From: Methyloprofundus sedimenti
GTDB lineage: Bacteria; Pseudomonadota; Gammaproteobacteria; Methylococcales; Methylomonadaceae
Assembly (NCBI RefSeq): GCF_002072955.1
Contig: NZ_LPUF01000004.1
Span: 62,001 to 126,000 of the forward strand
Reading direction: 5' to 3'
DNA length: 64,000 bases
This document shows, piece after piece, positions 1 through 64,000 of this stretch (within the stretch, counting starts at the first letter, position 1; each line of letters opens with the position of its first letter). The position numbers were made by a program, and so were the translations under genes. The notes below the pieces were generated by a model. That model was not told where the DNA came from. It saw only the letters and a program-made list of their open reading frames with translations, and did no database searches.

Positions 1-444
1 CCGACATCAAGTATCTTGCTAAAAAAGTCCTTACTCTGGATACCCTTCTGGGGATGGGCAATGGCCACCTTAAAACCTATTGCTATTGATCGATCCAGTC
101 CTAAGGAGGCACTAACGCAATTATTAAAACAAGGGGCAAAACGCTTGCAGGAAGGCTATTGGATCGTAATATATCCAGAAGGTACCAGAACTGCTCCAGG
201 CGAACAACGAAAGTTCAGTGCAAGCGGGAGCTTACTCGCACTGCGTACTGGTCATCCGGTCCTCCCCGTTGCTCATAATGCCGGTGAATTCTGGCCACGA
301 TATAGTTTTTTGAAGTACCCAGGCACTATTCAGGTAAAAATTGGCCAAATTATTCCTGTCGAAGGTCGAAAAAGCAAAGATATTAACGCCGAAGCTGAAG
401 CATGGATTAACAAAGCCATGCTTGAAATTGAAGCTACAAAATAA
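1..444 (+). CDS. plsC: 1-acyl-sn-glycerol-3-phosphate acyltransferase, C-terminal part (truncated by window edge)
   Basis: The reading frame is open from base 1, so the gene begins outside the window; the in-frame TTG at 16 is not a convincing start. The visible part carries the PlsC block-III motif YPEGTR, which binds the glycerol-3-phosphate moiety, and ends in the usual short tail. The block-I NHxxxxD catalytic motif would lie upstream and cannot be seen. Family members transfer an acyl chain to lysophosphatidic acid at the inner membrane to make phosphatidic acid. A small lipoprotein gene follows 20 bp downstream on the same strand. Confidence 0.85.
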   Translation, partial: PTSSILLKKSLLWIPFWGWAMATLKPIAIDRSSPKEALTQLLKQGAKRLQEGYWIVIYPEGTRTAPGEQRKFSASGSLLALRTGHPVLPVAHNAGEFWPRYSFLKYPGTIQVKIGQIIPVEGRKSKDINAEAEAWINKAMLEIEATK

Positions 445-464
445 CCAATCTAAAAACAACTCTT

Positions 465-881
465 ATGAAAAAAATATTAATTATTAGCTTATCAGCTTTA
501 ATCTTGACGGCATGCTCTGAACAAGAGGAATATCAAGAAACGGTATTAGAACAAATAAAAAATGATTCAGATATTCAATCCTACCACCTTGAGCCTGAGA
601 CTGTAACGAAGTGCATTGTTGAATTATCCTCAAAGAAAATGCCCGGAATTGTTCCCTTTGATCCGATGCGCAAAGCTGCTTATAAAGGCTATACAAAAAT
701 GATCTCGACCAAAACGTCTGAAAAGCCGGAAGAAATTTTAAAAGAACTACGTGAGAGTTTTGGCTCAGCCCAAGGCCTGTCTGATGCACATAGAAATTAT
801 ACCAGTAGTTATTTAGAGTGTATGTCTACCGTGACTAACCTTGAATTAGATGAGGAAAGTACGGAAGAAACACAAGAATAG
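465..881 (+). CDS. Small lipoprotein of unknown function
   Basis: A 138-residue protein starts with a lipoprotein signal peptide: Lys-Lys, a hydrophobic run, and the lipobox LTAC with the lipidated Cys at about residue 17. The mature part is charged and Glu-rich, with two further cysteines (in TKCIVE and LECMST) that could form a disulfide. It lies 20 bp after plsC and is probably cotranscribed with it. I do not recognise a family. An inverted repeat that could end the transcript lies 18 bp downstream. Confidence 0.7.
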   Translation: MKKILIISLSALILTACSEQEEYQETVLEQIKNDSDIQSYHLEPETVTKCIVELSSKKMPGIVPFDPMRKAAYKGYTKMISTKTSEKPEEILKELRESFGSAQGLSDAHRNYTSSYLECMSTVTNLELDEESTEETQE

Positions 882-899
882 CTATAAGCAATGCTGCCC

Positions 900-939
900 G
901 GGTTGGATTTTTGTATATTTCATTAAAAAATCCGACCCC
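900..939. terminator. Inverted repeat between convergent genes
   Basis: GGGTTGGATTTTT (900-912) pairs with AAAAATCCGACCC inside 926-938, allowing one G-T pair; the loop is AT-rich. It sits between the lipoprotein gene (+) and the convergent M23 peptidase gene (-). Both outer flanks lack a long T tract, so termination is plausible but not strong. Confidence 0.45.
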
Positions 940-990
940 GATGACTTACGATGATTTTTTATCGTACTCGCCTTAAGACAAATCCCTAGC

Positions 991-1953
991 TCACTGACTT
1001 ACATCAAAACCAGATAACCATTGTCCAGCTTTAGGCTGAGACAGCTTACCCTGATTGTCACTAAACTTAAAAGGCACGGAAACTAGACTCATCCCCTGAT
1101 TTACTTGCACAGCAAAATGTAAATGCGGCCCGGAACTAAATCCGGTATTGCCTGAATAAGCAATTAACTGTCCGACCCCAATTCGCATGCCAGCATAAAC
1201 TTGCGCTCGATCTACTTGTAAATGGGCATAAACTGCCATAGATCCATCATCGTGTAAAATTGTTATGCTATTTGCACGCTCTTTATAGGCCTGTTTATCT
1301 ATTCCCCCTTTAAAATAATCATTTTCCAGACTCATGACCACTCCTGCTCTGGCCGCATGAACCTCTGAGCCTTCTGGCATTGCTAAATCAACCGCGTATT
1401 TATTTTGCTCATCAGTATGAGAAAACGGGCCATTAAAAGCCTGACTAATTTGAAACTTTTTATAACTGGCAAATGGCGGGATATAAATAGCCTGTGTATT
1501 ATGTCGAGCGGTGGGTTCACCAAGAGAATACCGATAACTAAGAGCATACCGCCAGCCTTGAAATTCATCTATAGCACCCAAGCCAAACAAAGGCTTGGAA
1601 ACGCCAGGCTGAACTACAAACTTTCTGGGTAAGGCTGGTTTTGCCTGCACATTGTCCTGTTCGGAAAAAGCCACTTCGACTTCTACCGGACCAAAATAAT
1701 CATTTCTGATGACAAATTCCGGCTGCCGTTTTTCGCCCACTTGTTTTAAGCTGACACGCTGCTTAGTTGCGACCTTTAACTGCCGAACTTCAAGCTTGAT
1801 TTCCTTACTTTTCTCAGCCGTCGGTAGCTTGTCAGTATAATGCCAGCCGCCTGTTTCATCCTGATATTTATATAATTTTTTTGCTTCACCCGGCAAACTC
1901 AACAGGCATAAGCATAATAACACCAGACTATTTAATAAAATACGCATGGTCAT
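991..1953 (-). CDS. M23-family (LytM-type) peptidase with N-terminal DUF4124-like segment
   Basis: The protein has a signal peptide (MRILLNSLVLLCLCLL then a cleavable region), a short DUF4124-like segment (LYKYQDETGGWHYTDK), a beta-rich middle, and a C-terminal M23 domain ending in SSGPHLHFAVQ, which holds the HxH zinc and catalytic pair. In place of the usual HxxxD at the first zinc site it reads KYAVD. A nearby SH may serve instead, and to my recollection this is common in the subfamily. The role would be periplasmic murein hydrolysis or regulation. An ATG at 1953 with AAGAG just upstream is preferred; ATG 1947 is possible, and a longer frame to 2010 adds residues unlike a signal peptide. 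Confidence 0.85.
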   Translation of the reverse strand: MTMRILLNSLVLLCLCLLSLPGEAKKLYKYQDETGGWHYTDKLPTAEKSKEIKLEVRQLKVATKQRVSLKQVGEKRQPEFVIRNDYFGPVEVEVAFSEQDNVQAKPALPRKFVVQPGVSKPLFGLGAIDEFQGWRYALSYRYSLGEPTARHNTQAIYIPPFASYKKFQISQAFNGPFSHTDEQNKYAVDLAMPEGSEVHAARAGVVMSLENDYFKGGIDKQAYKERANSITILHDDGSMAVYAHLQVDRAQVYAGMRIGVGQLIAYSGNTGFSSGPHLHFAVQVNQGMSLVSVPFKFSDNQGKLSQPKAGQWLSGFDVSQ

Positions 1954-2066
1954 TGCAGCTCTTATAACACTATATAGTTCACATTTAAACGTCATCATAG
2001 TTCCAACCATATTTCTAATATTAGCTATACATAATAGCTGACAACTACACTAATAATAACAAGCAA

Positions 2067-2591
2067 CTACTGCAAACTCTCCATAGTCGCAATTAGCTGA
2101 GCATTCAGCTCTGGATTTGTTAAACAGATATTGTCGACATCAAAATTCTGGTAAAAGCTCGGAACTGATAAACTCGCCTTAAGATTACCATTAAAATGCG
2201 CGACAGAATTAACCGCCATCGCCAAAACATTGGCAGCACCACCAGTGCCAGGCGAGGTAGCAAGAAACACTACCGGCTTATTCTGAAATACTTTTTTATT
2301 AATCCGTGAACTCCAGTCAAAAAGATTTTTATACGCCGCAGTAAAAGTTCCATTATGCTCGGCAAAAGAAATAATAAGCGCATCGCAAGCACCAATCTTA
2401 GCGACAAAATCTTGTGCTAATTGTGGTTGACCTAGCTCCTGCTCTTTGTCTACGCTAAACATCGGTAGTTCATAATCGTTTAAATCCAGCACTTCAACTT
2501 CTGCGTCTTCTAACAAGCTAGCCGCATAAGTCACTAATTGTTTATTAATGGATTTTTTACTACTACTCGCGCCAAACGCTATAACTTTCAT
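2067..2591 (-). CDS. NAD(P)H-dependent FMN reductase family flavoprotein
   Basis: The 174-residue protein is a single flavodoxin-like domain. The start MKVIAFGASSSKKSIN is the FMN phosphate loop, and ISFAEHNGTFTAAYKNLFDW matches the conserved central motif, usually PEYNGSxPxxLKNxIDW. This family includes chromate, quinone and azo reductases that use NAD(P)H and FMN in the cytoplasm. The length is normal. The ATG is preceded by GGAGAG. It stands alone; the MITE begins 81 bp upstream of its start. Confidence 0.85.
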   Translation of the reverse strand: MKVIAFGASSSKKSINKQLVTYAASLLEDAEVEVLDLNDYELPMFSVDKEQELGQPQLAQDFVAKIGACDALIISFAEHNGTFTAAYKNLFDWSSRINKKVFQNKPVVFLATSPGTGGAANVLAMAVNSVAHFNGNLKASLSVPSFYQNFDVDNICLTNPELNAQLIATMESLQ

Positions 2592-3103
2592 TATCTCTCC
2601 TTTAATTATTGCCTCAGTACTTCATTTCAAGCATTCATATTAGCAAATACTTCTTCTATTGCTACGATTATCCTAGAAACCGCAGTTGACCGCTATAAAA
2701 CATTATAAGTGACTGAATATAAAATATAATGATGGTAAATACTGGTCACCTGCTGGGTGACTATACTCCGCTTTACGGTTTTGTGGATAAATCTAAGCAC
2801 AAAATACTGCGTTACAGCTCTTGCCAAGGGCTATGGCCATTGCCTGCGAGCAGTGCCTTGTCTTTCATACTCAGGTTTTCCACAAAATCCGTACTCAACT
2901 GAGGTTTCTAGGATTATTAAATAACACTTTACCTGCAGCAAATCATCGCATGAATTTATCCAAATAAATGACTTTATCTCAGGAAAAGAGCCTCAATATT
3001 AATATTGAAACTGGCTCACTTATTTTGGCTATTAACAGGAAATACTCTATTAGCCATTACAGGAGTATAATTAAGCCATTTTTAAGATAAATATAGTCAC
3101 TCC
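2592..3103. other. Intergenic region holding MITE copy 1
   Basis: This 512-bp gap between the flavin reductase (-) and the RRM gene (+) is about half filled by the mobile element at 2672-2912. The remaining flanks are AT-rich, and I see no gene in them. Confidence 0.7.
2672..2912. mobile_element. MITE copy 1 (241 bp, non-coding)
   Basis: The left end CCTAGAAACCGCAGTTGA and the reverse complement of the right end CCTAGAAACCTCAGTTGA match at 17 of 18 positions. Directly outside lie identical 5-bp copies of ATTAT (2667-2671 and 2913-2917), the target duplication. There is no open reading frame that could be a transposase. A second copy with its own TTTAA duplication lies at 22107-22346 and is alignable over the full length. 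Inside are further complementary arms (TTTTGTGGA near 2780 and TCCACAAAA near 2880). Ends starting CCTA and AT-rich 5-bp duplications recall IS1380-type elements such as ISEcp1; that link is from memory. Confidence 0.92.
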
Positions 3104-3385
3104 ATGAAATTACTGGTACGCAACTTAACCCGAAATACCTCCGAAACAGAGCTTCGAGAACTCTTTTCAGCATACGGAACTGTGCAGTCTTGCACCTTGG
3201 TTCTAGACAATGACACAGGCATATCCAAAGGCTTTGGATTTATCGAGATGCCTAAACCAGGCGAGGCCAAATCAGCGATGAAAAACCTTAATGGCAGTGA
3301 TGTCGCTGGTAGCAAGATCCGCGTTAAGAAAGCTGAACCACTAAATACCCAGGACAATAGCAATGAAGAAGGAACAAGCGAATAA
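3104..3385 (+). CDS. RNA-binding protein with a single RRM domain
   Basis: The 93-residue protein is almost entirely one RRM. RNP2 is LLVRNL (residues 3-8) and RNP1 is KGFGFIEM (residues 42-49), with aromatic residues at the RNA-stacking positions. Single-RRM proteins of this kind occur in many gammaproteobacteria and cyanobacteria and are often cold-responsive. The acidic tail (NEEGTSE) is typical. Its last 23 bases overlap the next gene, so the two are probably translated together. Confidence 0.88.
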
Positions 3386-3593
3386 GCCCCGTATCCACGA
3401 CCCATTGCATGGCATAACATTAGAGAAAATTGTAACCTCTCTAGTTGAACAATATGGCTGGGAAGAATTAGGCCGCCTAATTAAAATAAAATGCTTTACC
3501 AGTGACCCAAGCATCACTTCCAGCCTAAAATTTCTTCGTAAAACGCCCTGGGCACGACAAAAGGTTGAGACGCTTTTTTTGCGCAATCAATGA
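3363..3593 (+). CDS. VF530-family (DUF2132) small DNA-binding protein
   Basis: The 76-residue protein carries the family core [20 protein letters not shown] and the segment [20 protein letters not shown], which match VF530/DUF2132 proteins, thought from structure to bind DNA. It overlaps the end of the RRM gene by 23 bp in another frame, which indicates an operon. The start ATG lies within the RRM reading frame. Confidence 0.85.
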
Positions 3594-3864
3594 ACGGGCA
3601 ATAAGATATAAAAAGCATAAGCATACCAAGTAGCCTGTTTTCTGATACACGTGACTTATAGCCGTCTTTTTCAGTCTGTATTTTGAACGAGTACAATAAG
3701 TCCCGTGACCTTTACTCTGTTTATATGAAAGGTTTATGACGTATTATTCCTTAACAGGAAACAATAAATACATATTTAGTATCATTGTAAATCTATATAT
3801 CGTACTTATAATTAATACGTGGGTTAAATTAAGCTCACTTCACTTTAATACAGAGGATATATTT

Positions 3865-4032
3865 ATGAACGATTTTTACAAAGATGCTTTAACTGCATTA
3901 GTATTTTTTATTGGCCTGCTTGGTTTTGTCTCAGGAGAATTTATTATCTCTTCAGCATTATTCGCTACTGCAGCTATTTCCAGTAACGTAAATGTGAACC
4001 GTAAAAGGAGTAAACCTGGAAAGATCGCATGA
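3865..4032 (+). CDS. Small membrane protein of unknown function
   Basis: The likely start is the ATG at 3865, preceded by AGAGGATAT at good spacing; an in-frame start at 3736 adds residues with no ribosome site. The 55-residue product has one or two hydrophobic segments (LTALVFFIGLLGFVSG, then IISSALFATAAIS) and a basic tail (NRKRSKPGK), which suggests a cytoplasmic C-terminus. A strong terminator follows 40 bp downstream. I do not recognise a family. Confidence 0.55.
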   Translation: MNDFYKDALTALVFFIGLLGFVSGEFIISSALFATAAISSNVNVNRKRSKPGKIA

Positions 4033-4071
4033 AAATAAAGCCCGTTTTCAAGCGGCTTAATCAAAAAACTA

Positions 4072-4110
4072 AAGACTTCCATGCTCCAAGAAGCAGGGAA
4101 GTCTTTTTTT
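4072..4110 (+). terminator. Rho-independent terminator after small membrane protein gene
   Basis: AAGACTTCC (4072-4080) pairs with GGAAGTCTT (4097-4105), and the stem runs directly into a T tract. It ends the small membrane protein transcript. Confidence 0.8.
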
Positions 4111-4210
4111 ATGCTTTAAATATATCAATGTTTCTGCTTACAAAAACCCATTTATATAGACCAGTTTTTCATCAATAGAAATTGACGCCATAAAAGTAAT
4201 CATTACTGAA

Positions 4211-4444
4211 CTAGTGCGGGTCATTGTCTGGATACAACGAATATTCTCCATCAGGTCCAGTATAACCAGGTGAATTCGGACCTGGATTGTCCCCATTACC
4301 GGTATGTTCATCTCGCCAGGCTTCAGCCGCACGAGAGTCTGGATTATAGTAACCTTCTTCTATCACTTCGCCAGCACAACCAACTAGCCCTAACAGAGTA
4401 ACTGTAAAGCATAGACTTAACTTAATTTTTGATGCCTGAATCAT
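4211..4444 (-). CDS. Small lipoprotein of unknown function
   Basis: The 77-residue protein has a lipoprotein signal peptide with lipobox LVGC (Cys 23). The mature part is acidic, Gly/Pro/Asn-rich and low in complexity (NGDNPGPNSPGYTGPDGE), likely disordered and anchored to a membrane. It lies 55 bp downstream of rpiA on the same strand. I know no family. Confidence 0.65.
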   Translation of the reverse strand: MIQASKIKLSLCFTVTLLGLVGCAGEVIEEGYYNPDSRAAEAWRDEHTGNGDNPGPNSPGYTGPDGEYSLYPDNDPH

Positions 4445-4499
4445 TTATTCACCTTCATTTGAAAATATCATTTGCCACTTATCATGCTATCCAGTTTTT

Positions 4500-5180
4500 T
4501 TAGCTGACCGTGATTTCTTTTACTACCCCGTTATCAGCCAGCAAAACAGTACTAGCTAGCCCATAAAAGATACCATGCTCAACAACACCTGGTGTCGCAT
4601 TTAATAAACTATCTAATTCAGCAATCTCCAGTTTTGGATCAAAGCGCATATCCAATACCAAACTGCCATAAGACGATACGGCCAAACCGCTGCCTTGGCT
4701 ATTTTGCCGTAAAAATCCTTGCCCGCCTAATTGCTTAAGGCTCTGTTGCACCAATTGCCAGGCAAAAGGCATTACTTCGATTGGGATAGGAAAATGTGCG
4801 CCAATATGGTCAACTATCTTAGTTTGATCAATCAGCACAATAAATTGATCACATGCTTTTGCCAATAACTTCTCTCTAACCAGGTCAGCACCCTGGCCTT
4901 TTAATAAAGAATTATCGGGAGCGACTTCATCAGCACCATCGACGTACAAATCCAGTCGAGATAAATGCTCTATTGCAAGCAGCGGCAAACCGAGCTCCTG
5001 AGCTTTAAGCATACTGACAATAGAGCTGGATACGCAAGTAATTGCCAGATTTTCCTCTGTTTGGCGACGTGCCAGTTCAACAATAAAATAATCTGCAGTT
5101 GACCCTGTTCCCAAACCAACGGTCATACCATTTTTAACTCGTTTAGCTGCGTGCTGTGCTACTAATTCTTTATCATTCAT
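4500..5180 (-). CDS. rpiA: Ribose-5-phosphate isomerase A
   Basis: The 226-residue protein matches RpiA along its length: the substrate phosphate loop GLGTGST (residues 22-28), YVDGADEV, and KGQGADLVREK, where the Lys of the KGxGA motif and the DGADE Asp are the known active-site region. It interconverts ribose-5-phosphate and ribulose-5-phosphate in the pentose phosphate pathway, and in methylotrophs also supports the ribulose monophosphate cycle. The length is normal for the family (about 220). It stands alone upstream of the small lipoprotein gene. Confidence 0.95.
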   Translation of the reverse strand: MNDKELVAQHAAKRVKNGMTVGLGTGSTADYFIVELARRQTEENLAITCVSSSIVSMLKAQELGLPLLAIEHLSRLDLYVDGADEVAPDNSLLKGQGADLVREKLLAKACDQFIVLIDQTKIVDHIGAHFPIPIEVMPFAWQLVQQSLKQLGGQGFLRQNSQGSGLAVSSYGSLVLDMRFDPKLEIAELDSLLNATPGVVEHGIFYGLASTVLLADNGVVKEITVS

Positions 5181-5336
5181 GACATCTCATCTCCAACTAG
5201 ACACAATATGCAATCTATTTGCATTGCCAGCATTGGGTAAACGAGCTATTGGCCCATTCCCCCAAATCCCGTTCGACATTTATGCATGGCCAATGACAAA
5301 AGTGCTACCACTATAAAATACCTGGACGGGTTTCTT

Positions 5337-5816
5337 TTATGCACCACGATATTGCAGTTGCTGAACTCTATCCAGCATGGCCTGTGCATGCCCTTCATGA
5401 TTGACGCCATACAATGCTTCGACTACCTTACCTTGTTTATCAATAATAAAAGTAGATCTAAGAATGGCCATCTTAGTCTCACCGTTCTTTACTTTTTCAC
5501 GCCAGACATCATAGGCGACGCATACCTCTCCACTCTCATCAGCAAGTAAATCCAGCTTTAGATTAAATTTTGCTATAAAGTCAACATGGCTGGTACATGA
5601 ATCTTTACTCACACCAATAACCACAGTATCCAGCGCAGCAAATTCATTAGCCAGAGCGGTAAAGTCATTAGCTTCTATTGTACAGCCAGGAGTATCGTCT
5701 TTTGGATAGAAATACAAAACAACATTTTTACTGTCTTTAAAAGAAGATAGTTTGACAATTTTATTATCCTGATTGACTGAACTGAATTCCGGGGCAATTT
5801 GATTTTTTTCTAACAT
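5337..5816 (-). CDS. bcp: PrxQ/Bcp-type peroxiredoxin
   Basis: The 159-residue protein is a thioredoxin-fold peroxidase with the motif PKDDTPGCT; Cys45 is the peroxidatic residue. The resolving Cys found five residues later in E. coli Bcp is Asn50 here. Cys74 (KDSCTSH) and another near residue 98 could take over, or the enzyme may work in a 1-Cys manner. It reduces hydroperoxides in the cytoplasm using thioredoxin. The start ATG has AGGAGT (written on the minus strand) just upstream. Confidence 0.9.
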   Translation of the reverse strand: MLEKNQIAPEFSSVNQDNKIVKLSSFKDSKNVVLYFYPKDDTPGCTIEANDFTALANEFAALDTVVIGVSKDSCTSHVDFIAKFNLKLDLLADESGEVCVAYDVWREKVKNGETKMAILRSTFIIDKQGKVVEALYGVNHEGHAQAMLDRVQQLQYRGA

Positions 5817-5984
5817 GGAAACTCCTTATTTTTTATAATTATTTAAAATCGATCAATTTGATTATTACTGAATTTAGCAGGTAAAAAAACCTTAAAATTA
5901 GTCCAAGAATAAATGTAACAATATTGCATTGCCAAAATGCTGGAGAAATGGACTAAATAAATCCTGCTTCCCGACAATTTTTCA

Positions 5985-7286
5985 TTAAGATTGCGGTTTT
6001 TTAGCATTTAATTTCTTACGCACAAGATCAATATGTAACAACAGATTGTAGACCTGGTCAGCATAAGAAAGAGGTGTTTTCACCTTATTAACCTGATCTT
6101 CAATACGCGACAATTCACGACTTATCATCACAAATTGAGCTACGGAGAGCTGCTGCCTGTGTACGGTATCATCTACCTCCTGTAATTCCTTATACCAGCG
6201 ATAAATTTTAGAACGAATACGCCAGCGGTATAGCGGCGGCATTATTTTACCCAAAGGCAATAACAGCGCTAATAAAGGCACTAACATAACAATCATTCTA
6301 TCGATAAATACGGCAGGCCAGAAAGGTAAGTAACGCATCAAAAAAGGCGGACCTTTTTTATAAAATCGCTCTGCAACTTTATTGATGGGATACGCTGTAA
6401 ATTCACTGGATGGAAATGTTCCAGCTGCCGAAAAAACACTCGCTTTACTATGAATTACATCCGCAGCTTTGAGGAATAAAACTATCAGTGCCGGATTAAA
6501 ATCTTCGCTAATCACTAAATTAGCAGTAGGCGCAAGCAAAGTCACTGTTTGAGCAGGTACGTTTTTTCCCAGATCTATGACACCTTCAGGTAAAGTAATT
6601 TTCGAGAGATAGGGTAGCAAACGCATGTACGCATCAGCGCGGTTTAAATCTAGCAGCTTTACCTGATTATCACGTAACAGTTGTTCCACGATGTCAGATT
6701 CGCTGGAAGCAACCATAATATCGACATCAATCTCCGATTTAATCAAAGCTTCAGCTGCTTCTTTAGCAGGAAAAGCTAATAACTGAGCCATATTTTCTTC
6801 GATATGGTTTAATTCAAGTAACTGTTTTGCCAGTATTCGTGTACCGCTACCTTCCTCACCAATAGCAATACGTAAGCCAGAAAAATCAGCTATTTGTTCG
6901 ACATTAATTCGTTTACCAAGAATAATCCATAAGGGTTCATAGAAAAGGCTTCCTAACGAATACAGCCCCGGCTCCTTGTTTCCCGTGCCCCCTTGAATAA
7001 AGGCCAGATCCGCCTGCTTATTTACTAAGCGGCGGATATTTTCCCCTGACCCGGTAGAACTGATGATCTCCAGCTCAATGCCTTCTTTAGCAAGTTCTTC
7101 GCGATATTGCTGCGCGATTTCATAGTATGTACCAGTCTTTGATCCAGTGCTAATAACAATCTTTTTCGGTGGCGGTGGCGCAACAAATTGATAGGCGAAC
7201 CAGAAGCCGGCAATAACCAGTAATATAGCGGGACCAAAAGTCACTACAAGGTCCATATATGATCTATTTGAGGCGCTCTTTGACAT
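5985..7286 (-). CDS. TAXI-family TRAP transporter solute-binding protein with membrane anchors
   Basis: An N-terminal membrane segment (LVVTFGPAILLVIAGFWFAYQFV) leads into a periplasmic TAXI domain with the typical opening ISTGSKTGTYYEIAQQYREEL and LAFIQGGTGN. A second hydrophobic segment (MIVMLVPLLALLLPLG) precedes a charged cytoplasmic tail of about 90 residues. Such anchored TAXI proteins often lack a neighbouring permease, as here. The ATG at 7286 follows GGGG at good spacing and is preferred over the frame start at 7313. The ligand cannot be told from sequence. Confidence 0.85.
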   Translation of the reverse strand: MSKSASNRSYMDLVVTFGPAILLVIAGFWFAYQFVAPPPPKKIVISTGSKTGTYYEIAQQYREELAKEGIELEIISSTGSGENIRRLVNKQADLAFIQGGTGNKEPGLYSLGSLFYEPLWIILGKRINVEQIADFSGLRIAIGEEGSGTRILAKQLLELNHIEENMAQLLAFPAKEAAEALIKSEIDVDIMVASSESDIVEQLLRDNQVKLLDLNRADAYMRLLPYLSKITLPEGVIDLGKNVPAQTVTLLAPTANLVISEDFNPALIVLFLKAADVIHSKASVFSAAGTFPSSEFTAYPINKVAERFYKKGPPFLMRYLPFWPAVFIDRMIVMLVPLLALLLPLGKIMPPLYRWRIRSKIYRWYKELQEVDDTVHRQQLSVAQFVMISRELSRIEDQVNKVKTPLSYADQVYNLLLHIDLVRKKLNAKKPQS

Positions 7287-7916
7287 CGTTTTACCCCGTG
7301 ATTCTTGTAACATAATGTTAGGCTATGTATGCGTTAGATGCTGATGCCTTATATAGCTGGCCTTTGTTGCAAGTGTCATTAATTAAAAACAACAATTTAT
7401 GTAATTAATAAGACTTAATGCATGCATAGCCTAAATTAATTGCTTACAGTGTCTCATGATAATAGTCGCTATTGCTGATCAAGTATATTGCAAATTAGGC
7501 AAAAGCCTGGAATTTAGCAAGAATAAAATATTCAGCCAGCTCATGATAGCTAATCAAAATTTATATTTATTAAGTGTTGTGGGCTATTAAATTCGCAGGC
7601 TTACATAACTTATGCTATAGCTTTTTATCGCTGGAAAAATAATGTTGATTGGTGTTTTTATTACAGCCGGCACATTAAACGGCGTCGCGCAGCTATTATG
7701 CTAGAAGAAACAAGGAGAAAGCAGGTTGCACACTCTGTAAAGCTAATGAAAGGTGAGCCAATACAACCTGATTTTTAACGATTCTAAGCCTTGGTTTCTG
7801 ACTGCAACGCTCTGAACAAAGACCTGCGGTGCAACCGAGTGGTATGGCAGTCTCTCCGTCATTGCTAGCAGCCGACACTCCCGGACACTGCCTGAAAAAG
7901 GCACTTAAAGGAGTGC
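7287..7916. other. Intergenic region before the IS630 element
   Basis: These 630 bp hold no gene I can support. A short repeat (7324-7360) shared with 43706-43745 lies next to the TAXI gene. A 60-codon minus-strand frame at 7696-7878 has no ribosome site and looks random. Confidence 0.5.
7324..7360. repeat. Dispersed ~37-bp repeat, copy A
   Basis: TATGTATGCGTTAG, then TG.TGATG and CCTTATATAGC, recur at 43706-43745 with three substitutions and a one-base gap. Both copies sit in non-coding DNA at gene ends. Function unknown. Confidence 0.6.
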
Positions 7917-7994
7917 TATTACATTTCCCGTATTAATGAACTGAATTTTAATGTACTATAGCTTTCCCAGTTCTCCGTTATCAATCATATTTTT

Positions 7995-8366
7995 GTGCCA
8001 GCCCCTTACTCAGTCGATATTCGAAAAAAAGTGCTCAATGCTATTGAGATAGACAAACAAAGTAAACCTGATATAGCTAAACGTTTCGCTGTTTCTTATT
8101 CTTTTGTTTATACCTTATGGCAACATTACCAGGAAACTGGCATGATTGCAGCCAAAAAAGTAGGCGGGCATGTTGCACCAAAAGTAGATGAAGCGGGTGC
8201 TCTTGAGATAAAAGAATGGCTAATAAAAAAGCCTGATTTGACACTAAATGATCTTTGTGACCGATATGCTGAACACTTTGGTATTAGCATGGGGAAAAGT
8301 TCAATGGATAGAGCTCTTAAGCGTATGAATATTCGATATAAAAAAAAGTCCGTACGATCCAGCTAA
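7995..8366 (+). CDS. IS630-family transposase, N-terminal part (orfA)
   Basis: This 123-residue product begins with a helix-turn-helix region (YSVDIRKKVLNAIEIDKQSKPDIAKRFAVSYSFVY, described here by its position at residues 5-39) that binds the element ends, followed by a second winged-helix segment (LTLNDLCDRYAEHFGISMGKSS). The start is GTG at 7995. The frame ends after an A8 run at 8340-8347; coding continues in the +1 frame in the next entry. Confidence 0.85.
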   Translation: MPAPYSVDIRKKVLNAIEIDKQSKPDIAKRFAVSYSFVYTLWQHYQETGMIAAKKVGGHVAPKVDEAGALEIKEWLIKKPDLTLNDLCDRYAEHFGISMGKSSMDRALKRMNIRYKKKSVRSS

Positions 8367-8946
8367 ATATTGTGACCGAACTAAAAAGCTAAAAATAGAC
8401 TATTGCACTGAAATCGCCGATATATCGCTCGATAAGCTCATTTTTCTTGATGAAATGGGCGCAGGACTGAATCTCTCACCTCTTTATGGGCGAGCACCGT
8501 CAGATCAGCGTGTTTATGATGAAGCGCCGGTTGCTAAAGGGCAGCGTATAAGTATGGTCGGGGCAATGACATCAGCCGGTATGAAAACCGCCTTAAATTT
8601 TGAAGGAACCATGACAGGACTTGTATTCCTCTACTTTTTGAAGCATTTTCTTTGCCCCTTACTCGCTGAAGGTGACTATGTTGTGATGGATAATGCCTCA
8701 GTTCATAAAGTAGATGAAATTAAGGATCTTATTCAAAAGACAGGAGCAAAGCTTATTTACCTACCGCCTTACTCACCTGACCTTAACCCGATTGAATTAG
8801 CATGGAATAAAATTAAACAGTACTTACGCAAACAAAGACCACGAACCGTTGAAGCGTTATATCAAGCTTATGCCGAAGGGTTGAAATGCATCAGTACAGA
8901 TAATGCTCAAAGCTTTGTTAATCACTCAATGAAGTTCGCTATTTAA
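8347..8946 (+). CDS. IS630-family transposase, catalytic part (orfB, expressed by frameshift)
   Basis: Coding continues from orfA after A8 as SPYDPAKYCD. It holds the DDE triad: Asp in FLDEMG, Asp in VVMDNASVH and Glu in NPIELAWNKIK, with 34 residues between the second Asp and the Glu, which is the D34E signature of IS630/Tc1-mariner enzymes. Removing one A from the A8 run would fuse the two frames, so expression may depend on slippage on that run, or the copy is inactive. Confidence 0.85.
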   Translation, partial: SPYDPAKYCDRTKKLKIDYCTEIADISLDKLIFLDEMGAGLNLSPLYGRAPSDQRVYDEAPVAKGQRISMVGAMTSAGMKTALNFEGTMTGLVFLYFLKHFLCPLLAEGDYVVMDNASVHKVDEIKDLIQKTGAKLIYLPPYSPDLNPIELAWNKIKQYLRKQRPRTVEALYQAYAEGLKCISTDNAQSFVNHSMKFAI

Positions 8947-9214
8947 GTGGGATATGTAATAAACTGATAAATTACGGAAATGACTGTTAAATAATTACAG
9001 CAAGCAATTTACGAATATTATAGAATTAGTCTTCTAATTTTAAGTGCTCGCACAAAATTATTTTAATAAACAATATAAACAGATTTTTATATACGCGCAC
9101 AGAATATAGCTGCACAGAGGTTTTAAAAAAACTGTGTTCTCTGTGGTAAAAAATATGACATCTTTTTTGCTCACTTAACTTATCCTGAAAAAATTTTAAC
9201 TTTCATGCACACAA

Positions 9215-9688
9215 ATGCAAGCAACAGAACTCCCTTTACGTGATATCCATTTACCACCGGTGATAAGCTGGTGGCCGCCTGCTATAGGCTGGTGGATTTT
9301 AGCGGTACTAATCCCGCTTTGTATCTTCCTAAGCTATAAACTGTACAAACATATCACGCGTAAAACCGCTCTAAAATCAGCCAGGCAACACTTAAAAACA
9401 CTTAGACAAAACGAACAATTGACTAAGCAGGAAAAATTAGCGGCATTATCCAGTTTAATGCGCCGTACAGCTGTTAGCCTTTATCCACGCACAGATGTCG
9501 CTAGCCTGACCGGTGAAGACTGGCTAAATTTTCTGGATCAAAGCATTCCTAATCGTGGTTTTAATAGTGATACCGGTTGGTTACTCACCGATGCACTTTA
9601 TAGCCAAAACGCAGATACGCAATACCTTGCCCCGCTAATTAATCTATGCGAAACCTGGTTAAACGCCCAACAAGAACCTAAGATATGA
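9215..9688 (+). CDS. DUF4381 protein of the MoxR/Bat operon
   Basis: The 157-residue protein has one N-terminal membrane segment (WWPPAIGWWILAVLIPLCIFLSY) and a cytoplasmic helical domain ending in TQYLAPLINLCETWL, typical of DUF4381. Its stop overlaps the start of batA by 4 bp (ATGA), so translation is coupled. In related genomes it follows moxR and a DUF58 gene; here neither is present, and an IS630 element ends 254 bp upstream. Confidence 0.85.
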   Translation: MQATELPLRDIHLPPVISWWPPAIGWWILAVLIPLCIFLSYKLYKHITRKTALKSARQHLKTLRQNEQLTKQEKLAALSSLMRRTAVSLYPRTDVASLTGEDWLNFLDQSIPNRGFNSDTGWLLTDALYSQNADTQYLAPLINLCETWLNAQQEPKI

Positions 9689-10668
9689 TTCATTTTGCAT
9701 GGCCGTGGTTATGGCTAATTCTTCCTTTGCCCTGGCTAATCAGGCGTTTTTTTCCTGCCGCTAAAACCAGCGAACAAGCTGCGCTTAAAGTGCCTTTTCT
9801 GCAGGACTTTAATGTGGCTCAAAGCCAGCAAACAGCTCAGTCAGATAAACCCTGGGCGTTGTGGTTAGCTGTTGCAGCATGGTGCCTGCTGGTTTTAGCA
9901 AGTACGCGTCCGCAATGGTTAGGCGAACCAATAGAACAAGGTGTCAGCGGTCGAGATTTAATGCTGGCGGTAGATTTATCGGGCAGCATGAAAGAACAAG
10001 ATTTTATAGTTAATAATCAGGCGGTAGATCGTTTAACGGCTACCAAAACAGTGGCTAATGAATTTATTGAACGCCGTGTTGGTGATCGTTTAGGCTTGAT
10101 TTTATTTGGTACCAATGCTTATTTACAAACGCCACTCACCTTTGATAGAAAAACGGTACAAATTTTACTCAATGAATCCGCTATAGGTTTGGCTGGAGAA
10201 AGCACTGCAATTGGCGATGCCATCGGTCTGGCCGTCAAACGTTTGCAAGATCAGCAAACCGATAGCCGAGTATTAATTTTGCTCACCGATGGTGCTAATA
10301 CTGCTGGTGAGGTATCACCACTAAAAGCCGCTGAAATAGCCGCACAGCATCAATTAAAAATATACACCATCGGCATAGGTGCAGATGAAATGATTGTGCG
10401 CAGTTTTTTTGGTAGTCAAAGAGTTAATCCATCTCGCGATCTGGATGAAAAGACCTTAACAGCGATTGCCGAAAAAACCGGAGGACGATATTTTCGCGCC
10501 AGAAACACCGATGAACTTAAAGAAATCTACCAACTGCTGGATAAATTAGAGCCCATTGAAAAAGACAAACAGTTCTTTCGCCCGCGAAATGAATTATTTT
10601 TCTGGCCTTTGGGAGCTGCTTTAATATTAGCTGCACTGCTTAGTTTGATACGATTACGATGGACATGA
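9685..10668 (+). CDS. batA: VWA-domain membrane protein BatA
   Basis: The 327-residue protein has N-terminal membrane segments (about residues 5-20 and 58-74), a von Willebrand A domain with the metal-ion site DLSGS (residues 97-101), TALTDGANTA-like LLTDGANT near residue 205, and a C-terminal membrane helix. Bat proteins work with MoxR AAA+ ATPases and are tied to stress tolerance or to assembly of metalloenzymes; the exact role here is unknown. It overlaps DUF4381 by 4 bp and the next gene by 10 bp. Confidence 0.9.
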   Translation: MIHFAWPWLWLILPLPWLIRRFFPAAKTSEQAALKVPFLQDFNVAQSQQTAQSDKPWALWLAVAAWCLLVLASTRPQWLGEPIEQGVSGRDLMLAVDLSGSMKEQDFIVNNQAVDRLTATKTVANEFIERRVGDRLGLILFGTNAYLQTPLTFDRKTVQILLNESAIGLAGESTAIGDAIGLAVKRLQDQQTDSRVLILLTDGANTAGEVSPLKAAEIAAQHQLKIYTIGIGADEMIVRSFFGSQRVNPSRDLDEKTLTAIAEKTGGRYFRARNTDELKEIYQLLDKLEPIEKDKQFFRPRNELFFWPLGAALILAALLSLIRLRWT

Positions 10669-12530
10669 TGCTCAACGAATTTCACTTTATTAGACCTTAC
10701 TGGCTATTAGCCTTGTTGCCTTTACTGGTATTTATTTTTCTTAGCTTTAAAAATAAATTACAGCAGGGAAGCTGGCAAGCAGTCTGTGATACAGATTTAT
10801 TACCTTTTATTTTGCAAGAAAAACCAGCAAAGCAAAGTCGTATGCCTTTGTTTGCCAGTAGCTTAGCTGCTCTTCTGACTATTCTTGCTTTGGCAGGGCC
10901 GACCTGGGAACGTATTCCGACCCCGGTTTTTAGAAATGCAGCTGCACTGGTCATTGTTCTGGATTTATCGCGCTCTATGGAGGCCGGAGATATTAAACCT
11001 TCTCGCCTGGCGCGTGCGCGTTACAAGATTTCCGACCTGTTAAACAAACGTAAAGATGGACAAACAGCGCTGATAGTCTATGCTGCTTCCGCCTTTACTG
11101 TGACGCCATTAACCGACGATACCGAAACTATAAACAGCCAATTATCTGCGTTAACTGGCGATATCATGCCTGCCCAGGGCAGCAATAGCTTGGTAGCCCT
11201 GCAACTAGCAATACAACTCTTTAAAAATGCAGGTCTGCAAAAAGGACAGATTTTACTGATTACTGATGATGATAAAATTGAACAAGCTATTGACCAGGCT
11301 GAGTTACCGAGTGCATTTCAGCTTTCGATTCTGGGAGTAGGTACTCAGGGTGGTGCGCCTATAAAACTAGCACAAGGAGGCTTCTTAAAAGATGCGAGTG
11401 GCAATATCGTACTAGCTAAGCTAAACAGCCGCGCTTTACAAAAAGCTGCCCAGAACAGTGGCGGTATTTATCAGCAAATAACCGATACTGATGCCGATAT
11501 AGAACGATTGAGTCATTATTTTGACCAGACAGCAAAACACAGTGCAGCGCTGAATAATGATTTACTGCTGGAAAACTGGCTGGAAGCAGGTGTCTGGTTA
11601 ATGCTGCCGGTGTTACTTTTGTCTGCTTTGTCATTTAGGCGTGGCTTATTAACTCTGCTCTTTATCTTTTTACTGCCTTTACCTAAAAACAGTTACGCCT
11701 TTGAGTGGCAGGACTTATGGCAAACTAAACAACAGCAAGCACAACAAGAATATTTAAATGGCAACTACCAGCAAGCTGCAGAGCAGTTTACCGATCCAGC
11801 CTGGCAAGCAGCAGCGCGATATAAAGCCGATCAAAAACTATCTGAAGATGAGCAAATGCTACCTGCAACAACCGATACTGGATATTATAATCAGGGTAAT
11901 GTGTTAGCCAAATCAGGGCAACTGGAACAAGCCATTAGCGCATATGATGAGGCTTTAAAACTAAACCCAGATAATGAAGATGCTCGATACAATAAAGAAC
12001 TGGTCGAAAAGGCACTGGAGGAGGAACAACAAAAACAACAACAGCAAGATCAGGACAAGAATCAGCAACAACAGCAAGACCAAAAAGAACAGCAGGAAGA
12101 CCAGTCTGGCGATCAACAAGACCAACAAGAGCAGCAAAAAAACCAGTCTGGCGATCAGCAAGACCAACAAGATCAACAAGATGGACAATCAGAAGAACAA
12201 TCTGAGCAACAAAAACCTAAGAGCTCTGCAGATGCGGATGATAACAAGCCTCAAGATCCTGCTGCTGAAACTGAACAGGAGCAAAACAAGGAAAGTGAGC
12301 AACAACAAAATGCCGAGGCCCGTAAACAAGAAAATGCAGAACAAGAGCAAGAAAAAGAACCTGAAGCCACACAGGCCAGTGAAGAAAATGTTCAGGACAG
12401 CGAGCAACAGCAAGCTAGCGAACAATGGCTAAAGCGCATTCCGGATGATCCTTCAGGGCTATTAAAACGCAAATTCAAATATCAGTATGGCCAACAAAAA
12501 CAACAGCAAAATAGCGGGCAGCAGTGGTAA
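10659..12530 (+). CDS. batB: BatB-BatC fusion: VWA domain, TPR and Gln/Glu-rich tail
   Basis: The 623-residue protein joins what are often two genes. Residues 1-85 hold two membrane segments, about 95-290 a VWA domain with the metal site DLSRS (102-106), and 312-345 two more membrane helices. A TPR unit spans roughly 407-440 (YYNQGNVLAKSGQLEQAISAY). Residues about 455-590 are a low-complexity run of Gln, Glu, Asp and Lys. No batD follows; the next gene is unrelated. The repeat-rich DNA creates long open frames on the other strands that are not genes. Confidence 0.9.
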   Translation: MDMMLNEFHFIRPYWLLALLPLLVFIFLSFKNKLQQGSWQAVCDTDLLPFILQEKPAKQSRMPLFASSLAALLTILALAGPTWERIPTPVFRNAAALVIVLDLSRSMEAGDIKPSRLARARYKISDLLNKRKDGQTALIVYAASAFTVTPLTDDTETINSQLSALTGDIMPAQGSNSLVALQLAIQLFKNAGLQKGQILLITDDDKIEQAIDQAELPSAFQLSILGVGTQGGAPIKLAQGGFLKDASGNIVLAKLNSRALQKAAQNSGGIYQQITDTDADIERLSHYFDQTAKHSAALNNDLLLENWLEAGVWLMLPVLLLSALSFRRGLLTLLFIFLLPLPKNSYAFEWQDLWQTKQQQAQQEYLNGNYQQAAEQFTDPAWQAAARYKADQKLSEDEQMLPATTDTGYYNQGNVLAKSGQLEQAISAYDEALKLNPDNEDARYNKELVEKALEEEQQKQQQQDQDKNQQQQQDQKEQQEDQSGDQQDQQEQQKNQSGDQQDQQDQQDGQSEEQSEQQKPKSSADADDNKPQDPAAETEQEQNKESEQQQNAEARKQENAEQEQEKEPEATQASEENVQDSEQQQASEQWLKRIPDDPSGLLKRKFKYQYGQQKQQQNSGQQW

Positions 12531-12687
12531 AAATCACTTTTAATACTCATACTGGGCGCAGCCTGAGGCCATTTACTAGCGCAAGTTCGACAAATGGGGG
12601 TTAAAGCCGCGCCCTGCAGTTGTATTTGAATAAAGCCCCCCCTATAAAATAAAAAGGTAAATTCACACACCGGAGCAGGAAATAATA

Positions 12688-13542
12688 ATGCAAGCAGGAA
12701 TCATTGGCCTAGGCGCAATGGGCACAGGTATGGCACGCAATATGGCCCGAGCGGGTTATTTAACTCAACTATGGAACAGAACCCCTGAAAAGGCTGAAAA
12801 ACTGGCAGAAGAACTGGGTATAGCTGTATCGGCATCAATCCAGCAGCTTGCATCCAGTGTCGATATAATTATTATCTGTGTTTCTGCCGATAATGATTTA
12901 CTGGAAGTGACTCATGCAGTACTGCAAAGCATAAAACCTGGAAGTATCGTTATAGATACTTCTACCGTCAGCAGCCAAACAGCTCAAACTGTCGCCGAGT
13001 TATTAGCAGACAAACAGGCTCACTTTCTGGATGCTCCTGTGTCAGGTGGAGTAGAAGGTGCGAAAAATGGCACATTAGCAATGATGGTTGGCGGCAATGA
13101 AGCCGTGCTGGATAAAGTGAGAACAGTATTAAATACCTTGTGTACGCGTATTGTCTATATGGGTAAGACGGGGATGGGTCAGGGAACCAAAGCAGTCAAC
13201 CAGATTATGGCCGCAGGCATTAACCAGGCCGTTACAGAAGCTCTGGCGTTTGCAAAAGCAGAAGGACTGCCATTAGAAAAAGTGATTGACATAGTCTCAG
13301 GTGGCGCGGCGGGTAACTGGTTTTTAAACCACCGAGGACTGACTATGACGCAGCAACATTACCAGCCAGGTTTTAAACTTGCATTACATCATAAAGATCT
13401 AAAAATCTGTCAATCCATGGCGGAAAAAAACACCGCCGACCTGCCTTTAGTCAATCAGACTATTATCGATTATGAGCAACTCATAAATGCAGGTTTTGGC
13501 AATGAAGATATTTCCTCGTTATACCGTTTAAAACAAAAATAA
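12688..13542 (+). CDS. 3-hydroxyisobutyrate dehydrogenase-family oxidoreductase
   Basis: The 284-residue protein has an N-terminal Rossmann fold (GLGAMGTGMA, residues 7-16), the substrate-binding segment DAPVSGGVEGAKNGTL, and the catalytic Lys168 in GTKAVNQ. The family oxidises or reduces beta-hydroxyacids with NAD(P); likely substrates are tartronate semialdehyde, 3-hydroxyisobutyrate, or glyoxylate and succinic semialdehyde. An AGGA ribosome site precedes the ATG. It stands alone, so the substrate cannot be decided from context. Confidence 0.88.
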   Translation: MQAGIIGLGAMGTGMARNMARAGYLTQLWNRTPEKAEKLAEELGIAVSASIQQLASSVDIIIICVSADNDLLEVTHAVLQSIKPGSIVIDTSTVSSQTAQTVAELLADKQAHFLDAPVSGGVEGAKNGTLAMMVGGNEAVLDKVRTVLNTLCTRIVYMGKTGMGQGTKAVNQIMAAGINQAVTEALAFAKAEGLPLEKVIDIVSGGAAGNWFLNHRGLTMTQQHYQPGFKLALHHKDLKICQSMAEKNTADLPLVNQTIIDYEQLINAGFGNEDISSLYRLKQK

Positions 13543-13726
13543 AGGCTAACATCTTTGTGGTGAGAGCAAATAGTCTGACTGCACATCCTCCCTGCTACCA
13601 AAAAATAGCTTACTCTAATTATTTGATACACAGCACTAAGTAACTTTTTTGTTGTAGCAACTACAGACAAAAGGTAATAAACTTAAAATATAAAGTTGTA
13701 TTTTTACAACAAAAAATGCAACAATT

Positions 13727-13761
13727 CCCTAATGCTTTACACTATGCCTTAGGGTTTTTTT
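13727..13761 (+). terminator. Hairpin with T tract upstream of outer-membrane protein gene
   Basis: CCCTAA (from 13727) pairs with TTAGGG ending at 13754, with additional partial pairing inside, followed by seven Ts. It may end the dehydrogenase transcript about 185 bp after its stop. Confidence 0.55.
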
Positions 13762-13863
13762 GTTAGTTACTGAAATGCAAAGAATATTATTTTTAAAAAA
13801 ATTACTATTTTAAACTTGTAAGGATTAAAGTTTACTGCTATTATTTTCATCGTGTTACAAATG

Positions 13864-13891
13864 TTGTACAAAAGATACGAATTGTTGTAAT
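13864..13891 (+). promoter_or_regulatory. Predicted sigma-70 promoter of the outer-membrane protein gene
   Basis: TTGTAC (13864-13869) and TGTAAT (13886-13891) are separated by 16 bp and lie about 38 bp before the ATG. The palindromes around it suggest control at this site. Confidence 0.4.
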
Positions 13892-13928
13892 ATTTAAACA
13901 AACCTAATAACTACCCTTGGGGGGGACT

Positions 13929-14711
13929 ATGTTTAAAAATACTAAAATAGCTCTAGGTGCTGCAACAGCCCTTTTAGCATTAACCGGTTTAGCAGTAGCT
14001 CCAGCAGCTAGTGCTGATGATATTTCTGACTTGCAAGCAAGAATTGCCAATTTAGAAAAGCAAGAAGCAGAAAGAGAGTCTATGGGGGGCGGTAACATGA
14101 TCTTCTTCCGTGGTGGTTATGCAAGAAATAACGTTGATCGTAACGATGAAATTCTGCCTAGTGGGAATGCAGTTCTAGGTACTAATCCAGGTAAAGATGG
14201 CTGGTATGTTGGTGCTGGTTTAGATCTTAATGTAAGTGATGATATGTTCGGCCTGGATGATAATACTCAGTTACTTGGGGAAATCATGTTTGAGTACAAG
14301 AATTTTTCTTCATTTACTCCAAACGCTACTGGCCAAGCACTGGGTAATACGTTAAATGCTGTTGTTTCTACTAATCCTACATTATCAGGTGCAGGTGCAG
14401 GAACAAATGAAAAAAGCGTAACAGTATCTCAGTTTACATTAACTGCTTCGCCAAAAATTAAATTCATGAAGAACACTTGGTTCAACCCATGGATTATTCC
14501 TGTCGGTTTATCAATACATGTTATCAGCCCTCCATCTGATGGTGTGACAGTATTATTACCTGGTATGAACTTTGGTGCAGGTGCTGATTTTAAAGTCTGG
14601 GAAAACATATATGTGGGTATTGATGCGCGTTACAACCTGACGTTCCAAACTGTTGATGGCGTGGATATCAATGGTTTCACAACAGGTGCGTATGCAGGTT
14701 TTGGTTTCTAA
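13929..14711 (+). CDS. Outer-membrane beta-barrel protein
   Basis: The product (260 residues from ATG 13929) has a signal peptide ending near PAASA-DD, then a short coiled coil (ISDLQARIANLEKQEAE) like those that anchor porins to peptidoglycan, and a barrel of alternating strands that ends with a terminal Phe (GAYAGFGF), the usual sorting signal. A G-rich stretch (GGGGGGG) precedes the start by 3 bp. A strong promoter, operator-like palindromes and an efficient terminator suggest an abundant, regulated protein. The ligand or function is unknown. Confidence 0.85.
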   Translation: MFKNTKIALGAATALLALTGLAVAPAASADDISDLQARIANLEKQEAERESMGGGNMIFFRGGYARNNVDRNDEILPSGNAVLGTNPGKDGWYVGAGLDLNVSDDMFGLDDNTQLLGEIMFEYKNFSSFTPNATGQALGNTLNAVVSTNPTLSGAGAGTNEKSVTVSQFTLTASPKIKFMKNTWFNPWIIPVGLSIHVISPPSDGVTVLLPGMNFGAGADFKVWENIYVGIDARYNLTFQTVDGVDINGFTTGAYAGFGF

Positions 14712-14737
14712 ACAAAACTAAAATACTATCCTGATAA

Positions 14738-14772
14738 AAGGGGGAAGGCTTGATGGCCTTCCCCCTTTTTTT
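14738..14772 (+). terminator. Strong rho-independent terminator of the outer-membrane protein gene
   Basis: AAGGGGGAAGGC pairs perfectly with GCCTTCCCCCTT around a 6-base loop (TTGATG), followed by a run of Ts. Confidence 0.95.
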
Positions 14773-14878
14773 ATGCCTAGCTTTTTATGCCTAACACAAT
14801 ACATAGTTGACGCTTATGGTAATATAACCGATCGATAATCAACGCTATAGATTTTACTTATCATCCTAAATCTACGCT

Positions 14879-14935
14879 AGGTCGTGGATTTAGCCCGCCT
14901 TTTCAACACATAAAAGCGAGCTAAAACCACGACCT
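14879..14935. repeat. Long inverted repeat upstream of cobM
   Basis: AGGTCGTGGATTTAGC (14879-14894) and GCTAAAACCACGACCT (14920-14935) are complementary at 15 of 16 positions, around a 25-base loop. It lies 30 bp before cobM and lacks a T tract. It could be a dispersed palindromic element or a leader structure. I find no cobalamin-riboswitch core here. Confidence 0.6.
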
Positions 14936-14964
14936 GCTGTTAAATAAATTAATACATTATAAAT

Positions 14965-15750
14965 ATGGCCAAAGTATGGTTTGTTGGTGCAGGGCCTGGT
15001 GACCCTGAACTGATCACACTCAAAGCACAAAAACTGATTGCACAAGCTGATGCAATTTTATATGCAGGCTCCCTAGTCTCAGTAGCGGCAACACAATGGG
15101 CCAAACCTGGCTGCGCAATAGCAGACTCTAAAGGCATGACTTTGGAGGATATAACGGATTGGCTAATCCGTCAGGCAATAAATGATGCCACTGTCATTCG
15201 CCTGCAAACGGGTGACCCTGGATTATATGGCGCATTAATTGAAATGATACAGCCTTTAGATAAAGCAGGTATTGATATTGGTGTGGTACCCGGAGTGACC
15301 TCAGCAATGGCATCTGCTGCCGCAGCCGTAGAAACTCTCACTTTACCCGAAGTTACTCAAACCGTTATTTTCAGCCGGGTCGAAGGCAGAACGCCTATGC
15401 CTGAAGGTGAGTCTTTAACTGAATTGGGGGAGCATCATTGCACCCTATGCTTATATCTGTCGATTACCTTACTTAAAAAAATCCGCGAAGATTTGTTGGC
15501 GGCAGGCTGGCAGGATGCGTCACCGATAGTGGTAGTGCATAAAGCCAGCTGGCCAGATGAACAACAAATTATTCACGGCACACTGGCGAACATAAAAGAC
15601 CTATGCAAACAAGCGGGCGTTAATTCACAAGCAATGATCATTGCAAGCCCTGCTTTAGGGGCAAGACAATGGGACGAGATAAAAAAATCCAAATTATATG
15701 ACGCAAAGTTTAGTCATCGTTTTCGAAAAGCAACCAAGACACAGGAATAA
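14965..15750 (+). CDS. cobM: Precorrin-4/cobalt-precorrin-4 C11-methyltransferase
   Basis: The 261-residue protein is a tetrapyrrole SAM methylase: FVGAGPGDPELITLKA at the start, the YAGSLVS segment and RLQTGDPGLYGA are diagnostic of CobM/CbiF. It methylates C11 of the corrin ring. cbiX follows after 2 bp, so the pair is an operon set apart from the main corrin cluster at 36-44 kb on the other strand. The presence of cbiX, cbiD and cbiG points to the early-cobalt route, for which the name cbiF also fits. Confidence 0.95.
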   Translation: MAKVWFVGAGPGDPELITLKAQKLIAQADAILYAGSLVSVAATQWAKPGCAIADSKGMTLEDITDWLIRQAINDATVIRLQTGDPGLYGALIEMIQPLDKAGIDIGVVPGVTSAMASAAAAVETLTLPEVTQTVIFSRVEGRTPMPEGESLTELGEHHCTLCLYLSITLLKKIREDLLAAGWQDASPIVVVHKASWPDEQQIIHGTLANIKDLCKQAGVNSQAMIIASPALGARQWDEIKKSKLYDAKFSHRFRKATKTQE

Positions 15751-15752
15751 GC

Positions 15753-16583
15753 ATGGAGTTCAGTATTTTATTAATCGGGCATGGCTCAAGAGCAGAGCAA
15801 GGAAATATCGAAATTGAAACCTTTGCTAAACAGTGGCGAGCGCAGCACCCTGACTGGCATATAGACGTATGTTTTATTGAATTTGCCGATGTATTGCTTG
15901 ATGCGGGATTTGATCTGGCCGCTAAAAAGTCAAAAAAAGTAATCGTTGTGCCATTAATTTTAAATGCAGCGGGACACGTCAAAATGGAAATTCCCGAGCA
16001 TTTAGCGCAGGCAAGAAAACGCCATCCTGATATCGAATTTAAATACGCCACACACCTTGGTGCAAGCGAAGGTATCTTGAGTATTATAAAACGTAACTTA
16101 CACAAAACCATGGCAGCAATAGATATGCCTGACCCAAAAACAACTGGCGTGATTGTTCTGGGTCGAGGCTCCTCGGATAAAATTGCCAATGGTGAAGTTG
16201 CTAAAATGGCACGCTGGCTCTGGGAAGAAACCCAGCATGAGTTAATCGATATTGCCTTTACTGGCATTACCTTTCCACGCCTGGAGTCGGCCGTACAAAG
16301 ACAAATTAAGCTAGGCATGACGCAAATCTGTATTTTGCCTTACTATTTGTTCACCGGCACATTAATTGAGCGTATTGCCAGACAATTTGAAAATCTGCAA
16401 AGACAATACCCTCAAGTTAACTTTTCTCTAGGCAATTACTTTGGTTTTGAGGCTGAAATCTATACTGCACTTGATGAACGCGTTTTGTCGCTAGTGGGTG
16501 ATAAGCAGCAACATATGATGGAATGTGACGGCTGCCATTATAGGCAAATTGCCCAAGAACATGGACATGGTCATCAGCACTAA
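15753..16583 (+). CDS. cbiX: Sirohydrochlorin cobaltochelatase, long form
   Basis: The 276-residue protein contains two CbiX-type halves. The N-terminal half has the metal-binding and catalytic histidines His10 (LLIGHGSR) and His75 (NAAGHVKME). The C-terminal half lacks the His of the first motif (VLGRGSS in place of GHGS). It ends in a His-rich tail (HGHGHQH), a common cobalt-handling feature of long CbiX proteins, with a preceding CDGCHY motif. It inserts Co2+ into sirohydrochlorin at the start of the early-cobalt pathway. It lies 2 bp after cobM. Confidence 0.94.
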   Translation: MEFSILLIGHGSRAEQGNIEIETFAKQWRAQHPDWHIDVCFIEFADVLLDAGFDLAAKKSKKVIVVPLILNAAGHVKMEIPEHLAQARKRHPDIEFKYATHLGASEGILSIIKRNLHKTMAAIDMPDPKTTGVIVLGRGSSDKIANGEVAKMARWLWEETQHELIDIAFTGITFPRLESAVQRQIKLGMTQICILPYYLFTGTLIERIARQFENLQRQYPQVNFSLGNYFGFEAEIYTALDERVLSLVGDKQQHMMECDGCHYRQIAQEHGHGHQH

Positions 16584-16669
16584 ATAAAAACAGTTAAGTA
16601 TTTGCCATGAATAAAATACTATTTCTTATTGAATTAAGAGTAGAGATAACCTGCACGATGAAATAATTT

Positions 16670-18733
16670 TTAACCAAACAACACCGGAACAATAGCCACC
16701 AACAGTAAGGTCGTGCCCATAGTAACCAGTGGCAACAAGATTTTTTCATGCCGATACCAGAAGCAGCCATCTTCTAAATACGCTTTTGCTGTTTCTTCAT
16801 GACCCACCATCTGTCGGGTTAACAAATGATTAAGAGCCACTGGCGGAGTGAGATAACCCAGCTCAAAAGAAACCAGAGTAATCATCCAGAAATGCACCGG
16901 ATTTATGCCGTTATTATAGGCTATTTGTGCGACTGTACCGGACACCAGAACGACAGCTCCAAAGGGATCCATAATCATACCGATAATGACTAATACCAAT
17001 ATCAGAAAACCCAGTGTCAACCAGACCGATGCAAAAGTATCGGGGATATTACTCAGGATACCCGAGCGCTCAATTACTCCACCTAGCGCGAAAGAAAGCC
17101 CCATTAACAGTAGTAAAGCGCCGATATGAATGCTCGCCTCAGATGAGGCCATTCTTATAGTATATTCAAATTTATGCGCATCTTTTTCCGGTGATGCAAT
17201 CTGCACCAGACGCACAAAGAATTTTTCGTAAATAATTAAGCCAAGAATAATCACCGGCAGTATGACTGGAGCAGAAAACTCGTCCAGACTGACATTTAAT
17301 AGATAAATATAAGCAAGGGAAATCAATAGCACAATGAGAGTATAAGGAATCAAAGGCATAAGTGCCCGCAGAAAGGGTTTAAATGCTTCCCGTACTGGCG
17401 CCAGGTGTAGCTTTTCACGTTTGGTGAGCATAACAAATACAAGGAAAACCACTGCGGTCGTCATAAAAACTTTAAATCCCCAGCTAAATAATTGATCAGT
17501 CACTACTTCCTTATTTAAAGCGGCAATCAACACGACCAACAGGCAAGGACGCAATACAACGCCTGCACTTCCGGTCATCGCTGTTGCTGCCAGCGCCAGT
17601 TGCCTGCGCGCTCCGACACGGCGCAATTCCTCATAAACTATGGCACCCATGGCGATGATAATGATCCCTGATGCTCCCGTATATGCGGTAGGCACAGCCA
17701 TAACAATCAACGCTACAAAAGCTAATATTTCGGGAGACATACGCCAGGGTATAAAAACCTTAAAAACCAGATCTCCTATTTGAGTTCGTTTTAATAACAT
17801 ACCCACCCAGATGTACAGGCCGATATTCAGAAATAAGCCCGCTTGATCAAATAATAAGCTAAAAAATATTGCCGGGCCGGCCCAATGATTTTCAATCAAG
17901 AAAAAATAACAGCCGACAAAAAAGCTCATAAATATATACAGCGGAATCGTAAGCATGTCATGTAGCATACTATCGCTGGTTTTATGAGCATTATGATATT
18001 GCTGTGGCTTGATTAACTGGTACAAGTTGACTGCACTTAAACAAGCAAAACCGGCAATCAGCAACAGATATATTTCCGGATGACCAACGACGGTTGCAGA
18101 TTGATAAATACTGGTTGTGTAACAGCAGGCAGATAGTAGCATCACAATATTCCCCAGTAACTGAGCAATAGTCGAAACATAATGCTCCTGTATCGTGACA
18201 ATGGATCTAAAAGCAATATGATGCTGTTTGATGGTGCAAATTACCGCACAAATAAAAATCGTCAATATCAATATCATGCGTTGCTTTTCTAAGGCAAACA
18301 GACTGATTCCGGCAACACTGGTTTCCAGGGCACGAAAGATGATAACGGCAGGGGTAATCCTTGCCTGATTCTGTTGTGCCAGAGCATGTTTTTCCTGACA
18401 GAGCAGGCGAGAGTTCTGTAATGATATTAGCGCAGCCTGACGATCAAAAGGCTCGGCATCGAAAAGATCCTTTAGTTCCCCGATGCCACCCGATTCTGCT
18501 TCAAGCTTTGTTAGCTCAGCTTCTATATCAGGGTCCCGGTTACAATCAGGAATGGGAATATCCGCTCTTAGCGTAAAGTAATCCTGCCACAGAAATTCGC
18601 CAACATTAAGCAGGCGGGCGTGTATTATTTCACTATTGCCGGCAATAATGACCGCTATCAAGAGCAAAAACACCGGTAAGGTAGAAAACCAATCACGGTA
18701 ACTACGAAACTTAATGATTCCGAGCAAAATCAT
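16670..18733 (-). CDS. Fused TRAP transporter permease (Q-M type) of a TPAT system
   Basis: The 687-residue integral membrane protein has an N-terminal region with a large extracytoplasmic insert (about residues 45-125, containing two Cys) and four or more helices resembling a DctQ unit, then a DctM-like domain of about twelve helices ending in LVSFELGYLTPPVALNHLL, which matches the end motif of DctM (GxxTPPVG). It would use an ion gradient to import a substrate delivered by the binding proteins encoded just upstream. It begins 32 bp after the preceding gene of the five-gene minus-strand cluster. Confidence 0.85.
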   Translation of the reverse strand: MILLGIIKFRSYRDWFSTLPVFLLLIAVIIAGNSEIIHARLLNVGEFLWQDYFTLRADIPIPDCNRDPDIEAELTKLEAESGGIGELKDLFDAEPFDRQAALISLQNSRLLCQEKHALAQQNQARITPAVIIFRALETSVAGISLFALEKQRMILILTIFICAVICTIKQHHIAFRSIVTIQEHYVSTIAQLLGNIVMLLSACCYTTSIYQSATVVGHPEIYLLLIAGFACLSAVNLYQLIKPQQYHNAHKTSDSMLHDMLTIPLYIFMSFFVGCYFFLIENHWAGPAIFFSLLFDQAGLFLNIGLYIWVGMLLKRTQIGDLVFKVFIPWRMSPEILAFVALIVMAVPTAYTGASGIIIIAMGAIVYEELRRVGARRQLALAATAMTGSAGVVLRPCLLVVLIAALNKEVVTDQLFSWGFKVFMTTAVVFLVFVMLTKREKLHLAPVREAFKPFLRALMPLIPYTLIVLLISLAYIYLLNVSLDEFSAPVILPVIILGLIIYEKFFVRLVQIASPEKDAHKFEYTIRMASSEASIHIGALLLLMGLSFALGGVIERSGILSNIPDTFASVWLTLGFLILVLVIIGMIMDPFGAVVLVSGTVAQIAYNNGINPVHFWMITLVSFELGYLTPPVALNHLLTRQMVGHEETAKAYLEDGCFWYRHEKILLPLVTMGTTLLLVAIVPVLFG

Positions 18734-18765
18734 CTAGCTACTGTCCAGAAAAACACCAGTCCAGT

Positions 18766-19782
18766 CTATTCTTTATCTGCAGCAGTACATTCAGATTGCT
18801 GTGGATCTTTTTTGCAACGCAACATTCTCATCAGCTTTAGCATTTTTCCGTTATAAATACCTTTATCTCTTAATCTGATCCGTGATTGTCTAAATACTTC
18901 AAGGTATCCAATTGTGTCTGTCTCCGGTATAGAGATCCACATTTTAGCTGGAATGGTGCTTGCATATTTGTTGACCAATTCCACCCTCGAATCAAACTGG
19001 CTCAAAGCAAACTCACGGGATTTCTGACCATATCCTTCAGGGAAATCAGCTTTACGTATCAGAATTTGCAGGGTCAGTTGCACCAACGAAAAATTAATAA
19101 TGCCACCATTGGGCTCCAGCCCTTTATACAGTTCCATCGCTTCATAAACGATGGCTGGCCCATAGGTAACATCAACCGAGCCATTATTAAATTTACTGTA
19201 CATATTGGCTAGTGAAGTACCAACAGGTGAGCCACCGATAAAATTCACCATTTCAACCTGAGCGGGGTCTGAATCTAAAATGGCAATACGTTTACCGGCT
19301 AATTCACCCACTGTATCAATCGTGCGATCATTAACAAACATATAACCAGCGCCTGCCGGAAAAATGGCGACGACCTCGTAAGGATCACTAAACATCAGTC
19401 CGGCAGCTTTTTCGCCACTAATACTTGTAATCACTGACTTTAAATGATCATATGTCGGTATTGCACCAATTGCATCCAGGCTACCGGTAAATGAGTTAAA
19501 CTGACGCGCTCGAATACCTGTAAAACTGACTGCATCACAAAGCCCGGCTTTAAAATCTTCAGCGGCCACTCGCTCACTGGTATAGGGTTTAAGTTCCAGC
19601 TCTGCTCCCCAGGCTAATGCTGCTGTTTTATAATCTTTCATCTGAGAAAAAAAAGGGCCGTTTGCACCTAATAAATCAAACACGCACATTTTCCTGGGTA
19701 CAGCCTGAGCAACAGTAATACCTACTGTCATTAACAAGAAAGCGATGAATAGTCTGGATGTGGAATTCTTATATAAAATCAA
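18766..19782 (-). CDS. Periplasmic solute-binding protein of TPAT transporter (copy 2)
   Basis: The 338-residue secreted protein (signal peptide to about AQAVPR) belongs to the DUF6091-type putative solute-binding family. Conserved landmarks are MCVFDLLGANGPFFSQMKDY, AGLCDAVSFTGIRARQFNSFTGSLDAIGA, and a C-terminal CKKDPQQSEC. The start is TTG with AGAGGG eight bases upstream. A paralogue at 20946-21974 has the same landmarks. It lies between a T-component gene and the permease gene, as the P subunit of the transporter. Substrate unknown. Confidence 0.85.
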   Translation of the reverse strand: MILYKNSTSRLFIAFLLMTVGITVAQAVPRKMCVFDLLGANGPFFSQMKDYKTAALAWGAELELKPYTSERVAAEDFKAGLCDAVSFTGIRARQFNSFTGSLDAIGAIPTYDHLKSVITSISGEKAAGLMFSDPYEVVAIFPAGAGYMFVNDRTIDTVGELAGKRIAILDSDPAQVEMVNFIGGSPVGTSLANMYSKFNNGSVDVTYGPAIVYEAMELYKGLEPNGGIINFSLVQLTLQILIRKADFPEGYGQKSREFALSQFDSRVELVNKYASTIPAKMWISIPETDTIGYLEVFRQSRIRLRDKGIYNGKMLKLMRMLRCKKDPQQSECTAADKE

Positions 19783-19849
19783 TTTGATCCCTCTTTACTT
19801 CTAGTAACAAACACAAAAAAAATCAGTTGAACACGGATTGCATGCAAAA

Positions 19850-20881
19850 TCAAAGTATATCAAATATATCCACGGTATCGGTTTTGTTATCCGGATCATC
19901 CCAGAAAGTACCTAGCCCTCCAATGGGTGTGCGTTTACCGGTTGCCTCAGTCCACATGGAATCAGATATGGCCTGCAACTGCAGAGTGGCCATTTTATCC
20001 AGAAATAAAAAATTGAGGTCGGCAGGCAGACTGTTTTTTGTCGCTACATTTTCGCGAATGATTGCTTTAACCCGATCAACATCACCCAGGCCAATATAAA
20101 TTTTTGCTGCGATCACCTGAACAATACGCATACCTTGCTGCAATCCTGTTTGCATTGCCTGATCCAACACGATTAACGGATCGATTCCTTCTGGTTTGTT
20201 GCCGGGAAAACTAACCCAGATAGCCGCTTGAATGGCACTGGGTATACCCCACCATTGTGTATTGTTTAAACAGCCAGCACCTCTGCCTACTTTAAGACTT
20301 ATGTCTAATGGCACTTTGGCACTGCCCTCGGAGGCAAGATCATTCAGAACTGCCAGCAAACCGTCCATCAGTCCAACCAGCCAGTAAAACTCATCATTCC
20401 AGCTAGTAAATTGCGGGCATGTATTGCCAGGCATTCCGGGATAGGCTAATTCAAGATTTAGATAGCCCTTAAACTGCCGTTGAGCAGCGATATTGAGATA
20501 CCTTTTTTGCAGTATCCTGGCATCCTGCGCCTCAGTGACGTTTTTCACATGCAGTGCACGGATATAACGAAGCTCTTCTTCCCGGGCCTTAAATTCAGCA
20601 CAACTGCCGGATAAAAATTCAAATATTACCGCCAACTTATACGGTGAAGCGTTAATTTGAGCAAGACTAGGAATTGATAAACTTAACGCTTCTGCCATCA
20701 CACAACCCATTGCCACATCATCTGTCTTTAAAACATAGGGAACAGCCTGCTCTTCAATAAAGTCAACTAACAGCTTTCCTGAGTTGTTAATCACCAGCAT
20801 TGCTGTAGCATATAACAAAAATAGCGTTAGTATCAGCCACATTAGCCAGTGATATAGCTTGCGCCGAGCCTTTATTTTCAT
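19850..20881 (-). CDS. TatT-type TPR component of TPAT transporter (copy 2, membrane-anchored)
   Basis: The product has an N-terminal anchor helix (LYHWLMWLILTLFLLYATAML) and no lipobox, then an all-helical TatT domain: VPYVLKTDDVAMGCVMAEAL, AQRQFKGYLNL, KVGRGAGCLNN and a C-terminal TPIGGLGTFWDD. In Treponema pallidum TatT (Tp0956) is a trimeric TPR lipoprotein that binds the P protein. The paralogue at 22348 is a lipoprotein, so the two copies differ in anchoring. ATG 20881 is chosen because the anchor starts there; an upstream TTG at 20908 has no clear ribosome site. Confidence 0.85.
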   Translation of the reverse strand: MKIKARRKLYHWLMWLILTLFLLYATAMLVINNSGKLLVDFIEEQAVPYVLKTDDVAMGCVMAEALSLSIPSLAQINASPYKLAVIFEFLSGSCAEFKAREEELRYIRALHVKNVTEAQDARILQKRYLNIAAQRQFKGYLNLELAYPGMPGNTCPQFTSWNDEFYWLVGLMDGLLAVLNDLASEGSAKVPLDISLKVGRGAGCLNNTQWWGIPSAIQAAIWVSFPGNKPEGIDPLIVLDQAMQTGLQQGMRIVQVIAAKIYIGLGDVDRVKAIIRENVATKNSLPADLNFLFLDKMATLQLQAISDSMWTEATGKRTPIGGLGTFWDDPDNKTDTVDIFDIL

Positions 20882-20945
20882 CGACGTATAACCATCGGGA
20901 CAAAGCACTTAGCATGAATCATTTGATCAGCTCCCGGAAATTTGT

Positions 20946-21974
20946 TCACTCTTTATCTGCAGCTATACATTCAGACAATTGAGAATTCTTTTTACACCGT
21001 ACCAGATGCATAATTCTCAACATTCTTGCATCATAGACACCCTTATCTCGAAGTGACAAACGAGTTTTTCGGTATATATCGTGATAGCGTTGCTGATTGA
21101 TCTCGGAAATATTCAGCCACCATTGCGGGGCAATTCTGTGTTCATAGCTTTGTGCAAGTTGCACGGCTTTATCGAACTGGCTGAGTGCGTAATTACGTGA
21201 TTTTAGACCAAATTCTGCTGGAAATTCAGCCTGACGAATTATTATTTGTAAACTGAGTTGTGCCACCGGAAAGCGAATAACTCCGCCATCAGAGCCTAAG
21301 CCTTTATGCAGCTCCATGGCTTGATAAACAACGGCAGGTCCATAGCAAACATCGACTAGACCCGCATTAAATTTTTTATACATTTCTGCAATCGTAACAC
21401 TCATCAAGGGTGTTCCAAGCAAACTGACTAATTCAATTTGTGCCGGGTCATTATCCATAACTGCAATGCGAATACCACTCAGCTTACCTTGTGTATCCTC
21501 ATTTTTACTGACCAGGGAGCGATTATTCACAAATAAATACGCTGCGCCAATGGGTATAATCCCGGCAACCTCGTAAGGGTCATTAATCATAAGTGAAGCT
21601 GCTTGCGGGGAACTTATCGTGCTGATAACCGTTTTTAAATGGGCATAAGTAGGTAGCGCGCCCATAGCATCCAGACTACCCGTAAATGGATTGAACTGGC
21701 GACTTTGAATACCTGTAAAACTGACTGCATCACACAGGCCTGCCTTAAAATCTGCTGCTGCCTGCACCTCACTGATATAGGGCTTGAGATGCAGATCAAC
21801 TCCCCAGCCCATTGCGGCAATTTTATAATCTTTCATCTGCGCATAGATCGGACCATTTGCCCCTAACAAATCAAAGACACAGAGGCTTTTAGTTTCTGCC
21901 AACGCCACACAACAGTTCAAACTCATTACTATGGCCAATAACAGCCTGGAAAACTGATCAATAAAAACTCTCAC
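20946..21974 (-). CDS. Periplasmic solute-binding protein of TPAT transporter (copy 1)
   Basis: The 342-residue secreted protein (signal peptide ending near VALAETK) starts with GTG. It shares CVFDLLGANGPIYAQMKDYKIAA, AGLCDAVSFTGIQSRQFNPFTGSLDAMGA and the C-terminal CKKNSQLSEC with copy 2, but differs along the ligand-binding body, so it may recognise another substrate or serve as an alternative receptor. The T-component copy 2 gene begins 64 bp downstream. The upstream gap holds a MITE. Confidence 0.85.
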   Translation of the reverse strand: MRVFIDQFSRLLLAIVMSLNCCVALAETKSLCVFDLLGANGPIYAQMKDYKIAAMGWGVDLHLKPYISEVQAAADFKAGLCDAVSFTGIQSRQFNPFTGSLDAMGALPTYAHLKTVISTISSPQAASLMINDPYEVAGIIPIGAAYLFVNNRSLVSKNEDTQGKLSGIRIAVMDNDPAQIELVSLLGTPLMSVTIAEMYKKFNAGLVDVCYGPAVVYQAMELHKGLGSDGGVIRFPVAQLSLQIIIRQAEFPAEFGLKSRNYALSQFDKAVQLAQSYEHRIAPQWWLNISEINQQRYHDIYRKTRLSLRDKGVYDARMLRIMHLVRCKKNSQLSECIAADKE

Positions 21975-22347
21975 TGTGCCCCCGTTGTTACTACTTAAAA
22001 CGAACCTCTTTGCTGCGAATTAAATATAGCGAGTTTATAAATCAGTGTAGCGTTTAAGGTGCCTAACAACAAGTTAATGGCTGATTGATCCGCATCATTG
22101 GTTTAACCTAGAAACCGTAGTTGACCGCTATAAAACATTATAAGTCCCTGAATATAAAATATAATGATCGTAAATGCTTGTCACCTGCCGGATGACTATA
22201 CTCCGCTTCACGGTTTTGTGGAAAATCTGAACACGAAATACTGCGTTACTGCTCTTGCCAAGGGCTACGGCCATTGCCTGCGAGCAGTGCCTTGTCTTTC
22301 ACACTCAGATTTCCCACAATATCCGTGCTCAACTAAGGTTTCTAGGT
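21975..22347. other. Gap between TPAT copies, mostly MITE
   Basis: This 373-bp gap holds MITE copy 2 (22107-22346) and about 130 bp of AT-rich DNA that probably contains the promoter of the downstream P-T-P-permease genes. No gene is seen. Confidence 0.6.
22107..22346. mobile_element. MITE copy 2 (240 bp, non-coding)
   Basis: The ends CCTAGAAACCGTAGTTGA and CCTAGAAACCTTAGTTGA (right end, reverse complement) match at 17 of 18 positions and are flanked by TTTAA duplications at 22102-22106 and 22347-22351. The right duplication spans the TAA stop (22348-22350) of the T-component gene, so insertion duplicated the stop region and left the frame intact. Compared with copy 1, position 12 changed from C to T in both ends, which keeps them complementary. 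Confidence 0.92.
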
Positions 22348-23376
22348 TTAAAGTAACTCATCAATATCAATGGTTTCAACAGTCATATCAGAGTCATCCC
22401 AAAAAGTGCCTAGTCTGCCTAATGGAGTACGCCTGCCAGTTGCTGCAGTCCACAGACGATCGGAAATGGCCTGTATTTGTAATCCGGAAACCTGATTCAG
22501 AATTGCAAATTCCTGATTTTCAGGTGCTGTTCTGGCTAGCTGGGCATAACTGCGAATAACCTGTTTTACTGCTGCTGTTTCCCCTTGTCCCAGATAAACT
22601 TGTGCAGCCAGGACATGAGCAACACTCATTCCTTGCTGAGCACCAATTTGCATAGCCTGCTGCAAAACTTCTCTGGGAGACTTATCAATTGGCTCGTTAC
22701 CTGGAATCGTTATCCATATTGCTGCCTGAATGGCTGCAGGCACTCCCCACCATTGCTGATTGTCCAGACAAGCCGCTCCCCGGCCAACTTTTGCCGCAAT
22801 ATCCATCGGCACCTCAACACTGCCGCCAGAGGCTATATCATTTATAATTGCCTGTATCCCATCTAATAGACCAAGCAACCAATACAGTTGCTCATTTTCT
22901 GATGCAAACTCGGGACACTCACCACCGGGCTCAGACATAGCCGTTACCAGTGCATAGTATCCAGTCAATTGACGATGTGCAGCCAGACCAAGGAGTCTTT
23001 GCTGTGCAATGCGCGCATCTTGCGCTTCTATAGAATTTTTTGCATAAATGGCACGCAGATAGCGCAATTCCTGTTCCTGAGCTTGAAATTCTGTACAACT
23101 CCCTGCAACCATATAAAAAAGTATCGCAAGCTGATCTGGTGGTGTGGTGACTCTGGAAAAGCTCAACAAAAAAGGTATAAAAGCTTCAGCCATCGAACAA
23201 CCCAGAGCGACATCATCGCTTGCCAGCATATAAGGTACGCCCTGATCTTCTGCATAACCGAGAAGTGCATCCCCTGTCGTCTTATACACTACCGTACAAG
23301 CGTTCAGAAGCAAACACGAACCAAGCAAGAAGAGTAAAAGATCTTTTCTTTTCAAAGCAGTCAACCTGTCTGTCAT
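22348..23376 (-). CDS. TatT-type TPR lipoprotein component of TPAT transporter (copy 1)
   Basis: The protein carries the lipobox LLNAC (Cys29 counted from GTG 23382, Cys27 from ATG 23376), then the same helical TatT domain as copy 2: VPYMLASDDVALGCSMAEAF, AHRQLTGYYAL, KVGRGAACLDNQQWWGVPAAIQAAIW and TPLGRLGTFWDD. It is the first gene of the minus-strand TPAT cluster. The stop codon lies in the target duplication of MITE copy 2, which now separates it from the rest of the cluster. GTG 23382 is an alternative start. Confidence 0.86.
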   Translation of the reverse strand: MTDRLTALKRKDLLLFLLGSCLLLNACTVVYKTTGDALLGYAEDQGVPYMLASDDVALGCSMAEAFIPFLLSFSRVTTPPDQLAILFYMVAGSCTEFQAQEQELRYLRAIYAKNSIEAQDARIAQQRLLGLAAHRQLTGYYALVTAMSEPGGECPEFASENEQLYWLLGLLDGIQAIINDIASGGSVEVPMDIAAKVGRGAACLDNQQWWGVPAAIQAAIWITIPGNEPIDKSPREVLQQAMQIGAQQGMSVAHVLAAQVYLGQGETAAVKQVIRSYAQLARTAPENQEFAILNQVSGLQIQAISDRLWTAATGRRTPLGRLGTFWDDSDMTVETIDIDELL

Positions 23377-23646
23377 ATGCACTATATGTGCGTCATTTAA
23401 CGCATTCTAACTTATTTACTTTGAGCTCGCACCTTTCCTTCCCTGGCTACAAATATGTTGGCTGCTTTGCAGGTACACTTTTTAGCTTATCAATGACAGC
23501 CAAACTTCATAAAGAATTCATTTGGCCGAACGGTAAATCCTGATATTAAACAATTAACGCAGCCATTAAGGTGTTTTTACTTTCGCCAGTTGCTGTTTTC
23601 GGGGATAATAAAAAGCTTTGTAAAGCCAGTTCAATTCCATAAGCGC

Positions 23647-25407
23647 ATGAAACAAAAGTTAGAATCTCTCTTATTACAAGCCGTTGAAACACTGAAAACA
23701 GACGGTACTTTAGAGCGAGAACTCAATCCACAAATCAATCTTGAGCGTGCTCGTGATCAGCAGCATGGTGATTTTGCAACTAATCTGGCTATGATGCTGG
23801 CTAAACAAGCCAAAATGAATCCACGCCAGTTAGCAGAAAAAATTATTGCTGTTCTTGCTGCTGATGAAGCCGTTACCAAAATAGAAATTGCAGGCCCCGG
23901 GTTTATCAATTTTTTTATTAACCCTAAAGCACAGTACCAGATTATCAACACAATTCATCAGCAGGGTCACAAGTTTGGACTAAGCCAGGTGGGTGCTGGC
24001 AAAAAGGTGCAGGTGGAGTTCGTTTCAGCCAACCCAACGGGGCCATTACATGTTGGCCATGGACGAGGCGCAGCTTATGGTTCTGCAGTTGCTGATTTAC
24101 TAGCCGCAGTTGGCTTTGAGGTTGAGCGTGAATACTATGTAAATGATGCTGGCCGGCAAATGGATATTTTAGCCGCAAGCGTCTGGTTACGTTACCTGGA
24201 AGAATGTGGCGAAGTATTTACCTTCCCTAGCAATGGCTACCGTGGTGATTATATACGTGAGATTGCGGCAAATATACACCGCGACTCCAATAATGAATAT
24301 CGACATCCGGTTACACTTGTTTTTGAAGATATTCCTGCTGATGAACCTCAAGGCGGCAATAAAGACACACATATTGATGCCTTGATTGCACGCGCAAAAA
24401 CCTTACTGGGTGACAAGCAATATCGCGATATTTTCCAGGCGGGTTTAAATGAAATATTAAGCGATATTCGCCAGGATTTAAGTGAATTTGGTGTTGATTA
24501 CCAGCAGTGGTTTTCAGAAAGACAGCTAATGGATGATGGCTCTATTGAAGAAGCACTAAAACGCCTCGGCGAGGCAGGATATTTATACAAAAATGAAGGC
24601 GCTACCTGGTTTGCTTCCAGCCGTCTAGGTGATGAAAAAGATAGAGTAGTAGTGCGTGAAAATGGACAAAGCACTTATTTCGCTTCGGATATCGCTTATC
24701 ATATGCATAAACTGGATCGTGGATTTGAACAAATAATCAATATCTGGGGCGCAGATCATCATGGCTATATTCCCCGCGTTAAAGCAGCCATGCAGGCACT
24801 TGGAGCAGATACCCAAAAACTTAAGGTGTTATTGGTACAGTTTGCGGTGTTATACCGTGGCGGAGAGCAAGTACAAATGTCTACCCGCTCAGGATCGTTT
24901 GTCACACTGCGCCAGTTGCGAAATGAAGTAGGACAGGATGCGGCGCGTTTTTTCTATGTGATGCGCAAGTCTGAGCAACATATGGATTTTGATTTAAAAT
25001 TAGCCACCTCTAAAACCAATGAAAATCCAGTGTTTTATGTGCAATATGCGCATGCACGCGTGTGTAGTGTGCTCAAGCAGTTAGAAGAGAAAGGCTTGCA
25101 ACGTGATATTCAGCTCGGTGAAGACAACCTGGATAAGCTGACAGAAGAGCAAGAAATAGCTTTAGTCAGCAGTTTGACACGCTATCCTGAAGTATTAGAA
25201 CGCGCTGCAGTGCAACATGAGCCGCATTTATTAATTAACTATTTACGTGAATTAGCAGCTGAATTTCATACTTATTATAATGCTCATCAGTTTATTGTTG
25301 ATGATGTCGCGTTACGAAATGCACGGCTGAATTTAATTTATTCTGTAAAACAGGTTTTGGCTAATGGCTTAAACCTGCTTAGAATCAATACTCCGGAATC
25401 TATGTAA
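23647..25407 (+). CDS. argS: Arginyl-tRNA synthetase
   Basis: The 586-residue class I synthetase has the HIGH-type motif HVGH (residues 135-138 of [13 protein letters not shown]), an Arg-specific N-terminal domain, and VQMSTRSG in the place of KMSKS, as in most ArgS proteins. The anticodon-binding helical domain ends in [10 protein letters not shown], a normal terminus. ATG 23647 gives the family length; upstream in-frame codons are not typical. Its TAA overlaps the ATG of the SPOR gene by one base. Confidence 0.96.
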
Positions 25408-26081
25408 TGGCACGAGACTATAAGTACCGGGCAAATAAAGCCGATCAACCTCCTAAAAGGCAACCCACCAAGGCTAATAAGCGCTCTTCTGCTACTCGAA
25501 CGAGAGCAAATACAGCCAATAACCAGGCCGGAGTTCCTGTCTGGCGCTGGCTCCTGGCATTTATACTCGTCGGCCTATTTGCTTATTTTCTCTATAGCCT
25601 GTCTTTAACACCGACCACCGACCAGCCATCAAGAGTCACTAAACCTCTTGCTCGCCAGGTGGAAAAAGCAACACCTGAAAAAGCCCCTGAGCCGGTTAAA
25701 AGTGTTAAAAAAGAACCTGAAAAACAGGAGATTCAGTACGATTTTTATACCATTTTGCCCGAAGCTGAATTTGTTATTCCTGATCATGAGGTAAAAACAC
25801 GCAAACGGGAAGAACGTGTTGGCAAAGCAAAATCAGGCGTTCAGTATTCAGTTCAAGCAGGCGCTTTTCGTCAATATAAAGATGCCGATAGTTTAAAAGC
25901 AAAATTAATCATGATGGGCTTTTCTCCCCAGATTGAAAAAGCCGTTATCGGTGCAATGACCTGGTATAGAGTTAAAATGGGGCCTTATAATCAAATGGCC
26001 TCAGTTGATGCCATTCAATCCCGGCTTAAATCCAATAATATGGATGCGCTTGTGATTGAGGTAAAAAATAACAGAAAATAG
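25407..26081 (+). CDS. SPOR-domain membrane protein (FtsN-like)
   Basis: The 224-residue protein has a basic cytoplasmic N-terminus, one membrane helix (about residues 47-66), a periplasmic linker rich in Lys, Glu and Pro, and a C-terminal SPOR domain (about 145-222, VQYSVQAGAFRQYKDA) that binds denuded peptidoglycan at the septum. The argS-SPOR pairing is common in gammaproteobacteria, where the second gene resembles ftsN. Translation is coupled to argS by a one-base overlap. Confidence 0.88.
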   Translation: MARDYKYRANKADQPPKRQPTKANKRSSATRTRANTANNQAGVPVWRWLLAFILVGLFAYFLYSLSLTPTTDQPSRVTKPLARQVEKATPEKAPEPVKSVKKEPEKQEIQYDFYTILPEAEFVIPDHEVKTRKREERVGKAKSGVQYSVQAGAFRQYKDADSLKAKLIMMGFSPQIEKAVIGAMTWYRVKMGPYNQMASVDAIQSRLKSNNMDALVIEVKNNRK

Positions 26082-26095
26082 TGTAGTGCGGACTT

Positions 26096-26117
26096 AAAAA
26101 AGACGGCTTTTTTTATT
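26096..26117 (+). terminator. Weak terminator after argS-SPOR operon
   Basis: An A/T-rich hairpin, AAAAAAG-ACGG-CTTTTTT, is followed by further Ts. The stem has a single G-C pair, so confidence is limited. Confidence 0.45.
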
Positions 26118-26454
26118 TTTTATACAAGGGATTGTGATGTTTTTATTGCGGAATTCATACTGTGCCACACAAAGTCTAAAGCGTAATGTTTTGCATGATC
26201 TTAGGCTTAATATCCTGATACGTGGAATATTTACATCATATATAGGTAGTATATGGAAAATTATCTATATATCAACAATGTTATGATTAATACAGTTTGG
26301 GGCAATGGGTCTCAGTGAAAGTGATTATTGATATCTCGTTTGGGTTGGAGGTGGTTCTGTTTGATGAAGTATTTAATCTACAGGAGATGCTTATGAACAA
26401 TTTCAACATCATTATCAACACAATGGTTTGCGTTTGGTGCGAAGTGGCGTTACT

Positions 26455-26560
26455 GCGGAATCTGCCTGGAGGCAACTTCAACCCAGTTAGAGATAGGTAG
26501 TTTACGGACATTGAGATCTTCTCAAGAGTGCGCCAGGGTTCGATTCCCAATTCCGCACCA
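26455..26560 (+). other. tRNA-like element or tRNA remnant
   Basis: GCGGAAT (26455-26461) is fully complementary to ATTCCGC (26550-26556), which is followed by A and an encoded CCA, as in a tRNA acceptor stem. Just before the 3' arm is GGGTTCGATTCCC, a T-arm with the conserved TTCGAT loop. The interior is too long (106 bases overall) and I cannot fold regular D and anticodon arms, so a standard tRNA is unlikely. It may be a degraded tRNA or a tRNA 3' end left by an integrating element. Confidence 0.4.
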
Positions 26561-26632
26561 AATTCACGATTCGTTTCATTTAACTGTCTTTGACAGTTCA
26601 TTAACTCAGTATTATGTGTTTCTGGAGAGTTC

Positions 26633-27229
26633 ATGGTCTTACCTGATATAACTGTCTCATATGATGAGTCATTCTCAAGTGACAATTTTAATGAATTTCA
26701 ACAAGCATTAGCCTATGAAAAGTTAAATATTGTTGTTGAGTCTAGACCTAAAGCAGGAGCGTTTGCCTGTCATGAGTGGTTTATTCCTACTGCTATCATA
26801 GTTTTTATAGGAAAATCCTATTTTGACGGTTTTCTAAAGGAAATGGGGAAAGATCATTACCAAGTGTTAAAAAATAATTTGGCAGAACTCACAAATAAAC
26901 AAATGTCGAAGCCAAAAATAGAGCCAACCATTATAGGTACTCAAGGTAAGGTGAGCGTAAATAATCCATACTCTATGGCTTATTCAGTTTATGCAGAGGC
27001 AAATGATGGAAACAGATTTAAATTATTGATCCCAAAGCCCTCAAATGCTGGTGACTACACAGAGATAATTTATAAATTTCTTGAGTTCTTAAATGATTAT
27101 CATATGGGAATTAAAAATGAAGAAAGTATTGGTTTTAACATGAGTATAAAGCCACCAAGCAGACTAATTTTTGTACATATGAACTTAGAAACTAAAAAAA
27201 TCGAATGGTTAAATCATAATTTTACATAA
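26633..27229 (+). CDS. Hypothetical protein
   Basis: The 198-residue protein has GGAGAG upstream of its ATG, though with short spacing (3 bp). A short hydrophobic patch (FIPTAIIVFIGKSYF) follows about 50 residues in; the rest is mixed and ends in LIFVHMNLETKKIEWLNHNF. I do not recognise the family. It opens a run of small same-strand genes (to 28828) that look like acquired cargo, and its low GC supports that. Confidence 0.6.
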   Translation: MVLPDITVSYDESFSSDNFNEFQQALAYEKLNIVVESRPKAGAFACHEWFIPTAIIVFIGKSYFDGFLKEMGKDHYQVLKNNLAELTNKQMSKPKIEPTIIGTQGKVSVNNPYSMAYSVYAEANDGNRFKLLIPKPSNAGDYTEIIYKFLEFLNDYHMGIKNEESIGFNMSIKPPSRLIFVHMNLETKKIEWLNHNFT

Positions 27230-27259
27230 CTGGGGTCCATATAACTGGCATAGAATAAC

Positions 27260-27322
27260 TATGGTCAGGTACAAATTAAGCCCTGAAGTGGGAAGCGTAC
27301 TGCGATTTCAATTTTTTATAAC
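27260..27322 (+). repeat. ~60-bp direct repeat, copy A
   Basis: GGTCAGGTAC-AATTAAGCC, then TGAA.TGGGA.GCGTACT, and CGATTTCAA with TTTTATAA recur at 28857-28916 at about 80 percent identity in the same orientation. The copies bracket the DUF1059, SRPBCC and methyltransferase genes. Confidence 0.7.
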
Positions 27323-27392
27323 CAAAAAATCAACCAAGACAAGCTGATTATTTTTACGTTAAGCGAATTAAATTTAAAAAAGAGGAAAAATT

Positions 27393-27629
27393 ATGAAAAC
27401 CATGAATTGCAGACAACTCGGCGGTGCGTGCGAAAAAGAATTTCATGCCAATTCTTTTGAAGAGATTGCTGAAATGAGCAAACAACATGGAATGGAAATG
27501 TTTAAAAAAAACGATGAAGCGCACCTTAAAGCAATGCATGAAATGCAAGATCTTATGCAAAATCCTGAAGCGATGCAGGAATGGTTTGAAAGCAAGAAAA
27601 AAGAATTTGAATCAATGCCTGAGAAATAA
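27393..27629 (+). CDS. DUF1059 small protein
   Basis: The 78-residue protein begins MKTMNCRQLGGACEKEFHANSF, the signature of DUF1059 (conserved Cys pair and Leu-Gly-Gly), and has an extended Met/Glu/Lys-rich helix at the C-terminus. An AGAGGA ribosome site precedes the ATG. The role of the family is unknown. Confidence 0.8.
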   Translation: MKTMNCRQLGGACEKEFHANSFEEIAEMSKQHGMEMFKKNDEAHLKAMHEMQDLMQNPEAMQEWFESKKKEFESMPEK

Positions 27630-27719
27630 AAAGCAACCACTAACCTAAGGGGTCACTGGTAGCGGCATTACTGACTGACCCTTTGACCTCACTATGATCT
27701 TGGAAGGAATAGGAAGCAT

Positions 27720-28157
27720 ATGCAAATAAATAACGGTGCGGTATTAAAAACAAGTAAAGAAATTGAGATTTATGCGCCAATATCAGCTGTGTGGAAAATA
27801 CATGCTGACATAAATGCATGGAAAAATTGGCACCCTAATATATCCTATGCCGTACTTGAAGGAGATCTAGAAACAGGCTCATATTTTGAATGGAAATCTG
27901 ATGGATATAAACTTAAATCTACAATTATGGAAGTTGATGAGAACAATATACTAGGGTGGAAAGGTAGCGGCTTTGGAGCTTCTGCCATTCATATATGGGA
28001 ATTCACCACGCTGGATAATGGGAATACTTTGGTGCGTACAAAAGAATCAATGGATGGCTGGTTAGTTAAACTGTTTAAGGGCATGGTGAATAAAAAACTA
28101 AATGATTCGCTAGATGCATGGTTAGCTGCGTTAAAATCTAAGGCAGAATCCAGGTAA
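27720..28157 (+). CDS. SRPBCC-family protein (polyketide cyclase/START-like)
   Basis: The 145-residue protein fits the SRPBCC helix-grip fold: TSKEIEIYAPISAVWKIHADINAWKNWHP at the start is the usual beta-alpha-alpha opening with the conserved Trp. A long C-terminal helix (LNDSLDAWLAALKSKAE) closes the ligand cavity. Ligand and role are not predictable. A GGAAGGA site lies upstream. It belongs to the cassette-like run. Confidence 0.85.
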   Translation: MQINNGAVLKTSKEIEIYAPISAVWKIHADINAWKNWHPNISYAVLEGDLETGSYFEWKSDGYKLKSTIMEVDENNILGWKGSGFGASAIHIWEFTTLDNGNTLVRTKESMDGWLVKLFKGMVNKKLNDSLDAWLAALKSKAESR

Positions 28158-28228
28158 AAGCCTTATAACAATGTTAGAAGCGAAATCAACCGAGTCTGCC
28201 CTCTAGATCTACTTCAGGCTATCAAGAT

Positions 28229-28828
28229 ATGAACCCATCCGATATTGGTATGGCTTATAATCAAATTACCCATTTGTGGAAAAGTGAAGACTTCAATAGA
28301 GAAAATGGTATTGATCAGCACAAGCGAGCCATAGCTTTTGTAAAGAACAGAGGCAAAGCACTTGATGTGGGTTGTGGCTGTACTGGACGATTTATCGATC
28401 TTCTCCTGGAGGAAGGTTTTTCTCCTGAGGGTGTTGATGTTTCGGAGGCTATGATTACCTTGGCCCGAAAAAGACACCCTGAGATAAATTTTCATCAACA
28501 AGACATATGTGAATGGGAAATTCCTGAGAAATATGACCTTATAACAGCCTGGGACAGCATTTGGCATATACCTCTTGATCAGCAAAAAAAGGTATTAGCA
28601 AAACTGGTTTCTAGTCTCAACACGAATGGAGTATTAATATTCTCTTTTGGGGGAACAGATGAAGAAGGTGATCATAAAAACGATTTCATGGGACCAGAGA
28701 TGTATTATTCAATATTAGGTATCAATGGATTTTTAAGGTTATTTATTGATTTGGGCTGTGTTTGCAGGCATCTTGAATATGATCAATATCCAGAATTACA
28801 CACATACCTTATTGTTCAAAAAGCCTGA
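28229..28828 (+). CDS. Class I SAM-dependent methyltransferase
   Basis: The 199-residue protein has the SAM-binding motif I ALDVGCGCTGRFIDLLLEEG, the acidic end of strand 2 (GVDVSEAMI) and the post-I segment YDLITAWDSIWHIP. The substrate is unknown; similarity to small-molecule methyltransferases is general only. It is the last gene of the run bracketed by the 60-bp repeats. Confidence 0.86.
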   Translation: MNPSDIGMAYNQITHLWKSEDFNRENGIDQHKRAIAFVKNRGKALDVGCGCTGRFIDLLLEEGFSPEGVDVSEAMITLARKRHPEINFHQQDICEWEIPEKYDLITAWDSIWHIPLDQQKKVLAKLVSSLNTNGVLIFSFGGTDEEGDHKNDFMGPEMYYSILGINGFLRLFIDLGCVCRHLEYDQYPELHTYLIVQKA

Positions 28829-29264
28829 CAAAGCCATAAATAACTAGAAATATCTAAGGTCAGGTACGAATTAAGCCTTGAAATGGGAGGCGTACTCGAT
28901 TTCAAGATTTTATAATCGGGAATAAGAGCTGGTTTTTCTCCAGCCCTCCCCTCAGCCCCCCGCGTGCTAATCCGCACGGAGCGCTTTATTAGTCATTTAA
29001 ATAATAGTTGTTACACATTGTTCTTTAATAGACGCTAAGCCTTGTGATTTAGCCTGTCATTATTGAGATCCATTTGCACAGCCTTGGTTTTCGCCAGTTC
29101 TGTCGAAAGGCCCAAACCAATCAATTTTCGAATACGGGTTTTTCATTCTGTACCAAAAACCAAAGACAATCCCCTTTGATCACTGAATACTGCACAGTAT
29201 GGCGAAATTGTTGAGCAATTTTACCGCAACGAATGCCCTTAAAAAATACATTATACAAACTAAT
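28829..29264. other. Intergenic region after the cassette-like run
   Basis: This 436-bp stretch holds repeat copy B and short hairpins (GCTGG-TTTTTCT-CCAGC near 28928; CGTGC-TAATCC-GCACG near 28963). No gene is seen. Confidence 0.5.
28857..28916 (+). repeat. ~60-bp direct repeat, copy B
   Basis: Partner of the repeat at 27260-27322, directly after the methyltransferase gene. The copies share GGTCAGGTAC, AATTAAGCC and GCGTACT. Confidence 0.7.
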
Positions 29265-29504
29265 TTAAAACACAGTATCAACATGGTTTTGTGTAATATT
29301 AGAATAAGTAAGGTAAATGCCGTATACATTTAAGTGATTTAGCTTATTTATTTGCAAAAACGAGCATAGACATGGCTTTATTACTCTATTTTCAATAAGC
29401 CAAAAGTTATACATTGCATTTATGATGCCAAAGCTGGCGGCTAATTGTCGCGCGGCAAAATGCCACATTTGCAAAGAGCTGTTGCTCACATAAACTATGT
29501 CCAA
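29265..29504 (-). CDS. Small ORF divergent from HEAGH protein, copy 1 (doubtful)
   Basis: A 79-codon frame starts with TTG and is matched by an 81-codon frame beside the second HEAGH gene (45422-45667). The two align without gaps and share DIVYVSN.SLQMWHFAARQLAA, KINKLNHL-like and GIYL segments. Many differences change the residue, and there is no clear ribosome site, so this could be a conserved non-coding flank. It has no resemblance I recognise. Confidence 0.35.
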   Translation of the reverse strand: MDIVYVSNSSLQMWHFAARQLAASFGIINAMYNFWLIENRVIKPCLCSFLQINKLNHLNVYGIYLTYSNITQNHVDTVF

Positions 29505-29599
29505 CTCTTGAATGCGATCCTTTCTGGATATAAGAGCTATCTCCTTCCTCTTAATGCGGCTGTAATGGTCGCATTTTTTTTCTAAAGGGTTTACCCATT
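29505..29599 (+). promoter_or_regulatory. Conserved leader with terminator-like hairpin before HEAGH gene, copy 1
   Basis: ATGCGGC-TGTAATG-GTCGCAT (one G-T pair) is followed by eight Ts, 20 bp before the ATG. The same leader precedes the second copy at about 90 percent identity. An upstream AAGAG...CTCTT pair could form an alternative structure. The layout suggests transcription attenuation. Confidence 0.55.
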
Positions 29600-30241
29600 A
29601 TGAAACGTACAAATCACTCACTCCCCAATTCCCCTAGCTGCGCCAAAGAATTACTTAAACATATTGTGTATCATGAAGCAGGCCATGTGGTGGCAATATA
29701 TTTGCGTAACCACCAGCAAAAATTACCCCCGGTCTTTTTTGAGATCATGATTAACAGACAACAGCAAAATCATCATTCATATTTTGCCCAGGTATTAGGT
29801 GGCAGATTAATTGATAATTTACCTGTTGCTGAAATAGAAAATAATCAATTAGGTTCTTTCGAAGAACAGCAAAGCTTGCAGAAAGCCTATGAGGCAGATA
29901 TTATTAACCTGCTGATTGGTCCTTTGGCAGAAGCTAAATATGTAGCACTGCGTGATGATGAGATATTAAATTCACATTTAATAAATATAGTCGCCTTAAA
30001 AAATTACGGAGGACATTCCGATATAGAGCAGGCATCTCGCTATTTAGAATACTTTATCCCCAGTCCTGCTGAGCGTGAATTAAAAATCAATGAACTCTAT
30101 ATTAAAGCCTTTCGCTTTATCGAACAACGCAATAACTGGAAGTGCATTCAGTCATTTGCCGAATACTTATTAAAAAGTGAACAGACGATTATTTCCTGTG
30201 ATCAAGCCAGCGATATTTTGGAATATTTCTGTGTCAATTGA
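29600..30241 (+). CDS. M41-like metalloprotease-type protein with HEAGH motif, copy 1
   Basis: The 213-residue protein has a zinc-peptidase motif HEAGH (residues 25-29 in LLKHIVYHEAGHVVAIYL), as in the protease domain of FtsH (M41), but no AAA+ or membrane part. The acidic helix QKAYEADIINLLIGPLAEAKYVALRDDE resembles the M41 region that supplies the third ligand. The size suits a stand-alone M41-like domain. A close paralogue (44681-45328) lies 15 kb away in inverted orientation. Substrate and role unknown. Confidence 0.75.
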   Translation: MKRTNHSLPNSPSCAKELLKHIVYHEAGHVVAIYLRNHQQKLPPVFFEIMINRQQQNHHSYFAQVLGGRLIDNLPVAEIENNQLGSFEEQQSLQKAYEADIINLLIGPLAEAKYVALRDDEILNSHLINIVALKNYGGHSDIEQASRYLEYFIPSPAERELKINELYIKAFRFIEQRNNWKCIQSFAEYLLKSEQTIISCDQASDILEYFCVN

Positions 30242-30894
30242 TTTATATTCTGGCCAATAGAGCTGCATATAAAATCCACTGAAACTGTATCTGACCTCAG
30301 TTCATGATTAGCCACTAAACAGGCAACAATATTGATCATATAATTTGCAAGCGAGTGATGCCTATACATCATCCGAGGCTAAAAGCACTGTCAGCTTTTT
30401 AGCAATGTACTCTCTTTCGTAAAGCTTTCTGATGATATTTTTGCTAAGCCTGGGTACTGGCTTTCGGTCATCAGCATGTCCTCTGGTAATAATGGTAAAC
30501 AACAGTATTTCACTACGATCATCGACAATGATAGGCAACTCAAACCGGTAAAAACCAACCCATTGATGTGGCTTGCCAAGCCGCACTTTTTACGTCGTTT
30601 CTTTTAGCATGTTTCGATTTGAATCGATTCCCACTTAGAGATAGAAATGATTCACAAAAATTATCTACATAACTAAATGTGTGCGTTAAACTTATCATTT
30701 GGCAGCTGTTTAAAAAATAGTGCCTTAGTCGTTTATATTCTTGCAGATTTTTTATAAACAGGCGGCCCTTTCTTACTTTGAACTCAGGTTACATAACTCA
30801 GCTATCGGTCAACATTCGGCCAACTTGAAAGTCACAATCGTGACCACGCGAAAGATAATAAACCCTCTGCAAACATCAAACGACTCCGCGGCTT
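30242..30894. other. Intergenic region with IS982 remnant
   Basis: The only recognisable item is the transposase fragment at about 30362-30640. A 72-codon plus-strand frame at 30741 overlaps nothing conserved and is rejected. Confidence 0.5.
30362..30640 (-). pseudogene. IS982-family transposase fragment
   Basis: The minus-strand frame reads RLGKPHQWVGFYRFELPIIVDD, then DDRKPVPRLSKNIIRKLY and EYIAKKL. This matches the IS982 catalytic-domain stretch in which a short block (GKxxxGWFYGFKLHLIxxDxGE, with DDRKPVP and a GYIxxKL end) is highly conserved. Several consensus residues are lost, and both ends of the transposase are missing. Confidence 0.7.
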
Positions 30895-32630
30895 CTAAAA
30901 GTTATTCCAGGGGAGGTAACAGGTATTCCCTGTACAGTTTATTGAATAATCCGGATTAGTACAGCTGGGGGTAGCCCAGGTAATGTTCCCGGCAAGAACC
31001 TGCGCGTTAAAGGTGCAGGACGCACCGGAAGTCACCCCGGAGATCTTGACATTGGCTCCATCGAACAGTAAAAAATATGGCCAGGGATGGACGTCTTGGT
31101 TGGTCCGGTTGATTGCCGAATGGTAACGTCCATCGATGCGTCGTCGGATGTGGCGGGATTGGTTTGTTTAATCTCGACCAGAAAGGATGGCTGATTGACT
31201 GCATTGCCGGGTTGCGTCCCGGTGATAGAAAACGTGGAACCCTCGGTATATCCCTGACACCCAGGATTTTTACCAGGATCGAAACCGGTATCTGGCAGTA
31301 ATTGCGTATTCAGATCTTTCAGGGAACAATTGGAATCAAAAATACCATAGTAGTTTTCGGCATTGTCCGGGTGTGCTGGCGACTTTGCCGGTTCATCATA
31401 GGCTTCAAAGACTAGCGCGCTGCTCGTGTTGCTTGCCGTGCGCACGAAACTATAAAGGTCTTGCAGATAGTCAGCAGCATTTGCCACGCTCGGCTCACAT
31501 GGGGTGTTATTAAGGTAACAGAAATATTGGGCCCATTGTCCGGTTCCATCAGTTGCCCACCCCGTTTCCGCCATAAGAATTGGTTTGGGAGCCTGATAAA
31601 ACGATTGCTGCTTGACCTTAGTGTAGTTCGACGCAATTGAGTTATCGAGTGTGGCATTGGATGCGGCTTGACCGGCAGGCGTCACCCCCCATTGAAAAGG
31701 GTATGGATCGAAGCCCAGGGGCGCTTGTGCAGATGAAGCACTGATAAGCTTCTGCATATCAGCTGGATTACCGGGTGTTACCAGATTTCCAGACACCAGT
31801 GCGGTTCCGACCGGTACTGAGGATAGTTGCTTCGCTGCCAAAGTGACCTGTATTTGTCGAATTGCGCTGGCCAGGTAGTTAATATTGGTGTTGCTGTAGT
31901 TTTCATGACCCGCGAGAACCAGTGATACAGTATTTTGGAAGGTACTAACACCCACCGCTTCAATGACATTGATAAGTACCTGTATGGCGGCCGTTGTCGA
32001 AGTCTGATTGCCACCCTGAGGAATATCTGCCTCATAAATGACAGACAAACCCAAAGCACTTGCTTGCATGATTAGGTCAATCCAGGAGTATGGATCTGTT
32101 TGGTAGGACCGGGCAATGGTAAAACCAGCCGCCTTGAGCTGGGTTAATTCTGCATAGATATTTGTCACTGGCGTATTAGTGCTATCCATGCCAACGTAAA
32201 ATACGTTATGGCCGTTGAAGATACTACCGGCGGAATAGTGATTAGGCTGATAGTCAATGCCGATAAGACCTATCCACCCAGGTGCGGCAGGTGTGCCAGG
32301 TGGACTATTTAACAGACCGTTACTACCGAGATTACCATTGACATCAGAAGTATCGTCATCTGCATTCAACGAGGCTTCTATCAATTTTATACAAACGCCC
32401 TCCTGTTCCTCTTCGCCGAAAATAAAGTCAAAAGAATCGGCTCTTTGCACAAGTTTGACATCAAAATATCTGCCATCATATTCGCCTCCCGGGTCATCAA
32501 CATTTACACAAGGGATAAAGACTTCACCTGAGTGTAAATTAACTCTAGGTCCACCAGATATTTGATCCGCAATGAGTTGATTTGAGGATAAAGCCATCAG
32601 AACAGAAATTGAAATTAAACGTTTCTTCAT
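30895..32630 (-). CDS. Secreted GH17-like glycoside hydrolase, frameshifted near the C-terminus
   Basis: A signal peptide (MKKRLISISVLMALSSNQLIA) precedes a Cys-containing N-terminal region and a TIM-barrel domain from about residue 120. Glu243 (LAGHENYSN) and Glu355 (MAETGWATDG) sit where GH17 beta-1,3-glucanases have their acid/base and nucleophile. The intact frame runs from 32630 to a stop at 31032. Translation continues in the -1 frame from a T6 run near 31070 to a stop at 30895, giving a plausible tail (PYFLLFDGANVKISG ... CYLPWNNF) with paired cysteines. It is either a frameshift mutation or a base-call error. Confidence 0.7.
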
Positions 32631-32831
32631 AGTTATTCTCTTATTAAATAAAGCTGAGGTTAACCAATAGATTGTTAGATAACCAGGCTATTTATCAGGA
32701 TTCTACAGCATATAATCAATATAGGTATTGAGGAAGCAAATGATTTCCAACTATGAATATAGCGATTTTTGCCTCTTGTTAGCAAGACTTTATTTTTTTC
32801 ATTAGAAAAAAGAGGAGATGAATTTCTGGGT

Positions 32832-33272
32832 TTATTTGCTTAAAAACTTGTCCAGTTCATTTGCAAAAGATTGTCGATCACTTTGGCTTAATGCCGATAG
32901 GCCACCTGTTTCTATACCACTAGAGCGGAGAGTATCCATAAAGTCGCGCATATTAAGACATTCTCGAATATTATTAGCGGTATACATTTCACCTCGATGA
33001 TTCAAAGCATAGCCGCCTTTTTTAATTGCCTCGGCCGCCAATGGAATGTCACCGGTGATAACCAGATCGCCGGCACCAAGTCTTAGCACTATCTCATTAT
33101 CAGCGATGTCAACCCCCCTGCCCACTTGAATAAATTTAATATAACGCGAGGGAGGTAAACGTATAAACTGATTTGCGACAAAAGTCACAAAAACCCCGGT
33201 ACGCTCAGCAGCTCTACATAAAATATCTTTGAGCACTACCGGGCATGCATCAGCATCAACCCATATTTTCAT
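32832..33272 (-). CDS. yaiI: YaiI/YqxD-family (DUF188) protein
   Basis: The product begins [18 protein letters not shown] and contains [20 protein letters not shown], both diagnostic of the YaiI/YqxD family, which has a NYN/PIN-like fold with clustered Asp residues; nuclease activity is assumed but unproven. ATG 33272 is chosen since family members start with this [11 protein letters not shown] segment; an upstream frame to 33308 adds unrelated residues. Confidence 0.9.
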
Positions 33273-33504
33273 ATTCCAAAAGCCTTCATTAGTAAGTGCT
33301 GCGGTCACAACGCAGGATTTTGTATTTTTTTACTGAGATTAACGAGGTTGAAAGAGGAATTATAAAATCATGCATTTATAATCCCACTCCCAGCCTTCTC
33401 CTTCTGGAAAAGACGTTTACATTTTGACAAGCAATCTACTGACTGTTTGTCCTGCAACAGCTCAGTATTTATTGTTTAGCTGAGAAGTATAACAGAGACA
33501 GGGC

Positions 33505-34770
33505 CTAAGCTGAGGTTTCTACTGTGTGTACATGCACATCTCGTTGCGGATAAGGAATAGATATATTTTCCGCATCAAAACGGTCTTTTACCGCACGAGT
33601 GACATCCCAATAGACAGCAAAATAATCACTGGTATTAGCCCAGGGACGGACTACAAAATTAACCGATGAATCGGCAAGTTCATGTACTTTTATAACGGGT
33701 TCAGGATCTTTATGAACCAAAGGATGTTGTTGCAATATATCCAGTAACACGGTTTCTGCCTTGGCTATATCATCATTGTAGCCGATGCCAAATATCATAT
33801 CCACGCGTCGTGTCTTGCTTCCGGTTACATTGGTGATTGTGCTGCCCCAGATTGAGTTATTTGGAATCACTACCGTTTGATTATCAGGTAATTTTAATGT
33901 TGTTGATACCAGCGTCATGGAATTAACCGTACCCGTCATTCCGGCAACATTGACCACATTACCAATATCGTAAGGGCGATAAATTAAAATCATTAATCCA
34001 GAGGCAAAATTACTTAAAGTACCCTGCAAGGCAAAACCGACGATAAAGCCAACGGCGCCCAAAGCGGCAATCAGTGGCGCAACATTCACTTCCAGCATAG
34101 ACAGAGCAATCATAATACCAATTAATTTAGTCAAATTGCGTACCATGCCAACAAAGAATTCTTGTAGCAAGGATGAAGTACTTTTTAGCCTGCGTACCGC
34201 TTTTTCAGTTATTCTGGAAAAAACGCCGACTAACAGACTAAAGATAAATAAAGTCACAAAAAATAAGCCAAAATTTATCGCCCAGCGTATTCCTCCTTCA
34301 GGCGATTCAAGCCAGCCTGTTATGGATGCCAGCAATACAGTAGAATCTTTGGCTTCAAATTTTACAGCGGATACTGCACCAAGATAAGTCTCATAATCAG
34401 TTACATCGCCCCCTTTGCTTTGTAGTTGGTGCAGAATTAAATTGATTCGATCCGTGAGTTTGATTTGTTGCTCTTTTAGCAGTTTTAATTGCTCTAACAT
34501 GACTTCTTTTTGAGTAGCATCTGCCTGGGCAATTTGTATATTAAGTTCACTGATCTCCTGTAGGTGAGATTGCAATAAATCTTGCCAATGATCAGCTGCG
34601 GCTTTTAAATCATCCTGTGAGAGTGGCGTTAAACGAAATCCCAGCTCTTTAACATCAATACTTTTCTGGCCAACTGGATTTTCAGATAAATCTATTTCTG
34701 CCTGCACTGGCACTATCCAGAGCAAACAAAACATAACGAAGCCTACAGCGAGTTGTTTAGTAAACATCAT
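33505..34770 (-). CDS. MscS-family mechanosensitive channel with periplasmic N-domain
   Basis: The 421-residue protein has a signal peptide, a periplasmic coiled-coil region (about residues 50-125, rich in Gln and Leu), three or more membrane helices, and the MscS pore and beta domain: LIAALGAVGFIVGFALQGTLSNFASGLMILIYRPYDIGNVV is the typical pore-helix and hinge segment (positions about 233-275). It releases solutes during hypo-osmotic shock from the inner membrane. Confidence 0.92.
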   Translation of the reverse strand: MMFTKQLAVGFVMFCLLWIVPVQAEIDLSENPVGQKSIDVKELGFRLTPLSQDDLKAAADHWQDLLQSHLQEISELNIQIAQADATQKEVMLEQLKLLKEQQIKLTDRINLILHQLQSKGGDVTDYETYLGAVSAVKFEAKDSTVLLASITGWLESPEGGIRWAINFGLFFVTLFIFSLLVGVFSRITEKAVRRLKSTSSLLQEFFVGMVRNLTKLIGIMIALSMLEVNVAPLIAALGAVGFIVGFALQGTLSNFASGLMILIYRPYDIGNVVNVAGMTGTVNSMTLVSTTLKLPDNQTVVIPNNSIWGSTITNVTGSKTRRVDMIFGIGYNDDIAKAETVLLDILQQHPLVHKDPEPVIKVHELADSSVNFVVRPWANTSDYFAVYWDVTRAVKDRFDAENISIPYPQRDVHVHTVETSA

Positions 34771-35010
34771 GATTATTTCCTTTTTTTAAGCATCAGATTT
34801 TTTAATGAGACAAAACAATCATCAGTATACACAATCATAGCGTGCAATAAGCAGCCATTTAACTAAAAAATATACGAATTCTCAAATCCATTTTTGCGCT
34901 CAGTATCATAGAATATATAGCATGAGAATCAGGATAAATTGTTTATACAAGTCAGTTGAACATCCTATGTTTCGCGATTTTACTCGCTAGTAATGCGTTG
35001 CACTACATTT

Positions 35011-35517
35011 TTAATGATGAGATTTATTTTGCTCAGGCACTAACATAGGAAATTTTTTTGCGGCAAATTCAGTATGGCATTCGACACAGGCTGTGTTTAA
35101 CTTATAGAAATAAAAGTTAACAATTTCAGCATTTTTCATTTCTGCAGCATGAGCCAACATGCCTGCTGAGCGGTGGAATGTCAGGTCTTGCTTGATAAAT
35201 TCTGCCGGGAAAGATTTATGTAGGACATGACGCTGAGCGGTTGTTAACTGTTGTTTTAACAGATAACTCTCTTCTATATTTTTACCTGTTTCGGCTATTT
35301 TGTCCCAGTCACCACTGGCGATAGCAGGGACTAATGACATCATGCCTGTCTGAATAGATTGCATTTCCAGCTGAAGCAATTGATGAATCTCGGCATCTAG
35401 CTGTAAATGCGTTATGCGCGCGCTGGGTTCAATTTTTTTATGTGTTTGATGTAAGCTACTACAAGCAGTAATAAATACACTGAGAAGGATGATGGTCAAA
35501 TTAAGGTATGGTTTCAT
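35011..35517 (-). CDS. Haem c lipoprotein, cytochrome c'-like
   Basis: From ATG 35517 the product is 168 residues with lipobox ITAC (Cys19). The mature part is helical and ends with a CVECH haem-binding motif (residues 144-148) near the C-terminus, the arrangement seen in cytochrome c' and c556 four-helix bundles. Its anchor would place it on the periplasmic face of a membrane. Function could be gas binding or electron transfer. It stands alone between the MscS and cold-shock genes. Confidence 0.82.
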   Translation of the reverse strand: MKPYLNLTIILLSVFITACSSLHQTHKKIEPSARITHLQLDAEIHQLLQLEMQSIQTGMMSLVPAIASGDWDKIAETGKNIEESYLLKQQLTTAQRHVLHKSFPAEFIKQDLTFHRSAGMLAHAAEMKNAEIVNFYFYKLNTACVECHTEFAAKKFPMLVPEQNKSHH

Positions 35518-35610
35518 TGCTGTGCAGGTTTTTATATCGGGGAGTGCCGAAAGGATGGGCAATGCCCATCCTCTTCGAAGATAAAGCTATCAAGCTATAT
35601 AGCAGAATGC

Positions 35611-35988
35611 TTATTCCGAAAACTCTATACTTAGTCCGCTTAAACAGTTGTTATCTGCTTCTAATACATTGGTAACAACCATATAGGTAATAGCACTTGC
35701 AACAATAGCTGTAATAAGCACTGTTAAAAAGGTATTGCAATTCCTGGATGTACCCTGGAAGGGTTCTACACCTTCGATAATTGCGTTACTTGCCTTAATT
35801 TTTCCGTTTTCTTCGATTAAATCGTAATGAATAATATCTCCGACTCGCGGGCGTCGACTCATATTGTTTAATGATGAAATATGAATAAATACATCGTCTT
35901 CTTTGTTATCACTTTCGGTCCTGATAAAACCGAACCCTCTATCATCCTTCCAGGCTGCAATAGCCCCTGTATATTGTTGTGTTTCCAT
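35611..35988 (-). CDS. Cold-shock-domain protein with C-terminal membrane helix
   Basis: Residues 1-72 form a cold-shock domain with RNP1 RGFGFIRTE and RNP2 DDVFIHISSL. A linker leads to a membrane helix (FLTVLITAIVASAITYMVV, about residues 85-105) and a short acidic tail with one Cys. Membrane-tethered CSD proteins are known but poorly studied. The gene starts 18 bp after the ferredoxin gene of the corrin operon and may be part of the same transcript. Confidence 0.86.
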   Translation of the reverse strand: METQQYTGAIAAWKDDRGFGFIRTESDNKEDDVFIHISSLNNMSRRPRVGDIIHYDLIEENGKIKASNAIIEGVEPFQGTSRNCNTFLTVLITAIVASAITYMVVTNVLEADNNCLSGLSIEFSE

Positions 35989-36006
35989 ATAAACCTCTTC
36001 GTTTCT

Positions 36007-36351
36007 TTATATCGTCGCGCCTGGCCCCTGGTGATAAATGTAATCGGCAACAGGCACACCACCCAGCAGATGCTCTTTTATAATTCGATCCAATTTTTCG
36101 CTGGTAATATCATAATACCAGACTCCATCCGGTTGCACGCAAATAAGCGGTCCAGATTTACAGGTTCCAAAACAAGTTGCTCTACTGCGTTTGACTCTAA
36201 GTGCCCCTTCATTCAGCCCGGACTCTTTGAATTTGTCTTTCAACTGCTCGTAAAGAGATTGTCCTTTATTATCTTCGGTACACCTTTCTCCAACACAAAC
36301 CAGCAGGTGCCGGGTATAATCCATCATTTTAGGCTTCATTACCTCAGTCAT
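36007..36351 (-). CDS. Thioredoxin-like 2Fe-2S ferredoxin of the corrin operon
   Basis: The 114-residue protein has the thioredoxin-like ferredoxin cysteine pattern, Cys19-x4-Cys24 and Cys60-x3-Cys64. Related ferredoxins are found next to cobalamin genes (CbiW-type) and are thought to supply electrons. It overlaps cobJ by 8 bp, indicating coupled translation, so it likely assists corrin-ring reactions such as the C17 step or chelation. Confidence 0.88.
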
Positions 36352-37675
36352 TGTTTTGCTCCTCTGTTAGCGCTTGCCATGTCTGAGAATAGGCTTCTAG
36401 TTTTTGGGCACTGAACTCGCCGTTTTCTTTAGTCAGCAGAAGTCTGAAAACAAGGTGCCCTTTATTATCGATAAAGTTGACTCCATAGGATTTACCTTCA
36501 CGACAAGCCAGATATGCGGAATCTACTTTGTGCCAATTAATATGACAATGAAATGCCTCCGTTTCGATATTTAACCACTCACCGCGTAATTGAAAATCTT
36601 TTGCCTGTAAAAATAATTCAGTAACAGCACCTGCTTCGGCGCGTACTATACCGCGCAAACGGCCCCATGTTTCACAGCGCTTAATGACTTCATTTAGTTT
36701 GTCGGTTTGAATATGTGCGGCTTTATGTTCACCTGCGTTTTCGCCTGCGGCAATTGCATTCAACACTTCACCCACGGGAACGCCAAAATAATCGGCGATT
36801 TTCTCCAGAGTTAAACCGGGGGTATCCTGTACATATTGGCGTAAACAAGCGTACCAGCCTTCTAAGCCCATTGTTAATGAAATACCTGCTTGCTCCCCGT
36901 CTTTTGCTGCTCCAGTTAGACTGCTGTATTTATTGGCATATCCTCTGGGGGTAATCATTAATCCTTCTTTAATAAAGGTCGATGAATTGCCAATTAATAC
37001 CGTAGTCAGCATACCTATATCGCATTCCGCCATTTCATCCAGGCGCACAAGCTGAATCGACTGCCTGCGTCTATAGGCAGACTTAACAACGGCAACCGGC
37101 GTGTCGGGGCGACGATAGCGCAATAAAATAGCTTGCGCTTCGACAATTTGCTGAGTACGGCGGCCACTTTTGGGATTATATAAAGCAACCACAAAATCAG
37201 CGTGTCCCGCAGCTTCAATGCGCCGGGCAATTACTGGCCACGGAGTTAATAGATCAGATAAAGAAATCGAGCAAAAATCATGGGTCAGCGGAGCACCAAC
37301 CAGGGAAGCACAAGCTGATAGCGCAGTACTTCCTGGAACTATTTCCACCTGAATATCATCGCTGGGTTTCCAGCCCGCTTGCAATAGCACCTCATAGGTA
37401 GGCCCGGCCATGCCATAGACACCAATATCGCCCGAGGAAATCAAGGCTACTGTTTTACCAAGTTTCGCTTGTTCATAAGCTTCTACACAGCGATCAATTT
37501 CTTCGGTCATGCCTTTTTTGACCACTTCTTTGCCGTCAAGCAAATCTTTCACTAATTTAATATAAGTTGTGTAGCCAATGACTACATCGGATTCTGCTAT
37601 GGCGGCTTTGGCTTTAAAAGTCATATGCTCTTCTGCGCCTGGACCAAAACCGACTAAATAAATTTTTCCGTTCAT
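36344..37675 (-). CDS. cobJ: Precorrin-3B C17-methyltransferase fused to a HutX/ChuX-like domain
   Basis: Residues 1 to about 245 are a tetrapyrrole methylase ([39 protein letters not shown]) of CobJ/CbiH type. About 265-443 align with ChuX/HutX haem-utilisation proteins: [19 protein letters not shown], then [32 protein letters not shown] and [18 protein letters not shown]. The total length is 443 compared with about 240-250 for plain CobJ. The extra domain may bind a tetrapyrrole intermediate. The gene overlaps its neighbours by 4 and 8 bp. Confidence 0.9.
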
Positions 37676-38073
37676 ATCTTTGTTCTCATTCTTACGATGG
37701 AAACCGTTGCGTTTTTACCCTCTTCACCACGGTATTTGTATTTTTCAACTAATAAATCAGACATATCCGTCTCAGCCGCTAAAATCGCAGCGGCTTCAGA
37801 GACTGAAGGTGTGCCTACATATTTCATAACCACTGCTGATGGGCTGGGAACAGGCACACTGGCTAACTGTTCTGCGGAATAAAAGTACAGAGGTAAAGCA
37901 AGTTTCTCAGCTAATTGCAATAAAGCGACTTCATCCTGTTTTTTATCGATACTCGCTAAATGAGCTACCTGCTCAAGGCATAGATGAGCAGAAGCCAGGG
38001 CTTTATCAATTGCTGTTTCCAGGGTGATCAGTGACGCGCCTCTATCACAGCCTAAACCTAAAACCAGCTTCAT
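37672..38073 (-). CDS. cbiG: CbiG C-terminal domain protein (CobE-like)
   Basis: The 133-residue product starts MKLVLGLGCDRGAS and has IDKKQDEVALLQLAEKLALPLYFYSAEQL and TPSVSEAAAIL, typical of the CbiG C-terminal domain, also called CobE. It overlaps cobJ by 4 bp and the CbiG N-terminal gene by 4 bp. Together these two give the usual CbiG function, opening of the ring lactone and loss of C20 in the anaerobic route. Confidence 0.9.
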   Translation of the reverse strand: MKLVLGLGCDRGASLITLETAIDKALASAHLCLEQVAHLASIDKKQDEVALLQLAEKLALPLYFYSAEQLASVPVPSPSAVVMKYVGTPSVSEAAAILAAETDMSDLLVEKYKYRGEEGKNATVSIVRMRTKI

Positions 38074-38798
38074 TCAGGAACTCTGTAAACCACCAGGCTC
38101 TCATTAAGCTGCTGCCAAAGGCTATCAGGAACATCTTGATTTGTTACCCATAACACCGCCTTAAACTGACTTAAATCAACACCTGCAAAGTTCTCAAATA
38201 AAAAAATATTTTTAGGTAACGGAGTACTGCGAGTCCACCAGTTTTTACTGCCGACTTCCTGAACGAAAGCAATAGGTTCTTCATTCACCACATGCGCAGA
38301 AACGCGAGTAATATTAATCTTAGGTGCTTCAACTTGCCAGCCCAATTCACGTCCCAAAATATCCACAGGAATAGTATTTCCCACATCGGAAGCTGTTGTT
38401 AATACCGGTGTTGCCTGTAATAAATCAGCCAGCATTTCAGCGCAGGCATTAGCGCCTCCGACATGGCCTGATAAAACAGGAATAACAAACTGTGCCGCAT
38501 CATCTATGACGATAATGCCGGGGTCTTCATCTTTGGATTTTAAAAAGGGAGCCACTAAGCGCACCACTGCGCCTAAAGAGACAAAAAATACAATTTGATC
38601 ATAGTCGGTGAATAGTCTGGCGATTTGTTCTCGAAAAGGGCCACTATAGAACTGAACAGGCTGATGACTATTTTCCAGTAAATCACGGAATTTTTCTGAG
38701 ACTAAAATATCAGCATCAGGGAGTTTTGTAGCAAGCTGTGCGACCTGCTTGGCACCATGCTTGGTGATGGCGACTAGAACAATTTTAGGAGTGGGCAT
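38070..38798 (-). CDS. cbiG: CbiG N-terminal/central domain protein
   Basis: The 242-residue product has the CbiG N-terminal and central domains: IVLVAITKHGAKQVAQLA, FVSLGAVVRLVAPFL and VIPVLSGHVGGANACAEMLA. It would act with the C-terminal domain protein encoded next. The split is clean: coordinated stop and start overlap with no missing residues, so this looks like two genuine genes. A 189-bp gap with a strong hairpin lies upstream. Confidence 0.92.
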   Translation of the reverse strand: MPTPKIVLVAITKHGAKQVAQLATKLPDADILVSEKFRDLLENSHQPVQFYSGPFREQIARLFTDYDQIVFFVSLGAVVRLVAPFLKSKDEDPGIIVIDDAAQFVIPVLSGHVGGANACAEMLADLLQATPVLTTASDVGNTIPVDILGRELGWQVEAPKINITRVSAHVVNEEPIAFVQEVGSKNWWTRSTPLPKNIFLFENFAGVDLSQFKAVLWVTNQDVPDSLWQQLNESLVVYRVPE

Positions 38799-38916
38799 AA
38801 TATTCCAGGATTATAAAAAAGAATATTATAACCTAGTGAAACAGTAGGAAATAGCAGCTATGATAATTAGCTGTTTTATATTTTCATAGTCTGGAGATAA
38901 AACTCCAATGATAGCC

Positions 38917-38965
38917 AGAAGACTGCTTATGCTTTAGTAGTTAGCAGTCTTCTGTATTATTTTTT
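38917..38965 (+). terminator. Hairpin between small membrane gene and cbiG
   Basis: AGAAGACTGCT (38917-38927) pairs perfectly with AGCAGTCTTCT (38943-38953). The T-rich tail (GTATTATTTTTT) is on the plus strand, although all flanking genes run on the minus strand. On the minus strand the stem is preceded by an A tract but not followed by Ts, so it may pause or protect rather than end the operon transcript. Confidence 0.5.
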
Positions 38966-38987
38966 CGGCTTACTTGAACCCGTGTTT

Positions 38988-39365
38988 TTAACGTTTTACT
39001 TCTTTTTCAATAAAAGTTTTGCCGTCTATTTCTAACTTGGAAATCCCGCCTACAGTTTCGTGTAAAGTACACACTGCTTTTTTAAAACTATATTCATCAT
39101 CAGTCTTTGCAGAATCCCAGGTCATTGAAACAAAAGTTTGATGATCGGTATCGGTAGAAGTAGGAAAATAAACCTGATCGCCAGTGAATTTTTTTATCGC
39201 AACGGGACATTTTCTGGATGCCATCGTTTCCATTGCGACAGTTGCTCTAACCATAGACTCGTTTTCTTTTTGTTCATTGGTTTTTTCTTTATTGGAGCCG
39301 ACCATAAGAAAGCCCAACACAAATACACCAACTACTGCAGCCAGTAATTTCTGAGTACCATTCAT
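38988..39365 (-). CDS. Small membrane-anchored protein in the corrin operon
   Basis: From ATG 39365 the product is 125 residues: a hydrophobic anchor (LLAAVVGVFVLGFLMVG) and an exported domain with two cysteines (RKCPVAIKKF and KAVCTLHETV). ATG overlaps the cobI stop as ATGA, and AGAGGAAA precedes it, so translation is coupled to cobI. I do not recognise the family, and a role in cobalamin synthesis or cobalt entry is inferred from position only. Confidence 0.7.
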   Translation of the reverse strand: MNGTQKLLAAVVGVFVLGFLMVGSNKEKTNEQKENESMVRATVAMETMASRKCPVAIKKFTGDQVYFPTSTDTDHQTFVSMTWDSAKTDDEYSFKKAVCTLHETVGGISKLEIDGKTFIEKEVKR

Positions 39366-40147
39366 AATATTTCCTCTATTTTTGTTATATTTAAGGTTTG
39401 CTTTTTCCTGCAACCGCGGATAAGTTCGCCTTTCATTCTATGGGAATTATGTATCATTAGCAATGATAGATAATTGACTTTTTGTCCTTTTAAACTTAAT
39501 ACATCATGGACAATTCGCTCTTCACTAGACCCAGCTTTCTCGATAAAACAAGACTGAGTTAATAAATCCTTATGTGCTAATAGGTCGAGTATATCATCAA
39601 GTATAGGCTTGACCTTTAATAATATTAAGGTATCAAAGTCACTTAACATATTTTCGATCATTTCGATGCCGTATCCAGCGGGAATAATGGCTACGGTGTC
39701 ATCCGTATCGGCCAGAGGCATTTTAGCGCGTGCGGCGGCGGCATTAAAAGAACTGACTCCTGCAATGGTTTCGATATCAACAGTTTCATCCAGCGCAGCG
39801 ACCGTTTTTGCCAAATGCTGAAAAGTCGAGTAGGTTGACGCATCTCCTTCGACTAAAAAAACCACATCCTTACCAGCCTGTAGTTTGGCCAAAACCTGCT
39901 GTGCTGCCTGTAGCCAGTACTTAGCTAATATTTCTCGATCATGCGTCATCGGAAAAACCAGTTCTGTATGGTTATCTGGCGGTATTAAACCTGCTTCCAG
40001 AACGATATTGAGTGCGTAACTTTTGCCTTGTCTTTTTCTCACAGGATAGGTCCAGTCTGCATCTGAATGTAACAAATCCCAGGCCTTACGCGTGATTAAG
40101 CCTGGATCTCCAGGACCTAAAGAAACACCGTATAACATACCGCTCAT
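39362..40147 (-). CDS. cobI: Precorrin-2 C20-methyltransferase
   Basis: From ATG 40147 the product is 261 residues. MLYGVSLGPGDPGLITRKA, the segment TYPVRKRQGKSYA, and EGDASTYSTFQHLA identify CobI/CbiL, which methylates C20 of (cobalt-)precorrin-2. ATG 40147 overlaps the cobL stop as ATGA; the longer frame from 40171 lies within cobL. The small membrane protein gene overlaps its own stop. Confidence 0.94.
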   Translation of the reverse strand: MSGMLYGVSLGPGDPGLITRKAWDLLHSDADWTYPVRKRQGKSYALNIVLEAGLIPPDNHTELVFPMTHDREILAKYWLQAAQQVLAKLQAGKDVVFLVEGDASTYSTFQHLAKTVAALDETVDIETIAGVSSFNAAAARAKMPLADTDDTVAIIPAGYGIEMIENMLSDFDTLILLKVKPILDDILDLLAHKDLLTQSCFIEKAGSSEERIVHDVLSLKGQKVNYLSLLMIHNSHRMKGELIRGCRKKQTLNITKIEEIL

Positions 40148-41427
40148 ACTTGATTTTCCTTTTGTACACAAACGATCCAGACTGGATTTTCAGCGCGCAT
40201 TCTATGCATATGTAAAATAGGCTGGCTGCGAGAGGCTTGTAATTGGATGATATCCCACGTTGCACCACTTTGTTTTAATACTTCCAAAGCCGTACTTAAA
40301 TTTTCTAAAGTAACAAAATTCATCACCAGACAACCTTTAGCTTGTAGCCTGTCCAGACAAAGCGCAATGAGCTCAGCCAGTTCACCACCTGACCCTCCAA
40401 TAAACACAGCATTAGGTGCTGGCCAGTTCGCCATTCCCAGCGGCGCTTTATTTTCAATTAAGGTGTAATTATGTAAGCCAAAGTCATGCCCATTTTCACT
40501 TGCAATCGCAAAGTCCGCGACATTTTTTTCGACGGCATAGATATGACCGTTCTGGCATAATTTCGCGGCTTCAATTCCTACTGAACCAGATCCTGCACCA
40601 ATGTCCCAGACGATACTTGTTGATGTTAATTGCATTCTTGCCAGCGAAACTGCACGAACCTCACGCTTGGTAATAAGGCCCTTATCAGGTTTACGTTGTT
40701 TAAAAGCATCATCCGCATAGCCAAAAAGCAATTCCGGCTGCCTGGCCTGTCGCCTGTATAAAATAACGACATCGTTACCATTAAAAGATTGCTCTGCTAA
40801 TTCAACAATACTGCAATCCTGAAATATTTTTTCATCCGCACACAGTAAGTTTTCCGCAACCACCATGCTAAACAAATCTGCCATATTTTCCATGATTAAC
40901 ATGCGTGCAATACGGGCAGGATTATTTTCAGGACTGGTTAAAATCGCTAATTTATCATGTTGATTTATCGCTTGTAATAGCTTATAAAAACCGTGTTCTG
41001 CACCAGAGCCCGGTCGCCAATCTCCGGCATCTTTATGATGTACCGAGCAGATTTTAGCATCCTGCCAGGACATTCCAATGCTGGCAAACGCTAATTGCAC
41101 AGCTGAAATATTAGGCATAATACCCAGCTTTTCAGCGCCTAGTTTTTTAGCTAAAAAACTGGCAATCCCATGACATAGCGGATCGCCTGTAGCCAACACC
41201 ACAACTTTTTTTTGCTCAGCTAACGCGCGATTGATCCATTCCGGCACTTCAGTTAAATGCCCTGTTAAGTCTTTACATTCTGCGGATTTGATAGAATTTT
41301 TAAATAGCTTTAATACCCGGGTCGCGGCGATCACAACATCGGCATTTTCCAAAGCATCTAATGCAGCGAATGAAAGGCCTTCAATACCGTTATCCAATAC
41401 TCCGATAACCTGACAATGATTAGACAT
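40144..41427 (-). CDS. cobL: Precorrin-6Y C5,15-methyltransferase, CbiE-CbiT fusion
   Basis: The 427-residue protein joins CbiE (about 1-205, VIGVLDNGIEGLSFAA and LATGDPLCHG) to CbiT (about 225-427, with the SAM motif DIGAGSGSVGIEAAKL). It methylates C5 and C15 and decarboxylates the acetate side chain at C12. The N-terminal GVLDNGIEGL differs slightly from the more common GIGxDGxxGL. It overlaps cbiD by 8 bp and cobI by 4 bp. Confidence 0.93.
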   Translation of the reverse strand: MSNHCQVIGVLDNGIEGLSFAALDALENADVVIAATRVLKLFKNSIKSAECKDLTGHLTEVPEWINRALAEQKKVVVLATGDPLCHGIASFLAKKLGAEKLGIMPNISAVQLAFASIGMSWQDAKICSVHHKDAGDWRPGSGAEHGFYKLLQAINQHDKLAILTSPENNPARIARMLIMENMADLFSMVVAENLLCADEKIFQDCSIVELAEQSFNGNDVVILYRRQARQPELLFGYADDAFKQRKPDKGLITKREVRAVSLARMQLTSTSIVWDIGAGSGSVGIEAAKLCQNGHIYAVEKNVADFAIASENGHDFGLHNYTLIENKAPLGMANWPAPNAVFIGGSGGELAELIALCLDRLQAKGCLVMNFVTLENLSTALEVLKQSGATWDIIQLQASRSQPILHMHRMRAENPVWIVCVQKENQV

Positions 41428-42514
41428 AATCTACTAGTTTTCCTCCTTCAAAATCACACATTAATATTCGATAGCTAAAAACCCCGGGGTAACGCGCCTC
41501 CAGTGTCGCAACGACGCGCTGGCACAATGCTTTATAAAAAGCGGGACCTAGTCCTAATTCTTCCATGCGCTCCCCGGCAAATCGAGCTGTTTCACCACTG
41601 GCTATTTCAGCGCAAACCTCGGCATCGGCTCCTACTGCAGCAGCAAGATCCGCCAATAACTGAGTATTTACAGGGTTACGACGCGCATGAGTTATGACTT
41701 CACCCTGAGCAATTTTGCTGACTTTACCTACCATGCCGCCAATAATAATTTGCTTAATACCGACTTGTTGTGCGCTATCTAAGGCAGGACCTAAAAAATC
41801 GCCCATCTGCACAAAACAGGCAGGATCTAATTCCGGCAATTCACGTATGGTAAATTTTTCTGTTCGTCCGCCAGTGGTTAATACCACAGTTTGCTGGCCT
41901 TGATTAGCCGCCACCTCGACACCTTGCACTACACTGGCGCGAAAAGCGGCAGTAGAATAAGGGTAAACAATGCCCGTCGTGCCTAAAATGGAAATCCCAT
42001 CAATGATGCCCAAGCGATCATTCAAGGTTTTTTTTGCCATATCCCGCCCACCGGGGACTGAAATAGTCACTTCCAGACTTTGAGCTTGCAAGAGCTCACC
42101 TGCTACCTCGCGGATATTAGCTTCAATGTTTTTTCGTGGAACAGGATTAATTGCCGGACCGCCGACTTCTAGACCCAGGCCGCGCATAGTAATGGTTCCC
42201 ACACCATCTCCCCCTTTAAATAACACTTGATTGACTGAATCGGCTAATAAACGCACATCGACCGTCATATGCGCTTTATGGGTACAATCAGGATCATCAC
42301 CTGCATCTTTTATAATGACGGCCTGAGCATGGCCAGCTGTCAGCGAACTCTGATGTACAGCAAAGCTGACGCGTTGACCATTAGGTAATAAAGATTCAAT
42401 CTGCTCTGGTACTTTACCGGTCAATAGCCCTATAGCGGCCGCTCTTGCAGCTGCTGCTGAACAAGCTCCTGTGGTATAACCTTTGCGAGTACCTTTGGGT
42501 TTTTTAGGGGTCAT
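41420..42514 (-). CDS. cbiD: Cobalt-precorrin-5B C1-methyltransferase
   Basis: From ATG 42514 the product is 364 residues. It begins with the family signature GTRKGYTTGACSAAAARAA and has NPVPRKNIEANIREV and GTTGIVYPYSTAAF. CbiD is specific to the anaerobic pathway, which, with cbiX and cbiG, marks the early-cobalt route. The 117-base in-frame extension to 42631 lacks conservation and is not used. It is the first gene of the eight-gene minus-strand operon. Confidence 0.94.
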   Translation of the reverse strand: MTPKKPKGTRKGYTTGACSAAAARAAAIGLLTGKVPEQIESLLPNGQRVSFAVHQSSLTAGHAQAVIIKDAGDDPDCTHKAHMTVDVRLLADSVNQVLFKGGDGVGTITMRGLGLEVGGPAINPVPRKNIEANIREVAGELLQAQSLEVTISVPGGRDMAKKTLNDRLGIIDGISILGTTGIVYPYSTAAFRASVVQGVEVAANQGQQTVVLTTGGRTEKFTIRELPELDPACFVQMGDFLGPALDSAQQVGIKQIIIGGMVGKVSKIAQGEVITHARRNPVNTQLLADLAAAVGADAEVCAEIASGETARFAGERMEELGLGPAFYKALCQRVVATLEARYPGVFSYRILMCDFEGGKLVDYV

Positions 42515-42738
42515 TGGGTGTAGTACTTGTATAGAGTAAGTAAATCGAGGTATGCATATTAACTTGGAGCATGATCCTGAGACATCATTCGCAGATATAA
42601 CGTTTCGGTAAAATAGCTCATCCAACGGCATTTTACGTCATGCCTTACTTTTCATGGCAGACTATAGCATAATTAATTATTATGCTACTTATACTCAGGT
42701 ATAGTCCTGCAAAAAATACCAAGTCTATGGGAAAAAAC

Positions 42739-43518
42739 ATGTTAATAAAATTACTCTCAATTATTCTGTTATCTGCTTTATTGTCAAGTTGCGCAACATC
42801 CCCTACTGGAAGAAGCCAGTTACTGATGATGTCTAGTGGTGAAATGGATCAGATGGGTATTCAGGCATTTGATACTTTGAAAAAGGATACGCCAATTGAG
42901 CAAGATGCAAAAATCAACGCCTATGTACGTTGCGTAGCAACGGCTATTACCAATGAAGTAGGGGGCGAGTGGGAAGTTGTGGTATTCAAAGATCCATCAG
43001 CTAATGCATTTGCACTCCCGGCTCACAAAATCGGGGTGCATACGGGGCTTTTAGATGTTGCAACAAATCAAGATCAATTAGCGGCCGTGCTAGGCCATGA
43101 AGTAGCTCACGTTTTAGCAAATCATAGTAATGAGCGAGTTTCTCAACAAACGGTTGTTAGCCAAGGTATGTCGATAACTCAGGCGATATTAAATCCTCAA
43201 TCCGAAATAGGAAAATCCGGCATGGGCTTATTAGGACTTGGAGCTCAATATGGCATTCTTATGCCGTATAGCAGAGCCCATGAATCTGAAGCAGATATTT
43301 ATGGTCTGGATTTAATGGCAAAAGCAGGCTTTGATCCACGCGAGAGCATAACTCTCTGGATTAATATGGGTAAAGCAGGTGGAGAGAGCCCGCCTGAATT
43401 TATGTCGACTCACCCCGCACATGAAACACGCATTACGGATTTGCAAAAACATATGCCAGCCGCGCTGAAATTGCGTCAAGAAGCACAAGCTAATGGCAAA
43501 AATCCACAATGCAAATAA
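42739..43518 (+). CDS. M48-family metallopeptidase lipoprotein
   Basis: From ATG 42739 the 259-residue product has lipobox LSSC (Cys18), the zinc motif HEVAH (residues 120-124) and a third ligand in SRAHESEADIYGL. It resembles YcaL/LoiP-type periplasmic proteases that take part in outer-membrane protein quality control. GGGA sits 7 bp before ATG 42739; ATG 42727 is possible. It lies between cbiC and cbiD, on the opposite strand. Confidence 0.92.
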   Translation: MLIKLLSIILLSALLSSCATSPTGRSQLLMMSSGEMDQMGIQAFDTLKKDTPIEQDAKINAYVRCVATAITNEVGGEWEVVVFKDPSANAFALPAHKIGVHTGLLDVATNQDQLAAVLGHEVAHVLANHSNERVSQQTVVSQGMSITQAILNPQSEIGKSGMGLLGLGAQYGILMPYSRAHESEADIYGLDLMAKAGFDPRESITLWINMGKAGGESPPEFMSTHPAHETRITDLQKHMPAALKLRQEAQANGKNPQCK

Positions 43519-43705
43519 CACTCTGGAAGCAAGACTATAGCCTCGCCAATATTCGGGGCTAAGTCTCTCCTCAGCTTATAATTATATTTTTTACTATCAG
43601 TAACATACAAGGTACGCCTGTTTTTACTTCACCTTTTACATGTTTAATGATAATAAAAACTAGCTAATAGCATAGGCAATTTGTTGTTCAGAATAATTTT
43701 AAAAA

Positions 43706-43745
43706 TATGTATGCGTTAGGTGTTGATGTCCTTATATAGCCGCAC
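43706..43745. repeat. Dispersed ~37-bp repeat, copy B
   Basis: TATGTATGCGTTAG, TG.TGATG and CCTTATATAGC match copy A at 7324-7360. It lies 29 bp from the 3' end of cbiC. Confidence 0.6.
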
Positions 43746-43774
43746 TTCATTTACAAGTAAAGTAAAACAAATAC

Positions 43775-44437
43775 TTATTTATTGGCTTGCTCTGCGAGTG
43801 CTAATAAAGCATGAATAGCGGCCACAACTAGCGTTGACCCTCCCTTTCTTCCTTCGGTAACAATCCAGGGAATATCGTTTAATAAAGCCGTTTCAGTCTT
43901 TGATTCAGCAGCAGACACAAAGCCAACTGGCATACCGACAATAAGGGCTGGACGTAAATTTTCTTCATTTATCATGCGGATTACTTCCAGCAACGCTGTT
44001 GGCGCATTGCCCACAGCAACAATGCTATTTTGTAATAAACCTAAACGCTGTGCCTTGCGCATTGCCTGTACGGCACGGGTACTATTTTCGGCTTTTGCCT
44101 GAGTAATCACATCTGCATCAGAAATAAAGTGATGCGTGCTTACACCAAAATGACTTAAGCGAGGTTTGGATAAACCCACACAAATCATTTCTACATCAGC
44201 AACAATATTAGCGCCTAGGCTAATGGCACTCAGACCTGCTGAAACTGAGTCCGGATGAAATCTGGTAAGACCATTGAATTCAAAATCAGCCGTGGCATGA
44301 ATCATTCTACGCACAATGTTCCATTCATCTACCGAATAGTGATGTGTGCCTACTTCCTGATCGACAATAGCAAATGAGTCATGTTCAATTTTTTGCCCTG
44401 CCTGGGTCATTTGTTCTGTAATGGTGTTTTGTTGCAT
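43775..44437 (-). CDS. cbiC: Precorrin-8X methylmutase
   Basis: From ATG 44437 the product is 220 residues: FAIVDQEVGTHHYSVDEWNIVRRMIHATADFEF contains the conserved catalytic His, and NAPTALLEV, MPVGFVSAAESK and EGRKGGSTLVVAA match CobH/CbiC. It moves the C11 methyl to C12 to form hydrogenobyrinic or cobyrinic acid. It is about 1.2 kb upstream of cbiD, separated by the M48 gene. Confidence 0.95.
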   Translation of the reverse strand: MQQNTITEQMTQAGQKIEHDSFAIVDQEVGTHHYSVDEWNIVRRMIHATADFEFNGLTRFHPDSVSAGLSAISLGANIVADVEMICVGLSKPRLSHFGVSTHHFISDADVITQAKAENSTRAVQAMRKAQRLGLLQNSIVAVGNAPTALLEVIRMINEENLRPALIVGMPVGFVSAAESKTETALLNDIPWIVTEGRKGGSTLVVAAIHALLALAEQANK

Positions 44438-44680
44438 GATTATTCCAAGAATGTGTATGTGCAACTATGATAACAAATTTATACATTTTACCAACTAGCA
44501 GAGTGGCTAAAAAGAGACACTAACTAATTGCCAGGCCAGGCTTTTCCTTGTACATGATTATGTTGTGGTGCGGGATTGTATGCGAGGCAGACGACGATGT
44601 CCTGCTTTGGTTTTATGCGACTCAATCTTGAATAAGATTTCTGCAGGTCTATTCAGCCGTTCTAATCGTCACAATACAAA

Positions 44681-45328
44681 TTAATAAGTTAAAAAATGCT
44701 CCAAAATATCGCTGGTTTGTTCACAGGAAATGATTGTTTCCTCACTTTCTAGTAAATAGCTGGCAAATAACCGGATGCATTTCCAGTTATTTGGGTCTTC
44801 GACAAAGCGAAAGGCTTTAGTATAGAGTTCGCTAATTTTTAATTCACGCTCAGCAGCACCAGGGATAAAATATTCTAAATAGCGAGATGCCTCCTCTATA
44901 TCGGAATGTCCCCCGTAATTTTTTAAAGCAACTAGATTTATTAAATGTAAATTTAATATCTCATCATCACGCAGTGCTACATATTTAGCTTCTGCCAAAG
45001 GGCCGACCAGCAGGTTAATAACATCTGCCTCATAGGCCTTCTGCAAGCTTTGCTGTTCTTCTAAAGAACCTAATTGATTATTTTCTATTTCAGCTACGGG
45101 TAAATTATCAATTAATCTGCCACCTGATACCTGGGCAAAATATGCAAGATGATTTTGCTGTTGATGTTGTCTGTTAATCATGATCTCAAAAAAGACCGGG
45201 GGTAATTTTTGCTGGTGGTTGCGCAAATATATTGCCACCACATGGCCTGCTTCATGATACACAATATGTTTAAGTAATTCTTCAGCGCTACCAGGTGGAT
45301 TGAAAAGTGAGTGATTGGTACGTTTCAT
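44681..45328 (-). CDS. M41-like metalloprotease-type protein with HEAGH motif, copy 2
   Basis: The 215-residue product is closely similar to copy 1 (29600-30241) along its full length, with HEAGH at the same positions (25-29) and a two-residue insertion (RQHQQQNH). ATG 45328 matches the copy-1 start; the frame extends to a TTG at 45337. The leader is conserved too. Copies face away from each other: copy 1 on plus, copy 2 on minus. Both frames are intact, so both may be active. Confidence 0.75.
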   Translation of the reverse strand: MKRTNHSLFNPPGSAEELLKHIVYHEAGHVVAIYLRNHQQKLPPVFFEIMINRQHQQQNHLAYFAQVSGGRLIDNLPVAEIENNQLGSLEEQQSLQKAYEADVINLLVGPLAEAKYVALRDDEILNLHLINLVALKNYGGHSDIEEASRYLEYFIPGAAERELKISELYTKAFRFVEDPNNWKCIRLFASYLLESEETIISCEQTSDILEHFLTY

Positions 45329-45421
45329 AATGGGCAAACCCTATTAGAAAAAAATGCGACCATTACAGCCGCATCAAGAGGAAGGAGCTAGCTCTTATCC
45401 AGAACGGATTGCATTCAAGAG
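45329..45421 (-). promoter_or_regulatory. Conserved leader with terminator-like hairpin before HEAGH gene, copy 2
   Basis: On the minus strand ATGCGGC-TGTAATG-GTCGCAT followed by Ts repeats the copy-1 leader, with only a few changes. Conservation between the copies is as high here as in the gene. Confidence 0.55.
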
Positions 45422-45667
45422 TTGGACATAGTTTATGTGAGCAACAACTCTTTGCAAATGTGGCATTTTGCCGCGCGACAATTAGCCGCCTGTCTTGGCA
45501 TTAAAACTGCACTGTATAACTTCTGTCTTTTTGAAAATCCAGCAATAAAGCCATATTTCCACTCATTCAAGCAAATAAATAAGTTAAATCACTTAGATGT
45601 TTGCGGCATATACCTTATTTATTTTAATATTCTTCAAAACCTTGCTGTAACCTTATTTTTAAATTAG
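45422..45667 (+). CDS. Small ORF divergent from HEAGH protein, copy 2 (doubtful)
   Basis: This 81-codon frame is the partner of the one at 29265-29504 and starts with TTG. It keeps an open frame without gaps in the alignment, but many changes alter residues. It could be a fast-evolving small protein or a flank of the duplicated segment. Confidence 0.35.
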   Translation: MDIVYVSNNSLQMWHFAARQLAACLGIKTALYNFCLFENPAIKPYFHSFKQINKLNHLDVCGIYLIYFNILQNLAVTLFLN

Positions 45668-45779
45668 TTTGTGCAGTGTATTTTTCCGGTCTCTGATTGC
45701 TGTAAAATTACTCAACCATCTCACCTTATCGCATAGCATTCAGATATAGGCTAGCAACATATAACATTATAGACCATAT

Positions 45780-46598
45780 ATGGAAATTTCCCTGATTATC
45801 CCTACTTATAATCGTTGCTTGCTACTGAAACGCGCTCTGCAATCAGTCTTAGAGCAAAGCAGACCTCCCGATGAAATAATTATTGTCGATGATGGCTCTA
45901 CCGATAATACGCTGGATATGCTTAATGACGAATTCCCGCAGCTTACAATTATTAAACAATCAAATAAAGGTGTGAGCACCGCCAGAAATATTGGCATACA
46001 GCAATCCCGTGGTAACTGGATTGCTTTTCTTGATTCTGATGATAGCTGGTTAGCAGAAAAACTAACAACTCAAATCAGGGCATTGCAACAGGCTCCTGAG
46101 TTAAAAATTTGCCATACTGAAGAAACATGGATCCGTAATGGCGTTAGAGTCAATGCCATGCACAAGCACAAAAAAACTGGCGGCTGGATTTTTGAACAAT
46201 GCCTGCCTTTATGTACGATGTCCCCTTCATCAATTATGATTCATCGCTCGGTATTTGATGATGTTGGTCTGTTTGATGAAAACCTGCCGGCCTGCGAGGA
46301 TTACGATCTGTGGTTACGCATCAGTGCAAAATATCCGGTGCTATTCCTGGAGCAACCGCTAATAAATAAATACGGTGGACATGAAGACCAGCTTTCACAC
46401 AAATACTGGGGGATGGACAGGTTCAGGATACAGGCTTTGGAAAAAATCATTTCCCAGCCTGATTTAAGTGTAGAAAATAAACACAGTGCAATAAAAATGC
46501 TGTTAAAAAAGGCGCGAATCTTTAGAAATGGTGCACTAAAGCGCGACAAAATCGAATCTGCACAATACTATCAACAATTGCTTGATAAATATCAGTAA
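45780..46598 (+). CDS. Family 2 glycosyltransferase
   Basis: The 272-residue GT-A protein opens MEISLIIPTYNRCLLLKRAL, has the nucleotide-binding DDGSTD (residues 37-42) and the metal site DSDD (85-88). It would transfer a sugar from a nucleotide donor in the cytoplasm, probably to a cell-surface glycan. No polysaccharide cluster surrounds it, so the acceptor is unknown. Confidence 0.9.
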   Translation: MEISLIIPTYNRCLLLKRALQSVLEQSRPPDEIIIVDDGSTDNTLDMLNDEFPQLTIIKQSNKGVSTARNIGIQQSRGNWIAFLDSDDSWLAEKLTTQIRALQQAPELKICHTEETWIRNGVRVNAMHKHKKTGGWIFEQCLPLCTMSPSSIMIHRSVFDDVGLFDENLPACEDYDLWLRISAKYPVLFLEQPLINKYGGHEDQLSHKYWGMDRFRIQALEKIISQPDLSVENKHSAIKMLLKKARIFRNGALKRDKIESAQYYQQLLDKYQ

Positions 46599-47377
46599 TG
46601 ATCTCACCGTAGGGCGGATTTTAGTCTGCTAATATGGCTAGCCCGTAATTTGTCATGGATTATCTGATTTTGCTACGGTCCAATTATCAGGCTGCATTAA
46701 AGGTTAATGCTAAAGTATACTTCGCGCGGTCACGGATGCGGATTTTAAAGCGAGTTGATTTTAGTCGAGAGCAAGGCTCTGGAACAGGCGCATAGCAAGC
46801 TACGCAACTACGCGGCTATCGGCTAAAATCGGCCGCTAGAAAACCGTATATATGGCTGCGCGAAGTATATCATTATCAATTTGCTTTAAAGCTTTGTAAA
46901 TATGATTTACTTCATTTTTTGCGTTGACCTTATTGTTTTATCAAAAATTAAACACCCACTCCCGCAAATTTTTTAATCAATTAGGATTCTCTACTTACTA
47001 TTACCTGCGGAAAAAATAACATGCACCTGGCTGGTAAAAGCGTCGATATTTCATGCAATCTCATTATAATAATGGACAAAGCTGCAGAGTGCTCTCATGA
47101 CATAAGTAATGGGATGCTTTGAATTTCCACAACGACGAAAACGACGAGCTAAAACACTTGCCAACTCACTAATACCGATAATAACAATGGGCAGTACTAT
47201 TTTATACGCTTGGTTTTTTCAACTTTAATCACTTAATATTAGATAACTCAATTTATTTTATTCAGTTGAGTAGTCTAAAAAAGAACAATTGGGATACCAT
47301 CCTTATAGTATTTTTTCCTGAATTCAGATTTCCACATCCTCTGATAATACGAACATTAACCAACAATTCCAATAATC
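46599..47377. other. Long non-coding region with palindromic element
   Basis: These 779 bp contain the 154-bp inverted element at 46716-46869. A minus-strand frame near 47055-47225 (IVIIGISELASVLARRF) has no start codon and looks like debris. No intact gene is seen. Confidence 0.5.
46716..46869. repeat. Inverted-repeat element of 154 bp
   Basis: The ends are TATACTTCGCGC and its exact complement GCGCGAAGTATA. Inside, ATTTTAGTCGAG and GGCTAAAAT form a second, imperfect arm pair. It is non-coding and more GC-rich than its flanks. I see no clear target duplication, so it may be an older MITE or a REP-like structured element. Confidence 0.6.
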
Positions 47378-48043
47378 ATGAATAAAACAGCAAAATTGGG
47401 AGAAAAAGCTCCCTTATTACAAATATCGGATTGGGTACAAGGAAATCCGACGAATATTGACCAGCTGGAAGGTAGGGTTATTTTAATTGAAGTATTTCAA
47501 GTCAATTGCCCTGGCTGTTTTTTATACAGTCTGCCTCAAGCTATTAGTCTGCATCAGAAATATTTTGATAAAGGTCTCGTTATATTAGGTATGGCCACTG
47601 CATTTGAAGACTTCGATAAAAACACATTGGAAAACATAGAGTTATTGGCGACACAGAATAAAGTGACAGGAGAAACCTTACGCGCACTAACAGAAAACAA
47701 TCACTTGATTAATGGTCAATTGCCTTTTCACATTCCATTTCCATTAGCGATGGATCAAATAACAAAACACAAAAATGAAATTACAAATAATGAAGTAGAT
47801 CTATTCATTAAACTGCATTTTCCTGATTTTATTCATCAAAATGAACGCCAAAAAAAACAAACCCAACAGAATGTTTTAAGCTACCTGCAATCACGTTTAT
47901 CTACCGCTGAAACATTTAAGCTATACAATTTACAGGGTACACCCTCTCATATAGTGATTGATAAAAAAGGTCGTTTAAAAGCCTGTGAATTTGGTCATTT
48001 TTCAGATTTGGAGTGGCTTATATCTGCTTTATTAGAGGAATAA
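47378..48043 (+). CDS. Redoxin/TlpA-like thioredoxin-fold protein
   Basis: The 221-residue protein opens like a peroxiredoxin/TlpA (LGEKAPLLQISDWVQG) and has a CPGC redox motif (Cys44, Cys47) and a cis-Pro loop (LQGTPSHIVIDKKG). A helical insert of about 90 residues sits between them. It has no signal peptide, so it probably acts in the cytoplasm. Partner unknown. Confidence 0.85.
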   Translation: MNKTAKLGEKAPLLQISDWVQGNPTNIDQLEGRVILIEVFQVNCPGCFLYSLPQAISLHQKYFDKGLVILGMATAFEDFDKNTLENIELLATQNKVTGETLRALTENNHLINGQLPFHIPFPLAMDQITKHKNEITNNEVDLFIKLHFPDFIHQNERQKKQTQQNVLSYLQSRLSTAETFKLYNLQGTPSHIVIDKKGRLKACEFGHFSDLEWLISALLEE

Positions 48044-48085
48044 ATTTTCTTTACTTTCAATAGACTCTTTACGCTTAAGAATATA

Positions 48086-48742
48086 TTAAGGCGTATTCAC
48101 AGAAAATAGCCTTGTGGATAATTTTTTTCTCCACTCGGAAGAAAGCTCTGGAATAAGAAGAGCTCTTTCCATAATTGATCTCGATGCAGGATAGTTTTTA
48201 TCAAAATAAGCTCTAAATAAGGATTGAATGTTTACCTTAAATACGCCTTCCTTAACCAGCTCTACTTTGCTACCCGTTTCAACAACCCCCTCTTGTATGA
48301 CTCTAAGGTAAGCACCCGTAGCAAAATTCTCAATAAATAAACGCGGCATATTTTGATTCCCAACTGCAAGCCCCAGTTTAAAACAAGGTACTCTGGGTTG
48401 TGTTATTTCTAAAATGCATTGCCCAATACTTAACTGATCGCCAATATGTAAAACAGATTCATCAAAGCCTGATATGGTTAAATTTTCCCCAAATCCACCT
48501 GGTTTTAATTCTGGATTTTGCAGCACTTTACTCCAATAGGAGTAGTGGTCAGAGGAAAAGGCATAAACAGCTTTATGTTCACCTCCATGATTTTTTAAAT
48601 CTGCTTGCTGATCCCCCTTCAGATTGTCTTTTGCTATAAAAACCGGACCTATAACAGGTTTTTTAAAAATTCCCGTTGATATTATTTTTCCCTGGTATTC
48701 AATCTTAGCTGGAAGCGTTGTATTAATTGATAAAAGATTCAT
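48086..48742 (-). CDS. MOSC-domain protein (YiiM-like)
   Basis: The product (218 residues from ATG 48742) matches YiiM: KNHGGEHKAVYAFSSDHYSYW, GGFGENLTI and ITQPRVPCFKLGLAVG, in which the Cys is the likely molybdenum-cofactor ligand of the MOSC fold. YiiM-type proteins reduce N-hydroxylated compounds. Upstream in-frame ATGs at 48754 and 48772 are possible. Confidence 0.9.
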   Translation of the reverse strand: MNLLSINTTLPAKIEYQGKIISTGIFKKPVIGPVFIAKDNLKGDQQADLKNHGGEHKAVYAFSSDHYSYWSKVLQNPELKPGGFGENLTISGFDESVLHIGDQLSIGQCILEITQPRVPCFKLGLAVGNQNMPRLFIENFATGAYLRVIQEGVVETGSKVELVKEGVFKVNIQSLFRAYFDKNYPASRSIMERALLIPELSSEWRKKLSTRLFSVNTP

Positions 48743-48891
48743 TGATATTCTCATGTTGTTTGTGCGCACCAACCTAAATTGGTAAAAATTGAAACAATAA
48801 CCTTTTAATGGCCACCAAACATTACCAGTTAGCTATAAACTTAATATAAATACTGTTAAAAAACTTTCCGGAATGTTTTTTACTCACACTA

Positions 48892-49617
48892 TTAATCATG
48901 TAGATACCTACGTTCCATATCTGCCAGATGTATCAAAAGTTCGGAGTTCTTTTGCACATGAAAAATGTAACGAGGTATGTCCTTGCCTGTTGACTGTGCC
49001 ATAAAAGGCTCACCCCAAAAACTGAGTAGTGCCTCGGCACCTCCACTGTGCTGACTATCCGCGAGTATAAAGGAAATATTCTTGTCCAGCTTGCACCAGT
49101 GGGGTTCTCTTACCTTGGCATAAGCAGTACAGAGGACTATTTTAGGCTGTACAAAATCCGCCCATAATGCTTTCTGACTTTCATCCAGCACAAATTGAAC
49201 TGATCTAACCATGGAGTTTTCTATAGCAGGACGAAGCAGGGTATCAAATAAGTGTTGTGATTTATACATGGACAAACAAACATTGAACCAAACAGTATCG
49301 CCACCCATGTCATGAGTAAATTTCTCGTTGACAGAACGTAAATGTCGAGGACCTACTAGAACTATATCGGACTGTTTAAGCGTTGAATGAATACTGCGAA
49401 CTATATGGCCTGTTCGCTCTAATTCTTCATGTGTCAAATCGTTGCTTCGGGTATGCCGCATGAAATTAATGAATAGCAATGCTATAAGAGCAAGGACTAT
49501 AGGTAAAATGACATCCTCGTTCACGATGTGTAATAGATGCAGAATAATACCAATTACAGCAGCCAAAATCCCAGCAATAGCATCCCATTCGTAACTGAGT
49601 ATTTTTTTAACTTTCAT
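48892..49617 (-). CDS. Membrane protein with cytoplasmic domain, unknown function
   Basis: From ATG 49617 the product has two membrane helices (IAGILAAVIGIILHLLHIV and VILPIVLALIALLFINFM), then a cytoplasmic domain of about 170 residues with GPRHLRSVNEKFTHDMGG and EALLSFWGEPFMAQ. The fold recalls PLD-like nuclease domains in outline, but no HxK(x4)D motif is present. It lies 13 bp after another membrane-protein gene, so they form a pair. Confidence 0.7.
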   Translation of the reverse strand: MKVKKILSYEWDAIAGILAAVIGIILHLLHIVNEDVILPIVLALIALLFINFMRHTRSNDLTHEELERTGHIVRSIHSTLKQSDIVLVGPRHLRSVNEKFTHDMGGDTVWFNVCLSMYKSQHLFDTLLRPAIENSMVRSVQFVLDESQKALWADFVQPKIVLCTAYAKVREPHWCKLDKNISFILADSQHSGGAEALLSFWGEPFMAQSTGKDIPRYIFHVQKNSELLIHLADMERRYLHD

Positions 49618-49630
49618 ATTGATATTTCGA

Positions 49631-50131
49631 TTACAGGACAAAAGCAAATGCTAAACTGAAAATACCAATAAAATAAGATAAAATTAACAGGCTTTTTTGA
49701 TCTAATGACAATGACCGCCAATAGGCAGATTTTCGTTCTAAATAGCTTAACCAGATAGTCCTAAAAAAATGTTTAAATTGAATATAAAGTCTTGGTGTTG
49801 CGCGATATAACCTGAAAAGCCCGTACAGCAGAATAGCAATGACTCCATTTACAACAATTATTTCACCATGATGACGATTTGCATCAAAGGCATGTTCCAC
49901 AAGAACCTCAAGTGAATATTCAAAAAACTCAAAAACAAGATGAAACAATTCGAAAATAATATCAATAAAAACCAGAAAACCGCTCCATAACGGGTCAAAC
50001 ATTAAAATAAATAAAAATAACACAAAAAACTTTATACCGACTCTTTCCAGCATTTGCAGAGTTAATTCATTCCGTTTATCCTGTTGCCTAATAAACATTT
50101 TACGGATGAAACTGATGAGATGACTAATCAA
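49631..50131 (-). CDS. Membrane protein of unknown function
   Basis: The 166-residue protein has three hydrophobic segments (IKFFVLFLFILMFDPLWSGFLVFI, VVNGVIAILLYGLF and LLILSYFIGIFSLAFAFVL) and a highly acidic/aromatic loop with ANRHHGE. The next gene starts 13 bp downstream. I do not recognise a family. Confidence 0.65.
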   Translation of the reverse strand: MISHLISFIRKMFIRQQDKRNELTLQMLERVGIKFFVLFLFILMFDPLWSGFLVFIDIIFELFHLVFEFFEYSLEVLVEHAFDANRHHGEIIVVNGVIAILLYGLFRLYRATPRLYIQFKHFFRTIWLSYLERKSAYWRSLSLDQKSLLILSYFIGIFSLAFAFVL

Positions 50132-50216
50132 TTTTACCTCACAGAAATATTATTTAAATTTATGTAATTATTTTTTCTTTGCTATATATACTTCGCACAA
50201 CCACCATTGCAGACTT

Positions 50217-51400
50217 CTAGTGACTGATTTTATGAGCCAGCTCTTCGTTATATAACGCCGCTATTAAATTTGATTGATAGACCATGCCCACTAGACGCTG
50301 TTCTGAATTAACTACAGGTATTTGTCTATGTCCCTGATTGGACATCAAAGCAATAAGGTCGACAATATGCGTGGTATCCGTCACAGTAATGACTGAGCTA
50401 GTCATAATAAAACCGACTGATTCTGGTTTCATTGCAGTTATATCGGCTGTACGTCTAATAAATCGATGAAATTTATCCTGAAAGCTCTGATAAATACTTA
50501 GATCAATAAATTTAAAAAAATCATTCCAGGTAATAATTCCGATCACTCGTCTTGCTTTGTCTAATACAGGCATTGCTTTAAGCTTGTTACGCCGCATAAT
50601 TTCCCAGGCCTCCTCGACTTCAGTGCCGTATTCAGCAGTGACAACCTGTTTAATCATAATATCAGCACATAAAAGCTGACCTTTTAACCGCTTAAAAGTA
50701 TACTTTTCAACCTGGGTTAATATATGACTTAATTCCGCATGTGTCATACCAATAAACACATCACTATCAGCCAGTGCTAAATCAATATCTTGTTCTGAAA
50801 AACCGACTTGATGATTGGGTACAGTCACTGCAAGCTGCTGATCTGTCTTTTTCTTCTTAACAGGCAAAGGGCTGGGGTAATCTCTAGCCATAATCCATCG
50901 ATTAATTTTCATTGCCAAAATCAACAAGATAAAAATATTTACGACCACAGGAACAAACACAAAAGAATAACCAAGAGAGGTAATTGATGTTCCTGCCATG
51001 ATCGTGGTTAAACTCGTCGCTGCTGTGGATAGGTGGGTGGGCACAAACATCTCAGCACTAGCATCATCATTACTGAATCTCCAACAGCTGAAGCTGCGGC
51101 TGTAAATGTTTTTACAATATTCGAAGCGTAATACACACCGACCACGGCTGACAACCGTTGCTCACCAACAAAAGACCCAGGTTGTGCTAAAGGACTACCT
51201 GGGATAAAAAACAAAATTATTGCCGAAACTCCCATAGATACTACAATCATCGGATAATCTGGCCAGGGTAAAACTATTTTGCTAATGACAGCAATAAAAA
51301 AAATTGAACAAAAACAGGCCAAAAGAGACCGTAATTTAGCCTTAAGACTAAAATTTACAGGATCAACCGCAAGATATTTAAAAGCATGGAATATTTTCAT
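50217..51400 (-). pseudogene. HPP-family membrane protein with CBS domains, broken by frameshift
   Basis: The first frame (51400 to 51008) encodes an HPP membrane domain (SPLAQPGSFVGEQRLSAVVGV) up to the family motif RCLCPP. The second frame (51050 to 50217) resumes with STAATSLTTIMAG, the fourth helix and two CBS domains (ADIMIKQVVTAEYG, GIITWNDFF; IMTSSVITVTD, GMVYQSNLI). The shift lies in CCCACCCACC near 51034. HPP proteins are linked to nitrite or anion transport. It is a recent mutation or sequence error. Confidence 0.8.
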
Positions 51401-51548
51401 TGTGTCTAAAATAATTTAAAAATTCATCACCGTTTTTTTCTTGTTAAGCCCTTTTTTAGAAGGTTCTTCAGTCTATGTATTCAAATATTTGAACCAAACT
51501 TTATTAATTCGGGACCGTTGTTTTACAGAGTGGGGGTAATTACACCGT

Positions 51549-52220
51549 TTATTCCGACTTTCTATCCTTAATATTGAATGAACAAATAAATACGCCGTTA
51601 GGATCATAGTAATCGTATTGAATAACCACATTACGTTCCAGCAAATCTTCCACTAGCGTACTATCGTTACATACTGTCGTCGTAGCTGAATCTATGCCTG
51701 CCTTAGTCAGTAATACTGTATGCTCATGATTTTTATGTATAGGTACTTCGGCCTTGTAAACTATCGTTCCATCCTTATCTGCAACATCTATAATCTTGAC
51801 ACCATTTGCAAAATAAAAAGGTAAGAATGGCTTTGTCCCATTGGAGACATAAGCGGCAAGATTTTCTGGCGCAAAACTATCGACATTAAAGCTTAATAAA
51901 GACATCACAACTTCATTTTTTACATGACTGATGACCTTTTCTCGCATGACATTGTATGTTCCCTTGACCTCATCGTTTATGTATTCCAAGGATACAGGCG
52001 TAGATTTATCGATTTTTTCATTACTGCTTTCATTAGCATCAGCATAAAAGGAATCAACATTACATTTACCTTGTTTACCTTTGGTAAATAATTTTGATGG
52101 AACTATGAATGAATGTGAGATGTCTGGTTGTCCATCTTTTATTTCAGCATATGCCGAATTATTGCTCAGTGTCTCCAAAACAATCATCATAATGACCGAA
52201 CTTATTGATTTATATTTCAT
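51549..52220 (-). CDS. Secreted hypothetical protein
   Basis: The 223-residue protein has a signal peptide (SSVIMMIVLETLSNNSAYA) and a mature domain with three cysteines, of which KCNVDS, TVCNDS and FICSF are likely to be paired. It has no recognised family. It lies between the HPP gene and the copper oxidase gene on the same strand. Confidence 0.65.
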   Translation of the reverse strand: MKYKSISSVIMMIVLETLSNNSAYAEIKDGQPDISHSFIVPSKLFTKGKQGKCNVDSFYADANESSNEKIDKSTPVSLEYINDEVKGTYNVMREKVISHVKNEVVMSLLSFNVDSFAPENLAAYVSNGTKPFLPFYFANGVKIIDVADKDGTIVYKAEVPIHKNHEHTVLLTKAGIDSATTTVCNDSTLVEDLLERNVVIQYDYYDPNGVFICSFNIKDRKSE

Positions 52221-52346
52221 GGTGGATTCCTCTTAATTTCTCTGACCTAAACTTATTTCAAAGTAACAGCAGATATCCTTTGTTGTATATAATATCGATT
52301 CGCTGCTATTAATGCAACAACGAATCGATAAATAGCTCTCTTGAGT

Positions 52347-53057
52347 TTAACGAATCAAAATATTTTCGCCTTTACCCAGTTTAGGATCCGCATCAGGCAT
52401 ATTCATTAATACCGTAATTGCGCCTCGCATTGCTGCACTCATCGCATGATCAACAATTGCATTATTGGTGGGATGATCAGCAGGAGAAACCAAATCAAAG
52501 GTATCTGCTGTGGCAACCGGTATGTTATAGGTCTGTATCCCATATAAGGTGTTTCTTGGATTTCCGTTGATATAAACCTTATCCCAAATACCTGCGATAG
52601 GATGAAAGGCAACAGGGTTATTTATATTGGCATTCACATTAGTATGACAGTGATACCAAAGACTCCCAGTCTTCTCCGCTTTCCATTGATAAGTAAAACT
52701 ATCACCTGCTTCAATCGATTTTTGTGTCACCCCAGGCACACCATCGTTTTTCCAATTATTAGTTTGATAAACACCATGCCAGTGAATGATATGAGGCGTC
52801 GAAGTGTTATTAGTCACCAACACTTCCACATCATCACCTTGTGTCACATGAATTAACGGTGCGGGTACCTGACCGTTAAAGGCAAATACCTTGTACTTGA
52901 GTTTAGGTGCAACTTGAATTGTCACTTCATCTATGGTCATTTCAAATTTGTGCTGCTTTGCTTCTACACAGCTCACCCAAAAACACATCATGAAAAGACA
53001 AACTATTTTGTTGCCTCTTATCAGGCCACTGTTATTTTTTGATTGTCTAAATTTCAT
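52347..53057 (-). CDS. Shortened multicopper oxidase/NirK-like protein
   Basis: A signal peptide (VCLFMMCFWVSCVEA) precedes an N-terminal cupredoxin with HWHG (residues 92-95) and HCH (136-138). Then, without the middle of a normal protein, it continues with FHPIAGIWDKVYINGN (from 151), GIQTYNIP and IVDHAMSAAMRGAI (201-214), which match the C-terminal domain of NirK/two-domain oxidases. At 236 residues it is about 100 shorter than usual. The region after HCH lacks the Met normally following the site. It diverges from a SufR-like gene. Confidence 0.75.
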   Translation of the reverse strand: MKFRQSKNNSGLIRGNKIVCLFMMCFWVSCVEAKQHKFEMTIDEVTIQVAPKLKYKVFAFNGQVPAPLIHVTQGDDVEVLVTNNTSTPHIIHWHGVYQTNNWKNDGVPGVTQKSIEAGDSFTYQWKAEKTGSLWYHCHTNVNANINNPVAFHPIAGIWDKVYINGNPRNTLYGIQTYNIPVATADTFDLVSPADHPTNNAIVDHAMSAAMRGAITVLMNMPDADPKLGKGENILIR

Positions 53058-53302
53058 TCAACTCCCCCTTCTTTAATAATCACAAATGTTAAGAATGTGT
53101 AATTTGGATACTAGATTACGACTGATTATATACTTTGTCAACAATAAACTGTATAAAGTCATTTAACATAATTATATTTTCTATATGTATTTTATTTTTT
53201 GTCGCGTGAGCTTTGTCTCTAACCGTTATATAATTACTAATCATTTAACAAACAGAGCACGCTTTGTGCTTTTTTATAAAATAAACAGAAACAGGAGGTT
53301 GC
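53058..53302. promoter_or_regulatory. Divergent AT-rich promoter region
   Basis: The 245 bp between the copper oxidase (-) and the SufR-like gene (+) are very AT-rich. GCAC-GCTTT-GTGC lies at about 53258-53270, just before the regulator start, and could be an autoregulatory operator. Confidence 0.3.
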
Positions 53303-53946
53303 GTGGAGATAATCGGATTTAATGACACCCAACAAAAAATACTGCGCTTTTTAGTGAAAGAAAAAGAAGGCGTGACGGTAGATCAGTTTTCCAAACTTTT
53401 GGAAATTTCAAGAAGTGCAATACACCAGCACATGACCGCACTGGAAAGAGATGGCCTGGTTATGAAGTCTGTTTCCAAACAAACAGGCGGACGCCCAGGA
53501 ACAACATTCGTCTTAACGGAAAAAGGAATTCATATATTCCCTAAACACTACAGCCTTTTTGCTGAAATGCTGATCAATTTAATCAAACAAAAATTAGGCT
53601 CTGAGGAACTCGCGCTATATCTTAAGGAACTTGGTGTATCTCTTGCAGAAACAAGAAAAGATGCTCTAAAAATAAACCCATTAATGAAAAAATTAAAATG
53701 ACTGCTGACATTATGCAGGAGCTGGGATACGAAACGCAGTTATCAGAAGGAGAACCAGGAGAAAATTTAATAATTGATGCTTACAATTGTGTCTTTCATG
53801 ATCTGGCAAATAGCGATCCTGAAGTCTGTGAAATGGACTTATCACTCTTGTCAACACTTCTTGACAGTGAAATTGAACATACCTGCTGCATGGCAAAAGG
53901 AGGCGTTAGATGCCGCTTTTTAGTGCATTCTTTGGACAAAAAATAA
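53303..53946 (+). CDS. SufR-like iron-sulfur transcriptional regulator, split into two frames
   Basis: Frame 1 (53303-53701, GTG start after AGGAGGT) encodes a winged-helix DNA-binding domain (SRSAIHQHMTALERDGLV, GGRPGTTFVLTEKG). Frame 2 (53698-53946) starts at an overlapping ATGA and encodes the cluster-binding end with Cys31-x12-Cys44, Cys63, Cys64 and Cys72 (DAYNCVF, PEVCEMD, HTCCMAKGG, RCRF), the SufR pattern. Combined length is about 214, the usual SufR size. Adding one A to the TTAAAATGA run would fuse them, so this is either a coupled two-gene form, a shift site or an error. Confidence 0.75.
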
Positions 53947-54184
53947 AAAAACCCAGTGCACATCCACACACGTCCGGCTTGTATTGTACTGACTAAATTT
54001 TTTTTGGCCGTGTTTGGAGATAAACCTGGTTTTAAACAGTACCTCAATGACTGATGCACGGATAGCGTCTATTCCTATTTCTGAGGTTTCTTTCAACCGC
54101 TTTTTTAACACCGAGTTTTTAACTGTTTTCCCTATATTTTTCATTGCCTGAATCAGTGTGCCTTCTGTATATCAAACAAATACT

Positions 54185-54450
54185 TGAGTTTGTTTAGCTT
54201 CAATCCTGGTCAGAATGCAGAAAAATTATAGACAAGGGTTCTCCTGGATCGGAAGTAATGTATCTTCATCACGTAAACACAACTTATGTTTGATAATGGC
54301 AGCACCCTTCACTAAGCGAGCGGGCTTTGCAGAGCGCCCATTTTGCTGGAAAAACTGGCGTAAGACACTTCAGCCAGTGCACCCCGGGAAATACACTCCC
54401 TCAATTTTAACGCTGTGCTTGCCTTTATCCATTTGCTGCTCAAAAGGCAT
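54185..54450 (-). pseudogene. Transposase remnant (IS1182/IS5-like)
   Basis: The minus strand reads MPFEQQMDKGKHSVKIEGVYF, a stop or shift, then ARLVKGAAIIKHKLCLRDEDTL and PIQENPCL. The latter matches the conserved N-terminal block of these transposases (ALIIKxKLxLSDEETxxxIxENPYLQYF). The frame is broken several times. Confidence 0.65.
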
Positions 54451-54576
54451 TTTGAATCCTTCAAGAGTCAGTTGACTTTGGCTGTTTATTCGAATTGTAT
54501 GCGAGGGTTTTGCAGGCTATTTTCTTAGCAGGCACTAATTATCCTGATTTTTTAGTTACTCACTTAAAGATAAAGC

Positions 54577-54608
54577 GTTGAAGTGAAAAACCATGTTTTC
54601 ACTTCAAC
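54577..54608. repeat. Perfect hairpin with 13-bp stem
   Basis: GTTGAAGTGAAAA and TTTTCACTTCAAC flank a 6-base loop. There is no T tract on either side. Confidence 0.7.
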
Positions 54609-54745
54609 AGGCACCAATGCTAAAGCTTACCTGATTACGAACAAGCTCAAAGCTTAAGGTTGGGTCGGCTTCCCCAGAAAATCAGTTTTACTATAATCGT
54701 GTTATCTTAAATAATCCTGTGTTTAAGAGATGCGTTTAATATACA

Positions 54746-54832
54746 AGGTTGGGTTAGCTTATCTAGCGAAGCGTAGGAGCCTATGTTGGGTTACGCTTTT
54801 TATTGCTTTGCAACCAAAACCTAACTCAACCT
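54746..54832. repeat. Palindromic dispersed repeat (GGTTGGGTTA type)
   Basis: AGGTTGGGTTAG at the left and CTAACTCAACCT at the right are complementary at 11 of 12 positions, with an inner GCGAAGCGTA and TTGGGTTACGC. Elements of this look are dispersed in many proteobacterial genomes, as far as I recall. Confidence 0.55.
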
Positions 54833-54921
54833 ACATTGTAATACATTGATTATAGATACAATATTTCTTAACTTAATGGCGGTGTGCTAGCATAGGATAA
54901 CGACACTTTTTAGCTTATTTC

Positions 54922-55735
54922 TCAAAGAGATGACCGGGCATTATCCCAAGCCAATCCTGTTCCAGGCGCATAATATAAACTGCTAGTGTTATTGCACCAG
55001 TCAGGAATATTGCAACGATAAAGAGTGTTATCAGTGCCTTTTACGATTGTACCCGGCTGGTATTAGCCTTGACCATCTGGATAGCTAAAATCACTTTTGG
55101 CAACTGGCGCAGTCCCTTCAGAAACTAATTCCCATGCACTACTCCATGCCAAACCAAGTCCGGGAGCATAGTAAGTGATACTGCCATTGCACCAACATGT
55201 AATGAGGCATTGATAAGTATTTCCATCTTGGCCGCGTATTAAATCTCCCTCTGTATAACTGCCAATATTATCTGGATAAATAAAACCAACGGAATCAACT
55301 ACGCTAACCGTAAAGCTTTTTTGCACAGCATGCTGATGACCCGTGGTTTCACCCCTGACAATTAACTGACAAGTGCCAACATATAGATCTTCTACATCAA
55401 ACTGTACTTGAGCACTGTTCAAAACAGGATATTCCTGGTAGCCAATTCTCGCACCTTGATAAAATAGCTCTGCGATTATAGCCATCGCAGGGTTGGCAGT
55501 AGTATCAAACACCAACTGCATAGGCTCGCCTGAACTAAATACAGACTGTTGCAAGTCAATCTCGAGTGAAGCACCTACTGCAGCTAAATCAATTTCAATT
55601 TCTATTCGGTTAATTGCTGAAGAAACGCCTGATGGATTCAACTCTGAAATGCAGTTCTAGTATTCAGGAGGCCTCGCGCCAATGCCATTAAGATAAGCTA
55701 CAACTCGTTTGTAAATGGTCTAATAAAACAGCCGA
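54922..55735 (-). pseudogene. Remnant of secreted protein with two CBM5/12-like carbohydrate-binding modules
   Basis: The longest open piece (55641-55063) encodes a beta-rich domain and one chitin-binding-type module (YTEGDLIRGQDGNTYQCLI ... WSSAWEL). Past the TAA at 55063-55065, the same frame continues with a second module (YQPGTIVKGTDNTLYRC ... LYYAPGTGLAWD) to 54922. Upstream, past an in-frame TAG at 55657-55659, it continues with TIYKRVVAYLNGIGARPPEY. So at least two nonsense codons interrupt one ancestral gene, and the catalytic part is gone. Confidence 0.72.
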
Positions 55736-56108
55736 ATAAGATACGACCATAATTAGTCGTGCAACATAAGACTTAGCTTGTCACCGTCTTCTATCGCGTT
55801 ATGAAAGTCAGTGCCAGGTGTGTATTATGCCGAGACAAATAGATCTGAATGAGTGAATACGTTATTTTCTAGTGTTTTGAATTACGTATGATTAAGCAAG
55901 ATGAGCTTTATAATTTTGCGTTTATCAAGGGCGATCATTGACGTTAAACTTGCGTCCCTTAGCCTGATCAATAGCTCCATTCTCAAAACCATTACCTATA
56001 GTAAAGATTTGTTGGAATTTATTGAGTAACAACTAAAGCCTGCGTCGACCATATGAATCCTGTATTGCTGAGGTTTTATGCTTTTCCGATAGATTTCCAG
56101 ACAAAAAA
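55736..56108. other. Intergenic region, nothing recognised
   Basis: About 370 bp between the carbohydrate-binding pseudogene and the next gene. It may be older debris of the pseudogene; I see no motif or frame worth calling. Confidence 0.4.
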
Positions 56109-56672
56109 TTAATCATTTAAACTATCTTTTAATAAGGGTGTTTGATCCTGATGCGGGTTTATTTTGTATTCTGCATCCAGAAATCCTGTTGATCTATTCA
56201 AGTCATTCAATGACTGTTCTTTTTTTCTAGCTTCATCGATTGCAAGCGCATCTTTCAGTACTTCACGATATGAACGATTAACTTTTTTAGCGTATTCGGT
56301 TTGCTGCTGATCTTTAATTTCAGCAACTGTCTGGACAGGTTCTTTTTTATATCGACTATCTAATTCATCGGCTAATTGCCTTAAACTCTTACTGATGTTT
56401 AAAAGCCGCTCAGATGCATGGTACTTATTTACATCCAGCGCAAAGTTTCTGGCAATTTCTTCACGCAGATTAAACCCATAAACAACATCTTCATGGTCCT
56501 TTTGCTGAAAATCATACTCGATATAAATATCTAATGGGTGACTGGCTTTTTTATCAAAAACTATATTAGCGCTTTCCATAGTGTAAGTTAATGCATCTAC
56601 AAATTGCTGCCTGACTTGTTCTAATTCATTAAAAATAAAATCTGCATTTAGTTTGCGTATTATGTATTTCAT
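56109..56672 (-). CDS. Hypothetical protein
   Basis: The 187-residue protein is hydrophilic and mostly helical, with likely coiled-coil stretches (residues about 85-160: LNISKSLRQLADELDSRYKK and onward). It has no signal or membrane segment. ATG is near GGTAAGAGA. I know no family. Confidence 0.6.
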   Translation of the reverse strand: MKYIIRKLNADFIFNELEQVRQQFVDALTYTMESANIVFDKKASHPLDIYIEYDFQQKDHEDVVYGFNLREEIARNFALDVNKYHASERLLNISKSLRQLADELDSRYKKEPVQTVAEIKDQQQTEYAKKVNRSYREVLKDALAIDEARKKEQSLNDLNRSTGFLDAEYKINPHQDQTPLLKDSLND

Positions 56673-57166
56673 TCTCTTACCGGATAATAGTAATCAGATT
56701 AGAGCTCTTTATATACTGCATAGCCTTTACTAACAAGTTCAATTTGAATTATCGTGCGCAGCGGCAAAAATGGAGTGCTGCAATGAAAAAACTTGCCCGT
56801 TAGGTAAAAAGAAAATATCTTAAAAAACGCGTTTGTTCTAATTCTAAAAGGGACAACCGGGTATAGTGCATTGAGACTTATTCTGTCATATTTGACAGTG
56901 TCAGCAGGGATCACGGACTGATGTAGTTTAACGTTTATAACGATAAATCAACAATGCTGACAGGACTCTAGACAATCAGGAAATATTATTGTTCTATCTC
57001 AAAAAAATGGCCCGATTTTAGCAAAACCGGGCCATTAATTTAGTTTCTAAACAGTTTTTTGTAATACTTGCAGGTATTATTTATCTGGCGGATAAAGCCG
57101 CCTATGCAAAATAAAAATGTATACTTGGCAAGCAAAAATCAAACTCATGGGGTTATAAATTCTGCT
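56673..57166. other. Intergenic region before the HvfA-like gene end
   Basis: The 494 bp hold the terminator of the HvfA-like gene (57000-57036) and two small hairpins near 57077 and 57090. No gene is seen; a 71-codon minus frame at 56699-56914 lacks support. Confidence 0.5.
57000..57036 (-). terminator. Rho-independent terminator of HvfA-like gene
   Basis: On the minus strand AATGGCCCG pairs with CGGGCCATT across a 13-base loop and is followed by a run of Ts. It lies 130 bp past the HvfA-like stop. Confidence 0.85.
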
Positions 57167-57934
57167 CTATTTACCAGCCGCTTTTTCAGGAGAGATCATA
57201 GCACCACAGCTTGCTTCTTCGCCTTTCATTCCCTTCATGCCGTCCATGCCTTTCATTCCGCCCATGCCTTTCATGTCACCCATGCCTTTCATGTCGCCCA
57301 TGCCTTTCATGTCACCCATGCCCTTCATGTCACCCATGCCCTTCATATCGCCCATGCCTTTCATGCCCATGCCACAGCTACCTTCTTTACCTTTCATCAT
57401 GTCACCGCACATACCTTCCATGCCTTTTTTCATTTTGCCATCTTGCATCATGCCGCCGCACATGCCTTCACCGCATTTCCCTTCTTTGCTTTTGCCCATA
57501 TCCATATTCATACCTTTTTGCATGGTATCGGGTGTGGTTTTTTTAGATTTTTTATTGCCCCATCCTGTCTTACTAACAGAGTAGCCTTTATTTTTTTCTT
57601 TTTTAGACGCTGATTTTTTCTGTAAATCTCCACACGCGCCTTCTTTGCCTTTCATCATCGCACCACAGACCTTTTCCAGGCCTTTTTTCATTTTGCCATT
57701 GTCCATCATGCTGCCGCATGAACCTTCGCCACAAGCAGCTTCCTTCTGCTTGTCCATTTTCATTTTAGAACCGCACTTCATCTCGCCTGCTTTATCTGAC
57801 TGCGCAAGCTGCATATAGCCACTGCTTAGTTCACTCATCGCAAATGGATTGCTTTCTGCATTAGCCACATTTACCGCGAATGTTGAAGCAATTGCTGAAC
57901 CGATAGTTGTTATAGTTTTTGTAGTTTTTTTCAT
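57167..57934 (-). CDS. HvfA-like Cys/Met-rich exported peptide (candidate RiPP metallophore precursor)
   Basis: The 255-residue protein has a signal peptide (to about VANA) and then SNPFAMSELSSGYMQLAQ, the hallmark start of HvfA precursors. It contains CGEG(S/M)CGG motifs (ACGEGSCG, KCGEGMCGG) of the kind modified by MNIO (DUF692) enzymes to oxazolone-thioamide copper ligands, and two blocks each ending CG.MMKGKEG.CG. Near the C-terminus MGDMKG is repeated at least five times in a Met-rich tail, which is unusual. It is longer than typical HvfA (about 100 residues). No HvfB/HvfC gene is next to it in this window. Confidence 0.75.
   Translation of the reverse strand: MKKTTKTITTIGSAIASTFAVNVANAESNPFAMSELSSGYMQLAQSDKAGEMKCGSKMKMDKQKEAACGEGSCGSMMDNGKMKKGLEKVCGAMMKGKEGACGDLQKKSASKKEKNKGYSVSKTGWGNKKSKKTTPDTMQKGMNMDMGKSKEGKCGEGMCGGMMQDGKMKKGMEGMCGDMMKGKEGSCGMGMKGMGDMKGMGDMKGMGDMKGMGDMKGMGDMKGMGGMKGMDGMKGMKGEEASCGAMISPEKAAGK
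57245..57365. repeat. Tandem ~18-bp repeats in HvfA-like gene
   Basis: CCCATGCC(T/C)TTCAT(G/A) units at 18-bp spacing encode the MGDMKG repeat. The pattern invites copy-number change by slippage. Long open frames on the other strand here are artefacts of the repeat. Confidence 0.85.
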
Positions 57935-58041
57935 GTTATCCTCAATATATTATGATTTGATGATGTATCAATTTTTTACACGGATTAGGTGCCTTTTGCA
58001 AGCGATAGTTGTGCAGCTTTGTTCATTTAATTATTTTAAGA

Positions 58042-58917
58042 CTAGGCATTTGCAATAAGCTCTTTCATCGCTAAGCCCATAATTGAAGGTGAATTGACTA
58101 CCCTTACGCCAGCTGCTTTTAATGCGGAAACTTTACTCTCTGCTGTGCCTTTACCGCCGGTGACTATGGCCCCCGCATGTCCCATGCGTTTACCTGCTGG
58201 CGCGGTTAAACCGGTAATATATGCAACCACTGGCTTAGTCACATGGTTTTTAATATATTCAGCTGCCTCTTCTTCTTCGCTACCACCGATTTCTCCAACC
58301 ATAATGATGCCCTGAGTATGCTCATCTGCTTGAAACCGACTAATGACATCAATAAAATTCATGCCGTGAATAGGATCGCCACCGATACCTACACACGTAC
58401 TTTGCCCCAGACCCTGCTGAGTTGTCTGATGGACTGCTTCGTAAGTTAATGTGCCCGAGCGGGAGACGATGCCAATGTTACCCGGTAGATGAATACTGCC
58501 AGGCATAATACCAATTTTGCAGGCTTCAGGCGTGATAATACCGGGGCAGTTTGGACCAATAAGTAGCGCATCACTTCCTGCCATCGCAGCCTTAACGCGC
58601 AACATATGTAAAACAGGAATGCCTTCAGTAATACAGACAATTAATTTAATACCTGCATCAACGGCTTCTAAAATTGCATCCGCAGCAAAAAAAGGCGGCA
58701 CATAAATAACACTGGCATCAGCCTGGGTGCTGGCATATGCCTGTTGCACAGTATCAAAAACCGGCAAGCCTAAATGTTCGGTTCCCCCGCGTCCAGGAGT
58801 AACGCCCGCAACAAGCCTGGTACCGTATGCCAAGGCATGCTTTGCATGGAAAGTACCTTGTTTGCCAGTAAAACCCTGACAAATAACGTTGGTGTTCTGG
58901 TCAACTAAAATACTCAT
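58042..58917 (-). CDS. sucD: Succinyl-CoA ligase (ADP-forming) alpha subunit
   Basis: The 291-residue protein has the CoA-binding Rossmann segment ([21 protein letters not shown]), [14 protein letters not shown] and the phosphorylated active-site His247 in GHAGAIV. It joins the TCA-cycle step succinyl-CoA to succinate with substrate-level ATP formation. Methylotrophs also have the related malate thiokinase MtkB, so the substrate is not fully certain. It overlaps sucC by 4 bp. Confidence 0.9.
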
Positions 58918-60083
58918 ATTCCTGCTCCAGCAAGGCTAACCGCTTGTTCGGCTGCATGATCCAGATTATCCGCAGCAATAATATTAGGTGCAGCACCCTC
59001 TAATAGCGCACGCCCTTCTTCTGCATGCGTGCCTTCCAGCCTGACTATAACCGGTAAATCCGTCTTAATTTGTTTTAATGCCCCCAGAATACCTTGAGCA
59101 ATGACATCGCAGTGCACAATTCCACCAAATATATTGACCAGTACAGCTTGTACATTTTTATCAGAGACAATCAGCTTAAATGCCTCGGTAACTTTGTCTG
59201 TGGTCGTGCCACCGCCAACATCCAGAAAATTAGCCGGGGATCCGCCTTTAAGCTTGACTAGATCCATGGTTGCCATCGCCAGGCCCGCGCCATTGACCAT
59301 ACAGCCTATATTGCCATCCAAGGTTATGTAGCTAAGGTCAAATTGCTTTGCCTTATTTTCTTTTTCATCTTCTTGTTCGGTATCGCGTAATGCCATGATG
59401 TCTTTATGCAAAGCAAGCGCATTGTCATCAAAGTTGATTTTTGCATCCAGTGCAAACAGGCGGCCGTCTGCTATTTCCACCAGAGGATTAATTTCTATTT
59501 GACTCGCATCTTTATCCACAAGCAGATTTACCATACCGGACATGACACTTTGCAAAGCTTTTATCTGTTCGCCCTGTAAGGATAATGCAAAGGCTATTTG
59601 CCGGCACTGATAAGACTGTAAGCCGGCGGCTGGATTAATAAATAATGTGATAATTTTTTCCGGACTTTGTTCGGCAACGGCTTCGATATCCATCCCGCCG
59701 GCCTCGGAAGCTATAAAGCAGAGCTTTTCCTCATGTCGGTCAACCAGTAAGCTAAGATAAAATTCGCGTTTAATAGGATAGGTTTTTTCAACTAAAACTG
59801 AATTAATCGGCAGGCCTGCTGCACCGGTTTGTTTTGTGACTAAACGTTGCCCCAGCATTTGTGCCGTGAATTGGGCAGCATCCTCGGCAGTTTGTGCGAT
59901 TTTTACGCCACCGACTTTGCCACGCCCACCTGCATGAACCTGAGCTTTTATTGCCCAGCTATCACCGGCTAAAGCTTGTGCTGCAGCAGATGCAGCGGCA
60001 GCAGTTGTAGCGACAACACTTTCGGGAACAGGTATCAGGTAATCTTTAAAGAGTTGTTTAGCCTGAAATTCATGAATATTCAT
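58914..60083 (-). CDS. sucC: Succinyl-CoA ligase (ADP-forming) beta subunit
   Basis: The 389-residue protein starts [20 protein letters not shown], has the ATP-grasp domain with [16 protein letters not shown] and EINPLVEI, and the C-terminal [31 protein letters not shown] and [12 protein letters not shown]. It matches E. coli SucC in pattern more closely than MtkA, so succinyl-CoA ligase is the better name. It begins the sucCD pair. Confidence 0.92.
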
Positions 60084-60346
60084 CGTAAACCTTATTTATA
60101 TAAATTAAGAACGAATAAAAACTTTACAGTATATATGCTGAGTATTTATTGGCAAGTAAACGAGCAATGCTATGCTGATTCTTTTTTTTCAAGCCCTGAT
60201 TCTTTTGATTGGCGCACGAAAGCCAGCGTATTATTGCACTTCGCCGGTGGATAATGCGTATAATTAACGAATCTATTGCTGTACAAAAACTTCTGCGAAA
60301 ACATGGCAACGCGGAATATTAACGCAAATTATCATCGCTATTTTTT

Positions 60347-61516
60347 ATGCCGAACGCCCGTTTATCTCCTCCACTTAGTTTGTATATACATTTCCCCTGG
60401 TGCATACAGAAATGTCCCTATTGTGACTTTAATTCCCATGCGGTTAAAGACACCTTCCCGGAGGATCGCTATATCAATGCCCTGATAGATGACCTGGCAC
60501 AAGATATAGCCAAATTCCAGGAAACCCGGACCATACAAAGTATCTTCATGGGCGGAGGCACACCCAGTCTATTTTCTGCTGCTCAGCTAGATCGTTTACT
60601 TACAGCTATGCAGCAATACCTGACTTTTGCTGATGATATAGAAATTACTCTGGAGGCCAACCCAGGTACCTTTGAAAGTGAAAAGTTTGCTGATTATAGA
60701 GCGATTGGCATTAACCGACTGTCTATTGGCATACAGAGCTTTAACGATCAACATTTAAAACGTTTGGGGCGCGTACATTCTGCACAGGAAGCTATTCGAG
60801 CCGTTAGCATTGCCCGACAGGCAGGTTTCGCTAACTTTAATCTGGATCTCATGTTTGGCTTACCTGAGAGCGCCGAGCAAGACAGCTTACACGATGTACA
60901 ACAAGCCATTGCATTACAACCCAGCCATATCTCCTTTTATCAACTGACTTTAGAGCCAAATACCTATTTTCATAAGTACCCGCCAGCATTACCAAATGAT
61001 GAAGCTATATTTAAAGAGCAATTGGCCTGCCAGCAACTATTAGCCGAACATGGCTATCAACAATATGAAATCTCCGCCTATGCGCAACCGGGTAAACAGT
61101 GCAGGCATAATATAAATTACTGGTCTTTTGGTGATTATTTAGGCATAGGCGCAGGAGCTCATGGAAAAATAACACGCAGCTTGCCTGCCAATATTGTACG
61201 CACCATGAAACCCAAACAACCCGAGCAATATCTCAAACACACTAAAGATGATAGACTTGCTCAGGCGATTAAACAGAGTGATTTGCCACTGGAATTTGTG
61301 ATGAATCACTTACGCTTAAAAAAGGGCTTTCATCTTGAGACCTACACACAAAGAACAGGATTATCATTACAATCCTTACAGCCTGCCTTAGCAGATTGTC
61401 TGCAACAAGGGCTGTTATTTGAACATCAACAACACTATGAATGTTCGGAAAAAGGCTGGCATTTTCTGGACACTATTTTAGAAAACTTTCTTAGCACGGA
61501 TATAACTGATGCTTGA
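60347..61516 (+). CDS. hemW: HemW, radical-SAM haem chaperone
   Basis: The 389-residue radical SAM protein has YIHFPWCIQKCPYCDF with cluster cysteines Cys19, Cys23 and Cys26, GGGTPS for SAM, and LEANPGT. The HemW C-terminal domain is present (GAHGKI, FVMNHLRLKKGF). Formerly annotated as oxygen-independent coproporphyrinogen oxidase; it is now seen as a haem chaperone. It overlaps pyrE by 8 bp. Confidence 0.92.
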   Translation: MPNARLSPPLSLYIHFPWCIQKCPYCDFNSHAVKDTFPEDRYINALIDDLAQDIAKFQETRTIQSIFMGGGTPSLFSAAQLDRLLTAMQQYLTFADDIEITLEANPGTFESEKFADYRAIGINRLSIGIQSFNDQHLKRLGRVHSAQEAIRAVSIARQAGFANFNLDLMFGLPESAEQDSLHDVQQAIALQPSHISFYQLTLEPNTYFHKYPPALPNDEAIFKEQLACQQLLAEHGYQQYEISAYAQPGKQCRHNINYWSFGDYLGIGAGAHGKITRSLPANIVRTMKPKQPEQYLKHTKDDRLAQAIKQSDLPLEFVMNHLRLKKGFHLETYTQRTGLSLQSLQPALADCLQQGLLFEHQQHYECSEKGWHFLDTILENFLSTDITDA

Positions 61517-62150
61517 TTATCAAAAACAATTTATTCAATATTCCCTGGATTGCGGCGTATTAAAATTTGGTGAATTTCATTTAAAATCAGGACGGATCAG
61601 TCCTTATTTTTTTAATACCGGTCTTTTTAATAGCGGCGCGCAACTAGCAAAGCTGGGACAATTTTATGCTCAGGCACTTATTCATTCAGGCCTGAAAGTC
61701 GATATTTTATACGGACCCGCATATAAAGGAATCCCTTTAGTCAGTGCCGCCTCAATCGCCTATGCGCAAATGCAGGACAGCGATATTCCGTTTGCCTTTA
61801 ACCGCAAAGAAGCCAAAGATCACGGTGAGGGTGGCAATCTGGTTGGTGCGCCGCTGAAAGGTAATGTCCTGATTCTGGATGATGTCATAACTGCAGGGAC
61901 TTCTGTACGCGAATCAGTCGTAATTATTAACGCGGCTGGCGCAACACCCGCAGGTGTATTGATTGCATTAGACCGACAGGAAAAAGGGGAGAATGACATT
62001 TCTGCCATACAGGAAGTCAGTCAGCGTTATGCAATGCCCGTGATATCGATCATTGCACTTGAACATATTATTGAATTTATTGCCGGCGATAAATCTTATA
62101 ATGTGCATATTGCTGCAATTAAAGAGTATCAAAAGCAATATGGCATTTAG
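61509..62150 (+). CDS. pyrE: Orotate phosphoribosyltransferase
   Basis: The 213-residue protein has the PRPP-binding motif VLILDDVITAGTS (residues 120-132) and the catalytic loop RKEAKDHGEGG (99-109). It makes orotidine monophosphate in pyrimidine synthesis. The length is normal. It overlaps hemW and is probably cotranscribed with it. Confidence 0.95.
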   Translation: MLDYQKQFIQYSLDCGVLKFGEFHLKSGRISPYFFNTGLFNSGAQLAKLGQFYAQALIHSGLKVDILYGPAYKGIPLVSAASIAYAQMQDSDIPFAFNRKEAKDHGEGGNLVGAPLKGNVLILDDVITAGTSVRESVVIINAAGATPAGVLIALDRQEKGENDISAIQEVSQRYAMPVISIIALEHIIEFIAGDKSYNVHIAAIKEYQKQYGI

Positions 62151-62226
62151 AGTACTTAAAGACGTGCTGCTTTAACAAGTTGTATTAATGGGCACGAGCA
62201 AAACACTCCTTTGCCCATTCTTCCTC

Positions 62227-63180
62227 CTAATTGTCGAATTTAATTATTCCACGCTCCCTAGAGACTTCCTTAGGTGTTATCCCAAAATAATTATAAAACG
62301 CAGTACTAAAATTACCTGCATGAGTATAGCCTACGTAATATGCGGCGCTAGCGACCTGACAGTGGGTGGATGCGAGTAGTTGATAGGCCTTTTCCATGCG
62401 AATATCTAATAACAAGCCATAAGGCGTGGTATTAAAGTATTGATGGAAGAGCTTTTTTAATTTGCTTGAATTAGTTCCCACTTTTTGCGCCAGTTCAGCC
62501 ACTGTTGGCGGTGATTTAAACATACATAATAAAATATCGCGCGCTGCATTGGCTAAATAAATTTCGTGTAGATTTTCTGTCTTGTAAGGCTGAAATAAAT
62601 GCATTAGTTCAGCTGTTAATATGTTCATAGCCTGGGTATGCATAAACATGGTACGCATTGCCCCCTGTTCATTGTTTTTTAGTAGTTGTTGCACTGCTAT
62701 ATGGCTTTGACAGGCCATTGGCTGGCAGCTTAAAGTTTTTAGATTATTGTGTTTAAACAAATCTTCCAATTGTTGCTCTTCTATATACCTACGCAACCAA
62801 TTTTTATTTAATATCAGACGTAATTGGTGAGTTGGTTGATCCGCTTGATACTGACGTTCACCTACCGTGGTGTTAAATCGTGTAATGGTTGAGTATCCTT
62901 GTTTAAAAATAACTTCATCGCCATTTTTTGCTGCAAATCGAGAGCTGCCTTGCAAGGCTAAGGTCACGACAATTTTTGGTTCAGCATGATCTATCTGACT
63001 GATAATTGCTGTATCTTTTGTTGGTTGATAAGAGGTCTCGATATAGCTTAAATCTGCATCAAGCTGAGTATTCGTAAATTGGTAGTAACCTAAATCATCC
63101 GGTAATAACGCATGTGACGTAGTGTTTTGTTGCGCGATAAGCGACTGTAATTCTGAATTCTGGATGCGATAGGGTTTCAT
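62227..63180 (-). CDS. AraC-family transcriptional regulator
   Basis: The 317-residue protein has a variable N-terminal sensor region and a C-terminal AraC DNA-binding domain: first helix-turn-helix VAELAQKVGTNSSKLKKLFHQYF, second SAAYYVGYTHAGNFSTAFYNYFGITPKEV. The next gene upstream is a divergently transcribed exported amidohydrolase, a plausible target. The effector is unknown. Confidence 0.88.
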   Translation of the reverse strand: MKPYRIQNSELQSLIAQQNTTSHALLPDDLGYYQFTNTQLDADLSYIETSYQPTKDTAIISQIDHAEPKIVVTLALQGSSRFAAKNGDEVIFKQGYSTITRFNTTVGERQYQADQPTHQLRLILNKNWLRRYIEEQQLEDLFKHNNLKTLSCQPMACQSHIAVQQLLKNNEQGAMRTMFMHTQAMNILTAELMHLFQPYKTENLHEIYLANAARDILLCMFKSPPTVAELAQKVGTNSSKLKKLFHQYFNTTPYGLLLDIRMEKAYQLLASTHCQVASAAYYVGYTHAGNFSTAFYNYFGITPKEVSRERGIIKFDN

Positions 63181-63497
63181 TTTTGTCTGTATTTACCGAG
63201 TTCTATGCCAAAAAAATATTAAAGTAACCGTTTAGCATATATAAAACATCTTTTAGCATACAAACTCAGTTAGAAATAGTACTTATTTTTGGATAAGATC
63301 AATGCGTGCTGTGGTCAATACTTTATAGACTGAATTATATGTATTGCCATAAAGCTTTTAGCTCACAAATATACATGCAATGTACTTTTTTTATTTCCGT
63401 TTCCAGAGCCTGGTCTGTAAAGATTACGACTTGTTTAGAGTGCAGCTAAAAACGTTTGTATGCGGTTCGTGTGTAAAACTAATAACAAGGAAAAAAA
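63181..63497. promoter_or_regulatory. Divergent region between AraC regulator and amidohydrolase
   Basis: These 317 bp are AT-rich. A GGAAAA-type ribosome site precedes the amidohydrolase ATG. ATATATAAAACATCTTTTAGCATA and AAAGCTTTTAGCTCA share TTTTAGC (near 63250 and 63356), which might be an operator half-site. Confidence 0.35.
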
Positions 63498-64000
63498 ATG
63501 AAATTAAAATCTCTTCTGTCGGTGACCACGCCCTTTATGTTGGCTATGTGTTTGAATCAAGGTTTCAGTGCCATTGTTTATGCTCACAATGGTGAAGATC
63601 ATGGCAATACTAATACAGACATAGTACAGGATGCGCCTGATTGTCAGGTGTTATCTGCTGACCGACTGTTTGATGGTGATATGCTTATGGAAAACCAGGC
63701 GGTATTACTTAATGGCAATAAAGTTGTCAGTATCGGCACTGCGAGCGAATTAAGTAAACTCTGTGGCTACCGGATAGAATTGGGTGATGCGACAATTTTG
63801 CCTGGATTTATTGAGTCTCATGCGCATGTCGCTTTTCAAAATGTACGCAAAGACAAGGTTTTGGCTCATGGTATTACTACGGTGCAGGATACGGGTGGAG
63901 CATTGCAAGTAACGGAAGGCGGTGACGGCGCTTTACGTTTATTGAGTACGGGGCCTATTATTCAGGCACCAGGCGGTTATCCACTGAACATATTTGGCGG
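63498..64000 (+). CDS. Exported amidohydrolase-family protein, N-terminal part (truncated by window edge)
   Basis: The open frame runs from ATG 63498 to the window end. A signal peptide (SLLSVTTPFMLAMCLNQGFSAIVYA) and a His-rich start (HNGEDHGN) precede an amidohydrolase beginning: VLSADRLFDGDMLMENQAVLLNGNKVVSIG, then the metal-binding HxH in PGFIESHAHVAF. ITTVQDTGG follows. Imidazolonepropionase-like exported hydrolases of this type cleave C-N bonds; the substrate is unknown. It is divergent from the AraC gene. Confidence 0.85.
   Translation, partial: MKLKSLLSVTTPFMLAMCLNQGFSAIVYAHNGEDHGNTNTDIVQDAPDCQVLSADRLFDGDMLMENQAVLLNGNKVVSIGTASELSKLCGYRIELGDATILPGFIESHAHVAFQNVRKDKVLAHGITTVQDTGGALQVTEGGDGALRLLSTGPIIQAPGGYPLNIFG

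Follow-up and report, generated by a model that had tools for sequence, protein, structure and literature searches.

Introduction

Tn3-derived inverted-repeat miniature elements (TIMEs) share with the element described here a 5-bp duplication, and differ from it in being derived from Tn3 and in carrying 38-bp Tn3 ends. Among MITEs, MITEPye1 of Paracoccus yeei is related to IS1182 (PMC11578231, in the excerpts available). The target duplication of ISEcp1 is AT-rich and 5 bp long (TATGA), and IS1380-type elements such as ISEcp1 can mobilize adjoining DNA, for which they combine their own left end with a right-end look-alike (both according to the available portion of PMC2887853).

The element considered here lies in a window of 64,000 nucleotides, the whole stretch of DNA that was analysed, which corresponds to C4:62001-126000 of a 4.29 Mb host genome in 6 contigs. 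The reading we favor, at a probability of about 0.73, is that it is a MITE which would be moved in trans by long IS1380-type transposases, and that an internal palindrome common to both would be a bound DNA site.

Results

Copy 1 of the element (241 bp) occupies positions 2672-2912 on the plus strand, as defined by its sequence and by genome-wide copies, and copy 2 (240 bp) occupies 22107-22346 on the same strand; both intervals, and the target duplication assigned to each copy in the original prediction, proved exact. ATTAT flanks copy 1 on the left (2667-2671) and on the right (2913-2917), and TTTAA flanks copy 2 (22102-22106 and 22347-22351), its right copy overlapping the stop codon of a minus-strand ORF at 22348-23382. 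The 18-bp terminal inverted repeats (TIRs) of copy 1, CCTAGAAACCGCAGTTGA at 2672-2689 on the plus strand and CCTAGAAACCTCAGTTGA at 2895-2912 on the minus strand, match each other at 17/18 positions, as do those of copy 2 (22107-22124 and 22329-22346), and the left TIR has the pattern CCTARA-N5-CAGTTGA in common with the ends of long IS1380 elements. The internal palindrome, recognized from sequence, family counts and helper ISs, reads TCACC-TGCTG-GGTGA at 2746-2760 in copy 1 (10/10) and TCACC-TGCCG-GATGA at 22181-22195 in copy 2 (9/10). A long imperfect palindrome with the tip GGGCTATGGCCATT, referred to below as the right hairpin, spans 2774-2893 on the plus strand of copy 1 and is backed by the whole-element fold and by pair counts over 64 sequences. 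No ORF of at least 70 aa was found over copy 1. A 131-aa ORF (22164-22559) spans most of copy 2 and is taken as chance, because it continues into the terminal part of a 344-aa ORF on the minus strand.

The element was initially thought to exist in two copies, which is wrong. A BLAST search of the host genome with copy 1, as the original prediction had advised, returned many copies: at least 43 pieces (from the scoring of 40 of 68 initial candidates) and at least 28 full copies in addition to partial ones. The set analysed comprises 28 full-length copies, among them the two in the window. Exact 5-bp target duplications flank 16 of these, and 26 match at 4 or more of the 5 positions; when flanks were paired across different copies as a control, 92/756 (12%) matched exactly. 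T stands at position 2 in 27 of the 28 target sites and A at position 4 in 26. With the inserts removed, 24/28 sites fall outside any ORF of at least 80 aa, as judged with a crude ORF caller and, for many sites, from no more than about 500 bases of adjoining sequence. Joined flanks from two loci (L003, L006) were aligned to relatives. At L003, genome G016 has a clean empty site, with 520 bp aligned gap-free at 88% and a single 5-bp target, ACGAT versus ATAAT; at L006 three relatives align across the site, but with gaps near it. The element is short and non-coding, encodes no transposase, has TIRs and target duplications, is dispersed and has a clean empty site at one of the two loci. Its assignment as a MITE is borne out by the many copies, the duplications, the empty site and the lack of a gene.

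Several features of the host loci concern the integrity of the copies. Similarity to the element breaks off where the right hairpin starts from its foot (positions 117-124) in 10 of 29 loci examined (L109, L113, L120, L130, L131, L207, L212, L215, L218 and L220) and resumes at 213-214 in L207, L212 and L215; the long palindrome of the right hairpin thus resembles a hotspot for deletion. A form that lacks part of the interior, about 158 bp long (positions 1-134 fused to approximately 210-241), keeps the TCACC-N5-GGTGA palindrome and is found at three sites (L110, L119, L133). Its 5-bp flanks match or nearly match at all three, which suggests that the shortened element itself has transposed. A second, unrelated MITE-like family, with ends CCTGATTACGTACA..GGTAATCAGG and an apparent 8-bp duplication, is nested in three element copies, always inserted near element positions 27-34 (C1:1497279-1497446, corresponding to L117:535-702, and C1 near 463.7 kb and C3 near 431.7 kb, corresponding to L207 and L220). 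This second family is present in L208 and L222 as well.

Matches to the element were found in 6 of 61 genomes, the host included, and in 16 of 237 genomes of the bacterial family, spread over 7 of its 29 genera. Among these 16 are three with E values of just 4e-4 to 8e-4, possibly due to chance. Plasmid and phage records gave no match. In G019, which belongs to another genus, the core of the copies is about 75% identical, and both ends carry a different TIR, in most cases CCTAAATAAATCAGTTGA. The CCTARA-N5-CAGTTGA end pattern is also found, with interiors that differ by eye, in a 161-bp family (G006, G007 and G016) and in G020 elements with two long hairpins. The 85 loci fetched contained 45 distinct elements with target duplications, from which the MITEs outside the aligned family that are counted below were drawn. 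In the G020 MITEs with this end pattern (L169, L285, L290-L292, L294, L296) the interior consists of hairpins of a CCTTCGACAGGCTCAGG-type repeat, and L296 contains tandem copies of a GAGCCCCTTCGGCTATGCTCAGGA unit. The 52-bp element L306 (G006:C177) is barely more than two TIRs and has an exact ATAAT duplication.

The statement that no transposase is encoded in the window holds for the long IS1380 type, and it extends to the host genome, where no long IS1380 transposase matched at E ≤ 1e-8 (4 candidates scored). No helper of this type was thus found in the host genome, where the IS1380 pieces are weak or decayed and of another IS1380 type; a MITE family that has lost its helper need not share a genome with one. 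The host loci L012-L016 encode a multi-copy transposase, mostly of 476 aa, whose similarity to the IS1380 model is only weak and near which no sequence closely resembling the MITE ends was found. Scanning the host genome for the end pattern with at most 1 mismatch gave 85 sites, compared with 15 for a reversed control pattern. When these 85 sites were inspected by eye for an autonomous partner, no convergent ends 1-3 kb apart were found without an intervening MITE. Fourteen single ends and 2 other sites, a sample that omits about 5 further weak sites, were fetched and were mostly truncated, deleted or nested copies, with a few that looked like chance.

The wider bacterial family provided a candidate helper. 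An IS1380 search of its 237 genomes gave matches at 1e-30 in 32, and the ends of the elements were then analysed. Most had other ends, while a subgroup with a transposase of 513-516 aa had MITE-like ends. These long elements measure 1.63-1.70 kb, end in CCTARA-N5-CAGTT(GA) and have the same 5-bp target signature, as seen in full ISs with MITE-like ends and exact duplications from G177 (1636 bp, ATCAA), G181 (1695 bp, ATGAA), G075 (1634 bp, TTAAA) and G118 (1689 bp, ATCAT). The right end of the G181 IS, CCTAAAAAAATCAGTTGA, is identical at 18/18 positions to a TIR of MITEs in G019, and pieces of long helpers are present in the MITE-bearing genomes G019 (L273) and G020. The MITE ends and target duplication are therefore those of full IS1380-type elements from the same bacterial family, which supports the original suggestion of an IS1380-type helper. 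Three long transposases scored 65-70 bits with Pfam DDE_Tnp_1_4, above its cut-off of 34.7, and 132-141 bits with the NCBIfam IS1380 model, below its cut-off of 180; because the first cut-off is passed and the second missed, we refer to the putative helper as IS1380-type, of a divergent subgroup. Ordinary IS1380 elements, whose ends (CCCGGATATTTCA, CCTGAATCCGTG, CCTAAATCCTGCA) lack CAGTTGA, were dropped as helper candidates.

Four ISs of the bacterial family carry CACCC-N3-GGGTG, or a near form of it, just inside the transposase gene, and the MITEs carry it without any gene. For a broader sample, a protein search of genome contigs was used, from which the best 80 of 167 loci, spanning several phyla, were kept. 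A first pass with a simple pattern matched 48/59 loci, and the exact palindrome together with a TIR-like end was present in 55/85, at offsets of 75 (2 loci), 77 (7), 86-89 (45) and 99 (1). ISs were also called from their ends alone, giving 53 full elements among 84 loci, at least one of them counted twice (L249 and L348 have the same sequence). An exact target duplication flanks 22 of the 53, with T at position 2 in all 22 and A at position 4 in 21. Within the left 160 nt, 50/53 carry the palindrome at 9 or 10 of 10 positions, compared with 0.2 on average for shuffled left ends, and within the right 160 nt, 1/53. The offsets in these 50 ISs, measured from the left tip, are 75-77 in 6, 86-89 in 43 and 137 in 1. 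When ISs were clustered at 70% amino acid identity, 23/26 clusters carried the palindrome. Among 18 other IS1380 elements, a set that does not include ISEcp1, the exact palindrome was found in none at either end.

The palindrome lies in coding sequence, and we examined codon use in 50 IS rows (one with an in-frame stop), chosen by amino acid pattern and left after 4 rows without the motif and 2 duplicates were removed from 56. At the motif, His is encoded by CAC in 48/48 cases, versus 415/799 elsewhere in the same frames, and Gly by GGT in 48/50, versus 308/1648. The amino acids over the motif vary (HPxGE, HQMGE, RPMGE, HRMGE) and the palindrome arms are constant. Because the motif codons are frozen far beyond background, the constraint on the motif acts on the nucleic acid. 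In a structure model the motif lies in an N-terminal tail, with pLDDT under 50 for residues 1-23; values under 50 occur in 126/511 residues, including conserved stretches such as 170-201, and because conserved residues also score this low the model says little about the tail.

The palindrome occurs in MITEs with three different interiors, where its distance from the tip is mostly 72-78 nt. It is present at 8/10 or better in 62 of 64 aligned relatives of the element (9.9 in shuffles), a count inflated by common descent, and its offset is 75 in 42 of them. Among other MITEs passing our filter, 23/29 carry it at this level (3.3 in shuffles). Removing 5 that derive from the core leaves 18/24 MITEs with other interiors, made up of 10/11 from the 161-bp family together with its shortened version and 8/13 of the G020 kind; these were oriented by the better or nearer palindrome, and "left" is not an independent property there. 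The palindrome is missing or weak in the remaining 6 of the 24 and in 3 of the 53 ISs, and some palindrome-poor elements (L283, L287, L299, L306) have exact target duplications. Because of these cases, the palindrome may help rather than be essential.

A different account of the palindrome keeps the same MITE and type of helper and treats the motif as a hairpin in the mRNA through which transposase translation is controlled, with the MITEs retaining it by descent. The motif does fold as a short hairpin, and in 28/55 ISs it is located 18-30 nt after the farthest in-frame ATG. Over all 64 sequences the short helix formed by its arms has 47 G-T and 35 A-C cells, as pairing in RNA would allow, but G-T does not exceed A-C within any single group (3 versus 10 in the host's own copies, 10 versus 13 in the genus, 0 versus 6 in G019). 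The distance to the farthest in-frame ATG ranges from 6 to 63 nt, and no such ATG was found in 17/55 ISs, whereas the IS tip lies at a nearly constant distance, which falls into two classes about 11 bp apart. The palindrome is also absent from IS right ends and kept in gene-less MITEs of three interiors. For these reasons a DNA site is favored, and we regard translational control as unlikely.

The whole element has a strong predicted fold, with a free energy of -80.5 kcal/mol for copy 1 (z -6.4) and -91.8 kcal/mol for a copy from G019 (z -11.3). The fold comprises a TIR stem, hairpins on the left, the short TCACC..GGTGA hairpin and the long right hairpin. The consensus that RNAalifold derived from a mixed alignment was poor (-4.66 kcal/mol). 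Pair counts over the 64 aligned sequences used the fold of one G019 copy (L138), and thus lean towards that sequence: 79.0% of cells pair, versus 75.0% in shuffles, and both sides have changed in 264 cells versus 124.

These counts bear on the original claim that end pairing is selected, which had been drawn from a base changed at both ends of one copy. The change is real (C to T at TIR position 12, at both ends of copy 2), and no such trend appears over 28 copies. In the host set the TIR ends agree at 457/504 positions, compared with 456.1 (sd 2.0) after random reassignment of right ends to copies, and the same non-consensus base occurs at both ends twice, compared with 1.3 expected in shuffles. 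The right hairpin has 974 Watson-Crick cells against 975.4 in shuffles, with no excess. Selection on end pairing is accordingly unsupported by two copies or by 28, and the arms vary independently within the genome. Over all 64 sequences there is a strong excess of Watson-Crick cells in the TIR (1041 versus 954.9) and the right hairpin (2382 versus 2241.9), and double-changed TIR cells number 65, compared with 2 in the host copies; the right hairpin shows 715 versus 702.7 in the genus set and 448 versus 443.0 in the G019 set. Arm compensation is thus seen only between species or subfamilies and, more weakly, in the right hairpins of the genus and of G019. Because the excess is absent in the 28 host copies and present in the wider sets, host copies decay freely after insertion and pairing is kept in the source lineages.

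Very strong folding and compensatory changes between subfamilies might be expected if the element were chiefly a structured RNA or a regulatory hairpin retained for a host function. This is very improbable given the independence of the arms in the host genome, the empty site in a relative, the failure of the window to match any Rfam family at gathering thresholds, and the pair types in the right hairpin, where G-T cells are no more numerous than A-C cells (69 versus 96) over all 64 sequences, though the roles of these pairs swap on the opposite strand. Selection at the RNA level, which we sought in the G-T and A-C counts, has no trace in the right hairpin on this strand, and the short helix is mixed; the counts give no clear sign of RNA-level pairing. 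Equally improbable is a helper from another IS family that shares the end letters by chance, since the three tested long transposases, which also score weakly on IS1634, IS701 and IS4 models, match IS1380 best by far (38.4 bits or less on the others), and since it is exactly the long IS1380-type protein that full elements with these ends encode.

Discussion

The comparisons above point to a non-autonomous MITE that would be mobilized in trans by a subgroup of IS1380-type transposases of about 513-516 aa. Such a transposase would recognize the CCTARA-N5-CAGTTGA ends, and the palindrome may serve as a binding site in the DNA, either for the transposase or for a host factor, during assembly of the left end. 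A bound DNA site would explain both the retention of the palindrome in differing MITE interiors and the frozen codons of the ISs; we infer the need for the palindrome, and its binder, from these patterns. On balance, throughout this subgroup and its MITEs, a one-sided palindrome at one of two tip distances, which in the autonomous element lies within the transposase gene, probably acts as an assembly or enhancer site specific to the left end that sets left/right polarity. The palindrome may also be helically phased with the tip, as the IS offset classes are about 11 bp, or about one helical turn, apart; this suggestion draws on few independent shifts, with the 75-77 class in just 3 of 23 palindrome-bearing clusters and with offsets of 99 and 137 occurring once each. 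Taken together, the MITE has the appearance of a minimal substrate for the IS1380-type subgroup, and the palindrome looks like an overlooked part of the transposition machinery.

MITEs of this sort are natural deletion experiments, which reveal the transposon parts that are kept in cis. The combination of ends, 5-bp target and palindrome offset is a simple signature for finding helpers and MITEs across phyla. An internal site on the left only could provide a testable reason for the polarity with which IS1380-type elements move adjoining DNA, here seen in another subgroup than that of ISEcp1. MITEs and IS1380 elements are known kinds, and the shared palindrome is, as far as we have seen, the new part: within a partial coverage of the literature that comprised portions of PMC11578231, PMC4133298, PMC2887853 and PMC9208149, without ISfinder, we recognized no account of an IS1380-derived MITE of these bacteria or of the palindrome.

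The long subgroup resembles the IS1380 family, ISEcp1 for example, in its DDE_Tnp_1_4 transposase, in ends that start with CCT, as measured here in several members, and in a 5-bp AT-rich target duplication, which ISEcp1 also has (PMC2887853, available portion). It differs from other IS1380 elements in scoring under the NCBIfam cut-off and in having CAGTT at end positions 12-16, and from 18 others of the same order, ISEcp1 not included, in its palindrome. The MITE is non-autonomous and miniature, as TIMEs are (PMC4133298, in the text available). With MITEPye1, as described in the accessible part of PMC11578231, it has in common its small size, TIRs and direct repeats, lack of a transposase, strong fold, mostly intergenic location and presumed movement in trans. 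In contrast to MITEPye1, which has IS1182-like ends and 1-3 copies per chromosome (PMC11578231, same excerpts), the element described here ends in IS1380-like sequences, numbers at least 28 full copies and has an internal palindrome in common with its putative helper.
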